From Saprospiraceae bacterium (lineage in GTDB: Bacteria; Bacteroidota; Bacteroidia; Chitinophagales; Saprospiraceae), in contig JABSSL010000113.1 of NCBI GenBank assembly GCA_013214355.1, positions 1 through 39,038 of the forward strand: a stretch of 39,038 bases of DNA, read 5' to 3'. Numbering within the stretch: the stretch's first letter is position 1; each line of letters begins with the position of its first letter. A program made the position numbers and the translations under genes. A model generated the notes under the pieces. It saw nothing but the letters and a program-made list of their open reading frames with translations, made no database searches and was not told where the DNA came from. Shown here in pieces: positions 1 to 39,038 of this stretch.

Positions 1-903
1 ACTATACTACTGCCCTTGGAAAAATTAGATTCATACGATGGGGACTCTGTAGCCTTTTCGGATCCTGGCTATGAAACTTCTCCTGCTGATAGTTTTTCCT
101 ATTCTTCTACTCCTACTGCGCATGATACTACAGCCCCCTACTCAAGCTCTAATGGGATCAGTAAAAAGTCGAATCAAATCTTGTTGGTAGAAGACAACAC
201 AGATGTACTCTTTTATCTAAAGGGTATATTGCAAGATCAATTTTCCATTGCAACGGCCAGGAACGGACAAGAAGGGCTGGACCAGGCTATTGAAGCCATA
301 CCCGATCTAATTATCAGTGATGTGATGATGCCGGAAATGGACGGGTTTGAATTATGCCAAATCTTAAAGAACGATGAGCGGACAAGCCACATCCCAATCA
401 TTCTATTAACCGCCAAGGCGACACACGAAGAGCGTTTAGAAGGTCTTAAAACCGGAGCGGATGCCTATTTGGCCAAACCCTTTGATAAAGCAGAACTCCT
501 AATTCGGATCGAAAAACTGTTGGAGGTACGCAAGAAAGTACAATTGCAATGGCAGCATTCGATTTCGGCTACAGAAATGCCGACCTATCAGGATCCTTTC
601 TTAAAGAAATTGCAGCGTGTTGTAGAGGAGCATTTAGAGGATGAAAACTTTGGCACCCAACAATTATGTCGTTTAATGGGGATGAGTCGTACCCAATTAC
701 ATCGAAAGATTACCTCCCTACTGGATGTTTCGACTAGTCGATTTATTCAGAAGACACGCCTGTATAAGGCTCGTCAATTGATCCTCTCGAGCCAAAAAAC
801 AATCGGTGAAATAGCTTATGAAACCGGTTTTAAAGATCCTTCCTACTTTACGAAGCTATATGTGGCCGAATTTGACGAAACTCCCTCTGGAACACGTAAC
901 TAG
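1..903 (+). CDS. Hybrid sensor kinase / response regulator / AraC regulator, 3' part only
   Basis: The reading frame is open to the left edge, so this is the C-terminal part of a longer protein. The first codons read TILLPLEK, the usual last strand of a histidine-kinase HATPase domain, so the TTG at 16 is not the real start. Residues below are counted from codon 16. A Ser/Thr-rich linker of about 50 residues leads into a receiver domain (about 53-170: acidic VEDN, phospho-acceptor Asp102 in ISDVMMPEMDG, Thr132, conserved Lys154 in AKPFD). An AraC-type helix-turn-helix domain (about 196-295) ends the protein with the typical FTKLYVAEFDETP motif. This is the one-protein two-component layout common in Bacteroidota, where an envelope or cytoplasmic sensor controls nearby transcription. 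Signal and target genes cannot be read from this fragment. Confidence 0.93.
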   Translation, partial: TILLPLEKLDSYDGDSVAFSDPGYETSPADSFSYSSTPTAHDTTAPYSSSNGISKKSNQILLVEDNTDVLFYLKGILQDQFSIATARNGQEGLDQAIEAIPDLIISDVMMPEMDGFELCQILKNDERTSHIPIILLTAKATHEERLEGLKTGADAYLAKPFDKAELLIRIEKLLEVRKKVQLQWQHSISATEMPTYQDPFLKKLQRVVEEHLEDENFGTQQLCRLMGMSRTQLHRKITSLLDVSTSRFIQKTRLYKARQLILSSQKTIGEIAYETGFKDPSYFTKLYVAEFDETPSGTRN

Positions 904-1062
904 TTGTTTATAAGTGTTTTGGAGGGCGTTTGGGAACACCATTACCAGACCTAAGTTACCCCATTACCAGCATTTGGAACCGGATTACTATGCCTGAGCC
1001 AATAGGTAAACGGATATTGAGCCTATCATTTAAGAAGGTCATCTAATAAAAAATCATTCATT

Positions 1063-1506
1063 ATGGAAAACGTCTGGACAAAAATTGGAATACTCTTCTT
1101 AGGGTTTGCTATTCTCTCAGTTACTGCCGTAGCTCAAGACCAGGATAGAAAAGCAATTATAGAAGTAATAGAAGGAGAGCATCAAGCCTTTTTAGACAGA
1201 GATTTTGAACGGTTCATGAGCTTTGTGGACAAAACTGAGACGGTGCTTTGGGGGGATGGAATAAGCCTGTCCTTAAAGGGATATACTGAGGTCTATAATA
1301 GCTTTAAAGCCTTCATTGAAAAGAATCCGGAACCCTTCGAGCGGGATTTCTTAAAAGATCTTAATATTTCCATTGCGGGCGAGAAAGCCTGGGTAGTGAT
1401 GGAACGGAGAGGAAAATCTGGGAACTTGATATCAAAGGAGCAACGTATCCTAGTTAAGAGAAATGATGGATGGAAAATTGCCGTTATGCTAGCTTTCGGG
1501 GTATAG
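1063..1506 (+). CDS. Exported NTF2-like (DUF4440/SnoaL-like) protein
   Basis: A 147-residue protein with a Sec signal peptide (hydrophobic residues 8-23, cleavage likely after AVA-Q near residue 25). The mature part matches the small NTF2-like fold: an N-terminal helix with IEGEHQAFLDRDFERFMSFV, then a curved beta-sheet ending in ILVKRNDGWKIAVML, the usual last strand of DUF4440-type proteins. Members bind small ligands or act as subunits or inhibitors, and no catalytic residue set is evident. The ATG at 1063 is preceded by an A/T-rich stretch rather than a Shine-Dalgarno sequence, as is usual in this phylum. Another exported NTF2-fold protein follows 340 bases downstream, but the two are too different to be recent duplicates. 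Function is unknown. Confidence 0.85.
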   Translation: MENVWTKIGILFLGFAILSVTAVAQDQDRKAIIEVIEGEHQAFLDRDFERFMSFVDKTETVLWGDGISLSLKGYTEVYNSFKAFIEKNPEPFERDFLKDLNISIAGEKAWVVMERRGKSGNLISKEQRILVKRNDGWKIAVMLAFGV

Positions 1507-1845
1507 ACAACTTATAGAGAACCCCCTCTTGTGTAGACCCTCCAAAAAACCAAATGTAGGAATCTTCATCTTTCAGTGATCAAATGATGACGGAAGATTG
1601 GATTCCTACCCTTTGATTTGGAAGGTACTACCTCCCAACAGGATGTTTACACAACTGATTAACCTGGATCCGCAATACCAAAGCGATCATCGTAGTCAGG
1701 TCCCTGGTCCCTACAAGGAAATAGCTATTTCCTCTAGCAAGAGCGCACAGCCCTTGTACACTAATTTCCGAGCCACAGAACAAATTTGTAACACTTATGT
1801 GCATGCCTGGCCATCACCCTGCATCCACTAATAAATTACCTTATT
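1507..1845. other. Intergenic region without a convincing gene
   Basis: No credible coding sequence is seen. A 77-codon frame starting with TTG at 1598 has no recognisable domain or signal peptide. A 9-bp inverted repeat (GTAGGAATC at 1556-1564 and GATTCCTAC at 1601-1609) could form a long imperfect stem-loop after the first NTF2-like gene; there is no T-tract after it. No TAnnTTTG promoter element was found ahead of 1846. Confidence 0.5.
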
Positions 1846-2325
1846 ATGAAAATTAAGGCACTACTTGTTATTTTTTCACTGTCCACTTTGACTTTGTCTG
1901 CCCAGTTGGATCAATCCCGGCAGCCCCTGGATCAGGCTACTCAAATCCATGATACCACAATAGCAGCCAACAAAGCGGTAGTTGGTAAATGGATAGCCGC
2001 TCGCAATACCAATGATTTAGAGTCGGCCCTCTCGTTTTGGGCAGATGAATGGCAAGAAAGGCTAACCCATGGTTTCAACGGTACTACCGTATCCTTTCCC
2101 GATGTCAAGATTATTGCCGACGATATGATTGCTGAGAACGATAAGGTGGTTCTTCGTTGGACGTTGAAAGGAACCCACAACGGCCCCTATCGTGATATCC
2201 CCGCCACCGGAAAGGCCATTACCTGGACCGGAGTAGACATTTACACCCTTAAGGAGGGGAAGATAGTTGGTATTATGCGTGCCACTGACCCTGAAGCGAT
2301 TAGTCGTCAGTTGCAAGATGAATAA
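1846..2325 (+). CDS. Exported SnoaL-like (NTF2-fold) protein
   Basis: A 159-residue protein with a clear Sec signal peptide (MKIKALLVIFSLSTLTLSAQ, cleavage after LSA at about residue 19). The rest is a SnoaL-like/ester-cyclase type NTF2 fold: helix VVGKWIAARNTNDLESALSF, then VSFPDVKIIADDMIAENDKV, VVLRWTLKGTHNGPYRDIP, the GKAITWTG turn and a last strand DIYTLKEGKIVGIM. The order FPD..., DDMIAENDKVV.RW...GTH.G and G..GVDIY...GKI is characteristic of this family. Related proteins are cyclases, isomerases or ligand-binding proteins; most exported bacterial ones are uncharacterised. A strong hairpin just beyond the stop (2332-2383) may end the transcript. Confidence 0.88.
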   Translation: MKIKALLVIFSLSTLTLSAQLDQSRQPLDQATQIHDTTIAANKAVVGKWIAARNTNDLESALSFWADEWQERLTHGFNGTTVSFPDVKIIADDMIAENDKVVLRWTLKGTHNGPYRDIPATGKAITWTGVDIYTLKEGKIVGIMRATDPEAISRQLQDE

Positions 2326-2331
2326 AAGCCG

Positions 2332-2383
2332 AGCATAAGACTGCAAGGTCTACCAGGTATTAAGAGACTTGTAGTCTTATGCT
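2332..2383 (+). terminator. Long stem-loop after the SnoaL-like gene
   Basis: AGCATAAGACT (2332-2342) pairs perfectly with AGTCTTATGCT (2373-2383). The pairing continues inward through a G-T wobble (2343/2372) and CAAG (2344-2347) with CTTG (2368-2371), giving a 16-bp stem and a 20-nt loop. It begins six bases after the stop codon at 2325. Downstream bases are TTCTGCAT, not a run of T, so it may be an RNA-stabilising 3' hairpin rather than a classical terminator. Confidence 0.6.
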
Positions 2384-2628
2384 TTCTGCATGGGACCCTA
2401 AACAATCACTCCAACGCTCCATCCATTGTGCTGAATTTCTAAATAGCCTCTAATTTCCCTGCAGTAATCTCACCTCTTACTGCAGCATACGGTCGGGAGC
2501 CTTCATTCCTGTTTCAGGATAGCCTTTATCAGTCTATTTTGCGCTTAAAATCCTATGCGCTTTGGCATAGGGACTAAGGGCGTTCTTTAACCCGTACGCG
2601 TTCAGTGTGCGACTAATAAATATAGACT
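2384..2628. other. Intergenic leader with two further small inverted repeats
   Basis: Between the hairpin and the GTG at 2629 no gene is seen. CTGCAGTAA (2459-2467) and TTACTGCAG (2477-2485) form a perfect 9-bp stem with a 9-nt loop. CCTATG (2552-2557) and CATAGG (2566-2571) form a 6-bp stem with an 8-nt loop. These lie upstream of the serine hydrolase/PD40 gene and could structure its leader. No exact TAnnTTTG element is present; the nearest is TATTTTG near 2535. Confidence 0.45.
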
Positions 2629-4536
2629 GTGAATCAAATTACCCGACTAATTTTCATCCCTATTCTATTTATCACAAGTATTAGCCTTGGGCAAGATCCA
2701 CCGGAGGCTACAGTGGTTGAAACTACGCTCTCGTTCTGGGATCTTCCGTTGCTGCACGAAGCTTTTGTTGATGCCGCGCCAAATGAAAGAGGCGACGGTA
2801 TAGCGGTTGGCTATTTCGCCATCGATAACGACCGTCGCAAAGCAATTATCCAATTGTCTAAGGAGCTTTCAGACAGTATCCATGGTCAATACGATGGCCT
2901 GCTGATCTCACATAAGGATGAGTTGGTCTTCGAATCCTACTATCGAAGGGGGCGTATCGATCTACCGCATGGCCAAGCTTCCGTGACCAAGTCTTACATA
3001 ACCCTAGCTATTGGACGAGCCATCCAACTAGGCTATCTGAGCATGGCTGATTTGCACAAACCCATTGTTCATTTTCTCAAAGACCTAACGCTTGAAAATC
3101 TAGCGGATGGAGTAAAAAACATTAGCCTTCATCAAGCCCTAACTATGCGTTCAGGAATTCGAGTGAGTTCCGATATGCTGGAAGCAATAACCGTAAATGG
3201 TGTGGCCAATACCACCCCTCAATTCCTACAACGTACTAGTGCTATTTCTCCCGAGACACAGACCTTTACATATCAAGGAATAGATCCCAGATTAGCTTGG
3301 CAGGTGCTGGATAGTGTCGTGCCAGGGTCTGCCGAAGATTTTATGAAGCATGAAGTCCTAGCAAAAATTGGAATAACTAATTATGGCTGGGAAAATGATG
3401 CCGAGGGCTCAAGTATGATGGCACGAGATATGCTCAAGCTAGGCGCATTGGTTCTGCATAAAGGCAAATGGGAGGGCGAACAGTTAATTTCGGCACCATT
3501 TTTAGCTAAAGCTACCAGCAGAATCACTAAACCCACTGAAGATTGGATACCTGACACCTATTTCTACGGCTATTTTTGGTATCAGGCGGATATGAAGGTC
3601 GGAGAGCAAAGCTACAAAGTCAATTTTGCCTGGGGTGGTGGTGGACAATATGTTATCACCGTAGCAGAACTAGACTTAATTGTTGTGATCACGGGACACG
3701 ACAGGGAAGACACGATCATGGAGCAGGTCTCAAAAGCCATCCTACCTGCCTTTGCTGAAGACAAAAGTCTGCCGTTACAAGGTCCTTATCTCGGTCAAGC
3801 ACCTCCAGGTTTGGTGGCCGAAGTTTTTGCACCTGGCGTGGTCTCGACGGGCCGTTATGAATTGTTCAGCGCCTTCACCCCCGATATGAAAGAATTCTAC
3901 TTCGTAAGGTATGATGAAGAGGATAAACCCAGCATGATCGCCTATGAATGGAAAGATAACCGCTGGGACATGTCCATAACCGGGCCAAGGGTAGGGGAGC
4001 CCGCCATTTCACCAGATGGTAAGATCATGCATCTCGGTAGGCGATATATGGAGCGAACTGACGCTGGCTGGTCGCCTGTCAAAGAAGTGGAGAAACCCTT
4101 CAAAGACTTCCGGATCATGCGCTTAGTGTCTTCAGCGAAAGGAACCTACTATTTTGATGATGCCACGGAGGAAGGTCCGATTCGCTATACCCGCATGATA
4201 GATGGCAAATGGGAGACACCAAAGCCATTGGAGGTAGATCTTGGGAAATTTAATGCGCATCCCTTCATTGCGCCGGATGAATCCTACGTGATCTGGGATG
4301 ATCAACGCGAAAGTGGATTTGGCAAGGCCGATATCTATATCAGTTTTCGACAGTCAGATGGTTCGTGGGGACCTGCTATCAATATGGGGGATCAAGTTAA
4401 TTCTGAGCAGTCAGATTCCTATGCCACGGTCACCCCTGATGGTAAGTACATCCTGTTTAATAGAATGATAGATAAGGACAATGTAGATATCTACTGGGTA
4501 GATGCGCAAATTATTGAAACACTCCGGCCTCAATAA
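2629..4536 (+). CDS. Exported serine hydrolase (beta-lactamase fold) fused to a PD40 repeat domain
   Basis: A 635-residue protein with a signal peptide (residues 1-21, cleavage before QDPPE). Residues about 75-375 are a class C beta-lactamase/esterase-type domain: SVTK at 118-121 supplies the nucleophile Ser and Lys. The second motif, normally Y-x-N, is YQG at 215-217, and the third lies in the glycine-rich WGGGGQY (335-341). Residues about 385-635 are PD40 (WD40-like, TolB-type) beta-propeller repeats (TPDMKEFYF, SPDGKIMHL, APDESYVIW, TPDGKYILF), ending in YWVDAQIIETLRP. This second half is clearly homologous to the two complete proteins that follow. The start is GTG at 2629, chosen because it opens directly into the signal peptide. 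The gene is followed by 27 bases and then a paralogue, suggesting an operon. Substrate unknown. Confidence 0.88.
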   Translation: MNQITRLIFIPILFITSISLGQDPPEATVVETTLSFWDLPLLHEAFVDAAPNERGDGIAVGYFAIDNDRRKAIIQLSKELSDSIHGQYDGLLISHKDELVFESYYRRGRIDLPHGQASVTKSYITLAIGRAIQLGYLSMADLHKPIVHFLKDLTLENLADGVKNISLHQALTMRSGIRVSSDMLEAITVNGVANTTPQFLQRTSAISPETQTFTYQGIDPRLAWQVLDSVVPGSAEDFMKHEVLAKIGITNYGWENDAEGSSMMARDMLKLGALVLHKGKWEGEQLISAPFLAKATSRITKPTEDWIPDTYFYGYFWYQADMKVGEQSYKVNFAWGGGGQYVITVAELDLIVVITGHDREDTIMEQVSKAILPAFAEDKSLPLQGPYLGQAPPGLVAEVFAPGVVSTGRYELFSAFTPDMKEFYFVRYDEEDKPSMIAYEWKDNRWDMSITGPRVGEPAISPDGKIMHLGRRYMERTDAGWSPVKEVEKPFKDFRIMRLVSSAKGTYYFDDATEEGPIRYTRMIDGKWETPKPLEVDLGKFNAHPFIAPDESYVIWDDQRESGFGKADIYISFRQSDGSWGPAINMGDQVNSEQSDSYATVTPDGKYILFNRMIDKDNVDIYWVDAQIIETLRPQ

Positions 4537-4563
4537 AAATTAATCTAGCACAAGGAAGAAAAC

Positions 4564-5460
4564 ATGAAAACAACGACAATATTACTATTGGCATTCGTCA
4601 TGACTATCCAGACGGCTTGTAGCCAAGAAAAAAAGGAACACGAGGCCAATTATCCGAGCCTAGAAGACCGCTACTTTGGAGCAAGGCCACCCGGCCTAAC
4701 GCCTCAGCTTTTTGCGCCTGAGATTATCTCTCCAGATGGACTTTTTGAAGAGGGGACTTATTCACCCGATATGAGGACTTTTTATTTCACCAGGAAGAAT
4801 GGGAAATATGAAAAGCGAACCTTTTTTGTCATTCGATACGAAAATAATAGCTGGGGGGAGGAATCGGAGACGGACATAAAATACCCGCGCTATGCTAAGG
4901 ACGGGAATACGATATATAAAGGCAATAAATATCGGACACGAACCGACACTGGCTGGTCCGAACTCAAAAGTATGGGAGCTCCCTTTACCGACAAACCCAT
5001 CATGGGGATATCGGTGTCTGACCAAGGAACCTTTTTCTTTGACGAATGGGATGGAAGAGATACCACAGGTGCGATCAGTTATTCCCGTCTGATAAATGGC
5101 CAATATGAACCAAGACAAAAACTCGGCAAGGAGATCAACACCGGGACCTGGATTGCTCATCCTAGGATTGCTCCGGATGAGTCCTATTTGTTATGGGATG
5201 TCAAACGAGAAGACGGATATGGTGAATCCGATATCTATGTTAGTTTTCGACAGAAAGATGGCTCCTGGCTACCCGCCATTAATATGGGAGATCAAATCAA
5301 CACGGAACTCCAGGAAAGCGGTGTTTCGGTCACGCCCGATGGGAAATATCTATTTTTTTCGAGGGGCCAATGGGAGATTAAGGCGGATGGAAGTACCAAT
5401 TGGGTGGGGAAAAGTTATTGGGTAGATGCGCAGGTCATTGAGAACTTGAGGCCCCAATAA
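4564..5460 (+). CDS. PD40 repeat lipoprotein (paralogue 2)
   Basis: A 298-residue protein beginning with a lipoprotein signal (hydrophobic residues 4-16, Cys19 in QTACSQ), so it is probably anchored in a membrane. The mature part starts YPSLEDRYFGARPPGLTPQ, matching the linker of the preceding fusion protein (GPYLGQAPPGLVAE). It then holds PD40-like blades: SPDMRTFYFTR, a central DQGTFFFDEWDGR, APDESYLLWD, SDIYVSFRQKDGSW and TPDGKYLFFSR, ending YWVDAQVIENLRPQ. PD40 propellers are usually protein or ligand binding, and no catalytic residues are evident. It lies 27 bases after the fusion gene and 26 before the third paralogue, so the three are probably co-transcribed tandem duplicates. Confidence 0.87.
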   Translation: MKTTTILLLAFVMTIQTACSQEKKEHEANYPSLEDRYFGARPPGLTPQLFAPEIISPDGLFEEGTYSPDMRTFYFTRKNGKYEKRTFFVIRYENNSWGEESETDIKYPRYAKDGNTIYKGNKYRTRTDTGWSELKSMGAPFTDKPIMGISVSDQGTFFFDEWDGRDTTGAISYSRLINGQYEPRQKLGKEINTGTWIAHPRIAPDESYLLWDVKREDGYGESDIYVSFRQKDGSWLPAINMGDQINTELQESGVSVTPDGKYLFFSRGQWEIKADGSTNWVGKSYWVDAQVIENLRPQ

Positions 5461-5486
5461 AAATTCATTCAAAAAACGATAGGACT

Positions 5487-6383
5487 ATGAAAAATAAAAC
5501 AGGAATACTGCTTCTAATATTAGGTAGCATAGCAAATTTTGGCTTCGCCCAAGAAAGCAAAGAGAGTGATTTCAACTTCCCAGACCTAGAGGGCCCTTAC
5601 ATGGGGCAAAAGCCACCGGGCCTGGTCGCAGAACCATTTGCACCCGGTATTATCTCGAAAGAAGGCTGGGAGCTTGAGGGCGTGTTTGCGCCCGGTATGA
5701 AAGAGTTCTACTTCGTCACACGCAGCGGCACAAAGAAGCCCGCCACGGTCATTGGTTTCCGTCAGCAAGGCAATGTCTGGAAGAAATATACCGAATTCAA
5801 GCGCACGGGTGAAATATCATTTTCTCCTGATGGTACCCGGATGCATATGGCCAAAGGCTATAAAGATCGCAAGGGCGATGGCTGGTCGGAGCGCAAAAGC
5901 CTCGGTCCCCTATTTAACCGGGATGACTGGGGTATCATGCGGCTATCGGCCTCCGCAAAAGGTACTTATGTTTTTGACGACTATAAAAGCGGTGATGTGA
6001 TCCGCATCTCAAGGCTTAAGGACGGCAAACGTCAAGCACCAAAAGAGATGGGGCTAGTGGTAAACACAGGAGAATGGACCGCTCATCCCTTTATAGCCCC
6101 TGATGAAAGTTACTTGATTTGGGACAGCGAAAGGGAAGGAGGTTATGGGGATTCGGATCTCTACATTAGTTTCCGTCAAGAGGATGGCTCCTGGGGCCCT
6201 GCCATCAATATGGGCGCCACGGTCAACTCCGATAAATGGGAAGCTTTCGCGAGCGTCACCTCAGATGGTAAGTACATACTCTTTAACAGACGCATAGATG
6301 ACGGCAGTAACAATGACAATATGAATGTGGATATTTATTGGGTAGATGCGCAGATTATTGAGGTCCTGAGGCCTAAGCCATAA
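5487..6383 (+). CDS. Exported PD40 repeat protein (paralogue 3)
   Basis: A 298-residue protein with a normal Sec signal peptide (residues 1-21, cleavage after FA before QES). Unlike its neighbour it has no lipobox Cys. The mature protein starts PDLEGPYMGQKPPGLVAEPF and carries PD40-type blades: APGMKEFYFVTR, SPDGTRMHMAKG, SAKGTYVFDDY, APDESYLIWDSER, SDLYISFRQEDGSW and SDGKYILFNRR, ending YWVDAQIIEVLRP. It is closer to the C-terminal half of the 2629-4536 fusion (shared PPGLVAE.FAPG) than to the middle gene by visual comparison. Role inferred only from the propeller fold: binding or sensing outside the cytoplasm. A short inverted repeat with a T-rich tail follows it. Confidence 0.87.
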   Translation: MKNKTGILLLILGSIANFGFAQESKESDFNFPDLEGPYMGQKPPGLVAEPFAPGIISKEGWELEGVFAPGMKEFYFVTRSGTKKPATVIGFRQQGNVWKKYTEFKRTGEISFSPDGTRMHMAKGYKDRKGDGWSERKSLGPLFNRDDWGIMRLSASAKGTYVFDDYKSGDVIRISRLKDGKRQAPKEMGLVVNTGEWTAHPFIAPDESYLIWDSEREGGYGDSDLYISFRQEDGSWGPAINMGATVNSDKWEAFASVTSDGKYILFNRRIDDGSNNDNMNVDIYWVDAQIIEVLRPKP

Positions 6384-6384
6384 A

Positions 6385-6412
6385 CCGTATAACGCAATAC
6401 GGGCTATATTTT
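6385..6412 (+). terminator. Weak terminator candidate after the PD40 cluster
   Basis: CCGTAT (6385-6390) and ATACGG (6397-6402) form a 6-bp stem with a 6-nt loop just after the stop codon at 6383, followed by a T-rich stretch (GCTATATTTTT). The stem is short, so this is tentative. Confidence 0.35.
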
Positions 6413-6457
6413 TCTTAATTTACGGCTCATTGAATTTTAAACAGGATCAATTATGGC

Positions 6458-7570
6458 ATGACATCATCTCGCCCATTTTTTAAAAAATATTGGAGGGTAT
6501 TCGCAGGTTTTTTGATGCTGCAGTTCCTTTTAGACCAGGCTAGATCCTGGACTTCCCTACTCACCGGAAAATCTACCGAGATAGACTGGAGTCGAAGTGT
6601 CATTAGCTCAATGACGGATCAAGTGGTATGGGCCGTTATTTTACTTTTCCTTTATCAAGGCTATCGAAAGATTCAACCTTTATCCAATCGAAGGGCATGG
6701 GGCAAGCTTTTTGGGTTGGTGATTGTGGTGGCTACAGTTCATGCGTTTTTAGCTCAGTTTTTTTATTTGATTGGGCATAAATTTTTCATGGGGGATGAGA
6801 GAACCTACTATGAATTGCTGTCCAGTAGTTTGAAATTCTTTGTGTTCGGCATTTTCGTCGGGACCTTAATGGGCTGCTTCTGGTTGAGTTTAATCATAGC
6901 TCTAGATTACTATGAGAAATACCGAGATGAAAATGTTAAAAGTACTAGCCTAGCGCTTGAATTATCCCAATCGAAGCTGGAAGTAATCCAAGCTCAGTTG
7001 AATCCTCATTTTTTATTCAATGCGCTGAATACGATTTCCATGATGGTGCGCACAAAAAATAGCAGCAAAGCCGTCTCCATGATTTCAGCTTTAAGCGATT
7101 TATTACGGTTGAGCCTGAACATGAAAACGGCTCAGATCATCTCCTTAAAGGAGGAACTATTGTTGGTGAGCAAATATCTAGCGATTGAGCAAGAGCGATT
7201 TAGTGATCGCTTGACCATTGACATTGAAATTGATCCAAAGACGGAGTCACTAGGGGTGCCGAACTTGATTTTACAACCCATTCTTGAAAATGCCTTTAAG
7301 TATGGCGTTTCCGAGAATTTAGATAGTGCATACATCCGAATTGAATCGACCATTATGGAGGACAAGTTGATACTGGAAGTTTCAAATAATGGCGGGAAAA
7401 TAAGTGACAATTGGTCGTTAGCATCAAATAAAGGGATTGGATTAAAGAATGTGGAAAACCGTTTAGGAAATCTATTTGATGAATACGAATTTAGTCTTCG
7501 AAATAGTGAAGACGAAGAACTAGTCATCGCCAGCATTTCCATTCCGAAACTGCAAATGGAAGAAGCATGA
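6458..7570 (+). CDS. LytS-like membrane sensor histidine kinase
   Basis: A 370-residue kinase of the His_kinase (LytS/YehU) family. Four hydrophobic segments lie at about residues 13-28, 51-69, 84-106 and 128-150, followed by a short coiled stretch. The phospho-acceptor motif is LNPHFLFNALNTIS with His184. The ATPase part has the N-box PILENAFKYG (Asn278) and glycine motifs NNGG (310-313) and KGIGLKNVENRL. The sensor region is only membrane helices, so the stimulus probably acts at or within the membrane. The ATG at 6458 is chosen; the ATG at 6453 is in another frame. Its stop overlaps the next gene's start (ATGA at 7567-7570), the usual coupling of LytS kinases to LytTR regulators. Confidence 0.96.
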   Translation: MTSSRPFFKKYWRVFAGFLMLQFLLDQARSWTSLLTGKSTEIDWSRSVISSMTDQVVWAVILLFLYQGYRKIQPLSNRRAWGKLFGLVIVVATVHAFLAQFFYLIGHKFFMGDERTYYELLSSSLKFFVFGIFVGTLMGCFWLSLIIALDYYEKYRDENVKSTSLALELSQSKLEVIQAQLNPHFLFNALNTISMMVRTKNSSKAVSMISALSDLLRLSLNMKTAQIISLKEELLLVSKYLAIEQERFSDRLTIDIEIDPKTESLGVPNLILQPILENAFKYGVSENLDSAYIRIESTIMEDKLILEVSNNGGKISDNWSLASNKGIGLKNVENRLGNLFDEYEFSLRNSEDEELVIASISIPKLQMEEA

Positions 7571-8349
7571 TCAGGGTTATAATTGTTGATGATGAACCGA
7601 ACGCTCGAGAAGGTCTAAGCTTGTTGTTAGGTCAGCATAAAGAAATTGAGATCATTGCGCAATGCGAAAATGGGATAAGTGCCATCAGGGATATCGATGC
7701 ACTCAAGCCTGACTTGGTTTTCCTCGATATTCAGATGCCCAAGGTGAACGGCTTCGAAGTACTGAACAGTATTAATTACAAAATACCCTATGTCGTTTTT
7801 GTCACGGCCTATGACCAGTATGCGGTTAAGGCCTTTGAGATAAATGCCCAAGACTATTTGCTCAAGCCCTTTACGGATGAACGTTTCCAAGCCGTTCTAG
7901 ACTTAGCCATCCAAAATCTGCAAGCCAATAATAACCAGAGTGAGTTAATTGAAAAATTGGTCAACTCTTATATTTCTAATCAACGAAAGAATGAGGATGT
8001 GGATCAATTGATCAAGCCTGTGCCGGGATGGAACAAGATGACCATAAAAAATAAAGGGAGAATCGTTTTTGTGGATTATGCAGATATTATTTGGATTGAA
8101 GGATATGATTATTGCGTCAAAGTACATACCTCAACAAAAACACATGTGGTGCGCGTCACGCTGAAAGAAATGGAAAAGAAGTTGGATGCCCATCGCTTTC
8201 TTCGAATCAGTAAGTCCGCCCTAGTTAACATGGAATATGTAAGTGAGATACAGTCATTTGGGAAAAATGACCTTTTAGTGGTTATGAAAGATCAAACTCA
8301 AATCAAGGTATCCAGAAATTACAAATCGAATTTAGAGAAGTATATCTAG
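7567..8349 (+). CDS. LytTR-family response regulator
   Basis: A 260-residue cytoplasmic regulator. The receiver domain (1-120) has the acidic pair Asp8/Asp9, phospho-acceptor Asp54 in FLDIQMPKVNG, Thr80 and Lys100 in LLKPF. The LytTR DNA-binding domain (about 155-260) shows the typical order: KGRIVFVDYADIIWIEGYD, a VRVTLKEMEKKL segment, FLRISKSALVN and a final IKVSRNYKSNL. It overlaps the LytS-like kinase gene by four bases and is almost certainly its partner. LytTR proteins bind pairs of short direct repeats about two helical turns apart; a candidate of that geometry occurs at 26018-26052, though a link is speculative. Confidence 0.96.
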   Translation: MIRVIIVDDEPNAREGLSLLLGQHKEIEIIAQCENGISAIRDIDALKPDLVFLDIQMPKVNGFEVLNSINYKIPYVVFVTAYDQYAVKAFEINAQDYLLKPFTDERFQAVLDLAIQNLQANNNQSELIEKLVNSYISNQRKNEDVDQLIKPVPGWNKMTIKNKGRIVFVDYADIIWIEGYDYCVKVHTSTKTHVVRVTLKEMEKKLDAHRFLRISKSALVNMEYVSEIQSFGKNDLLVVMKDQTQIKVSRNYKSNLEKYI

Positions 8350-8585
8350 ACGGTAAGGGCCATCAATCAGCCGATTGGATACAAGTAAAGACAGCGATCA
8401 GGGGAAATTCATTGTTTCCTAATAAGGCAGTCCGTTCAATAGAGCACTTCAAGAATTCTACGCCCATCTCCTCATCGTACGGAATTTGAAATGGATCAAG
8501 AGGTAGAGACATTTTAGACCAGCAATCAATGCTCTCTTAACCCTTGTTCTCTGGCTAAAAAATAAGAGGAAACCCAATTAATTCC

Positions 8586-8593
8586 TACTTTTG
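8586..8593 (+). promoter_or_regulatory. Candidate Bacteroidota -7 promoter element
   Basis: TACTTTTG fits the Bacteroidota -7 consensus TAnnTTTG and lies 43 bases before the ATG at 8637. No well-spaced TTG-type -33 element was found, so support is from the -7 match and position only. Confidence 0.4.
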
Positions 8594-8636
8594 GCACGCT
8601 TTAGACCAATTCCTTCAACAGAAACCAGAGCTGAAA

Positions 8637-10919
8637 ATGGCGAATACTCGCTCCACCACCCTTCTATTCTTTGCCCTTTTCTGGGCGATTAACTACGGAA
8701 ATAGCCAAAACCAACCGGGTACAGAATTACATATCAAAAAGGCCAAAGGCACCATCGTACTGGATGGAAATATCGATGAATCTGACTGGCAGACTGCCGA
8801 TATTGGAGATGATTGGTACACGAATTTTCCCGTGGATACTGTAAGAGCCCCCTTTCAAACAGAAGCTCGCTTTACTTTCGATGATGAATTTTTCTATGCC
8901 TCCTTTGTTTGCTACGATGATGAAACACCAGATATCGTCAACTCGCTCCGACGTGATTTTAATTACGACCTAAATGACAACGTTGGATTTACCATTGGTC
9001 CTTACAATGATAAACTGAATGGTTTTTTCTTCGTCATCACCCCGGCGGGCATTCAAATGGAGGGAACGGTGACCGGAGGTGGTAGCAGTGATGATTCCTT
9101 TAGTGCTTTTTGGGATAATAAATGGTATTCCAAAGTAGTGCGTTACAAGGATAAATGGGTTGCCGAATTGGCCATACCCTTCAAGAGTTTTCGGTATAAA
9201 AGTGACATCCGAGAATGGAATATCTCAATCGATCGTTGGGAGTTAAAGCGGAACCGCAAGACGAGTTGGATTCGCACACCCATCCAGTTTATCTCGGCCT
9301 CTTTCCCCTATGGAGGCCAATTGATCTGGGATGATCCTATTCCTCCGGCAAAAACCAACATTTCTTTTATCCCTTATGTCACCGCTAATACCTCTTCGAA
9401 TAGAGAAGTTAATCCAACGGTTCAAAATTCTGATATCCAAGTTGGCTTCGATGCGAAAGTAGCGGTCACCCCATCCCTAAACCTAGATCTCACCATAAAT
9501 CCGGACTTTTCGCAAGTGGAGGTGGACGATCAGATCATTAACCTGACGCGATTCGAATTCCGGTTTCCAGAACGGCGGCAATTCTTTTTGGAGAATAGTG
9601 ATTTATTCGACTTGGCGGGTTTTCCGGGAGCACGCCCCTTTTTCTCTCGGCGGATTGGACTAGCACGCGATTCTTCGGGCTTATTGCAACAGGTACCTAT
9701 TTTGTATGGTGCCAGGCTTAGTGGATCCTTGAGTGAAAAGTGGCGCTTGAATATTTTAAATATGCAGACCAAAGAGGAAACCTCTATTGGGTTGCCAGCG
9801 CAGAACTATACGGTGGCGGCCGTCCAGCGGAATTTTGGGGCGCAGTCTAACATCACCTTTAGCTTCGTCAACAAACAAAGTCTTGGGGTGGAATCGAGCG
9901 ATTCGCTTAAATATTTTAGTGAAAACGTCTTCCGGGAAAGACAGGTAGGAAACCGGATGGAATTGAGACCTAACACCTACAATCGAGTGCTTAGTGTTGA
10001 TGTAGAAGCATATAGTAAAGACACAAGATGGTATCATAGTTCTTATCTCAGCAAGTCCTTTGATGATTTTAATGATCAAGAAAACCTTTCAGGCTTGGCT
10101 TTTGGTAGCTATTCTACTCGTACTTTCAGCGCCTTTACTGGCTTTTCTTTTATCAATGAATTCTTCAATGCCGAAGCGGGTTTTGTGCCCAGTGCACGAA
10201 CTTATCCTGGCCAATATTCTTTTTTTGGCAACCTAGGCTATCAATTTTATCCAGAGCGGGAGTCCATCATTCGGATGGGGCCCACCTTTGATATCCAACA
10301 CACCTATATCCCTGGCGGCACTTTAACGGACCGAAGTTATCAATTGGGCTATCAGTTTGATTTCAGTAATGCATCATCCTTACAGTTCAGCTACAACCAC
10401 GTCTTCCAGAAGCTAACCAACAGTTTCAATTTGCTGGATCCTAATCAATATACTGGCTTTCTGGAAGGAGAGGAATACAATTGGAATTCCTTTTCTATTG
10501 AGTATAACAGTAATCCGAGGAAGGCCTTTTTCTATCAAATCAGCACTAGCTATGGAGGCTTCTATAATGGTGAAAACTTCAACCTAAGTGGAGAATTGAC
10601 CTATCGTTATCAGCCTTACGGGAATATTGCTTTGCGCTTTGACTACAACGATCTACAATTACCAGAGAATTATGGTCAGGAACAATTATTCCTCATTGGT
10701 CCACGAATTGATCTAACGTTTACGGATAAGATTTTTCTAACGACCTATGTCCAGTACAATAATGTCTTTGACAACATTAATCTAAATGCTCGTTTTCAAT
10801 GGCGCTATCAGCCGGCTTCAGATCTGTTTATTGTGTACACAGAAAATTATCTGCCGGCCGATCTATTCAGTAAGAATCGAGCATTGGTGTTTAAAATGAC
10901 CTATTGGTTGAATTTATAG
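8637..10919 (+). CDS. DUF5916 outer-membrane protein with N-terminal CBM9-like domain
   Basis: A 760-residue exported protein (signal peptide about 1-23, cleavage after NSQ). Residues about 30-240 resemble the CBM9/DOMON-like sugar-binding fold: GTIVLDGNIDESDWQTA, a TEARFTFDDEFFYASFVCYD strand pair, and WVAELAIPFKSFRY. From about 240 the DUF5916 region follows (LDLTINPDFSQVEVDDQ, then RFEFRFPERRQFFLEN and FFSRRIGL). The rest is rich in alternating aromatic strands and ends in a terminal Leu preceded by FKMTYWLN, typical of an outer-membrane beta barrel. The family is widespread in Bacteroidota and often lies near exported hydrolases, but its substrate is not established. A paralogue follows 216 bases downstream with its own -7 element. 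Confidence 0.9.
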   Translation: MANTRSTTLLFFALFWAINYGNSQNQPGTELHIKKAKGTIVLDGNIDESDWQTADIGDDWYTNFPVDTVRAPFQTEARFTFDDEFFYASFVCYDDETPDIVNSLRRDFNYDLNDNVGFTIGPYNDKLNGFFFVITPAGIQMEGTVTGGGSSDDSFSAFWDNKWYSKVVRYKDKWVAELAIPFKSFRYKSDIREWNISIDRWELKRNRKTSWIRTPIQFISASFPYGGQLIWDDPIPPAKTNISFIPYVTANTSSNREVNPTVQNSDIQVGFDAKVAVTPSLNLDLTINPDFSQVEVDDQIINLTRFEFRFPERRQFFLENSDLFDLAGFPGARPFFSRRIGLARDSSGLLQQVPILYGARLSGSLSEKWRLNILNMQTKEETSIGLPAQNYTVAAVQRNFGAQSNITFSFVNKQSLGVESSDSLKYFSENVFRERQVGNRMELRPNTYNRVLSVDVEAYSKDTRWYHSSYLSKSFDDFNDQENLSGLAFGSYSTRTFSAFTGFSFINEFFNAEAGFVPSARTYPGQYSFFGNLGYQFYPERESIIRMGPTFDIQHTYIPGGTLTDRSYQLGYQFDFSNASSLQFSYNHVFQKLTNSFNLLDPNQYTGFLEGEEYNWNSFSIEYNSNPRKAFFYQISTSYGGFYNGENFNLSGELTYRYQPYGNIALRFDYNDLQLPENYGQEQLFLIGPRIDLTFTDKIFLTTYVQYNNVFDNINLNARFQWRYQPASDLFIVYTENYLPADLFSKNRALVFKMTYWLNL

Positions 10920-11064
10920 TAATGAGCTTTGGCTTTAAGGCTGGGGTTTGATCGATGGAGAAAGGCCCTTTGGCGATCTCTGTTCCTTGTTCTATCGAGT
11001 CTGTGGCGTTTCTAGACTATCCTGCTAAAGACTGGGTACCCTTTTATCTTTCTTAAAATGGGCG

Positions 11065-11072
11065 TATTTTTG
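11065..11072 (+). promoter_or_regulatory. Candidate Bacteroidota -7 promoter element
   Basis: TATTTTTG matches TAnnTTTG and lies 63 bases before the ATG at 11136. A good -33 TTG is not evident. It suggests the second DUF5916 gene has its own promoter. Confidence 0.42.
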
Positions 11073-11135
11073 CAACAGCGTTTCATTTAGGAGGGCTCTT
11101 CTTTTCAATATAGAATTCTTCACAACCCAATACCG

Positions 11136-13436
11136 ATGTTATTTTCCTCCATGTTTATGGTTAAGGGGATATTGAGTAGCCAAACAGCTTTACGCACTAG
11201 ATTTGTCAGGATAAAAGCTACTGATATCCCGCAAGTATCCTCTGTCCTCTTGATAGGTACCCTATTTTTCACGACCTCCTTTTTATGCGCTCAGGAAACC
11301 TTCGAACCCCCCGCTACACCATCGTATGTCAGTGCTACTAAGACGAACATTTCCATGCAGGTGGATGGTCTATTAGACGAACCAGATTGGGAACGAGCAG
11401 CATCAATTAGTGCCTTTGTTCAGAAAGACCCAGTGCAGGGTGATTCCATCAGTATGCCTACAGAGGTAAAAATATTGTTTGATCAGGACTACCTGTACGT
11501 TGGGGCTTTTTGCCATACTAAGAATGGGCGTAAGGATATTCGCGTTCAGAACTTTCAGCGCGACTTTAGCTATTTTCAGAATGATCTATTTGGTATTGCG
11601 ATAGACGGTTTTATGGATAAGCGGAATTGTCTAGTGTTCCAGACCAATCCCTACGGTGCGCAGCGTGAAATATTGGTGATGGATGATCAAATCTTTAACA
11701 GAGAGTGGTCTGGACTTTGGAAAGTGCGTACACAAATCACCGATGCCGGGTGGACAGCAGAGATGGCCATTCCTTGGAAAACGCTTCGGTACCCAGACAA
11801 TTGCAAGCAGATGGGTATTATTCTGAACCGAAATATCCGCTTGAATAATGAATACGCCTCTTACCCCGCAGTACCAAGAGCTTTCACGGTATATCGAATG
11901 CCATATGAAGCCATTCTAACTGGTATTGAGCCACCCCCACCCACGGTTAATATTCAAGTCAACCCATATGCATTGGTGAATTTTTCCACGGAGAAGAAAG
12001 ATGGTGTAAGCTTGAACGAAAAAACGGAAATAAAACCCGGTGGAGAGGTAAAGTGGGTGATGAGCCCAAGTTCTGTCTTGGATTTAACTTTTAATACGGA
12101 CTTTGCCCAGGCTGATGTAGATCGGCAGGTAGTGAACCTAACCCGCTTCTCGGTATTATTTCCGGAAAGGAGACAGTTCTTTTTGGAAGGAAATGAAATC
12201 TATTATATGGCGGCCTGGGACAATCTGCAGCCGTTCTTCAGTCGTCGTATTGGTTTGGATGATAGTGGTAATCCCGTGCCGATCCAAACTGGCGCAAGGT
12301 TCACGAGTCGGAGCCCTAAACAAAGTGTGGGAGCGTTGATGATCCGTCAAAGTGGACAAGACGAAAAGCCTGCTTCCAATTTTGCGGTGGCTCGTTACTC
12401 GCGCAATTTATCCGGGCAGAATCGCCTAGGTGGGATGGCTACCTTCCGATATGATGAAGCTGATCCGGTAAGCGGTAAGTCAACCGCTAATACTACGCTT
12501 ACCGTAGATGGCTTCTTCCGCCCCACGCAGCAAATCAATGCTTTTTGGATGCTATCTGGCTCGAAGACTACAGGAGCCATCGAAGATGAGGGCCTTTCAG
12601 GTGCCTTGTGGGCCTATTATTCGAATAACTGGATTTATCTGGGGCACGTTCAAAGTTTCATCACTGACGAGTATAATCCTCGCGTAGGTTTCGTCGATGC
12701 CACCAATTACCTAGTTACTAGCCCAGCCGTAAGATTCAAATTGCGCCCCCCATGGTTGCCTAAGTTTATTCGACAATATAGCCCTGGGTTGACTACTTAT
12801 TTCTTTCACTACTTAGACGACCTAACTTTCCGAGAAGGCTTCATTGATTATCAGCCATTCAGTCTTGAATTGCAGGACGGGAGCGAGTTCAGCTACTCCT
12901 TTCGTACCACCCAACAATCGCTGCGCGAATCCTTTTTTCCTGTCGGTATTGAGATTGCTCAAGGAGATTATAATTATTTAAGTCATCGAGTGAGTTATAC
13001 CAGTGATTTTTCAAAGAAAATTGCGTTCGGTGCCAATTATCGTTTTGGACAATATTTCGATGGTCAGCTCAATACGCTTTCTAGTTCGCTACGTCTAGCC
13101 CCTACGCCACACATTGCGCTAACTGCCGATTATGAATGGAATGAAATTCGAGGCTTAGGTTTTGAAAATACTTCGCTTACCACCCATTTGATCGGTGCAG
13201 AACTGCGACTGGCACTTAATCCACGGCTGCAATGGGTTAATTTTTATCAGTATAATACCGTTGCCAAGCGGGCTACGCTCAACAGCCGATTTGTCTGGGA
13301 ATATAAACCTCTTTCCTATATTTACTTGGTATATAATGATAACCAAGGTGATGCCATAGACCCTGAAACCAATAGAACCAATCGAATTCAAACTCAACAA
13401 GGGATTTTCAAACTTACTTTTCTGAGGCAGTTTTAG
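11136..13436 (+). CDS. DUF5916 outer-membrane protein, second paralogue
   Basis: A 766-residue relative of the preceding protein. The first 40 residues do not look like a signal peptide; the hydrophobic segment VSSVLLIGTLFFTTSFLCAQ lies at about 34-53, so either the signal is long or translation begins at a later codon. ATG codons at 11151 and 11157 are alternatives still upstream of it. The CBM9-like part reads MQVDGLLDEPDWERA, VKILFDQDYLYVGAFCH and WTAEMAIPWKTLRYPD. The DUF5916 part has LDLTFNTDFAQADVD, FSVLFPERRQFFLEGNE and FFSRRIGL, shared with the first paralogue, and the end IFKLTFLRQF is a barrel-type last strand ending in Phe. The two proteins are clearly related but diverged, so the duplication is old. 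Confidence 0.9.
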   Translation: MLFSSMFMVKGILSSQTALRTRFVRIKATDIPQVSSVLLIGTLFFTTSFLCAQETFEPPATPSYVSATKTNISMQVDGLLDEPDWERAASISAFVQKDPVQGDSISMPTEVKILFDQDYLYVGAFCHTKNGRKDIRVQNFQRDFSYFQNDLFGIAIDGFMDKRNCLVFQTNPYGAQREILVMDDQIFNREWSGLWKVRTQITDAGWTAEMAIPWKTLRYPDNCKQMGIILNRNIRLNNEYASYPAVPRAFTVYRMPYEAILTGIEPPPPTVNIQVNPYALVNFSTEKKDGVSLNEKTEIKPGGEVKWVMSPSSVLDLTFNTDFAQADVDRQVVNLTRFSVLFPERRQFFLEGNEIYYMAAWDNLQPFFSRRIGLDDSGNPVPIQTGARFTSRSPKQSVGALMIRQSGQDEKPASNFAVARYSRNLSGQNRLGGMATFRYDEADPVSGKSTANTTLTVDGFFRPTQQINAFWMLSGSKTTGAIEDEGLSGALWAYYSNNWIYLGHVQSFITDEYNPRVGFVDATNYLVTSPAVRFKLRPPWLPKFIRQYSPGLTTYFFHYLDDLTFREGFIDYQPFSLELQDGSEFSYSFRTTQQSLRESFFPVGIEIAQGDYNYLSHRVSYTSDFSKKIAFGANYRFGQYFDGQLNTLSSSLRLAPTPHIALTADYEWNEIRGLGFENTSLTTHLIGAELRLALNPRLQWVNFYQYNTVAKRATLNSRFVWEYKPLSYIYLVYNDNQGDAIDPETNRTNRIQTQQGIFKLTFLRQF

Positions 13437-13768
13437 GGTTTGGGGAAGGGTGATACAAGACGGTCAAAGCTTGTGTGCCATTTTTTGAAACTGTATTCCT
13501 GCAGGATTTTTCATTTAAATAATTATAGCATCAATTGCTTCTTTTATCATAGCAGTCAAGCTCAGGTTTCGTAGTTTTATTGGGTCGATAGTTGGCATCA
13601 CCTAACAACATAGCTGCACGCCTCCAACTTACCGTAATCATCTAAATCTGTTGACAATACTTTTCCAAACTATAGATTGTAATTTGTCTTATCTAAATAG
13701 TAAGCCAGACTGTTTTGATGAAAATTATCTTATTTTGGAGAGTCCAAATTTTTTAATCAAATAGACGA
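13437..13768. other. Intergenic region upstream of the EAD11/pentapeptide operon
   Basis: No gene is seen in these 332 bases. It is A/T-rich near the following ATG. A TTGACA at 13651-13656 followed by TATAGATTG at 13671-13679 is the best promoter-like pair, and TAATTTG at 13680 and TATTTTG at 13731 are near-misses to the TAnnTTTG element. Any of these could serve the operon; none is exact. Confidence 0.35.
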
Positions 13769-14599
13769 ATGGAAGCCTTTGATCAAAAAAAGATAAAAGA
13801 GCTTATCACTGAAGGTAAAATAAAAGAAGCACTTGAATCCATTGCTTCAGAATGCGAAAAAAGAAAGCTTTCGAAATACCACAATCGGGTGTTAGCACTC
13901 TTTTCGGAGCTTAGGATATTGAAGGATACACATGTTAAAGGACTCACCTCTGACGAGGACTATAGAATTGGCTTAAACAGGGTGAATTATGCAGCATTGG
14001 AAACGGTCGATGAACTAGCTGCCAAGCTAGAATTGGATAGTGGTGAGGCAAGAACAAAAAAAGTAAAAAACTGGCAGCTTTGGTTGGGGGGATTGGGTGT
14101 TTCAATACTTATCCTCTTTAAAGTCTTCAATGGATTCCAAGGTCGGAATGATACAGATTCCAGGCAACAAGATAACATGCCGATAGTAAGTGATACGGCT
14201 GCTCAAAGCGAGGTAAGTAGTACAAAAGAAAAGAAAGTCGTTGATACTGTAAAACAACACACCAAACCTCCGTCTGTGTCTGCAAAAGATAAAGCGAAGG
14301 TCAATCCTGTTCCGCTTACTACCTTAAATGGCAATATTGGCCTTCCGGTAAAAGGTATTTTAGTGGAGGTACGACTAGTGGATGATGGCAATAAAGTATA
14401 TAGTGACAAAAGTGACCTCAAGGGTAGCGTTGCCTTTCAGTTACCCGCAAGTACCTTGGCGAAAAACGAATACCTGGAGTTAACCTATTATGAAAACGGT
14501 CAATTTATTTATCAAGGTAATGTGTTACATAAGAACAACCCTACCCTGTTTCGACTGCCAGCAAAGATCCTTCTTTTGATGGAAAAAGAAAGTGAATAG
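13769..14599 (+). CDS. EAD11-like single-pass membrane protein with external beta domain
   Basis: A 276-residue protein in three parts. Residues about 7-86 resemble Effector-associated domain 11: KKIKELITEGKIKEALESI, then HNRVLALFSELRILKD, GLTSDEDYRIGLNRVNYAAL and VDELAAKL, matching the family pattern in which a small helical bundle ends in N/R-x-N-x-aLL-x-liDEL. A single transmembrane helix lies at about 102-119, preceded by KKVK, so the EAD should be cytoplasmic and the remainder outside. Residues 120-182 are a low-complexity linker (Ser/Thr/Lys-rich). Residues about 184-270 look like a small beta sandwich (LNGNIGLPVKGILVEVRLVD, then SDLKGSVAFQL and YLELTYYENG), similar in pattern to the duplicated beta domains of the next two proteins. 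EADs are adaptors that join effectors by like-with-like contacts in conflict and signalling systems. It starts a three-gene unit with 24- and 37-base gaps. Confidence 0.8.
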   Translation: MEAFDQKKIKELITEGKIKEALESIASECEKRKLSKYHNRVLALFSELRILKDTHVKGLTSDEDYRIGLNRVNYAALETVDELAAKLELDSGEARTKKVKNWQLWLGGLGVSILILFKVFNGFQGRNDTDSRQQDNMPIVSDTAAQSEVSSTKEKKVVDTVKQHTKPPSVSAKDKAKVNPVPLTTLNGNIGLPVKGILVEVRLVDDGNKVYSDKSDLKGSVAFQLPASTLAKNEYLELTYYENGQFIYQGNVLHKNNPTLFRLPAKILLLMEKESE

Positions 14600-14623
14600 A
14601 CAACACCCCAATAATCAATTATA

Positions 14624-17002
14624 ATGAAGTATATAATCTACTTGGTTCTCATTTTAGTAGTCCCATTCTTTAGCTATTCACAAACAAATATTAATCTGAT
14701 TTATCGGGATGCCGATACCCAACAAGAGCTTGATGGAGTAGAAATGTATTTTCTTAATAAAAAAAACAAACGTATAAACATCCCTAGAACCGATGTTTTT
14801 GGCTTTACCAATTTTGAAACTTCTGATTTTGGACCTGGCGATATTATTCAATTGCACCACCGCAAAGATCCTGACTATTATGAAAATTTAAAACCCTATG
14901 ACCTTCGCATCTCCTCAGACCCAAGAGCCAATAACTTCAAGATATTTCTAAGGAAAAATGTCCTCTTTATTATCCTTCAAGTTCAGGATGAACTATCCCA
15001 GGAGTCGATCACAGGAGTTCAAGCAACTTATTATAAAAAAGATAACCAAGCAGGTGAGGTGTTTGAATCGGATGAGCATGGACTGGTAGTGATGGAAATA
15101 CATACCTATAAGCCTGGAGATGAGCTAAAAATACTTCTTACTCCTCCTGCTGGATCAAGTTATCGATCTTTGGAAACGACCCAATACATCAAAAGTAACC
15201 TACTTGATAACCGCTTTCAGATTAAGCTATCGACATCTGGTGAAGGCCGCCTTAATAAGAAGGTGCAATCACAAATGAATTTTAAGTCCGCACAAAGTAT
15301 CCTGGATAAGGCCAAAAAGGGGAGAGATGGCTCACAGCAAGGACAAAATGAGGCATTAGCCTATCTTATCAAATTTGGTTATGCCTTCAATGGCGTCGAT
15401 TTCAGTGGGATAAGTTTTGAGGGTGCCTCTCTCAATAAAGGGATATTTGATGAAGGAAAATTACACGGTGTAAATTTTGCTGGGATAGAAGCAAAAAATG
15501 CTTCTTTCAGAGAGAGCGGTTTACGTTTTGCGCAGCTGCAAGAAGCTAATATGGAGGGCGCCAATCTGAGTGGTAGCTACTGCCCTTTTATCTGGGGAGA
15601 GAAAGCCAGCTTTGAAGGGGCTGATTTGTCAGGTGCCAGCTTCTTTTGTGCCGATCTCAGAGAGGCCAATTTTAAAGGAGCCAATCTCAGTGGAACGGCT
15701 TTTGCATTTGCCGACCTAAGAGGAGCTAATTTTGAAGGGGCTAATCTCAGTGGAGCTTATTTTAATGGCGCTATACTGGACGATGCGATTTTTACTGATG
15801 CCGTTTTTTCTGAGACAGACATGCTGGGGGCCGTGGCGGATAATTTCCAGTTATCAGAAGCACAAAAAGAAAAGACTTGCCGTCATGTTTACGTGAATAA
15901 TAGCTTGAAAAAGAAAAAAAATACCCGCCGGTCAAGTACATGGGCAGTACAATGGTACTTTCAGTTTTGGGAGTCATGGCCCAGTCCTAGTGCTCATTCA
16001 GGGACTGGGATGGATAAAATAGTTGAGTCGCAGTCTATGTTTGTGAATTTCGACACCGAATTGCTTCCTGCCTGTACAACACCTGCAGAGGGGCCGCCGG
16101 CTCATGATGCCATCTTCGTTGGAACCCATGGTCTAACAGTTGACCGATCATTTGCTTCCAAGAACAAACGCAAAGCCATCTACAAGAAGCGGGTAGAGGA
16201 CCACATCAAGCTATTGGAAGAAAATATGCAGCCCTTTAAGTCATTTCGTGGGCCCGCGGCGATTCAAAAGGAAATCAGTCTACATATGAACAAAAAGCTG
16301 CAGGAGCCCACTACTCTAGAGGAACCCTACTTCAATTCTGATTTATTTGCTGTGTTACTTTCAAAAGCCAATATCTCGGACAACATAAACTGGGAGTACC
16401 TGGCCTTTCTTCGCTGGCATTATGAATATCAGTTCGTCAATGATGATGACATCAAATCGCATTCTTACTGGGGAAATTTTTATCCTCGAAATGCATCCTG
16501 GGTGGATTTACCTAATGAAAAGTTTGAGCTCTACAAGAAATGGGTGAAAGCACGAGCGAAAACCCAAATCAATAACATCGTCATTAAACATCCACTCAAG
16601 ACACTTAGAGGAAGCCAGAATCGGGGAAAACCATTGATGGAGCGGATGCTCCTTAATAATGCGTATGAAGAGCGATTTCACCAAAATTATCGTTCAAGTG
16701 TACGATCGAATACGGCAGTATTTTTAAGCGAAAAGGGGATTAGTGCCGATCGGATTTATGTTCCACCAGTAGCTTATTTACCACGAATTGCATATGTGTT
16801 TCCGAGAGCGATCAACAGCTTTGAGGTGACGGAACAGCCGCCTACAGATGATACCATGTATTACGAGTTAGATTTGGCTCTTCAAGAGGTAGAAACTACT
16901 AAAGACGATCACAATCAGCCCATCATTCTTCTTCATGTGAATCCACAAAAAATAGGAGGATACAGCGACAAAGTGGAGCTGTGGAGCCAAAAAATTAAAT
17001 AG
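14624..17002 (+). CDS. Exported pentapeptide-repeat protein with duplicated beta domains and an unknown C-terminal domain
   Basis: A 792-residue protein with a signal peptide (1-20, cleavage after SYSQ or just before). Two tandem beta-sandwich-like repeats follow (about 21-111 and 112-203), each with a V(Q/E)..(Y)...N segment, a D..G turn and a GD.(L/I)..L strand, like carboxypeptidase-regulatory-type domains. A helical cap (220-252, with GRDGSQQGQNEALAYL) leads into a pentapeptide-repeat solenoid at about 254-405 (repeats such as ANLSG, ADLRG, ANFEG). The last ~370 residues match nothing I recognise but are conserved in the next gene (AEGPP.H.A.FV at 488, YFNSDL at 569, W.DLP.EK at 626, KHPL). 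It has a basic stretch (SLKKKKNTRR) at 427-436 absent from its paralogue. It stops where the paralogue continues into further domains. Likely periplasmic or surface exposed; function unknown. Confidence 0.85.
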   Translation: MKYIIYLVLILVVPFFSYSQTNINLIYRDADTQQELDGVEMYFLNKKNKRINIPRTDVFGFTNFETSDFGPGDIIQLHHRKDPDYYENLKPYDLRISSDPRANNFKIFLRKNVLFIILQVQDELSQESITGVQATYYKKDNQAGEVFESDEHGLVVMEIHTYKPGDELKILLTPPAGSSYRSLETTQYIKSNLLDNRFQIKLSTSGEGRLNKKVQSQMNFKSAQSILDKAKKGRDGSQQGQNEALAYLIKFGYAFNGVDFSGISFEGASLNKGIFDEGKLHGVNFAGIEAKNASFRESGLRFAQLQEANMEGANLSGSYCPFIWGEKASFEGADLSGASFFCADLREANFKGANLSGTAFAFADLRGANFEGANLSGAYFNGAILDDAIFTDAVFSETDMLGAVADNFQLSEAQKEKTCRHVYVNNSLKKKKNTRRSSTWAVQWYFQFWESWPSPSAHSGTGMDKIVESQSMFVNFDTELLPACTTPAEGPPAHDAIFVGTHGLTVDRSFASKNKRKAIYKKRVEDHIKLLEENMQPFKSFRGPAAIQKEISLHMNKKLQEPTTLEEPYFNSDLFAVLLSKANISDNINWEYLAFLRWHYEYQFVNDDDIKSHSYWGNFYPRNASWVDLPNEKFELYKKWVKARAKTQINNIVIKHPLKTLRGSQNRGKPLMERMLLNNAYEERFHQNYRSSVRSNTAVFLSEKGISADRIYVPPVAYLPRIAYVFPRAINSFEVTEQPPTDDTMYYELDLALQEVETTKDDHNQPIILLHVNPQKIGGYSDKVELWSQKIK

Positions 17003-17039
17003 TTCATTATTATTTTCTGACACCTTTAACCAGATTAAT

Positions 17040-20000
17040 ATGTTACCTCGGTTTTTCCTCTTAAGTATTATCTGCTTTACCGTAAATCCCCTTTGGAGTC
17101 AGCTTACTGTGAACCTAAGATTGTTGGATGCTACATCTCAGGAAGAACTGCAAGGAGTAGAAGTGTTTTATTACGATAAAAGTAATAAGCGAATTAAGGT
17201 ATGTACTTCTGATCCAATGGGGAACTGCACCTTCGAAACCTCTGCCTATAATCCGGGAGATGTTTTGGAACTGTATTCAAGAAAGGACCCCGATTATTTT
17301 GAAAACTTAAGCCCACATACGCTAACCTTAGTCTCGAAATTGAACGAAAACAATGCAACTATTTTTCTGAAAAAAGATGTCATTTATGTCAATGTAAGCT
17401 TAAGGGATACCGATTCTTTTCAACCTCTTGCCGGAGCTACAATTCAGTATTTTAAGAAGAATAACTTACCCGGGGGTATTTTTGAAACCGATCAACGAGG
17501 TATTGCTTCTTTGGAAGTAAGTACATTCCAACCCGGGGACGATTTGCGATTTACGATCTACTTTCCACCAGGTTCAGATTATACTACTCAGGAAATCACA
17601 AAAACAATACGGGCAGATCTGCAAAAGAATAGCTTTTCGATCCTTTTACAGACGGAGCAATCCATCTTGAGTAGCAAAGAAGAGAATCAGTTTGATCTTA
17701 CATCGGCCCAAAATACATTGGAGCGGGCGGTCGAAATTCGTGATGGTTCCAAGCAAGGCCAGGTTGAAGCCCTTGAATATTTGTTGGCCCAGGATTTTGA
17801 ATTTAACGGTACGGATTTCAATGGTATTAATCTGGATGGTGTTGACATCACGAAGGGGAATTTTACGGAAGCTAGACTCAATGCTGTTTCCCTCAATAAA
17901 GCCATGGCCAAGGGGACTGTACTAAAAGAAAGTGGGTTGCGGTTTGCTAAAATGGAGGAAGCCAATTTTGAAAATGCAGACATGCGACAATGTTATGCGC
18001 CTTTGATATGGGGGCGGGGTGCACAGTTTGAGGGGGCTAATCTTTCGGGGTCTAGCTTCTTCAGCGCTGACCTCAGAGAGGCCAATTTTAAGAATGCAGA
18101 TTTGAGTGGAGCAGCTTTTGCATTTGCTGATTTACGTGGGGCTAACTTCGATGGGGCGGACCTAACAGGTGCCTACTTAACCGGAGCCCTTCTCGATGAC
18201 GCATCCTTTGAGGGAGCGATTATTTCAGGAACAGAGATGTTATCGGTTACTGCCAACTCCTTCAATTTGACAGCATCTCAAAAGCAGGGTGCTTGTCGGC
18301 ATTATGTGAATAAAGCTGAATATGTGAGTTGGAATGTTCGAATTACCGAAGAAATTCCAAATACCAGATTTGCTGATGGGGTTGAGTATAGCGTCATTCT
18401 TAATACCAAAAACTACAACAGAAATGCTGATTTCAAAACCTTTGTAGATAAGAGCTTACCCGTTTGTGCAACTGAGGCAGAAGGCCCCCCAATGCATAAT
18501 GCCATGTTTGTAGCAAATGAAGCCTTCTGGTTTACAAGAGCTTTCTTGAGTAAAGCGAATCGGTACAGTGTATTCAAAGATCGCATCGTGTCGCATATGC
18601 TATTATTGCAGGAGAATGTAAAGGAAAACCGTACCCTAAAAGGAGATGGAAAGGAAAGAGAAAACTGGATTGAACAGCTCAAAACCAATACGAAAAAGAT
18701 TACCAAGCCGACCTCAAAGCCTTATTTAAATAGCGATCTAATCTTACTCATATTAGCTGCTAATGAAAAGGTAGATCATGGTAAACTGAGCTGGAGCCAG
18801 GGAGCTGTTCACCGTTCTGCTTTTGAGCGAAGAGTGAAGGATGAACTTAAGGTAGACTTCAAATCTTGCTCGATGTGGGAAGGCGTTTTCCCCGCCTCCT
18901 CCAATTTGGCAGTAGCTTGGGGAGATTTACCAGAAGAAAAAATTGACATTTATAAAGACTGGGTAGAAAAGCGAAGTGCTTATGCACCTGATCATTTTAT
19001 CATTAAGAACCCACTCTCTGCCTTTGCCAAATGGCGTGTCAAACTATCAGAACTCTCCACACTAATCAGTGCGAATCATTGGGAAGGCAAGAATATCGTT
19101 CTTGATCGTAGCAGACAAAGAAGGATTTACGCAAATCTTTCTAGTAAATATTTTTTGCCAATGGTAGTATCGGTGGGAGTGCCGGTGAATTTTGTCTTCC
19201 CTATGCCCATGGAAGAGTATGCCATAAATCTTCCTACCCAAAATACCAATAGCGATATTAGCTACGAATTGAAGATTGCTATAGACCGGATAGAACCGAT
19301 GTACGATAAGAAAAAAAGAAGATATCAAGTGCTGTTTTTTGTACATCCAGAAGAGATCGTTTTTCATGAAAAGGGAATGGAGATACGCCGGCAGTCTTTT
19401 GGGAAACCCTATTTGGACCCTATCCAGAAGCGAGAGGAAGAATTCAAGGCTTGGGATGCAGCTGTGAAAGGCAATGATATAAAATCTTATCTGGCCTATT
19501 TATCCGCTTATCCCGAGGGTGTCTTTTCTCAACAAGCCAAAAACAGGGCAGAAGCCAATCAGGAACTGTACGACTGGGAAATGACTAAAGTCGTGGGGAG
19601 TCGAGAGGCTTTTAATGCCTATATGCGAAAATATCGACGGGGCACTACTTACTACGATGAAGCTAAAGCTATTGTTGAAGCTAATAAAGGGAAAACCCGA
19701 TGGTTCTTTGAAAGCCCAAACATCGAACCCACTATCAAAGACAAGGATGGGAATATCTACCCGGTTCTAAAAATGCCGGATAACAAGCAATGGCTTGGCG
19801 TAAACCTAAATGTAGAAACGCCAGGCTCGAAATGTTTCGAAGACCAATCCTATCAGTGTGAGCGCTACGGCCGATTCTATACCTGGGAAGCTGCTAAGGA
19901 AGCATGTAAGACGCTAGGAAAAGGCTGGCGTCTCTCCAACAAAGCGGATTGGGAAGCTCTTGTCGCCACCTACGGCGAAAAAAAGGCAGCCTTCATGGAA

Positions 20001-20228
20001 TTGACAAAAAAGGAATATCCCGGCTTTGACCTCAGACTTGGCGGTGCTATCCAGGAGAATGGATACGCACACTTCCGGTACTCTGGCTACGGTCAATATT
20101 GGACTTCAACCTCCGAAGATGATGCCAATGCCACACTATACAGCTTCAAGAATGATTATTACACATTCATCTCCGTATTAAGTGGTTTGAAAACGGAAAT
20201 GCGCTCCTGCCGCTGTATTAAGGAGTAA
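17040..20228 (+). CDS. Exported pentapeptide-repeat protein with helical repeats and C-terminal FISUMP domain
   Basis: A 1062-residue paralogue of the preceding protein. Signal peptide 1-20 (cleavage near WSQ). Two beta-sandwich-like repeats (about 22-111, 112-204), helical cap (219-252, IRDGSKQGQVEALEYL), pentapeptide repeats (about 254-405), then the same unrecognised domain (about 420-790, including EGPPMHNAMFV at 481, YLNSDL at 562, WGDLPEEK at 627). It then adds two helical repeats of the kind A-W-x-x-A-x-x-x-x-x-x-x-x-Y-L-x-x-Y-P-x-G (805-882: FKAWDAAVKGNDIKSYLAYL, AYPEG) and a FISUMP (Fib_succ_major) domain at about 885-1062 with KMPDNKQWLG, RFYTWEAAKEAC, GWRLSNKADWEAL, QYWTSTSEDDANA and a final MRSCRCIKE. 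Several Cys residues there could form disulphides. FISUMP domains are secreted and related to C-type-lectin-like/FGE folds. The helical repeats often accompany EAD proteins in this phylum, supporting a shared system. Confidence 0.87.
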   Translation: MLPRFFLLSIICFTVNPLWSQLTVNLRLLDATSQEELQGVEVFYYDKSNKRIKVCTSDPMGNCTFETSAYNPGDVLELYSRKDPDYFENLSPHTLTLVSKLNENNATIFLKKDVIYVNVSLRDTDSFQPLAGATIQYFKKNNLPGGIFETDQRGIASLEVSTFQPGDDLRFTIYFPPGSDYTTQEITKTIRADLQKNSFSILLQTEQSILSSKEENQFDLTSAQNTLERAVEIRDGSKQGQVEALEYLLAQDFEFNGTDFNGINLDGVDITKGNFTEARLNAVSLNKAMAKGTVLKESGLRFAKMEEANFENADMRQCYAPLIWGRGAQFEGANLSGSSFFSADLREANFKNADLSGAAFAFADLRGANFDGADLTGAYLTGALLDDASFEGAIISGTEMLSVTANSFNLTASQKQGACRHYVNKAEYVSWNVRITEEIPNTRFADGVEYSVILNTKNYNRNADFKTFVDKSLPVCATEAEGPPMHNAMFVANEAFWFTRAFLSKANRYSVFKDRIVSHMLLLQENVKENRTLKGDGKERENWIEQLKTNTKKITKPTSKPYLNSDLILLILAANEKVDHGKLSWSQGAVHRSAFERRVKDELKVDFKSCSMWEGVFPASSNLAVAWGDLPEEKIDIYKDWVEKRSAYAPDHFIIKNPLSAFAKWRVKLSELSTLISANHWEGKNIVLDRSRQRRIYANLSSKYFLPMVVSVGVPVNFVFPMPMEEYAINLPTQNTNSDISYELKIAIDRIEPMYDKKKRRYQVLFFVHPEEIVFHEKGMEIRRQSFGKPYLDPIQKREEEFKAWDAAVKGNDIKSYLAYLSAYPEGVFSQQAKNRAEANQELYDWEMTKVVGSREAFNAYMRKYRRGTTYYDEAKAIVEANKGKTRWFFESPNIEPTIKDKDGNIYPVLKMPDNKQWLGVNLNVETPGSKCFEDQSYQCERYGRFYTWEAAKEACKTLGKGWRLSNKADWEALVATYGEKKAAFMELTKKEYPGFDLRLGGAIQENGYAHFRYSGYGQYWTSTSEDDANATLYSFKNDYYTFISVLSGLKTEMRSCRCIKE

Positions 20229-20418
20229 GCGCAAAGAGGAAATGCATCAAGTTAGATATTCCGTTGACAACTAACTATTGCACTATTTGAAACTAAATAA
20301 AAAGCGAATCCGCCGCTTATCTCGCTGGAGCAACTTGCAGCGCTGGAATAACAAAAATGAGTAATCCGCTTAAAACTTGGTTTTATGAGCTGAAAAACTC
20401 GATCTAAAGAATTATAAA

Positions 20419-20715
20419 ATGATACGAATCATCTACCACTGGAAAGTAAAGCCACAAAACATTGACCTTTTCATCGAGACCTGGAAAAGAACCACCAATA
20501 AAATTCATGAAACCGTAAAAGGAGCTAGGGGCAGCTTTATGATCCAGGGGCATGAAGACCCTACTGAAATAAAGACCATTGCCAGATGGGATGCGCTCGA
20601 AGATTGGCAGCAATTCTTTCAAGGGAGCAATCCCAGCCAAATGTTATCGATGCGTGACTTGGGGGAACGAACGGGGGTTGAAATCTATCAGGAAGTGGAT
20701 GATTTTACGAGGTAG
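20419..20715 (+). CDS. Antibiotic-biosynthesis-monooxygenase-like (ABM) domain protein
   Basis: A 98-residue protein with the dimeric ferredoxin-like alpha+beta barrel pattern of the ABM superfamily: an N-terminal strand IRIIYHWKVKPQNIDLFIET, helix to KIHETVKGARGSFMIQG, strand TIARWDALEDWQQFF and a last strand GVEIYQEVDD. The G-x-x-G-S region and W-x-x-x-E-D-W-Q are typical. Members are small heme- or quinone-related monooxygenases or ligand-binding dimers, and this sequence alone does not show which. It lies 190 bases after the pentapeptide operon and 65 before a racemase-family gene. There is no signal peptide, so it is cytoplasmic. Confidence 0.75.
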   Translation: MIRIIYHWKVKPQNIDLFIETWKRTTNKIHETVKGARGSFMIQGHEDPTEIKTIARWDALEDWQQFFQGSNPSQMLSMRDLGERTGVEIYQEVDDFTR

Positions 20716-20780
20716 TAATAAGACTATAACTCACCTTTCTTAATGATCTAGCCATTGACGCATTCACATTAAAAAAGAAG

Positions 20781-21476
20781 ATGAACAAAATCGGAATCAT
20801 TGCAGGTATAGGACCCGCATCAACAGTAGAATACTACAATTTTATCATTCAAGGGTTTCGAGAAAGATTATCGACCAAGGATTATCCGGAACTACTCTTG
20901 CATAGCATTAATATGACGGAGATGCTGAACTACGTCTTCACCGGAGAACTGGATAAATTGGTTGAATTTTTGAAAGAAAAGGTAAAGGTCCTAGAATCAG
21001 CTGGAGTAGATTACGTGGCTCTAGCTTCCAATACGCCGCATTTGGTTTTCGAGGAACTAGCCGGGGTCGTGGATACGAAAATGATTAGCATTGTTGAAGA
21101 AACCTGTGAAGTAATTGGTAAATCTGGCCTTAAGAAAGTCGGGTTGTTGGGTACGAAGTCCACGATGAGTATGGGATTCTATCAACAGGTGGGAGTGAAG
21201 CAAGGTATTGAAATAGTAATCCCGGATGAGAAACAACAAGATTATGTGCACGAAAAGTACATGGGGGAGTTGGTGTTCAATCAAATAAAAGCAGAAACAA
21301 AACAGCGTCTAGTCGAAATAGTGGACAAATTGCAAGCCGAAGAAAGTATTGAAGGTATTATCTTAGGAGGTACGGAACTGCCGCTAATTCTAAAGCAAGA
21401 GGATTTCCGCCATTTGAAGGTGTTCAATACGACGGAGATCCACGTCAATGCCATCTTGGATAAAATGTTGGCCTAA
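20781..21476 (+). CDS. Aspartate/glutamate racemase-family protein lacking catalytic cysteines
   Basis: A 231-residue cytoplasmic protein of the Asp/Glu/hydantoin racemase superfamily (IGIIAGIGPASTVEYYNFII at the N terminus; KKVGLLGTKSTM; EIHVNAILDKM at the end). In active members two residues, usually Cys-Cys or Thr-Cys, sit in C-N-T-x-H and G-C-T-E. Here the first motif is ASNTPH, with Ser at the catalytic position, and the second is GGTELPL, with Gly in place of Cys. The backbone of the family is otherwise well kept, including the LGGTE loop and the C-terminal helix. It may therefore be a binding protein, use a different chemistry, or be inactive. The next gene encodes an AraC-type regulator 73 bases downstream. 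Confidence 0.86.
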   Translation: MNKIGIIAGIGPASTVEYYNFIIQGFRERLSTKDYPELLLHSINMTEMLNYVFTGELDKLVEFLKEKVKVLESAGVDYVALASNTPHLVFEELAGVVDTKMISIVEETCEVIGKSGLKKVGLLGTKSTMSMGFYQQVGVKQGIEIVIPDEKQQDYVHEKYMGELVFNQIKAETKQRLVEIVDKLQAEESIEGIILGGTELPLILKQEDFRHLKVFNTTEIHVNAILDKMLA

Positions 21477-21549
21477 TTTGTGCTTAGTACTGACGGTATG
21501 TTCTTATTTTGCCTAGGCAGTTTTGATAGATAAAGTATGAACGAACTCC

Positions 21550-21951
21550 ATGTTAGAATCCAATGAAAGCTACTTCGAAAAAGAAGTAGAGCGAATTAGA
21601 AACCTCATCTATTCTAATCAAGTACAACTAGATACCATCATCGCGACTCGCAGGTATATCAACGAACATTACCATACCGATTTGAATCTAGAGGTACTAT
21701 CCCGCGAATTACTGGTCTCGAAATATCATTTGCTGCGTCTGTTCAAGCGATATTATGGACAAACGCCACAGCAATATCTAAGTCAAAAGCGAATTGAGAA
21801 GGCTAAGGAACACCTGCGAGCCGGAATGAGCGTGACGGAAGTATGTTTTGCAGTTGGGTTTAAAAGCCTAGGTTCCTTTAGTACTTTATTCAAAAAGAAA
21901 ACGGGCTCATCCCCAGTGGAGTACCAAAAAAGAGCAATCTTGAAGAAGTAA
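21550..21951 (+). CDS. Stand-alone AraC-type HTH regulator
   Basis: A 133-residue protein consisting almost only of the AraC/XylS DNA-binding domain (about 27-129): RYINEHYHTDLNLEVLSREL, LLVSKYHLLRLFKRYYGQTP, YLSQKRIEKAKEHLR and the second helix-turn-helix VTEVCFAVGFKSLGSFSTLF with the signature KKKTGSSPVEY. There is no separate ligand-binding domain; only about 26 residues precede the HTH, so it may respond through another protein or act constitutively. It is followed 50 bases downstream by a VOC-family gene, a pairing often seen in Bacteroidota and suggesting a shared transcript. Confidence 0.92.
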   Translation: MLESNESYFEKEVERIRNLIYSNQVQLDTIIATRRYINEHYHTDLNLEVLSRELLVSKYHLLRLFKRYYGQTPQQYLSQKRIEKAKEHLRAGMSVTEVCFAVGFKSLGSFSTLFKKKTGSSPVEYQKRAILKK

Positions 21952-22001
21952 CTTACCCGCTAATTGTAGAACTTGGAGCCTTAAACCTAAATAGTTGATT
22001 A

Positions 22002-22397
22002 ATGAGAGTTAAAGTAACGAGCGTTCCCGTACAAGATCAAGAAGTAGCCTTGCAATTCTATACCCAAAAATTGGGCTTTGTAAAGAAATTGGATATGCCA
22101 TTGGGCGGAGGTAATAGATGGTTGACGGTGGTATCCCCAGAAGAGCAAGATGGACCAGAAGTCCTCTTAGAGCCTGCTCCTCTTCATTTTGAACCTGCCA
22201 AGGTATTCCAAAAAGCCTTGTTTGATGCCGGGATTCCCTGGACGGGATTCTACGTTGACGATGTGCAAGCGGAATATGATCGTTTGACGGCTCTCGGTGT
22301 GGAATTTAGTATGGAACCTAAAGAAATGGGTACCGTAAAATTTGCTATCTTGGACGATACTTGCGGTAATAAAATTCAATTGGTGGAAGAACTATAG
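22002..22397 (+). CDS. VOC (glyoxalase/bleomycin-resistance) superfamily protein
   Basis: A 131-residue protein with the paired beta-alpha-beta-beta-beta modules of the vicinal oxygen chelate fold: module one begins VTSVPVQDQEVALQFYTQKL-G-F, module two has TGFYVDDVQAEYDRLTALGV and ends AILDDTCGNKIQLVEEL. The final N-K-I-Q-L-V-E strand carries the usual last metal-ligand Glu. The other metal ligands typical of glyoxalase I are less clear (no N-terminal His), so enzyme activity cannot be assumed. Proteins of this group include dioxygenases, fosfomycin/bleomycin-resistance proteins and uncharacterised binding proteins. It follows the AraC-type regulator, which may control it. Confidence 0.88.
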   Translation: MRVKVTSVPVQDQEVALQFYTQKLGFVKKLDMPLGGGNRWLTVVSPEEQDGPEVLLEPAPLHFEPAKVFQKALFDAGIPWTGFYVDDVQAEYDRLTALGVEFSMEPKEMGTVKFAILDDTCGNKIQLVEEL

Positions 22398-22644
22398 CCA
22401 CCATACCACAAATTAAGAACGGATAGTTCAACTCTATTTTCACAGTAAATACATTCCTGACTTCCGTAGTTCTGACTTACAGGCAGCCTTGCTTACCCTA
22501 GCCTGTGCGGAATACGTGTAATCATTTTTTCTCTGATCCAAGCTGCGAATGGTATCTGGTGGAGGCCTCGTGCTTGCAGGACTGGCTTAGCGCTGATCCA
22601 GTATCGTAGGATGGTCGGGGAAGTAACCCTATAAATCAGGAACT

Positions 22645-24528
22645 GTGAAAGCAATATTTATTTATCTGTTTTGTGTGCTTAGTATTCAAGCTTTTGGCCA
22701 AAAGGATTGGGTGAATCTACCGGAGGAAAACCTGGCGGAGAGATCCATGGAAGAGGGCAATTATGCACTGGCGATTAATTTGTATCAACAAGCGCTGGAC
22801 ATTCGAAAAGCGAAATATCCAAAAGGCATTTTCTGCCATCTGGATGCTTTTAAGGAGGTAGCAGAAGCCATGGATCATCTGATCATTGCCCATAGTAAGG
22901 CGGGTGATTACAAAAAGCACATTGAGCTTTGCCAGGAATTGTGTGCCTGGGCAAAGGAAGGGATAGAGGTGTTTCCCACCAAGCCTACTTGCTATCTAGA
23001 GTATGGGCTAACGCAGATCAAAGTGGCTGAATCTTACCAGAAGCTAAAACAATACGATCGGGGCGTAGAAGTCTGCCAAAACCTCATCGATTATTTGCAG
23101 AACCCCAGCAATACCAGACCCCTTAAGCATGTAGCCAAGTATGTTGTCGGCTATGCCTATAGTAGAGCTGGTGAAATCCTAAAGGAGCAGGGGCAGTTGA
23201 AAGCCTCGGCGACACAGCATGAGAAAAGCGTGGCAGCCTGGCAGAATACGCTGCAGCAGTCGAAAGACAAACTAGTATATGAAGCCATTGCGAAGCAGTC
23301 TGAAATCTGTGTGCAGCGATTTGATAAACTTCAGGACTCTACCTCGGTGATCAAGTACGCTAAGCTTGCCTTAATACATTATGAATATTTGTTCAAGAAA
23401 GATCCTCGAAATGAAAAATTGAGCCGTAAAGTGGAGACGGCAGGAAATACATTGGCCAGCTACAAAGCTGGCTCTGGAGACCACCAGGATGCCATCTGGC
23501 GCTATAAGAGAAGTCTAGCCCTCAATGAAAAGCAGTTTAAGGAAAATGGGCAGGCAGAGCAGCTAGAACAGATGGCTGCTCTCAACTTGAAGATATCGCA
23601 GGCTTATACCGCTGTGAATGATCTCTCTTCATCTGCGGAACACCTTTTCACTAGGGTAGAACAGCTGATTAAGTTGGATGAACTCGTGGCGGAGATTGAC
23701 TATTCCTACACCATCTCCCGAAACCAGTATGATTTGGCAAAGCAACATGAGTCCCTTGGTAATTATCCAGAAGCCGTGAAGATGATGGATGAATCTGTGG
23801 TCTGGGGGATCAAAGCCATTGAGAAGGATACCAGCAGTATGAGGAGGAAAGAATGGCAATGGGTACAAGAGTTTTTCCGATATCAGCTCTTAAAGAAAAT
23901 GGAAGATTATGGGACTGCTTATACCTCGCTAGATCGACTGAAGAAGATTCTGAACGGTTTGGAAGAACTAAAACCTGAGATTCAATATTCCGAACATATC
24001 AGAGAAGTGGAAGTCTCCCAAAGAGAATTGGCCTATCCTGAAATTGTGAAATTGGATACGGAAATAGACAATATGGAAGGGGGGAAAATGAAGTTTGATA
24101 AAGCCGTAGAATTAGTGGAGTCCCTACGAAAGAAGATGCGAAAAGATCGATCTATGCGCTTGCCTTTCGTTCGGCATACCAATGTGTTGGCTTGGAATGG
24201 GATATTGGCAGGAGAGTATAAAATCACTAAAAAGGCGCTGAAAAGAGCCATGCGCATTAAACCCGTAGACCCATACCTCATCACCAACTATGCGCCCTGT
24301 ATGCTATTTCTTGGGAAGTATAAGCAGGCAGATGAAATTTATGCCAAGTATTACAATGAGCCATTTAAGCCGGGGAAAAAAATCATTGCTGGCTTTATAG
24401 CTGATCTCGAAGAGTTTGAAGAAGAGGGAGTCATACCTGAAATGCATCGCCAAAAAGTGGATGAGATCAAGGCTCAGTTGAAAGTTTGGCAAGAGGAGAT
24501 GAAAGATACCTCCCCGAAAACGAATTGA
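22645..24528 (+). CDS. Exported tetratricopeptide-repeat protein
   Basis: A 627-residue protein starting at GTG 22645 directly into a signal peptide (MKAIFIYLFCVLSIQAFGQ). The mature protein is alpha-helical with TPR-like units, for example EGNYALAINLYQQALDIRKA, AGDYKKHIELCQELCAWAKE, LKQYDRGVEVCQNLIDYLQ, GDHQDAIWRYKRSLALNEKQ, LGNYPEAVKMMDESVVWGIK and, at the C terminus, LGKYKQADEIYAKYYNEPF. TPR arrays are protein-interaction scaffolds; no catalytic domain is present. A signal peptide without a lipobox suggests periplasmic location. No clear operon partner: the upstream gap is 247 bases and the following gene is a cytoplasmic regulator. Confidence 0.88.
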   Translation: MKAIFIYLFCVLSIQAFGQKDWVNLPEENLAERSMEEGNYALAINLYQQALDIRKAKYPKGIFCHLDAFKEVAEAMDHLIIAHSKAGDYKKHIELCQELCAWAKEGIEVFPTKPTCYLEYGLTQIKVAESYQKLKQYDRGVEVCQNLIDYLQNPSNTRPLKHVAKYVVGYAYSRAGEILKEQGQLKASATQHEKSVAAWQNTLQQSKDKLVYEAIAKQSEICVQRFDKLQDSTSVIKYAKLALIHYEYLFKKDPRNEKLSRKVETAGNTLASYKAGSGDHQDAIWRYKRSLALNEKQFKENGQAEQLEQMAALNLKISQAYTAVNDLSSSAEHLFTRVEQLIKLDELVAEIDYSYTISRNQYDLAKQHESLGNYPEAVKMMDESVVWGIKAIEKDTSSMRRKEWQWVQEFFRYQLLKKMEDYGTAYTSLDRLKKILNGLEELKPEIQYSEHIREVEVSQRELAYPEIVKLDTEIDNMEGGKMKFDKAVELVESLRKKMRKDRSMRLPFVRHTNVLAWNGILAGEYKITKKALKRAMRIKPVDPYLITNYAPCMLFLGKYKQADEIYAKYYNEPFKPGKKIIAGFIADLEEFEEEGVIPEMHRQKVDEIKAQLKVWQEEMKDTSPKTN

Positions 24529-24626
24529 TAGTCAAAAGGCCTTACTGTTAATCCCAATGGAAAGATCTTTATTCTTCCGCTTTTGTACTGCTGGAGAGTG
24601 GTAGCTAATTGTTAATTTAGTTCCAG

Positions 24627-24659
24627 TGCTTAGTACAGACTTAGAGTATGTACTAAGCA
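24627..24659. promoter_or_regulatory. Perfect 11-bp inverted repeat ahead of the WYL regulator gene
   Basis: TGCTTAGTACA (24627-24637) and TGTACTAAGCA (24649-24659) form perfect arms around an 11-nt centre. The downstream arm ends 18 bases before the ATG at 24678. It could be an operator for autoregulation, since WYL-family proteins often repress their own gene, or a hairpin in the leader. It does not resemble the palindrome at 25402, so the same protein need not bind both. Confidence 0.5.
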
Positions 24660-24677
24660 TCGCCACCACTAGCCTAG

Positions 24678-25379
24678 ATGAATATGGAAGCAAAAGAAAA
24701 GCCAAGGCTGGCCCGATTAACGGCTATTATCACACAGCTACAGTCCAAACGACTGGTCACAGCCAAGTACTTAGCAGAGAAGCACAAGGTAAGTGTCCGG
24801 ACGATTTACCGAGATATTCGTACACTCGAAAAATCAGGCATCCCCATCATCACCGAAGAGGGCAAGGGTTTTTCCATTATGGAGGGGTATCACCTCCCTC
24901 CGGTGATTTTTACAGAAGACGAAGCGAATGCTTTGATTACGATGGAGCTGCTTGCTAGTAAAAACAAAGATCAATCCCTCACAGATAATGTCTCTAGCGC
25001 TATTGAAAAGATAAAGTCTATCTTAAGATATTCACAGAAGGGTAATGCGGACTTACTGTCCGAACGCGTCTACTTTGGAGGCAACAACGAGCTAGAGCGA
25101 TCCAGTAACAACTTGATGCAGATCCAGTCCGCCATTATCCACTTCAGGCTCTTGAAGATTGAATATTTGTCCACCGAACAAAAGCGGACCATCCGGACCG
25201 TTGAACCCTTCGCGGTCTACAGCAACAAAGGAAACTTCCTACTCATCGCCTTTTGTAGATTGAGAGATGATTTCCGCGCTTTTAGAATAGATTTTATTGA
25301 GAAACTCAGCCCGCTGGAGGAGACTTTCACCGCCCATAATATGACGATTCAAGATTATTCTGAAGAATATGTGAAATAG
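24678..25379 (+). CDS. WYL-domain transcriptional regulator (YafY-like)
   Basis: A 233-residue regulator. Residues about 10-70 are a winged HTH_11 domain (ARLTAIITQLQSKRLVTAKYL, VSVRTIYRDIRTLEKSGIPI, EEGKGFSI), the pattern of the YafY/DeoR-like group. The middle (75-140) is the linker with FTEDEANALITMELLAS. The C-terminal WYL domain (about 145-215) reads IEYLSTEQKRTIRTVEPFAV and YSNKGNFLLIAFCRLRDDF, followed by FRIDFIEKLSPLEE, where Y-S-N-K-G-N-F-L-L takes the place of the name-giving W-Y-L. WYL domains bind nucleotides or other small ligands. ATG 24678 is used (ATG 24684 is an alternative). The gene is immediately upstream of a DUF4345 gene whose promoter region carries a palindrome. Confidence 0.92.
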   Translation: MNMEAKEKPRLARLTAIITQLQSKRLVTAKYLAEKHKVSVRTIYRDIRTLEKSGIPIITEEGKGFSIMEGYHLPPVIFTEDEANALITMELLASKNKDQSLTDNVSSAIEKIKSILRYSQKGNADLLSERVYFGGNNELERSSNNLMQIQSAIIHFRLLKIEYLSTEQKRTIRTVEPFAVYSNKGNFLLIAFCRLRDDFRAFRIDFIEKLSPLEETFTAHNMTIQDYSEEYVK

Positions 25380-25401
25380 TAGATACCTGCTAAACCACCC
25401 T

Positions 25402-25417
25402 TGACATACCTATGTCA
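25402..25417. promoter_or_regulatory. Palindromic operator candidate before the DUF4345 gene
   Basis: TGACATACCTATGTCA is a perfect inverted repeat with 7-bp arms and a CC centre. It lies just where a -33 element would lie, 11 bases ahead of the TAAGTTTG element. The preceding gene encodes a WYL regulator, which makes it the most likely binder. A repressor here would block RNA polymerase. Confidence 0.65.
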
Positions 25418-25428
25418 CGACCCCATTT

Positions 25429-25436
25429 TAAGTTTG
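25429..25436 (+). promoter_or_regulatory. Perfect TAnnTTTG promoter element for the DUF4345 gene
   Basis: TAAGTTTG exactly matches the Bacteroidota -7 consensus and lies 28 bases before the ATG at 25465. A TTG at 25401-25403 is further upstream than the usual -33 distance, so the operator palindrome overlaps the expected -33 region. Confidence 0.65.
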
Positions 25437-25464
25437 CTGCATAATCATAAAAACAGCAATAAAA

Positions 25465-25851
25465 ATGGAAATTTTAACAATCGTAACACTTGCTTTATCC
25501 GGACTGCTTTTATCCTTTGTTGGTGCATCTAGATTAAGAAATCCGATCAATGCCTACCTCAAGAATTCAGGCATTACACTCGCGAAAGAGGTTGATTTGT
25601 TGAATGAAATGAGAGGCGTGAGTGGGTTGATGCTCATGGGTGGAATACTCATCCTGTTAGGAATACTGCTACCTCAATTGACGTTTACTTCGCACGTTGT
25701 GGCTTCGCTGCTTTTTCTTGGTTTTGCTATTGGCCGAATTCTCAGCATGCGTGTAGATGGCCAGCCTAACAAGCAAATCGCTCAGGGCCTGATTTTTGAA
25801 CTGGTTTTCGGTGGGTTAAATGTAGTTTGTGTAATCCTCACCCAGTTTTGA
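25465..25851 (+). CDS. DUF4345-like integral membrane protein
   Basis: A 128-residue protein with four hydrophobic helices: about 2-21, 53-72, 76-92 and 108-126. Between the first two are RNPINAYLKNSG and EVDLLNEMRGVSG; the segment LLNEMRGVSGLMLMGG and the GFAIGRILSMRVDGQPN loop are the hallmarks of the DUF4345 family. Its function is unknown. In this phylum it often sits beside a regulator, as here (WYL protein 85 bases upstream), with a palindrome and a perfect -7 element between them, so its expression is probably controlled by that regulator. There is no signal peptide; it is an inner-membrane protein. Confidence 0.87.
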   Translation: MEILTIVTLALSGLLLSFVGASRLRNPINAYLKNSGITLAKEVDLLNEMRGVSGLMLMGGILILLGILLPQLTFTSHVVASLLFLGFAIGRILSMRVDGQPNKQIAQGLIFELVFGGLNVVCVILTQF

Positions 25852-26017
25852 TCTACGGGCAAGCCTGCTTTATGGTAGGATTCCTAAAGGATTTCGAGGC
25901 GCAAAGGGTATGGTGTTCATTGCCAGTGAGCAGGGGTGATGTCCCATACCCAGCAACGGCTCCATGATTATCGAAAGCTTGACCGTGCCTACCGAATTCT
26001 CACTGTATGCTAGGGTT

Positions 26018-26052
26018 GTTGTTAATGAATTCCCAATTAGTTGTTAATGAAT
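26018..26052. promoter_or_regulatory. Two 13-bp direct repeats at 22-bp spacing
   Basis: GTTGTTAATGAAT occurs at 26018-26030 and again at 26040-26052. The 22-bp period is two helical turns, placing both copies on one face of the helix, as for dimeric regulators of the LytTR or AraC type. It lies 83 bases before the ATG at 26135. Which protein binds, if any, is unknown. Confidence 0.5.
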
Positions 26053-26134
26053 GTAAACGGTAGTGCTACCTAAGGTTCAGGCTGGTACTTTAAATGGAGA
26101 AAACAATTCCATTTTGCCATTAAAAGCCAAGACC

Positions 26135-27271
26135 ATGAAGTACCGCATCCTCTTTTTGATAAGCTTCTTTTTGGGCCACGCTGCCTACAGTCAGCTATCC
26201 ATTAACCGGAACCTAAACCTTGAACTGGCAGATCGAGATAGTATAAAATCCGCTCTACTAGAAGAGTCGCTGATTGCTTTTTTAAGCGAAGCGCAAAATG
26301 GGACCTATTCTCATGCGTACGTAGATTCTCTTCACCAACAAGAGTATGAGTTCTTCTTTAATAAATTGGCAGGTATCGGTAAAAACAATAAGTCTCTATT
26401 CAATGATCCGATTATTCTAAAGTCCTATACACCGGATGGAGACACCTATTACATTACGGTGGCCTTTAGTGGGGTTAAAGATGATCGCCGCTTTATTTAT
26501 CAGATCACAGAATTCAAAACGGTACCCTATCAAGGTCATTACCGCTTCTATTGTCCATTCCAGGAGCGAACCGCTAATTTTAAACGTACAAAAATTAAGG
26601 ATGTCACTTACCACTACAGTGGGACCATCGATGAGCAGAAAGCGAATCAGTTTGCGAGCTTCAAAGAGGAGCTTTCTAACCTTACCCAAACACCAAAATT
26701 GCCTTTGGATTACTACTGTTTTGAAAGCTTAGATGAGCTGCTAAAATCCTATGGATTTCTGTACAGCGCTCGTCAATGTAATTTTTTGTGCTATGACTTA
26801 GGCTTTACGGATAATGGAGGGAAAATCTATCTAACCGGCACGAATAATGAAAACTATAGATTTGGATACATAGGGGACTATCTGTACGAGAACTTGGCCG
26901 ACCCGGAAAATATCTATTGGCCCTTTGTACAGGGGATTTCCACTTACTATGGCGGATACGGCTTGAGTTATGATAGCATGGAGGAATTGAAGCAGCAATT
27001 TAGGGCGGAACTAAAAAAGAATCCTTCCATTGATTTTTTGGAGGAGTTCCAGAAAGGAAGAAAATCCTCTATCAATCAGCACTTTTCCTATTATGTGATG
27101 AGCGCTTTTTTATGCGAAGAAACACTCAAAAGTAAAGGCTTCGATGGAGTGCTACAACTGCTTTATTCTGGCCAAGACGGGGAGCAGTTTTTTGATAAGC
27201 TTGAACAGGTTTTACATATCAATGAAAGTAACTTTCACGATACGATAGAAAGATTGATTAGGGAGGGGTGA
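26135..27271 (+). CDS. Exported protein resembling an HExxH-less gluzincin peptidase
   Basis: A 378-residue protein. The frame extends 24 codons further up, but ATG 26135 is chosen because it begins a good signal peptide (MKYRILFLISFFLGHAAYSQ). No family is recognised with certainty. The second half has the layout of peptidase-MA-like gluzincins: IYLTGTNNENY, a helix where HExxH would lie (FGYIGDYLYEN, about 243-253, without His), then FVQGISTYYGG (264-274) matching the usual W-x-x-E-G-x-A-x-Y-x-G-G, and a C-terminal helical segment ending ESNFHDTIERLIRE. The metal-binding His and the Glu of EG are absent, so if related it should be catalytically dead. Four Cys residues (about 140, 195, 215, 219) may matter structurally. 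This assignment is inference. Confidence 0.55.
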   Translation: MKYRILFLISFFLGHAAYSQLSINRNLNLELADRDSIKSALLEESLIAFLSEAQNGTYSHAYVDSLHQQEYEFFFNKLAGIGKNNKSLFNDPIILKSYTPDGDTYYITVAFSGVKDDRRFIYQITEFKTVPYQGHYRFYCPFQERTANFKRTKIKDVTYHYSGTIDEQKANQFASFKEELSNLTQTPKLPLDYYCFESLDELLKSYGFLYSARQCNFLCYDLGFTDNGGKIYLTGTNNENYRFGYIGDYLYENLADPENIYWPFVQGISTYYGGYGLSYDSMEELKQQFRAELKKNPSIDFLEEFQKGRKSSINQHFSYYVMSAFLCEETLKSKGFDGVLQLLYSGQDGEQFFDKLEQVLHINESNFHDTIERLIREG

Positions 27272-27425
27272 CGAGCTGCGTATGGCAGGAGTATTTAACC
27301 AGCATCCTTAAAGATCGACAATAGAGTGGCCCGTTAGCAAGGTGCTTTTGGCCTTTAAGTAAGATTGCAACCTCAATTGATTTTCTGCGTCTTTAGACAG
27401 CTAACCAGAATATCAATTTCTCTTC

Positions 27426-28526
27426 ATGGGTCACTTAATCAGTATTGTTTTTAGCGTAGGCTTTGCCTTATGTGCATTTATAATTTTTGGACTTTTTAAA
27501 AAAATAAAATCTGGACTTCCTCAGCGACTTTTGATTGTTTTTTGGGCATTCCTGCTCTTTATAATCCTCACCTACTACGCCGATTTACATCAAATAATAT
27601 GGCTATACGTTATAAGTTTTCCCTTTCTGAATCTGGCACAGGTCTTCCTCCCGGTACTGATATTCCTCTACTTGAAGTCTATTTTTTTTAAGCAGGATCG
27701 ATTCTTCCGGATGAATTTGATTCATCTGATACCAAGCCTGCTTTTTGCTTTGACTTATACCCTCCCCATACACGTAAATTATGTGTCAGATTCGATGGTG
27801 TTCTCCTATGTAGAGCGCATTGATACAGCCTATTTGACCTTGTATAAGGACATGTACGGTCTTCTCTATTTTGCTTTTTCGATCAGGTTGTTGCGTCAAG
27901 TAGAAGGGAAGTTGGTGCATATTTTCTCCGAAATATCAGAAGTGCAGTTTAAGTGGCTTTTCAAGTTTGTCTATACATTTTTCGGGGTGATTGCCTTAGA
28001 TTTTCTTTTCTCCTTGGCTGAATTTGTGGGGAGCTATAATGTTGAATGGGATGGCTATATCGTCGTCTTGGTACTCATTATATCCATATTTTATTTGGCT
28101 TATTACGGTGTCCAACAAGTGAGCCATTTTATTCCAGCCTTTCTGTTTGAGTCACCGCAGAAGAGAAAAATGGAATCTCAAGAATTCACAGCACTAGCTA
28201 TTCAGTTGAAGCAACTGATGGAAGAAGACAAACCTTACCTAACTCCAAATCTCTCTCTTAGAGAACTGGCAGAAAAGATGGGCACTTCAGACAAAACCTT
28301 ATCCATGATGATCAATAATCACCTTAAGGTAAGTTTTTATGATCTGGTAAATAGCTATCGGGTAGAAGAAGCCAAAGCAAGGCTAATCTCGGATGATCTT
28401 GAAAAATATACGGTCACTGGGATTGGGAAAATGTGCGGATTTAGTTCGAAAAGCAGTTTTTATCGAGTCTTTAAAAATGCAACAGGAATCACTCCACTCA
28501 ATTTCATAAAAAAGGAAAGAACCTAG
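27426..28526 (+). CDS. Membrane-anchored AraC-family regulator (7TM type)
   Basis: A 366-residue protein. Residues 1-240 hold about seven hydrophobic helices (for example 3-23, 34-53, 57-85, 97-115, 140-155, 180-200, 213-229). The C-terminal 105 residues are an AraC-type DNA-binding domain: YLTPNLSLRELAEKMGTSDK, TLSMMINNHLKVSFYDLVNS, YRVEEAKARLISDDL and VTGIGKMCGFSSKSSFYRVF with the ending TGITPLNFIKKER. Such proteins are common in Bacteroidota and are thought to sense a membrane-derived or lipophilic signal and act from the membrane. The downstream serine hydrolase gene (132 bases on) could be a target, but a possible terminator lies between. Confidence 0.93.
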   Translation: MGHLISIVFSVGFALCAFIIFGLFKKIKSGLPQRLLIVFWAFLLFIILTYYADLHQIIWLYVISFPFLNLAQVFLPVLIFLYLKSIFFKQDRFFRMNLIHLIPSLLFALTYTLPIHVNYVSDSMVFSYVERIDTAYLTLYKDMYGLLYFAFSIRLLRQVEGKLVHIFSEISEVQFKWLFKFVYTFFGVIALDFLFSLAEFVGSYNVEWDGYIVVLVLIISIFYLAYYGVQQVSHFIPAFLFESPQKRKMESQEFTALAIQLKQLMEEDKPYLTPNLSLRELAEKMGTSDKTLSMMINNHLKVSFYDLVNSYRVEEAKARLISDDLEKYTVTGIGKMCGFSSKSSFYRVFKNATGITPLNFIKKERT

Positions 28527-28574
28527 TCCCATCGGATGCATTGGGACTAATGGAACCTTGATTTTGTTTTTTCC
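28524..28574 (+). terminator. Probable intrinsic terminator after the AraC regulator
   Basis: TAGTCCCA (28524-28531, overlapping the stop codon) pairs with TGGGACTA (28542-28549) across a 10-nt loop, followed within nine bases by a T-rich run (TTGATTTTGTTTTTT). The stem is perfect and the T-tract is good. Confidence 0.55.
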
Positions 28575-28658
28575 TAGCCTCCCACTCACCAAATTGGGAG
28601 CGATAGAATTGATTGGTTTAAAAACTCAAAAATTGTCAGAGAAACAAACTCATACAGT

Positions 28659-30329
28659 ATGTATCAAAAATTCGTTTCGCTCCTATTATTTCTTTTGTTA
28701 ACTGGACTCCTGCAGGCTCAAGGATTAGATCAGCTATCGAAAAAGACTGATCAATTTTTCAATAAGTATCTGTCTGATGATAAACCAGGAGGCGCCGTAG
28801 TAGTCATTAAAGATGGTCAAGTAGTACATAAAAATACCTATGGACTAGCCGACTTTGAAAATAAAGTGCCGCTATCCACAAGCTCCGTATTTGATATAGC
28901 CTCCGTTTCAAAACAGTTCTTGGGCTACGCGGTAGCGCTTTTGGAGAAAGCCGGTAAGCTTTCCTTACAGGATGATGTAAAGACCTACATTCCCGAATTC
29001 CCAGATTTTGGTCATACCATCACTATCGGCCATTTGCTTTACCATCAGAGTGGCTTAAGGGATTGGCCATCCGCCATGAAGCTTGCAGGAGTCGGATTCG
29101 ATGATGTACTCAGCTTCGAGCAAATCCTATCTATGGTATACCGGCAGGAGGCCCTCAATTTTGTTCCGGGTTCTAGGTACATCTATTCCAATACGGGCTA
29201 CAACGTACTAGTTGAAGTGATCCAACGGATCACTAAGCAGCCGTTTAGAGCATGGACAACAGAAAAGATTTTCCAGCCCTTAGGGATGAAAAACACCTTT
29301 TTTAAAGACCGATTTGATGAATCGATTCCAAAAGAAGTGAAAAGCTACTTTAAAGAAGAGGATCAATACAAACGAAGTACCAATAGTTTGACGGCAATGG
29401 GATCTAGTTCTTTGCAAACGACAATAGACGATTTTGGCTTATGGTTGCAGCATCTTGATAGCGAAAATGCTAAAGATCTTATCGCCAAGATGCAGGTTCC
29501 TGGAACGATTACGACGGAGGCACCCGCTAACTATGCCTATGGCGTAGAAGTAGATACCTATTATGGTCTTAAGCGGGTGTATCATGATGGTGGCTGGGCG
29601 TCCTTCAATACTTATATGGCCTATTTTCCTGATGAGCATTTTTCGGTAGCGGTATTCTTAAATCATGAAAATTGGGTGGAAGGCTTCGTTCAGGAAGTGA
29701 TAGAGATCTATCTTAAAGATAAGTTTCAAGGAGATAAAGAAGGGCCTTGGTTTTATTACGAAGAGAAACCTAAAATATCGAAGGATCTCGACCTTGATCT
29801 TTCGCCATATACGGGAATTTATTATCTGGAAAAATACCTATCCTATCTCAACATCACGGAGGAAAAAGGAAAATTATATGTACAGGCAACTGGTGAAGAC
29901 AAGCAGTTGATGCAGGCGGTTTCCGCAACCCGATTTTGGGTAGACGCTTATAGCTCCTATATTTACTTTAATACAGATAAATCAGGGGATATAGAAAGTG
30001 TTACCTATCATAAGTCGCTTTGTGAGCGAAGGGATCTCATCCCCTCTAAGAACGTACTAGATCTTTCTTCCTATGAAGGTAATTACTACAGTCGGGAGTT
30101 GAATACCAGCTACCAGGTTGTATTGGAAGCTGGGCAGCTATACCTGTCAAATCTTAGAAATGGCCGGTTCCCATTGGAGCAAGTGTGGAAAGATGGTTTT
30201 ATCAACGATACGAACTATGCGCCGCTGGTTGATTTTCAAAGAAATGCAAAAGGAGAGATTATTTCCTTTATGGCATCCCAATTCAGAAGTAGGAATCAAG
30301 TATTTAGAAAGCAAGGCGTGAAGGATTAA
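28659..30329 (+). CDS. Exported serine hydrolase (beta-lactamase/class C type)
   Basis: A 556-residue protein with a Sec signal peptide (1-20, cleavage after LQA). Residues about 28-355 form a class C beta-lactamase/D-aminopeptidase/esterase-type domain: SVSK (82-85) gives nucleophile Ser82 and Lys85, YSN (176-178) is the second motif, and HDG (309-311) the third (an HxG in place of KTG). Strands GGAVVVIKDGQVV and the helix after SVSK (QFLGYAVALLEKAGKL) are typical. The last ~180 residues are a beta-rich extension (YTGIYYLEKYLSYLNI, YEGNYYSRELNTSYQVV), as often found in family members acting on peptides or esters. All catalytic residues are present, so it is likely active; substrate unknown. 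Confidence 0.93.
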   Translation: MYQKFVSLLLFLLLTGLLQAQGLDQLSKKTDQFFNKYLSDDKPGGAVVVIKDGQVVHKNTYGLADFENKVPLSTSSVFDIASVSKQFLGYAVALLEKAGKLSLQDDVKTYIPEFPDFGHTITIGHLLYHQSGLRDWPSAMKLAGVGFDDVLSFEQILSMVYRQEALNFVPGSRYIYSNTGYNVLVEVIQRITKQPFRAWTTEKIFQPLGMKNTFFKDRFDESIPKEVKSYFKEEDQYKRSTNSLTAMGSSSLQTTIDDFGLWLQHLDSENAKDLIAKMQVPGTITTEAPANYAYGVEVDTYYGLKRVYHDGGWASFNTYMAYFPDEHFSVAVFLNHENWVEGFVQEVIEIYLKDKFQGDKEGPWFYYEEKPKISKDLDLDLSPYTGIYYLEKYLSYLNITEEKGKLYVQATGEDKQLMQAVSATRFWVDAYSSYIYFNTDKSGDIESVTYHKSLCERRDLIPSKNVLDLSSYEGNYYSRELNTSYQVVLEAGQLYLSNLRNGRFPLEQVWKDGFINDTNYAPLVDFQRNAKGEIISFMASQFRSRNQVFRKQGVKD

Positions 30330-30461
30330 ATCTTTAAAGCATGTTGGTTGGTAAGGCGGTATAGCTACGGATTACTTCACTCCGGCAGTTTTCTTTTTGT
30401 AGGATTCAGGCGAAAATGGAGGTGAGCATGGAATGGATTTGGTAAAAGGGTGGGCTTAATT

Positions 30462-30650
30462 ATGAGCACCGCCCTCCTACTTGTCCTGCTAACCCTGATC
30501 ATGGGGTTTTCGGGCTTATCGATTGTTGTATTGCTCTGGCCTTGGATCAGAATACTCTTATTGGTTGGGCTGGTTTGTTGGATTATTCACTGGACAAAAG
30601 TATCTGCTTATCGGAAGACGCTTCTCGCGAATCCGGTGAAATTAGTTTGA
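30462..30650 (+). CDS. Possible small two-helix membrane protein
   Basis: A 62-residue frame (ATG 30462; an in-frame GTG at 30450 would add four residues). It is very hydrophobic over about residues 3-47 (LLLVLLTLIMGFSGLSIVVL, LWPWIRILLLVGLVCWII) with a basic tail (HWTKVSAYRKTLLANPVK), consistent with two membrane helices and a cytoplasmic end. No family is recognised. It stops before the 3' end of the convergent BASS gene. Short hydrophobic frames can occur by chance, so confidence is low. Confidence 0.4.
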   Translation: MSTALLLVLLTLIMGFSGLSIVVLLWPWIRILLLVGLVCWIIHWTKVSAYRKTLLANPVKLV

Positions 30651-30701
30651 AGCTATCTAAAAAAGCCTTCCGTCTTACCAGAAGTGGGAGCTGTAGATAC
30701 T

Positions 30702-31571
30702 TTAGGATTGTAGCTCCTTCTTTCTACCAAAGGTATACATGAAGTAACCGCCGGAAATGAACATGATCAATCCATAAATACCTGCTGGAATAGAAAGGGT
30801 AAAATTGGCCAAGACCGTTGAAGCAATGACTATGGCTAAAGTCCCATTCTGAATACCCGATTCTATGGCAATCGTTATTGCCTGCTTTTGCTCTAATTTG
30901 AAAAATTTGGCGCTGTAGTAGCCCACCAATAAGGTCAAAATATTTAAGGTAACCGTCGCTCCTCCAATCTGCGGAAAGTACTTAGCAATCGTTTCACGCT
31001 CGGTTATGATAATAGAGACTAGAATCACGAGAAATAGGACAGTAGAGAAAATTCTCACCGGTCTATCCATTCGCAAAGCAAAAGCTTCTCGACGAGATCG
31101 GATAAACATACCGATGGCGATAGGTATGATTACAATGACTAACACCTGCAGCAACATCCCCACCTCATCCACATCGACTACCTGCCCAGAATTACTAAAG
31201 TAACTGAAGGCAAAACCCACGTAAAGCGGTATGGTAACCAAGGTGATCAAGCTACTTACCGCCGTCAGCGATACAGATAGTGCCGTATCCCCCCGAGATA
31301 CGTGGCTAATTAAATTAGAGGTCACCCCCCCAGGACAAGCCGCCAACAACATCATGCCGATCGCCAACTCATTGGGTAAATTGAACAAATGACAAATCCC
31401 GAAACCAATTAAGGGCAAGAGAAGGATTTGATTCGCTAAGCCTATCAAAGTGGCTTTCGGGTATTTGAAAATTCGCCGAAAATCGTCTACGACCAGGGAT
31501 AAACCCATTCCCAGCATGATGACAAAGAGAGAGGCGGGCAAAAAGACATCAGTAAGAATTGATGATTCCAT
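30702..31571 (-). CDS. BASS-family (bile acid:sodium symporter-like) transporter
   Basis: A 289-residue inner-membrane protein on the minus strand, the only clear gene in that orientation. It has about nine hydrophobic segments. The BASS signatures are present: FVIMLGMGLSLVVDDFRRIF near the N terminus, LAACPGGVTSNLISHVSRGD (the crossover region of helix 4 with the conserved P-G-G), the AVSSLITLVTIPLY segment, and the second crossover AIESGIQNGTLAIVIAS. Family members are Na+-coupled transporters of bile acids, pantoate, pyruvate or other organic anions; the substrate cannot be told. It is divergent from the YD-repeat gene (31699) and convergent with the small frame at 30462. Its start ATG (complement of 31569-31571) is well supported. 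Confidence 0.93.
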   Translation of the reverse strand: MESSILTDVFLPASLFVIMLGMGLSLVVDDFRRIFKYPKATLIGLANQILLLPLIGFGICHLFNLPNELAIGMMLLAACPGGVTSNLISHVSRGDTALSVSLTAVSSLITLVTIPLYVGFAFSYFSNSGQVVDVDEVGMLLQVLVIVIIPIAIGMFIRSRREAFALRMDRPVRIFSTVLFLVILVSIIITERETIAKYFPQIGGATVTLNILTLLVGYYSAKFFKLEQKQAITIAIESGIQNGTLAIVIASTVLANFTLSIPAGIYGLIMFISGGYFMYTFGRKKELQS

Positions 31572-31698
31572 ACAGGCAGTGTTGGCTTTATTTGATCACT
31601 AATGTAGCTGTTTCATATGGATTTTCTTAGTCCTATTGCTTACCTTGTAAGCCATCCACAGTGCAGACAAAATCCATTTTCTTTAAGATGATACTTGT

Positions 31699-32637
31699 AT
31701 GGATAGTTCCCGTTTAAGATTCGCACTATTGACACTTACCTTTCCCATTTACTATGCTTTTTGCTCAGGCCTAGCAAGTCATAAAGGTCTGGAAGATCTA
31801 GAAAAATACGAGTTGATTGGAGCGGTTCAATACATGGAGGAAAAATTCTATTACCCTAAAGATCCTGCCGCTGTACCGGATTCAAGTCACTTTAATCTTG
31901 CTGAGGACTTTAGATTTTCAGGCAAGCAGCAAATGCACTTTAGTGAAAAGGGCTTGCTCGTGGAACACAAGTTCTTTCAGCCTACGTTCTTATCTTGGCA
32001 GATGTATTTTGATAGCTTAGGAGTCATTAAACACGGAACTTATTATAACGCTGAACAGGAAATAACAGAATATGTGAAATTAAGTTATGACCAAGCGGGA
32101 AATCCCCAACGACAGACGTGGTACAATAAGGACAGTATCAGCTTTAGAGCAAAGTTGTTCGTGTATAACGATAGGCGGCAAAAGCTAGAAGAAAAGTATG
32201 GGAACCAAAAAATCACCAAATTTACCTACAGCTATGACTCGGTAGGAAGAGAAATAGAGCGGAAAACGTATTTTGACGAGGTCTTATCAACAAAAAGAAT
32301 CAAGACCTATAATCGGAAAGGAAAATTGTCCACCCGATTGGCCTACAGGGCGGATGGAACCCTGCTGTGGGAAGAAAACTTCGAATATCGAGATAACAAG
32401 CTGTACCGAAAAAAGGTGTCCGATCATGCGAAAGCGGTAAGCCGAATCTATCAATATAATCCTTCAGGTCATCTCTCGGAAGTCAAAGTGCGAGGGCAGG
32501 GAGAGGAGGCTAAGGTCAAGAGATATGAGAAATGGATTTATCAATATGATGAGACTGGAAATTGGATACGCCGGATTCACTATCTGAATGGTGATTTACA
32601 AGAGGTGAAGACGAGAACAATCGAATACCGACAATGA
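31699..32637 (+). CDS. Exported YD-repeat-like protein
   Basis: A 312-residue protein with an N-terminal hydrophobic export signal (about 7-25). The body consists of imperfect YD/RHS-like or MORN-variant beta-strand repeats: YDQAGNPQRQTWYN, FTYSYDSVGREIERKTYF, KTYNRKGKLSTRLAYRADGT, FEYRDNKLYRKKV, IYQYNPSGHLSEVKV and IYQYDETGNWIRRIHY. Such repeats form an elongated beta structure. The protein is much smaller than RHS toxins and has no toxin-like tail, so it is not a polymorphic toxin. Small exported proteins of this kind are common in Bacteroidota, with no known function. It is followed after 70 bases by a DinB-family gene. Confidence 0.8.
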   Translation: MDSSRLRFALLTLTFPIYYAFCSGLASHKGLEDLEKYELIGAVQYMEEKFYYPKDPAAVPDSSHFNLAEDFRFSGKQQMHFSEKGLLVEHKFFQPTFLSWQMYFDSLGVIKHGTYYNAEQEITEYVKLSYDQAGNPQRQTWYNKDSISFRAKLFVYNDRRQKLEEKYGNQKITKFTYSYDSVGREIERKTYFDEVLSTKRIKTYNRKGKLSTRLAYRADGTLLWEENFEYRDNKLYRKKVSDHAKAVSRIYQYNPSGHLSEVKVRGQGEEAKVKRYEKWIYQYDETGNWIRRIHYLNGDLQEVKTRTIEYRQ

Positions 32638-32707
32638 CATTTTTTCCGAATTTGTAATATCGCTGAAAGGGAATACTAGTCAGCTCACAGGTAATTAACT
32701 CAAAGCA

Positions 32708-33205
32708 ATGCAAGGTGTAATAGAGCATATAATTAGACAATTGGTAAATAACCAAGAAGGTAAGGCTTGGATAGGACCCACTTATCAGCGTAAACTCAAG
32801 GACATTACGGACGAGAATGCCTTCACCAGACCCTTACCGGATTTACACAGCGTGGCAGAAATAATCTCACATTTAACGACCTGGCAGAAGGAAACCATTC
32901 TAAAGATTAGGACGGGGGAGGGGAGTCTGACGGATGACTGTGAAGAGAATTGGTATGCGAATGATAAGCTCCGGGAAAAGAAATGGGCCACGATTTGGAA
33001 GGAATACCAAGAAACTTTGGCGGAAATCATAGCTTTACTTCAAACCAAAGAGGACAGCTTTTTGCAAGAACAATACTATGACACCGATTTCAAAGGGAAT
33101 TATCCCTATTCCTTTGTCATCAATGGCATGCTACATCACAACCTGTATCACCTGGGCCAATTGGGGATCATTGTCAAATACTTAAAACTAGCCGGTAAGT
33201 ACTAA
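32708..33205 (+). CDS. DinB-superfamily protein
   Basis: A 165-residue four-helix-bundle protein of the DinB/YfiT-like group. The metal-binding histidines of the family are visible: His47 (with HSVAEIISHLTTWQ) and the pair His144/His148 in LHHNLYHLGQLG near the C terminus. Members bind a divalent metal and several are thiol transferases (bacillithiol or mycothiol S-transferase), while many are uncharacterised. It is followed by only 11 bases and then a quinone-reductase-like gene, and after a further 21 bases by an SDR gene, so the three are likely one operon for handling electrophiles or reactive small molecules (inference). Confidence 0.87.
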   Translation: MQGVIEHIIRQLVNNQEGKAWIGPTYQRKLKDITDENAFTRPLPDLHSVAEIISHLTTWQKETILKIRTGEGSLTDDCEENWYANDKLREKKWATIWKEYQETLAEIIALLQTKEDSFLQEQYYDTDFKGNYPYSFVINGMLHHNLYHLGQLGIIVKYLKLAGKY

Positions 33206-33216
33206 TTGAGTAAAGA

Positions 33217-34155
33217 ATGAAAAAAGCAGTAAACGAACAATACGGAGATGTAGATCAAATCAAAATCATCGAAACTGAACGGCCAACCGTCTCAAATGGG
33301 GAGGTATTGGTCAAGGTGAAAGCAGCTGGCTTAAACCCCAAAGACATTCTGGTTCGAAAGGGGAAGTTTAAACGTTTTACGGGCAGTAAATTCCCGCAAG
33401 GAATCGGCTATGATTTTTCAGGAATTATCGAAGACCCAATGAACAGTACCTTTCAAAAAGGGGAAAGGGTCTTTGGCATGGTGAATGGTTGGAGAGGAAG
33501 ATGCTGCGCCGAATATGTCGATGTCAAAGCCAAGGAATTATATCAAATGCCAGACAACCTCTCTTTTGAAGCAGCTGCCGGCATTCCCTTAGCTGGTCAG
33601 ACGGCCCTACAAGCCATCCGTGATCAAGGAAAGATCCGCAACGGAAGTCAGATATTGATCAATGGCGCTTCTGGTGGGGTGGGTACCTTAGCCATTCAGA
33701 TTGCCAAAGAGCTGGGAGGGGAGGTAACGACGGTTTCCAGCTCTAAAAACTTGGAACTTTGTAGTTCCTTCGGAGCGGATCATACGATCTCCTATCAAGA
33801 TACCAATCTCTTGGAGTTGAGCACTGCCTACGATATCTTCTTTGATGTTTTTGGGAACTATAGTTTTCGCAAGGTGGAAGGTCTGCTAAAGAAAAACGGC
33901 ATCTATATCACCACGGTACCGAAGGCAGATATCATCAAGGAGCAATTCTCCAACCTATTCAGAAGCAAAAAGGCGAGATTGGTAGTAGTGAGGTCCAACG
34001 AGCGAGATATGAGGTGGTTTAGCCAAAAAATTGGGGCGGGCAAGATCCAGCCTGTAGTAGATGAAGTTTTTGACTTAAGTGACATTCAAGCCGCGCAGAA
34101 GCGGATTGAGTCCAAGCGGGCGAAAGGGAAGGTGATTATCAAGATGAGCACCTAA
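33217..34155 (+). CDS. NAD(P)-dependent zinc-type alcohol dehydrogenase/quinone oxidoreductase-like
   Basis: A 312-residue medium-chain dehydrogenase/reductase. N-terminal GroES-like part: VKVKAAGLNPKDILVRKGKF, GIGYDFSGII and KGERVFGMVN. The Rossmann part has the nucleotide motif INGASGGVGTLAIQIAK (148-164), then AAGIPLAGQTALQAIRDQG. The zinc-ligand Cys/His residues of alcohol dehydrogenases are not evident, so it belongs to the zinc-free quinone oxidoreductase branch (NADPH:quinone reductase, enoyl reductase). The C-terminal PVVDEVFDLSDIQAAQKRIE motif is typical. Cytoplasmic; reduces quinones or activated double bonds by hydride transfer, substrate unknown. Second gene of the DinB-SDR operon. 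Confidence 0.93.
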   Translation: MKKAVNEQYGDVDQIKIIETERPTVSNGEVLVKVKAAGLNPKDILVRKGKFKRFTGSKFPQGIGYDFSGIIEDPMNSTFQKGERVFGMVNGWRGRCCAEYVDVKAKELYQMPDNLSFEAAAGIPLAGQTALQAIRDQGKIRNGSQILINGASGGVGTLAIQIAKELGGEVTTVSSSKNLELCSSFGADHTISYQDTNLLELSTAYDIFFDVFGNYSFRKVEGLLKKNGIYITTVPKADIIKEQFSNLFRSKKARLVVVRSNERDMRWFSQKIGAGKIQPVVDEVFDLSDIQAAQKRIESKRAKGKVIIKMST

Positions 34156-34176
34156 GCATACGTTATCAACATCAGC

Positions 34177-35016
34177 ATGCAAGAACTAAAAGAGCAAATT
34201 GCTCTCGTTACCGGAGCAAGCCGTGGAATAGGTAAAGGGATTGCCATCGCCCTAGCAAAATGTGGAGCCTTCGTCTATATAACCGGAAGAACCGAAACGG
34301 AAGGGGAGACTGCAACGAGTCTTTCTGGTAGTATCGGTAGAACCGAGGCGGAGATTTTGTCGCTTGGTGGTAAGTGTAAAGCCATTCGATGTGATCACAC
34401 CAATGATCTAGAGGTACAAAAGGTCTTTGAGCAGATCTTTGCTGAGCAGGGGCAACTTGATATCTTAGTGAATAGCGTTTGGGGTGGTTATGAGCACTAT
34501 AATGACGGCACTGAGTTTTGGTTGGAGGAAGGGTTTTGGGCATCTCCGCTCTCGAGGTGGGACAAGATGTTTTCCGCAGGTGTTCGGGCCGCCTATGTAG
34601 CCAGTAGTATCGCCGCTAAAAGGATGATTGAAAGAAAGGCTGGTATGATCTTCAATCTATCCTATTGGGCAAGCCAAAGGAATGACATGGGCGTAGCTTA
34701 TGGGACGGCTAAGGCTGCTACCGACAAGATGACGGCTGCCATGGCGCACGAACTACGTCCACATAATATCCCGGTTATCTGTTTGTATCCTGGCTTGGTA
34801 AGAACGGAGGCGGTGCTCCAAGCCCAAGATCATTTTGACTTATCCAACTCTGAATCACCCGAATTTGTGGGTAGGGTAATTAGCAGACTAGCCACCGATC
34901 CTGCTATCATGGACAAGTCTGGCCAAGTATTGATTGCCGCCACAGTAGCCATAGCATACGAGGTCAAAGATATTGATGGAAAACAACCGCGACCATTGAC
35001 GAGGAATGAGGCTTAG
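34177..35016 (+). CDS. Short-chain dehydrogenase/reductase (DHRS1-like)
   Basis: A 279-residue classical SDR. Nucleotide-binding TGASRGIG at 12-19 and the ribose/charge site YITGRTE favour NADP(H). The usual NNAG loop is LVNSVWGGYE (97-106), resembling the DHRS1-type sequence. The catalytic Tyr/Lys pair is Y-G-T-A-K at 175-179 with Ser162 in NLSYWAS ahead of it. The C-terminal YPGLVRTEAV is typical. The enzyme reduces or oxidises a hydroxyl/carbonyl group; substrate unknown. Last gene of the likely operon starting at 32708; a terminator-like hairpin follows. Confidence 0.93.
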   Translation: MQELKEQIALVTGASRGIGKGIAIALAKCGAFVYITGRTETEGETATSLSGSIGRTEAEILSLGGKCKAIRCDHTNDLEVQKVFEQIFAEQGQLDILVNSVWGGYEHYNDGTEFWLEEGFWASPLSRWDKMFSAGVRAAYVASSIAAKRMIERKAGMIFNLSYWASQRNDMGVAYGTAKAATDKMTAAMAHELRPHNIPVICLYPGLVRTEAVLQAQDHFDLSNSESPEFVGRVISRLATDPAIMDKSGQVLIAATVAIAYEVKDIDGKQPRPLTRNEA

Positions 35017-35109
35017 TGTAAGGCCATGTTATTTAAGTACTCGACCAATATTAAATGAATATATCCCTTTGGGCGGTTTCTGTACTCGCTCAGCGTTGAG
35101 AAGCCTCGT

Positions 35110-35136
35110 CGATGCAGTGGCATCGCCTACTTTTTT
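35110..35136 (+). terminator. Terminator candidate after the DinB-qor-SDR operon
   Basis: CGATGC (35110-35115) and GCATCG (35120-35125) make a 6-bp stem with an AGTG loop, followed five bases later by six T (35131-35136). It lies 94 bases after the SDR stop codon. Confidence 0.45.
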
Positions 35137-35339
35137 CGCTTTGATTGAGTCCAAAACCCATTCCACATGAATGGTTGCCTAATACTGTCCGAGTACTTAA
35201 GCTCGACTTTAACATTTTGAAAAGCTTAAATGGCTTGTTGTAGAGGAGGATAAATCCCCTAATTGTTTTAATTGGTTGATATTAGGATATTTATTTTTAT
35301 CAGTAAACAGTTTTGTAGAGGTTAATGGATTTCTACCTC

Positions 35340-35378
35340 AATTTTGAACATCTATCTTGAAACCTGATGTTCAAAATT
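35340..35378. repeat. Perfect 13-bp stem-loop
   Basis: AATTTTGAACATC (35340-35352) and GATGTTCAAAATT (35366-35378) are exact reverse complements around a 13-nt loop. It has no T-tract. It lies just upstream of the short frame at 35488. Confidence 0.7.
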
Positions 35379-35487
35379 AAGATGACTGTTGCCAGTACTA
35401 AGAGCGGGTGGCCGTCCCGTATTGTTTGAACGGAGAGAGTTTACGGGACAAGCGTTTTTTGATTCGTTTTTGAGGCGATTGTCAAAA

Positions 35488-35784
35488 ATGAATGAAAGCC
35501 ATGTAAAAAGGAACACATGTTCTAGCTGTAAACAAAAAATTATAAACATCTTAAAGCTTGAATTTGCCTTTGGTAACTTCCTTTTTCAGTCGAAAAAAGA
35601 GGAAGCAAAATTCTTCTGGGGTGGCTTGAGCCAGCGGCGCAATAAGCGCAAGCTAAAAAACTTGCTAAGCAGGTTGAGTAAGCAACTCAAGCGCGACGCA
35701 TCAAACAGATTTTTGCCGGCAACCCGCTCTAGAGAATGGCTAAATCTATTTTTTGATTTGCATAAAATGCTAAAGTCAAGTTAA
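35488..35784 (+). CDS. Doubtful 99-residue hypothetical protein
   Basis: The frame is open from TTG at 35389; the first ATG is 35488, giving 99 residues. It contains a CSSCK motif (11-15) near the start and a very basic, helix-prone segment (SQRRNKRKLKNLLSRLSKQL). No family is recognised and there is no signal peptide. The region is repeat-rich and the end lies only 10 bases before the Crp/Fnr ATG. It may be a real small basic protein or simply an open frame in a non-coding repeat. Confidence 0.3.
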   Translation: MNESHVKRNTCSSCKQKIINILKLEFAFGNFLFQSKKEEAKFFWGGLSQRRNKRKLKNLLSRLSKQLKRDASNRFLPATRSREWLNLFFDLHKMLKSS

Positions 35785-35794
35785 GATTATGTAA

Positions 35795-36370
35795 ATGAAG
35801 CACACCGAGGAAATAGCCCAATTTTTTGAAACGGATTTTCCCCTGAATAGGGAAGGAGTAAACGAGTTGATTGATTCGTTTACCGTCCGGGAATTTCCCA
35901 AAAACACCTTTTTGCTGCAAGAAGGCGCCTATGAGAATAAACTCCGGTTTATCAACAGAGGGATTGTTCGGGAATTCTATAGATCCGAAAAACGAGAGGT
36001 GAACATAAACTTTTACACCCAGCCCCAATTCATCACCGATTTCTCCCCCTTCATACAGGACGCTACCACTAAAAAGAACCAGGAGAGCTTAACTCCCGTG
36101 CAGCTACTAGAGTTGGGTAAGGGAAAATTTGTCCAGCTATTAGAAAAGTACAGTTGCGGCAAATCATTCATCGATCAGACCTTCCAAAAAATATTGAAGA
36201 ACAAGGAGATCTTCGAATACAACCGCATGACCAAGGAGCCTGAAACACTATACAATGAGCTTCGTATCTATCGACCAGATTGGTTGCAAGAGATTCCTCA
36301 ATACCATATCGCCTCCTACCTAGGGATCACTCCCGAAACCTTAAGTCGGATCAGAAAAAGACTTTCTTGA
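35795..36370 (+). CDS. Crp/Fnr-family transcriptional regulator
   Basis: A 191-residue regulator. The N-terminal cyclic-nucleotide-binding-like domain is seen in TVREFPKNTFLLQEGAYENK, NRGIVREFYRSEKREVNINF and FITDFSPFIQDA. The C-terminal winged helix has the recognition helix YHIASYLGITPETLSRIRKR. Glu181, Ser184 and Arg185 reproduce the E..SR set by which FNR contacts TTGAT half-sites. It has no cysteine cluster for an Fe-S centre (only Cys121) and the cAMP-binding residues of CRP are not evident, so its signal is unknown. A perfect FNR-type box begins at the stop codon. Confidence 0.93.
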   Translation: MKHTEEIAQFFETDFPLNREGVNELIDSFTVREFPKNTFLLQEGAYENKLRFINRGIVREFYRSEKREVNINFYTQPQFITDFSPFIQDATTKKNQESLTPVQLLELGKGKFVQLLEKYSCGKSFIDQTFQKILKNKEIFEYNRMTKEPETLYNELRIYRPDWLQEIPQYHIASYLGITPETLSRIRKRLS

Positions 36371-36380
36371 TTTGAATCAA
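36367..36380. promoter_or_regulatory. Perfect FNR-type box between the Crp/Fnr gene and the MBL gene
   Basis: TTGATTTGAATCAA fits TTGAT-N4-ATCAA exactly and is palindromic apart from the central TG. It overlaps the stop codon of the Crp/Fnr gene and lies 63 bases before the preferred ATG (36444) of the next gene. The neighbouring regulator has the matching recognition residues, so it may bind here. Confidence 0.6.
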
Positions 36381-36443
36381 TGAAGATGAGGACAAAACTG
36401 AAGTTCTTGGGCCTTATTTTACATTACTTAAATTCAAATAGTG

Positions 36444-37211
36444 ATGAAGATTCAACACTTTCGCAACGCCACTATGGTCATCGAGACCGGAGACATAGTA
36501 CTATTGATTGATCCGATGATAGGCCCAACCGGAACCATGCCTCCTTTTTCGTTCATCCGTTCCAAACCCAGGAGAAACCCAATCGTGCCGCTACCCGAAA
36601 GCTGCCAACCCACACTGGAAGAGGTCACCCACTGCCTGCTCACCCATCAACATCCCGATCACCTGGACAAGGAAGCAGAGCAATATTTGACCCGAAAGAA
36701 TCTCCCCGTTATCTGCAGCGTCCTGGATGAAAAGGCCTTCCGCAAGAAAGGACTGAACGTAGTCCAAACGGTAGACTATTGGAGGCGAGTTGATTTTCTG
36801 GGCGGAAAGATCGAAGGTATTCCCGCCAGACATGGCTACGGCTTTGTGGCCAAACCAGCCGGTAAGGTCATGGGCTATTATATTGAACTGCCCAATGAAC
36901 CGTCCATCTACCTGAGCTCCGACACCATCTATACGGATAAGGTCGATAAGGTACTAAAGGAATACAAGCCCGCCATCAGCGTGGTAGCCGCCGGCTCAGC
37001 TCAGTTTGATATCTTCAAGCCCCTGCTAATGACCGTAGAGGATATCCTGAAATTCACGAGGAATGCGCCGGGTAAAGTTATCGCCAATCATATGGAAGCC
37101 GTGAATCATTGCCCAACTACCAGGGTGGCCTTAAGACAAAAATTGACGGAGCAAGGCCTGCTTGAAAAGACTTTCGTTCCCGAGGATGGAGATTGGTTGG
37201 AGATGAATTAG
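36444..37211 (+). CDS. Metallo-beta-lactamase-fold hydrolase (UlaG-like)
   Basis: A 255-residue protein from ATG 36444 (a GTG at 36441 is one codon further up). The MBL motif is THQHPDHLD (67-75) with His68, His70, Asp72 and His73. Further likely ligands are His130 (ARHG), Asp160 (LSSDTIY) and His216 (ANHMEAVNH). The N-terminal strand MKIQHFRNATMVIETGDIVL and PMIGPTGTMPPF resemble the UlaG-like/YcbL-type branch that acts on phosphodiesters or lactones. The complete metal set suggests an active Zn-dependent hydrolase. A FNR-type box lies upstream, so the preceding Crp/Fnr regulator may control it. Substrate unknown. Confidence 0.9.
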   Translation: MKIQHFRNATMVIETGDIVLLIDPMIGPTGTMPPFSFIRSKPRRNPIVPLPESCQPTLEEVTHCLLTHQHPDHLDKEAEQYLTRKNLPVICSVLDEKAFRKKGLNVVQTVDYWRRVDFLGGKIEGIPARHGYGFVAKPAGKVMGYYIELPNEPSIYLSSDTIYTDKVDKVLKEYKPAISVVAAGSAQFDIFKPLLMTVEDILKFTRNAPGKVIANHMEAVNHCPTTRVALRQKLTEQGLLEKTFVPEDGDWLEMN

Positions 37212-37439
37212 AGTAAAGCAGGGCATAGAATTCTGGCGATAGGTGTTCTAATTAACCCTTAGCTATATGTGAATCAGATGAGGGGTAGGTTTTGTCGAAT
37301 ATTCTTTTTGACAATTATCAAGATGGGTAGTTTGGGCGAGGTTTGTTTCAAACTTGATCCTGGACTAGATCAGAGCATCTCTTTCCCGCCAAGTGCAGGT
37401 GCAAACCAGAACTTGTTTGCCAACAAAAAAACCTACAAT

Positions 37440-38540
37440 ATGAGAACGCTCCTTCTGCTATCTTGCCTATTCGTATTTGCCTGTTCAAATCCGAAATCGC
37501 CCCATGCGGAGCAGCCAAGCTATCCGATTACGGACCTGCCATCCATGTCTCTCGAAGAGGTTGGCTTTAACCGGGATTCTATCAACAATTTAATGAATGC
37601 CTTGGCTGAATCCCCAAGAAGAGGAGATTTCCGAGGAATGGTGGTGATCAAGGATAACAAGCTGGTGCTGGAAGAATACTTTGGCACCTATTGGCGGAAG
37701 ACGGTTCATGACATCCGTTCGGCGGGGAAAAGCGTGACGGCCTTACTCCTTGGGATTGCTATAGACGAAGGCTTGATCAAAGACCTGGACCAAAGTGTCT
37801 ACTCCATATTCTCTGCGGAGAAAAATCCTTCCATAAACGAAGACTACCAAAAGATCAAACTCCAACACCTCTTGGACATGGCTTCTGGCTTGGATGCCGA
37901 TACCGATGATACGGATACGCCGGGCCATGCCGTGCAATGGATGGCAAAAGATGATTGGAAGTCCTACCTACTTAATGTTCCCCTGAAAAATCAGCCCGGG
38001 GAGCGGTTTGTCTATGCCGATATTCACCCCCTATTGATTGGCTTGGCCATCGAAGAAGCATCAGGGATGAGCCTCAAAGATTATGCGCGCGAGAAGCTCT
38101 TTGGTCCTTTGGGGTTTGAGCCGGTGTATTGGTATACTAATTCGGCCAATCAAACCGGAGCAGCAGGTAATTTGTACCTGACTGGCTTTGATTTTGCGAA
38201 GTTGGGGCTACTCGTGGCGAATGAGGGCCAATGGGAGGGGCAGCAGATCATTAGCGCTGACTATATTGAAGCATTGAAGAACAGCAAAGGTTATCCAGAG
38301 GTAGCTGACTGGTTCTTCGCCGCTGACTCTTATGGCATGATGTGGTATAAATCAAAACGTACCTTCGGAAACAAGGAATTTGAGTATCTTTTTGCCTCCG
38401 GAAGTGGAGGTAATCATCTGATCGTTGTCCCCGAAGCCGAATTGGTCATCGCCTTACTTTCCACCGCCTATGGCCCAGGACATGGGCAAGGCCGAAGTTA
38501 TACGGTGATGAGCATGCTATTGGCGGCATTGGAGGAATGA
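37440..38540 (+). CDS. Serine hydrolase lipoprotein (class C beta-lactamase-like)
   Basis: The frame extends upstream to 37269, but ATG 37440 is chosen because it begins a lipoprotein signal (MRTLLLLSCLFVFAC, lipid-bearing Cys15). The resulting 366-residue protein has the class C motifs SAGK (94-97, nucleophile Ser94 and Lys97), YAD (192-194, replacing Y-x-N) and the glycine-rich SGSGGN (320-325, in place of KTG). The sequence LFGPLGFEPVYWY and LTGFDFAKLGLLV are typical of the EstB/6-aminohexanoate-dimer-hydrolase-like branch. It is probably an active esterase, amidase or peptidase anchored to a membrane. It is not a close relative of the other two serine hydrolases in the window. Confidence 0.92.
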   Translation: MRTLLLLSCLFVFACSNPKSPHAEQPSYPITDLPSMSLEEVGFNRDSINNLMNALAESPRRGDFRGMVVIKDNKLVLEEYFGTYWRKTVHDIRSAGKSVTALLLGIAIDEGLIKDLDQSVYSIFSAEKNPSINEDYQKIKLQHLLDMASGLDADTDDTDTPGHAVQWMAKDDWKSYLLNVPLKNQPGERFVYADIHPLLIGLAIEEASGMSLKDYAREKLFGPLGFEPVYWYTNSANQTGAAGNLYLTGFDFAKLGLLVANEGQWEGQQIISADYIEALKNSKGYPEVADWFFAADSYGMMWYKSKRTFGNKEFEYLFASGSGGNHLIVVPEAELVIALLSTAYGPGHGQGRSYTVMSMLLAALEE

Positions 38541-38557
38541 AGAAAATACGAAGGGCG

Positions 38558-38638
38558 AAATCGGAAGTCGGAATTCAGGTTTTTCTCCACTACCTGCCGA
38601 TTTCGTACTTCCCATTTCCCATTTCCGACTTCCGATTT
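38558..38638. repeat. Heptad-repeat inverted element
   Basis: AAATCGGAAGTCGGAA (38558-38573) is the exact reverse complement of TTCCGACTTCCGATTT (38623-38638). The right side is built from 7-base units A(C/T)TTCC(C/G): four in a row at 38607-38634, then a degenerate fifth. CGAAATCGG (38556-38564) is also repeated inverted at 38597-38605. This resembles simple intergenic repeats found in Bacteroidota genomes; it lies 16 bases after the last gene. Confidence 0.7.
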
Positions 38639-38815
38639 TCAACAACTTCACCTGAAATGTAGCGCATAGGCGCAAACATCCAAAGTGGATTGGTCGAAAT
38701 TAGGTGGTTCTAGTTTTTCGTACTTCACCATTTTGGGATATTATTTCGAGGGACGGGACATATATACCGTACCCAAAAGGCACGGTTTTACTGGGATTCA
38801 TGGCTAGGGATATTT

Positions 38816-38833
38816 AACCCCTAGCGGGGTTTT
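38816..38833 (+). terminator. Short terminator-like hairpin
   Basis: AACCCC (38816-38821) and GGGGTT (38826-38831) form a stem with a TAGC loop, followed by two further T. The run of T is short, so this is weak. Confidence 0.3.
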
Positions 38834-39038
38834 GTCTCAAGCTTGTTCAACCCCAAGCAGTCAGTGCTAGCTACTGTCACAGCGTGACAACATATGCATA
38901 GCCAGATATATAGGTAGGATTTTCGTGCATTTATGTCTATGGTTTATACACATCTAAATAAGTTGATATGTAATTATTAAATTGTGGAGATGGTCACGAG
39001 CATATTTCATCCAAAGAGTAGTGCAGATTATATGAATT

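Follow-up and report, generated by a model that had tools for sequence, protein, structure and literature searches.

The closest described counterparts of the locus analysed here come from work on EADs. In the parts of the articles by Kaur et al. drawn on here (PMC7159879, PMC8195603), EADs are small adaptors, present in many copies per genome and mostly borne by proteins of the cell interior, with copies on a core protein (iSTAND) as well as on caspase, CHAT, kinase and TIR effectors; the EADs of a genome tend to resemble each other more closely than they do EADs from elsewhere, though not as a strict requirement. The one membrane case in these parts is EACC1, a domain with a single transmembrane (TM) helix for which a role as membrane sensor was proposed and which in some instances occurs in fusion with EAD1 or EAD2 (PMC7159879, section 33). 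EACC1 System 4, found in actinobacteria and some proteobacteria, has the nearest layout described there: the 5' gene encodes one TM helix between alpha+beta elements on either side of the membrane and, on some occasions, an EAD, and the variable 3' partner combines a constant caspase (or cyclase) component with variable effectors. Some iSTAND systems are said in the same parts to act near the membrane (PMC7159879), and the portion of PMC8086366 consulted describes BASS amyloid motifs that recur at the C-terminal end of one protein and the N-terminal end of the protein encoded next to it.

The module described here belongs to a large-genome Saprospiraceae bacterium and lies in a window (the whole stretch of DNA analysed) of 39,038 nucleotides. 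With a 5' gene for an EAD and one predicted TM helix, and with a variable partner, it resembles System 4 in layout but differs from EACC1 in that its EAD is EAD11 and its partners are putatively exported and lack a caspase. Neither caspase nor cyclase matched P0002 or P0003 at E<=1 in Pfam. Pfam holds an EACC1 model, which had no match in P0001 at E<=1. Whereas core, effector or signalling proteins carry the EADs in the published parts consulted, EACC1 apart, EAD11 is here part of single-pass membrane proteins that have ectodomains and predicted exported operon partners. An earlier note on this DNA knew of no described system of this layout; a membrane EAD does have a precedent, because EACC1 is on occasion fused to EAD1 or EAD2, but no published description of EAD11 with exported operon partners was found in the literature covered (the name EAD11 is itself absent from the 2021 main text, PMC8195603).

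Gene layout and domains of the trio

Three plus-strand ORFs follow one another with gaps of 24 and 37 bases. This spacing is consistent with an operon, and P0001, P0002 and P0003 are probably co-transcribed; a promoter and terminator scan of the locus found no more than in shuffled sequence. The first gene (P0001, 13769..14599, 276 aa) encodes an EAD11 domain at residues 6–83 (13784..14017; PF19964, E 1.5e-12), which scored 47.7 bits, and 50.5 bits in the genome scan, against a curated cut-off of 26 bits. Hydropathy predicts one TM helix at about residues 104–122 (14078..14134), of modest mean hydropathy (1.65), with RTKKVK just before it and four K/R on the EAD side versus two on the far side. 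A linker then leads to a small beta-rich end at about residues 183–266 (14315..14566). P0001 is thus predicted to be an inner-membrane protein whose EAD11 is cytoplasmic and whose beta-rich end is outside. A search for solved-structure relatives of EAD11 gave none at E<=10.

The second gene (P0002, 14624..17002, plus strand, 792 aa) encodes a signal peptide, two beta-rich domains (residues 20–208), a pentapeptide solenoid (about residues 254–414) and a C-terminal domain. P0003 (17040..20228, plus strand, 1,062 aa) is its paralogue with a C-terminal extension (39% identity, E 2.9e-158). Both signal peptides were called by a home-made hydropathy heuristic and point to export of the two proteins. 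In each, the two N-terminal beta-rich domains form a homologous tandem pair (hhalign 97.5%, E 6.7e-12), and pentapeptide repeats are present (E 3.3e-27 in P0002 and 4e-24 in P0003). The C-terminal domain common to both, about 370 aa long and 29% identical between them, is encoded at 15893..16999 in P0002 and 18312..19439 in P0003 (both plus strand); it gave no convincing match at E<=1 in Pfam, NCBIfam or PADLOC and no solved-structure relative at E<=10. AlphaFold run on P0002 with P0003 in the alignment gave a poor model (mean pLDDT 41.6, the C-terminal domain below 50 nearly throughout). P0003 then runs into YLxxYPxG-type repeats at about residues 799–887 (delimited partly by eye) and ends in a FISUMP domain at residues 901–1061 (19740..20222, plus strand; TIGR02145, E 3.6e-22; PF09603, E 8.8e-13). 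FISUMP domains are C-type-lectin-like; a solved-structure search with this one returned one chance-level match (E 0.098), to a designed protein. NCBIfam matches to Qnr and MfpA (resistance-type pentapeptide proteins), HetL and PipB (an injected effector) fell below their cut-offs and were rejected as repeat cross-matches.

The earlier note had read the gene order and gaps as given here, and its EAD11 assignment, single TM helix after a basic stretch, linker, small beta domain and twin exported paralogues all held under profile, hydropathy and heuristic checks; its account of P0003 was right on the beta, pentapeptide and common domains but missed the YLxxYPxG-type repeats and FISUMP. No enzyme family passed its cut-off in any of the three proteins (Pfam, NCBIfam, PADLOC), and PADLOC-DB 2.0.0, which covers anti-phage systems, yielded 0 families at E<=1.

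Contact between P0001 and its partners may be envisaged outside the membrane. The beta-rich part of P0001 and those of P0002 and P0003 are not detectably homologous (hhalign below 1%; z -0.0 and 1.9), so that contact within the trio is without sequence support, and no pair-specific short motif was found to be common to the P0001 tail and P0002 or P0003.

Absence of the trio elsewhere and recurrence of its layout

In two genomes of the same genus the flanking genes adjoin and a 9.5 kb block (10919..20403), which holds a DUF5916 gene (11136–13436) and the three-gene module, is missing from this place; the block is dispensable within the genus. An orthologous trio was not found in any other genome searched. 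The earlier note had named failure to find homologues of the three genes together in other genomes as one outcome that would refute its interpretation, and to the letter this is what the searches returned. Searches with the single proteins agree. A P0001 pattern search of genome contigs gave 35 pattern matches with 0 confirmed, and one with the C-terminal domain alignment gave 69 with 0 confirmed, the latter a weak test because it used just two peptide patterns. In 398 family genomes the C-terminal domain was found in its own genome alone, plus one weak match in genome G362 (E 1.9e-4), which is interrupted by two stops and was not counted. The order-level search with P0002 outside its own genome matched just within residues 222–432 (pentapeptides and their edges); among plasmids, 272 records matched and 0 covered 80% of P0002, the 10 of the 272 that were listed falling within residues 189–537 and being mostly annotated as pentapeptide repeat proteins.

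The layout recurs with different exported partners; the trio itself was not seen again. We surveyed 115 EAD11 proteins using home-made heuristics for gene calls, TM helices and signal peptides; the 80 family regions taken from around the best-ranked listed EAD11 matches outside the own genome are not a random sample, and no EAD11 ORF was called in four of them (L115, L137, L152, L159). Twenty-five of the 115 proteins have the EAD11-one-TM architecture. When a linked neighbour is defined as the next gene on the same strand, within 70 bp and exported by heuristic, 11 of these 25 have one (the window's own module being one of the 11), compared with 4/71 soluble EAD11 genes (Fisher p 3.5e-5), 3/38 non-EAD genes with one internal TM helix (p 1.4e-3) and 74/781 non-EAD genes (p 1.2e-5); the counts are not fully independent, given the homology between several of the sister modules. 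The other 14 lack an exported immediate neighbour, and three of the 25 lie at contig ends. Linked pairs occur in nine genera. More K/R are found on the EAD side in 24 of the 25 proteins, and in proteins of reverse order (signal peptide, ectodomain, TM helix, EAD11) EAD11 was on the positive side in all three checked, in line with the cytoplasmic EAD11 proposed earlier. The trio conforms to this layout, with an N-terminal EAD11, one TM helix, a K/R bias and a gene, exported by heuristic, 24 bp downstream.

Sister modules suggest how receptor and partner might pair. Some of their ectodomains carry LamG, FGE-sulfatase, CarboxypepD or TPR domains, and five of ten receptors scanned show no ectodomain family beyond chance. 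In the main partner subfamily, a CarboxypepD-like domain is found both in the receptor ectodomain and at the N-terminus of the partner (hhalign 95.6%, E 1.3e-8). A whole-genome search with this partner domain found 26 copies in 13 of 16 genomes, and the tally of their neighbours was made by reading loci, not by script: 17 copies immediately follow a membrane EAD11 gene or a sibling partner, a figure biased upwards because all ten rows of the query alignment came from EAD11-linked loci, and seven have no EAD11 beside them. Fairer is the count among 11 freshly fetched loci, where three copies were EAD11-linked, one of them (G197:C1) with an EAD11 already present in the family-wide EAD11 listing. 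The partner domain gave 12 chance-level matches to solved structures (best E 0.067). It was not found in the own genome at E<=0.001, and P0002 matches it at E 9.7 only; in the reverse search four of the top five non-self matches fell at a comparable N-terminal position in sister partners, and no single one was significant. The P0001 beta-rich end likewise gave no significant match to the CarboxypepD-like domain of the sister receptors (E 4.4, rank 50).

A pair-specific short motif common to the receptor tail and the N-terminus of the partner was found in two of 14 modules, L031 and L118, with z scores of 6.9 and 8.1 against means of about 0 for foreign partners; in the other 12 the own pair reached z 3.7 or less and in most cases was equalled or beaten by the best foreign partner. 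The L031 motif, searched in its own genome at E<=1, occurs in three places: the receptor, the partner (E 0.54) and the partner's exported paralogue (E 0.025). L031 has the orthologues L200 and L202. These motifs resemble those of BASS in being common to neighbouring products; as far as that system is described in the portion consulted, they differ in being predicted on the outer side of the membrane, and the window trio has no such motif.

EAD11 within the genome and the family

The same genome has 32 EAD11 matches, many copies of a small adaptor as in published EAD systems, and the EAD11 effectors that the earlier note had expected to be encoded elsewhere are among them. Core copies are present as two EAD11-iSTAND genes (C159, C175), each beside a MoxR-type ATPase and a giant third gene, and the genome also encodes a caspase with four EAD11 domains, an EAD11-CHAT protein and an EAD11-kinase; in relatives EAD11 is fused to TIR and AAA. 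The C159 and C175 loci recall the iSTAND-MoxR-vWA ternary conflict systems, although Pfam detected no vWA domain in their giant genes, and the trio differs in lacking all three core components (iSTAND, MoxR and vWA: no match at E<=1 in any trio gene, Pfam). The closest own-genome relative of the P0001 EAD11 is that of the C159 iSTAND protein. Its scores are nevertheless lower against own-genome copies (mean 53, n 31) than against the others collected (mean 63, n 109; p 0.012), and its best matches overall include a CHAT and a TIR protein from other genomes; for this one domain the direction is opposite to, and does not fit, the published tendency towards same-genome likeness.

Envelope receptor or other role

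We give roughly even credence to the reading that the trio, private to its lineage, belongs to a recurring class of EAD11 membrane receptors and serves as an envelope receptor that feeds an EAD11 conflict network. The domains, positive-inside bias, gene spacing, layout in nine genera and own-genome EAD11 effectors and cores, all read from sequence, are consistent with it, and the earlier interpretation as a whole is partly supported. Counting against it are the lack of an orthologous trio, the beta-rich parts without detectable homology, the low z scores in 12 of 14 modules, the departure of the P0001 EAD11 from same-genome likeness, the membrane EAD11 genes that have no exported neighbour, the partner-domain genes with no EAD11 alongside, the receptors whose ectodomain matched no family beyond chance, the dispensable block, the poor P0002 model and the placing of FGS (FGE-sulfatase) with effectors and not sensors in PMC7159879. 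P0001 would span the inner membrane, its EAD11 cytoplasmic and its beta-rich end outside, and P0002 and P0003 would be exported recognition or scaffold proteins, of which P0003 could bind a ligand through FISUMP. Binding or clustering outside would be relayed through P0001, and its clustered EAD11 would recruit, by homotypic contact, cytoplasmic EAD11-iSTAND/MoxR, EAD11-caspase, EAD11-CHAT or EAD11-kinase proteins encoded elsewhere. A conflict or cell-suicide response may follow. The sensing step, the inward direction of the signal and this outcome are inferred.

The direction might instead be outward, with an EAD11 core (iSTAND/MoxR) recruiting P0001, and P0002 and P0003 acting at the envelope or surface as effectors that alter the cell or wall it off. 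The parts of PMC7159879 consulted describe some iSTAND systems with TM segments and peptidoglycan-associating effectors, probably near the membrane, and class FGS (FGE-sulfatase) and superstructure-forming domains as effectors. In the present genome, one giant protein linked to an own iSTAND carries an Amidase_2 domain, and C45 has an EAD11-4TM gene near which two caspase-FGE proteins are encoded, both with signal peptides called by the heuristic. We nonetheless consider this rather unlikely: P0002 and P0003 would leave by their own signal peptides, with no need of P0001, and recruitment inside would therefore have no hold on their export; the trio has no enzyme family over cut-off, and some sister ectodomains, such as LamG, are of binding types. 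EAD11 could also be a general scaffold of the family, and the trio an envelope assembly for adhesion or surface organisation with no part in conflict or cell death. That EAD11 is expanded in the family (50 of 100 genomes, up to 32 matches) but over cut-off in just 3 of 247 genomes across the phylum would suit such a role, as would the generic TPR and CarboxypepD partners and the finding that six of ten own EAD11 proteins scanned have no further family over cut-off. Its fusions to caspase, CHAT, TIR, kinase, AAA and iSTAND, several of which recur in the published conflict systems as far as consulted, make the scaffold role unlikely. We think it very unlikely that the genes are accidental neighbours, a stray EAD11 membrane gene brought in beside a surface-protein pair with the same 9.5 kb block. 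The lack of an orthologous trio elsewhere, the beta-rich parts without detectable homology and the DUF5916 gene in the block would be expected of such an event, but the 24 and 37 bp gaps on one strand and the enrichment of the layout across the family argue against it.

On the receptor reading, a membrane EAD11 protein with an exported operon partner is a testable candidate for the envelope input (or output) of EAD networks, and the motif-sharing pairs (L031 with L200 and L202; L118) offer short peptides for interaction tests. More tentatively, the family may possess a cell-surface arm of an EAD suicide network, in which many single-pass EAD11 receptors report envelope events inside. A good part of them would be operon-paired with a private exported protein, pairing outside the membrane through a common beta domain or a short self-associating motif. 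The events could be phage adsorption, predator contact or a neighbour's surface, and the recipients inside EAD11 caspases, CHAT proteases and iSTAND/MoxR machines. Animal death receptors (TNFR1, Fas) combine an ectodomain, one TM helix and an intracellular homotypic adaptor that recruits caspase-linked proteins. If true, the surface arm would be their prokaryotic counterpart, in layout only and with no claim of homology.

The trio and its proteins

The three genes lie on the plus strand of one contig (C17) of an 11.19-Mb genome in 224 contigs. They are read as open reading frames at 13769-14599 (P0001, the membrane EAD11 protein, 276 aa), 14624-17002 (P0002, 792 aa) and 17040-20228 (P0003, 1062 aa), separated by 24 and 37 bases. 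Residues 6-83 of P0001 match the Pfam EAD11 profile (E 1.5e-12; 47.7 bits against a cut-off of 26), and are followed by a single hydrophobic helix (approximately residues 104-122) that has four Lys/Arg residues on its EAD side against two on the far side; a linker then leads to a small beta-rich end. The three-gene unit proposed in the earlier note, an EAD11 protein with one transmembrane (TM) helix and two exported paralogues, is confirmed by these data. P0002 and P0003 are 39% identical across most of P0002; both have a predicted signal peptide (by a heuristic), two tandem, mutually homologous beta-rich domains (hhalign 97.5%), pentapeptide repeats and a C-terminal domain of ca. 370 aa, 29% identical between the two, for which Pfam, NCBIfam and PADLOC gave no convincing family match. 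The earlier description had these elements right but overlooked the end of P0003, where YLxxYPxG-type repeats come after the C-terminal domain and FISUMP (TIGR02145, E 3.6e-22) closes the protein. We take FISUMP to be a member of the C-type-lectin-like fold, with which an Lcl_C match in P0003, below its cut-off, is at most compatible.

Genomic distribution of the trio

Orthologues of the three genes were found together in no other genome searched. Across 149 genomes of the order, P0001 was matched outside its own genome by its EAD11 stretch alone, in two genomes, and matches to P0002 outside that genome were confined to the pentapeptide repeats and their margins. The C-terminal domain yielded, among 398 family genomes, its own genome plus one weak, broken match, and two further scans of genome contigs, with P0001 and with the C-terminal domain alignment, gave no confirmed match. 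As far as these searches reach, the trio appears private to its genome.

Together with a DUF5916 gene (11136-13436), the trio forms a block of 9.5 kb (approximately 10919-20403) between two flank genes. Of three further genomes of the genus, two (G329:C102 and G257:C378) have the flank genes adjoining without the block, spaced by 66 and 138 bases, and the encoded proteins are 93-94% (upstream gene, 8637-10919) and 91-93% (downstream gene, 20419-20715) identical to those in the window; in the third (G161), the flank genes were not found as a unit. Gain of the block by this genome is a simpler reading than its loss in both relatives. Relatives also carry other exported genes (L198:10127-11676 and L199:5352-6167) between the counterparts of 20419-20715 and 20781-21476, so the region is variable within the genus. 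Further downstream, 22645-24528 encodes a TPR protein whose C-terminal tail resembles, by eye, the tails of EAD11 partners; since G329, which lacks the trio, has this gene at the corresponding position, it is probably not part of the module.

Membrane EAD11 proteins and their exported neighbours

The genome-wide search suggested in the earlier note was productive, with 32 EAD11 matches that include iSTAND, caspase, CHAT (contig C198) and kinase (C177) proteins. Downstream of each of two EAD11-iSTAND genes (C159 and C175) come a MoxR-type AAA ATPase gene and a giant gene with PKD domains, one of the latter also encoding an Amidase_2 domain; Pfam detected no vWA domain in the giant genes, so that the likeness to the published ternary system extends to two components of three. 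The iSTAND and MoxR-type pair likewise occurs in L213 of G329, and the order of genes in L211 and L212 points to it there too. Contig C192 (L041:7716-15254) encodes a 2512 aa protein with a caspase domain, four EAD11 domains and pYEATS; in G257 and G329 there are open frames of comparable length in which EAD11 is matched several times. Six of ten scanned EAD11 proteins of this genome had no further family over cut-off. At least one EAD11 occurs in 50 of 100 family genomes, compared with 7 of 247 phylum genomes at E<=0.001 (three over cut-off, including this genome and another family member), and EAD11 is thus chiefly an expansion of this family.

We surveyed 80 regions around the best-ranked family EAD11 matches outside this genome, 27 of its own and the window, or 108 loci with 115 EAD11 proteins: 71 soluble, 25 with EAD11 then one TM helix (EAD-TM1), 7 with EAD11 then several, 4 with TM before EAD11 and 8 others. 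An exported next gene within 70 bp follows 11 of the 25 EAD-TM1 genes, as against 4/71 for soluble EAD11 (Fisher p 3.5e-5), 3/38 for non-EAD genes with one internal TM helix (p 1.4e-3) and 74/781 for non-EAD genes (p 1.2e-5). The other 14 EAD-TM1 genes have none; three of the 25 are at contig ends. Lys/Arg residues are commoner on the EAD side in 24 EAD-TM1 proteins, with one tie, and in all three of the four TM-before-EAD11 proteins that were checked, the fourth (L048) being probably a soluble LRR protein. The three checked (L052:7219-8109, L168:557-1645 and L179:4021-6258) have the reverse order of signal peptide, ectodomain, TM helix and C-terminal EAD11. Linked pairs of a membrane EAD11 protein, or putative receptor, and an exported partner were found in nine family genera, counting the own-genus C90, C164 and C17 pairs once. 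The neighbourhood comparison called for earlier shows a layout that recurs across the family, but not the same three genes.

Among the partners scanned, the commonest subfamily starts with a CarboxypepD-like domain followed by TPR, and this first domain is homologous to the last ectodomain domain of EAD11 receptors (hhalign 95.6%, E 1.3e-8). Searching 16 whole genomes with its alignment (A3) gave 26 copies, spread over 13 of them. On reading the loci by eye, 17 copies lie downstream of a membrane EAD11 gene, directly or past a sibling partner (three at a spacing of ~180 to 417 bp), seven have no adjoining EAD11, one is truncated by a contig end (G167:C253), and for one (G167:C248) the EAD11 gene, 1.2 kb upstream, encodes a soluble protein; among freshly fetched loci alone, 3 of 11 are linked. 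No copy was present in the trio's own genome, whose pairs have other partners. When the P0002/P0003 beta-domain profile was run against 1327 ORFs, sister partners made up four of the top five non-self matches, in a similar N-terminal place, with E values of 0.21-1.9, none significant alone, and a hypergeometric probability of 4e-8 that ignores relatedness. This is a hint that these domains and the sister partners may share a common origin.

In a sister module on contig C90 (L031:7776-10717), the genes for an EAD11 receptor and an exported 801 aa TPR partner overlap by one base, and a short motif at the receptor C terminus recurs directly after the signal peptide of the partner (z 6.9; foreign partners ~0). 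The pair, motif included, is kept in G329 and G257 (L202 and L200), that is, in three same-genus genomes in all. At E<=1 the motif is listed three times in its own genome: in the receptor, in its partner (E 0.54) and, with E 0.025, in an exported partner paralogue on C60. The last (L221:5992-8559) is called as two ORFs of 336 and 485 aa and may be a broken gene. A different, unrelated motif is common to receptor tail and partner N terminus in L118:5998-8440 of G197 (z 8.1). Of the 14 modules compared, the remaining 12 have an own-pair z of at most 3.7, mostly not above the best foreign partner. The trio has no such motif, and the beta-rich end of P0001 is not detectably homologous to the P0002/P0003 beta domains. 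Within this class, the C90 motif offers the strongest sequence-based indication that a receptor and its partner may meet outside the membrane. In arrangement it is BASS-like, resembling the amyloid motif pairs of neighbouring genes in PMC8086366, albeit predicted to lie outside the membrane.

Proposed role and precedents

Anatomy and family context favour the trio as an envelope receptor, by a mechanism that we infer. P0002 and P0003, once exported, would serve recognition outside; P0001 would span the membrane with EAD11 facing inside, where it would bring together EAD11-bearing iSTAND/MoxR, caspase, CHAT or kinase proteins. Ectodomains of other receptors match FGE-sulfatase (L165, E 1.6e-31), LamG (L177, E 9.9e-12), TPR (L043) and CarboxypepD (L123 and L168) over cut-off and CarboxypepD (L131) and PPC (L138) below it; L122, L139, L146, L149, L155 and L037 gave nothing convincing besides EAD11. 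LamG and the C-type-lectin-like fold would fit a binding role. PMC7159879, however, classes the FGS (FGE-sulfatase) domain as an effector, so ectodomain families do not decide between sensor and effector. An outward effector branch is a live alternative. On contig C45 (L034:4789-10714) an EAD11-4TM gene is followed, 112 bp downstream, by a caspase-FGE gene and preceded, two genes upstream, by another; signal peptides are predicted in both (heuristic), and these caspase-FGE-sulfatase proteins are possibly periplasmic caspases. The P0003 repeats match one of them (C45:8604-8843, E 8.3e-6). A non-conflict scaffold is likewise live. Within its genome, the P0001 EAD11 is nearest to that of the iSTAND protein on C159 (score 99, next 91; E 2.0e-4), but a CHAT protein (105) and a TIR protein (99) of other genomes score as high or higher, and own-genome EAD11 domains are overall less similar to it than those of other genomes, so that pairing is unreadable from similarity.

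The earlier note knew of no described system with this layout. Within the literature covered, that stands for EAD11 with exported partners, but a membrane EAD itself has a precedent in EACC1, the nearest described layout. PMC7159879 describes EACC1 as a single TM helix flanked on either side by alpha+beta elements, on occasion fused to EAD1 or EAD2; it is suggested there to act as a membrane sensor that serves a partner carrying a caspase. The part of PMC10910872 available names EAD7 beside vWA-MoxR-VMAP and contains nothing resembling the membrane EAD11 layout; the main text of PMC8195603 does not name EAD11, and the three papers found to contain that string have unrelated titles. Membrane EAD11 together with exported partners is not described in the literature covered; supplements and preprints may hold such a description. 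As far as these searches show, the layout is a variant of the EAD principle not described before, for which EACC1 provides a partial precedent.
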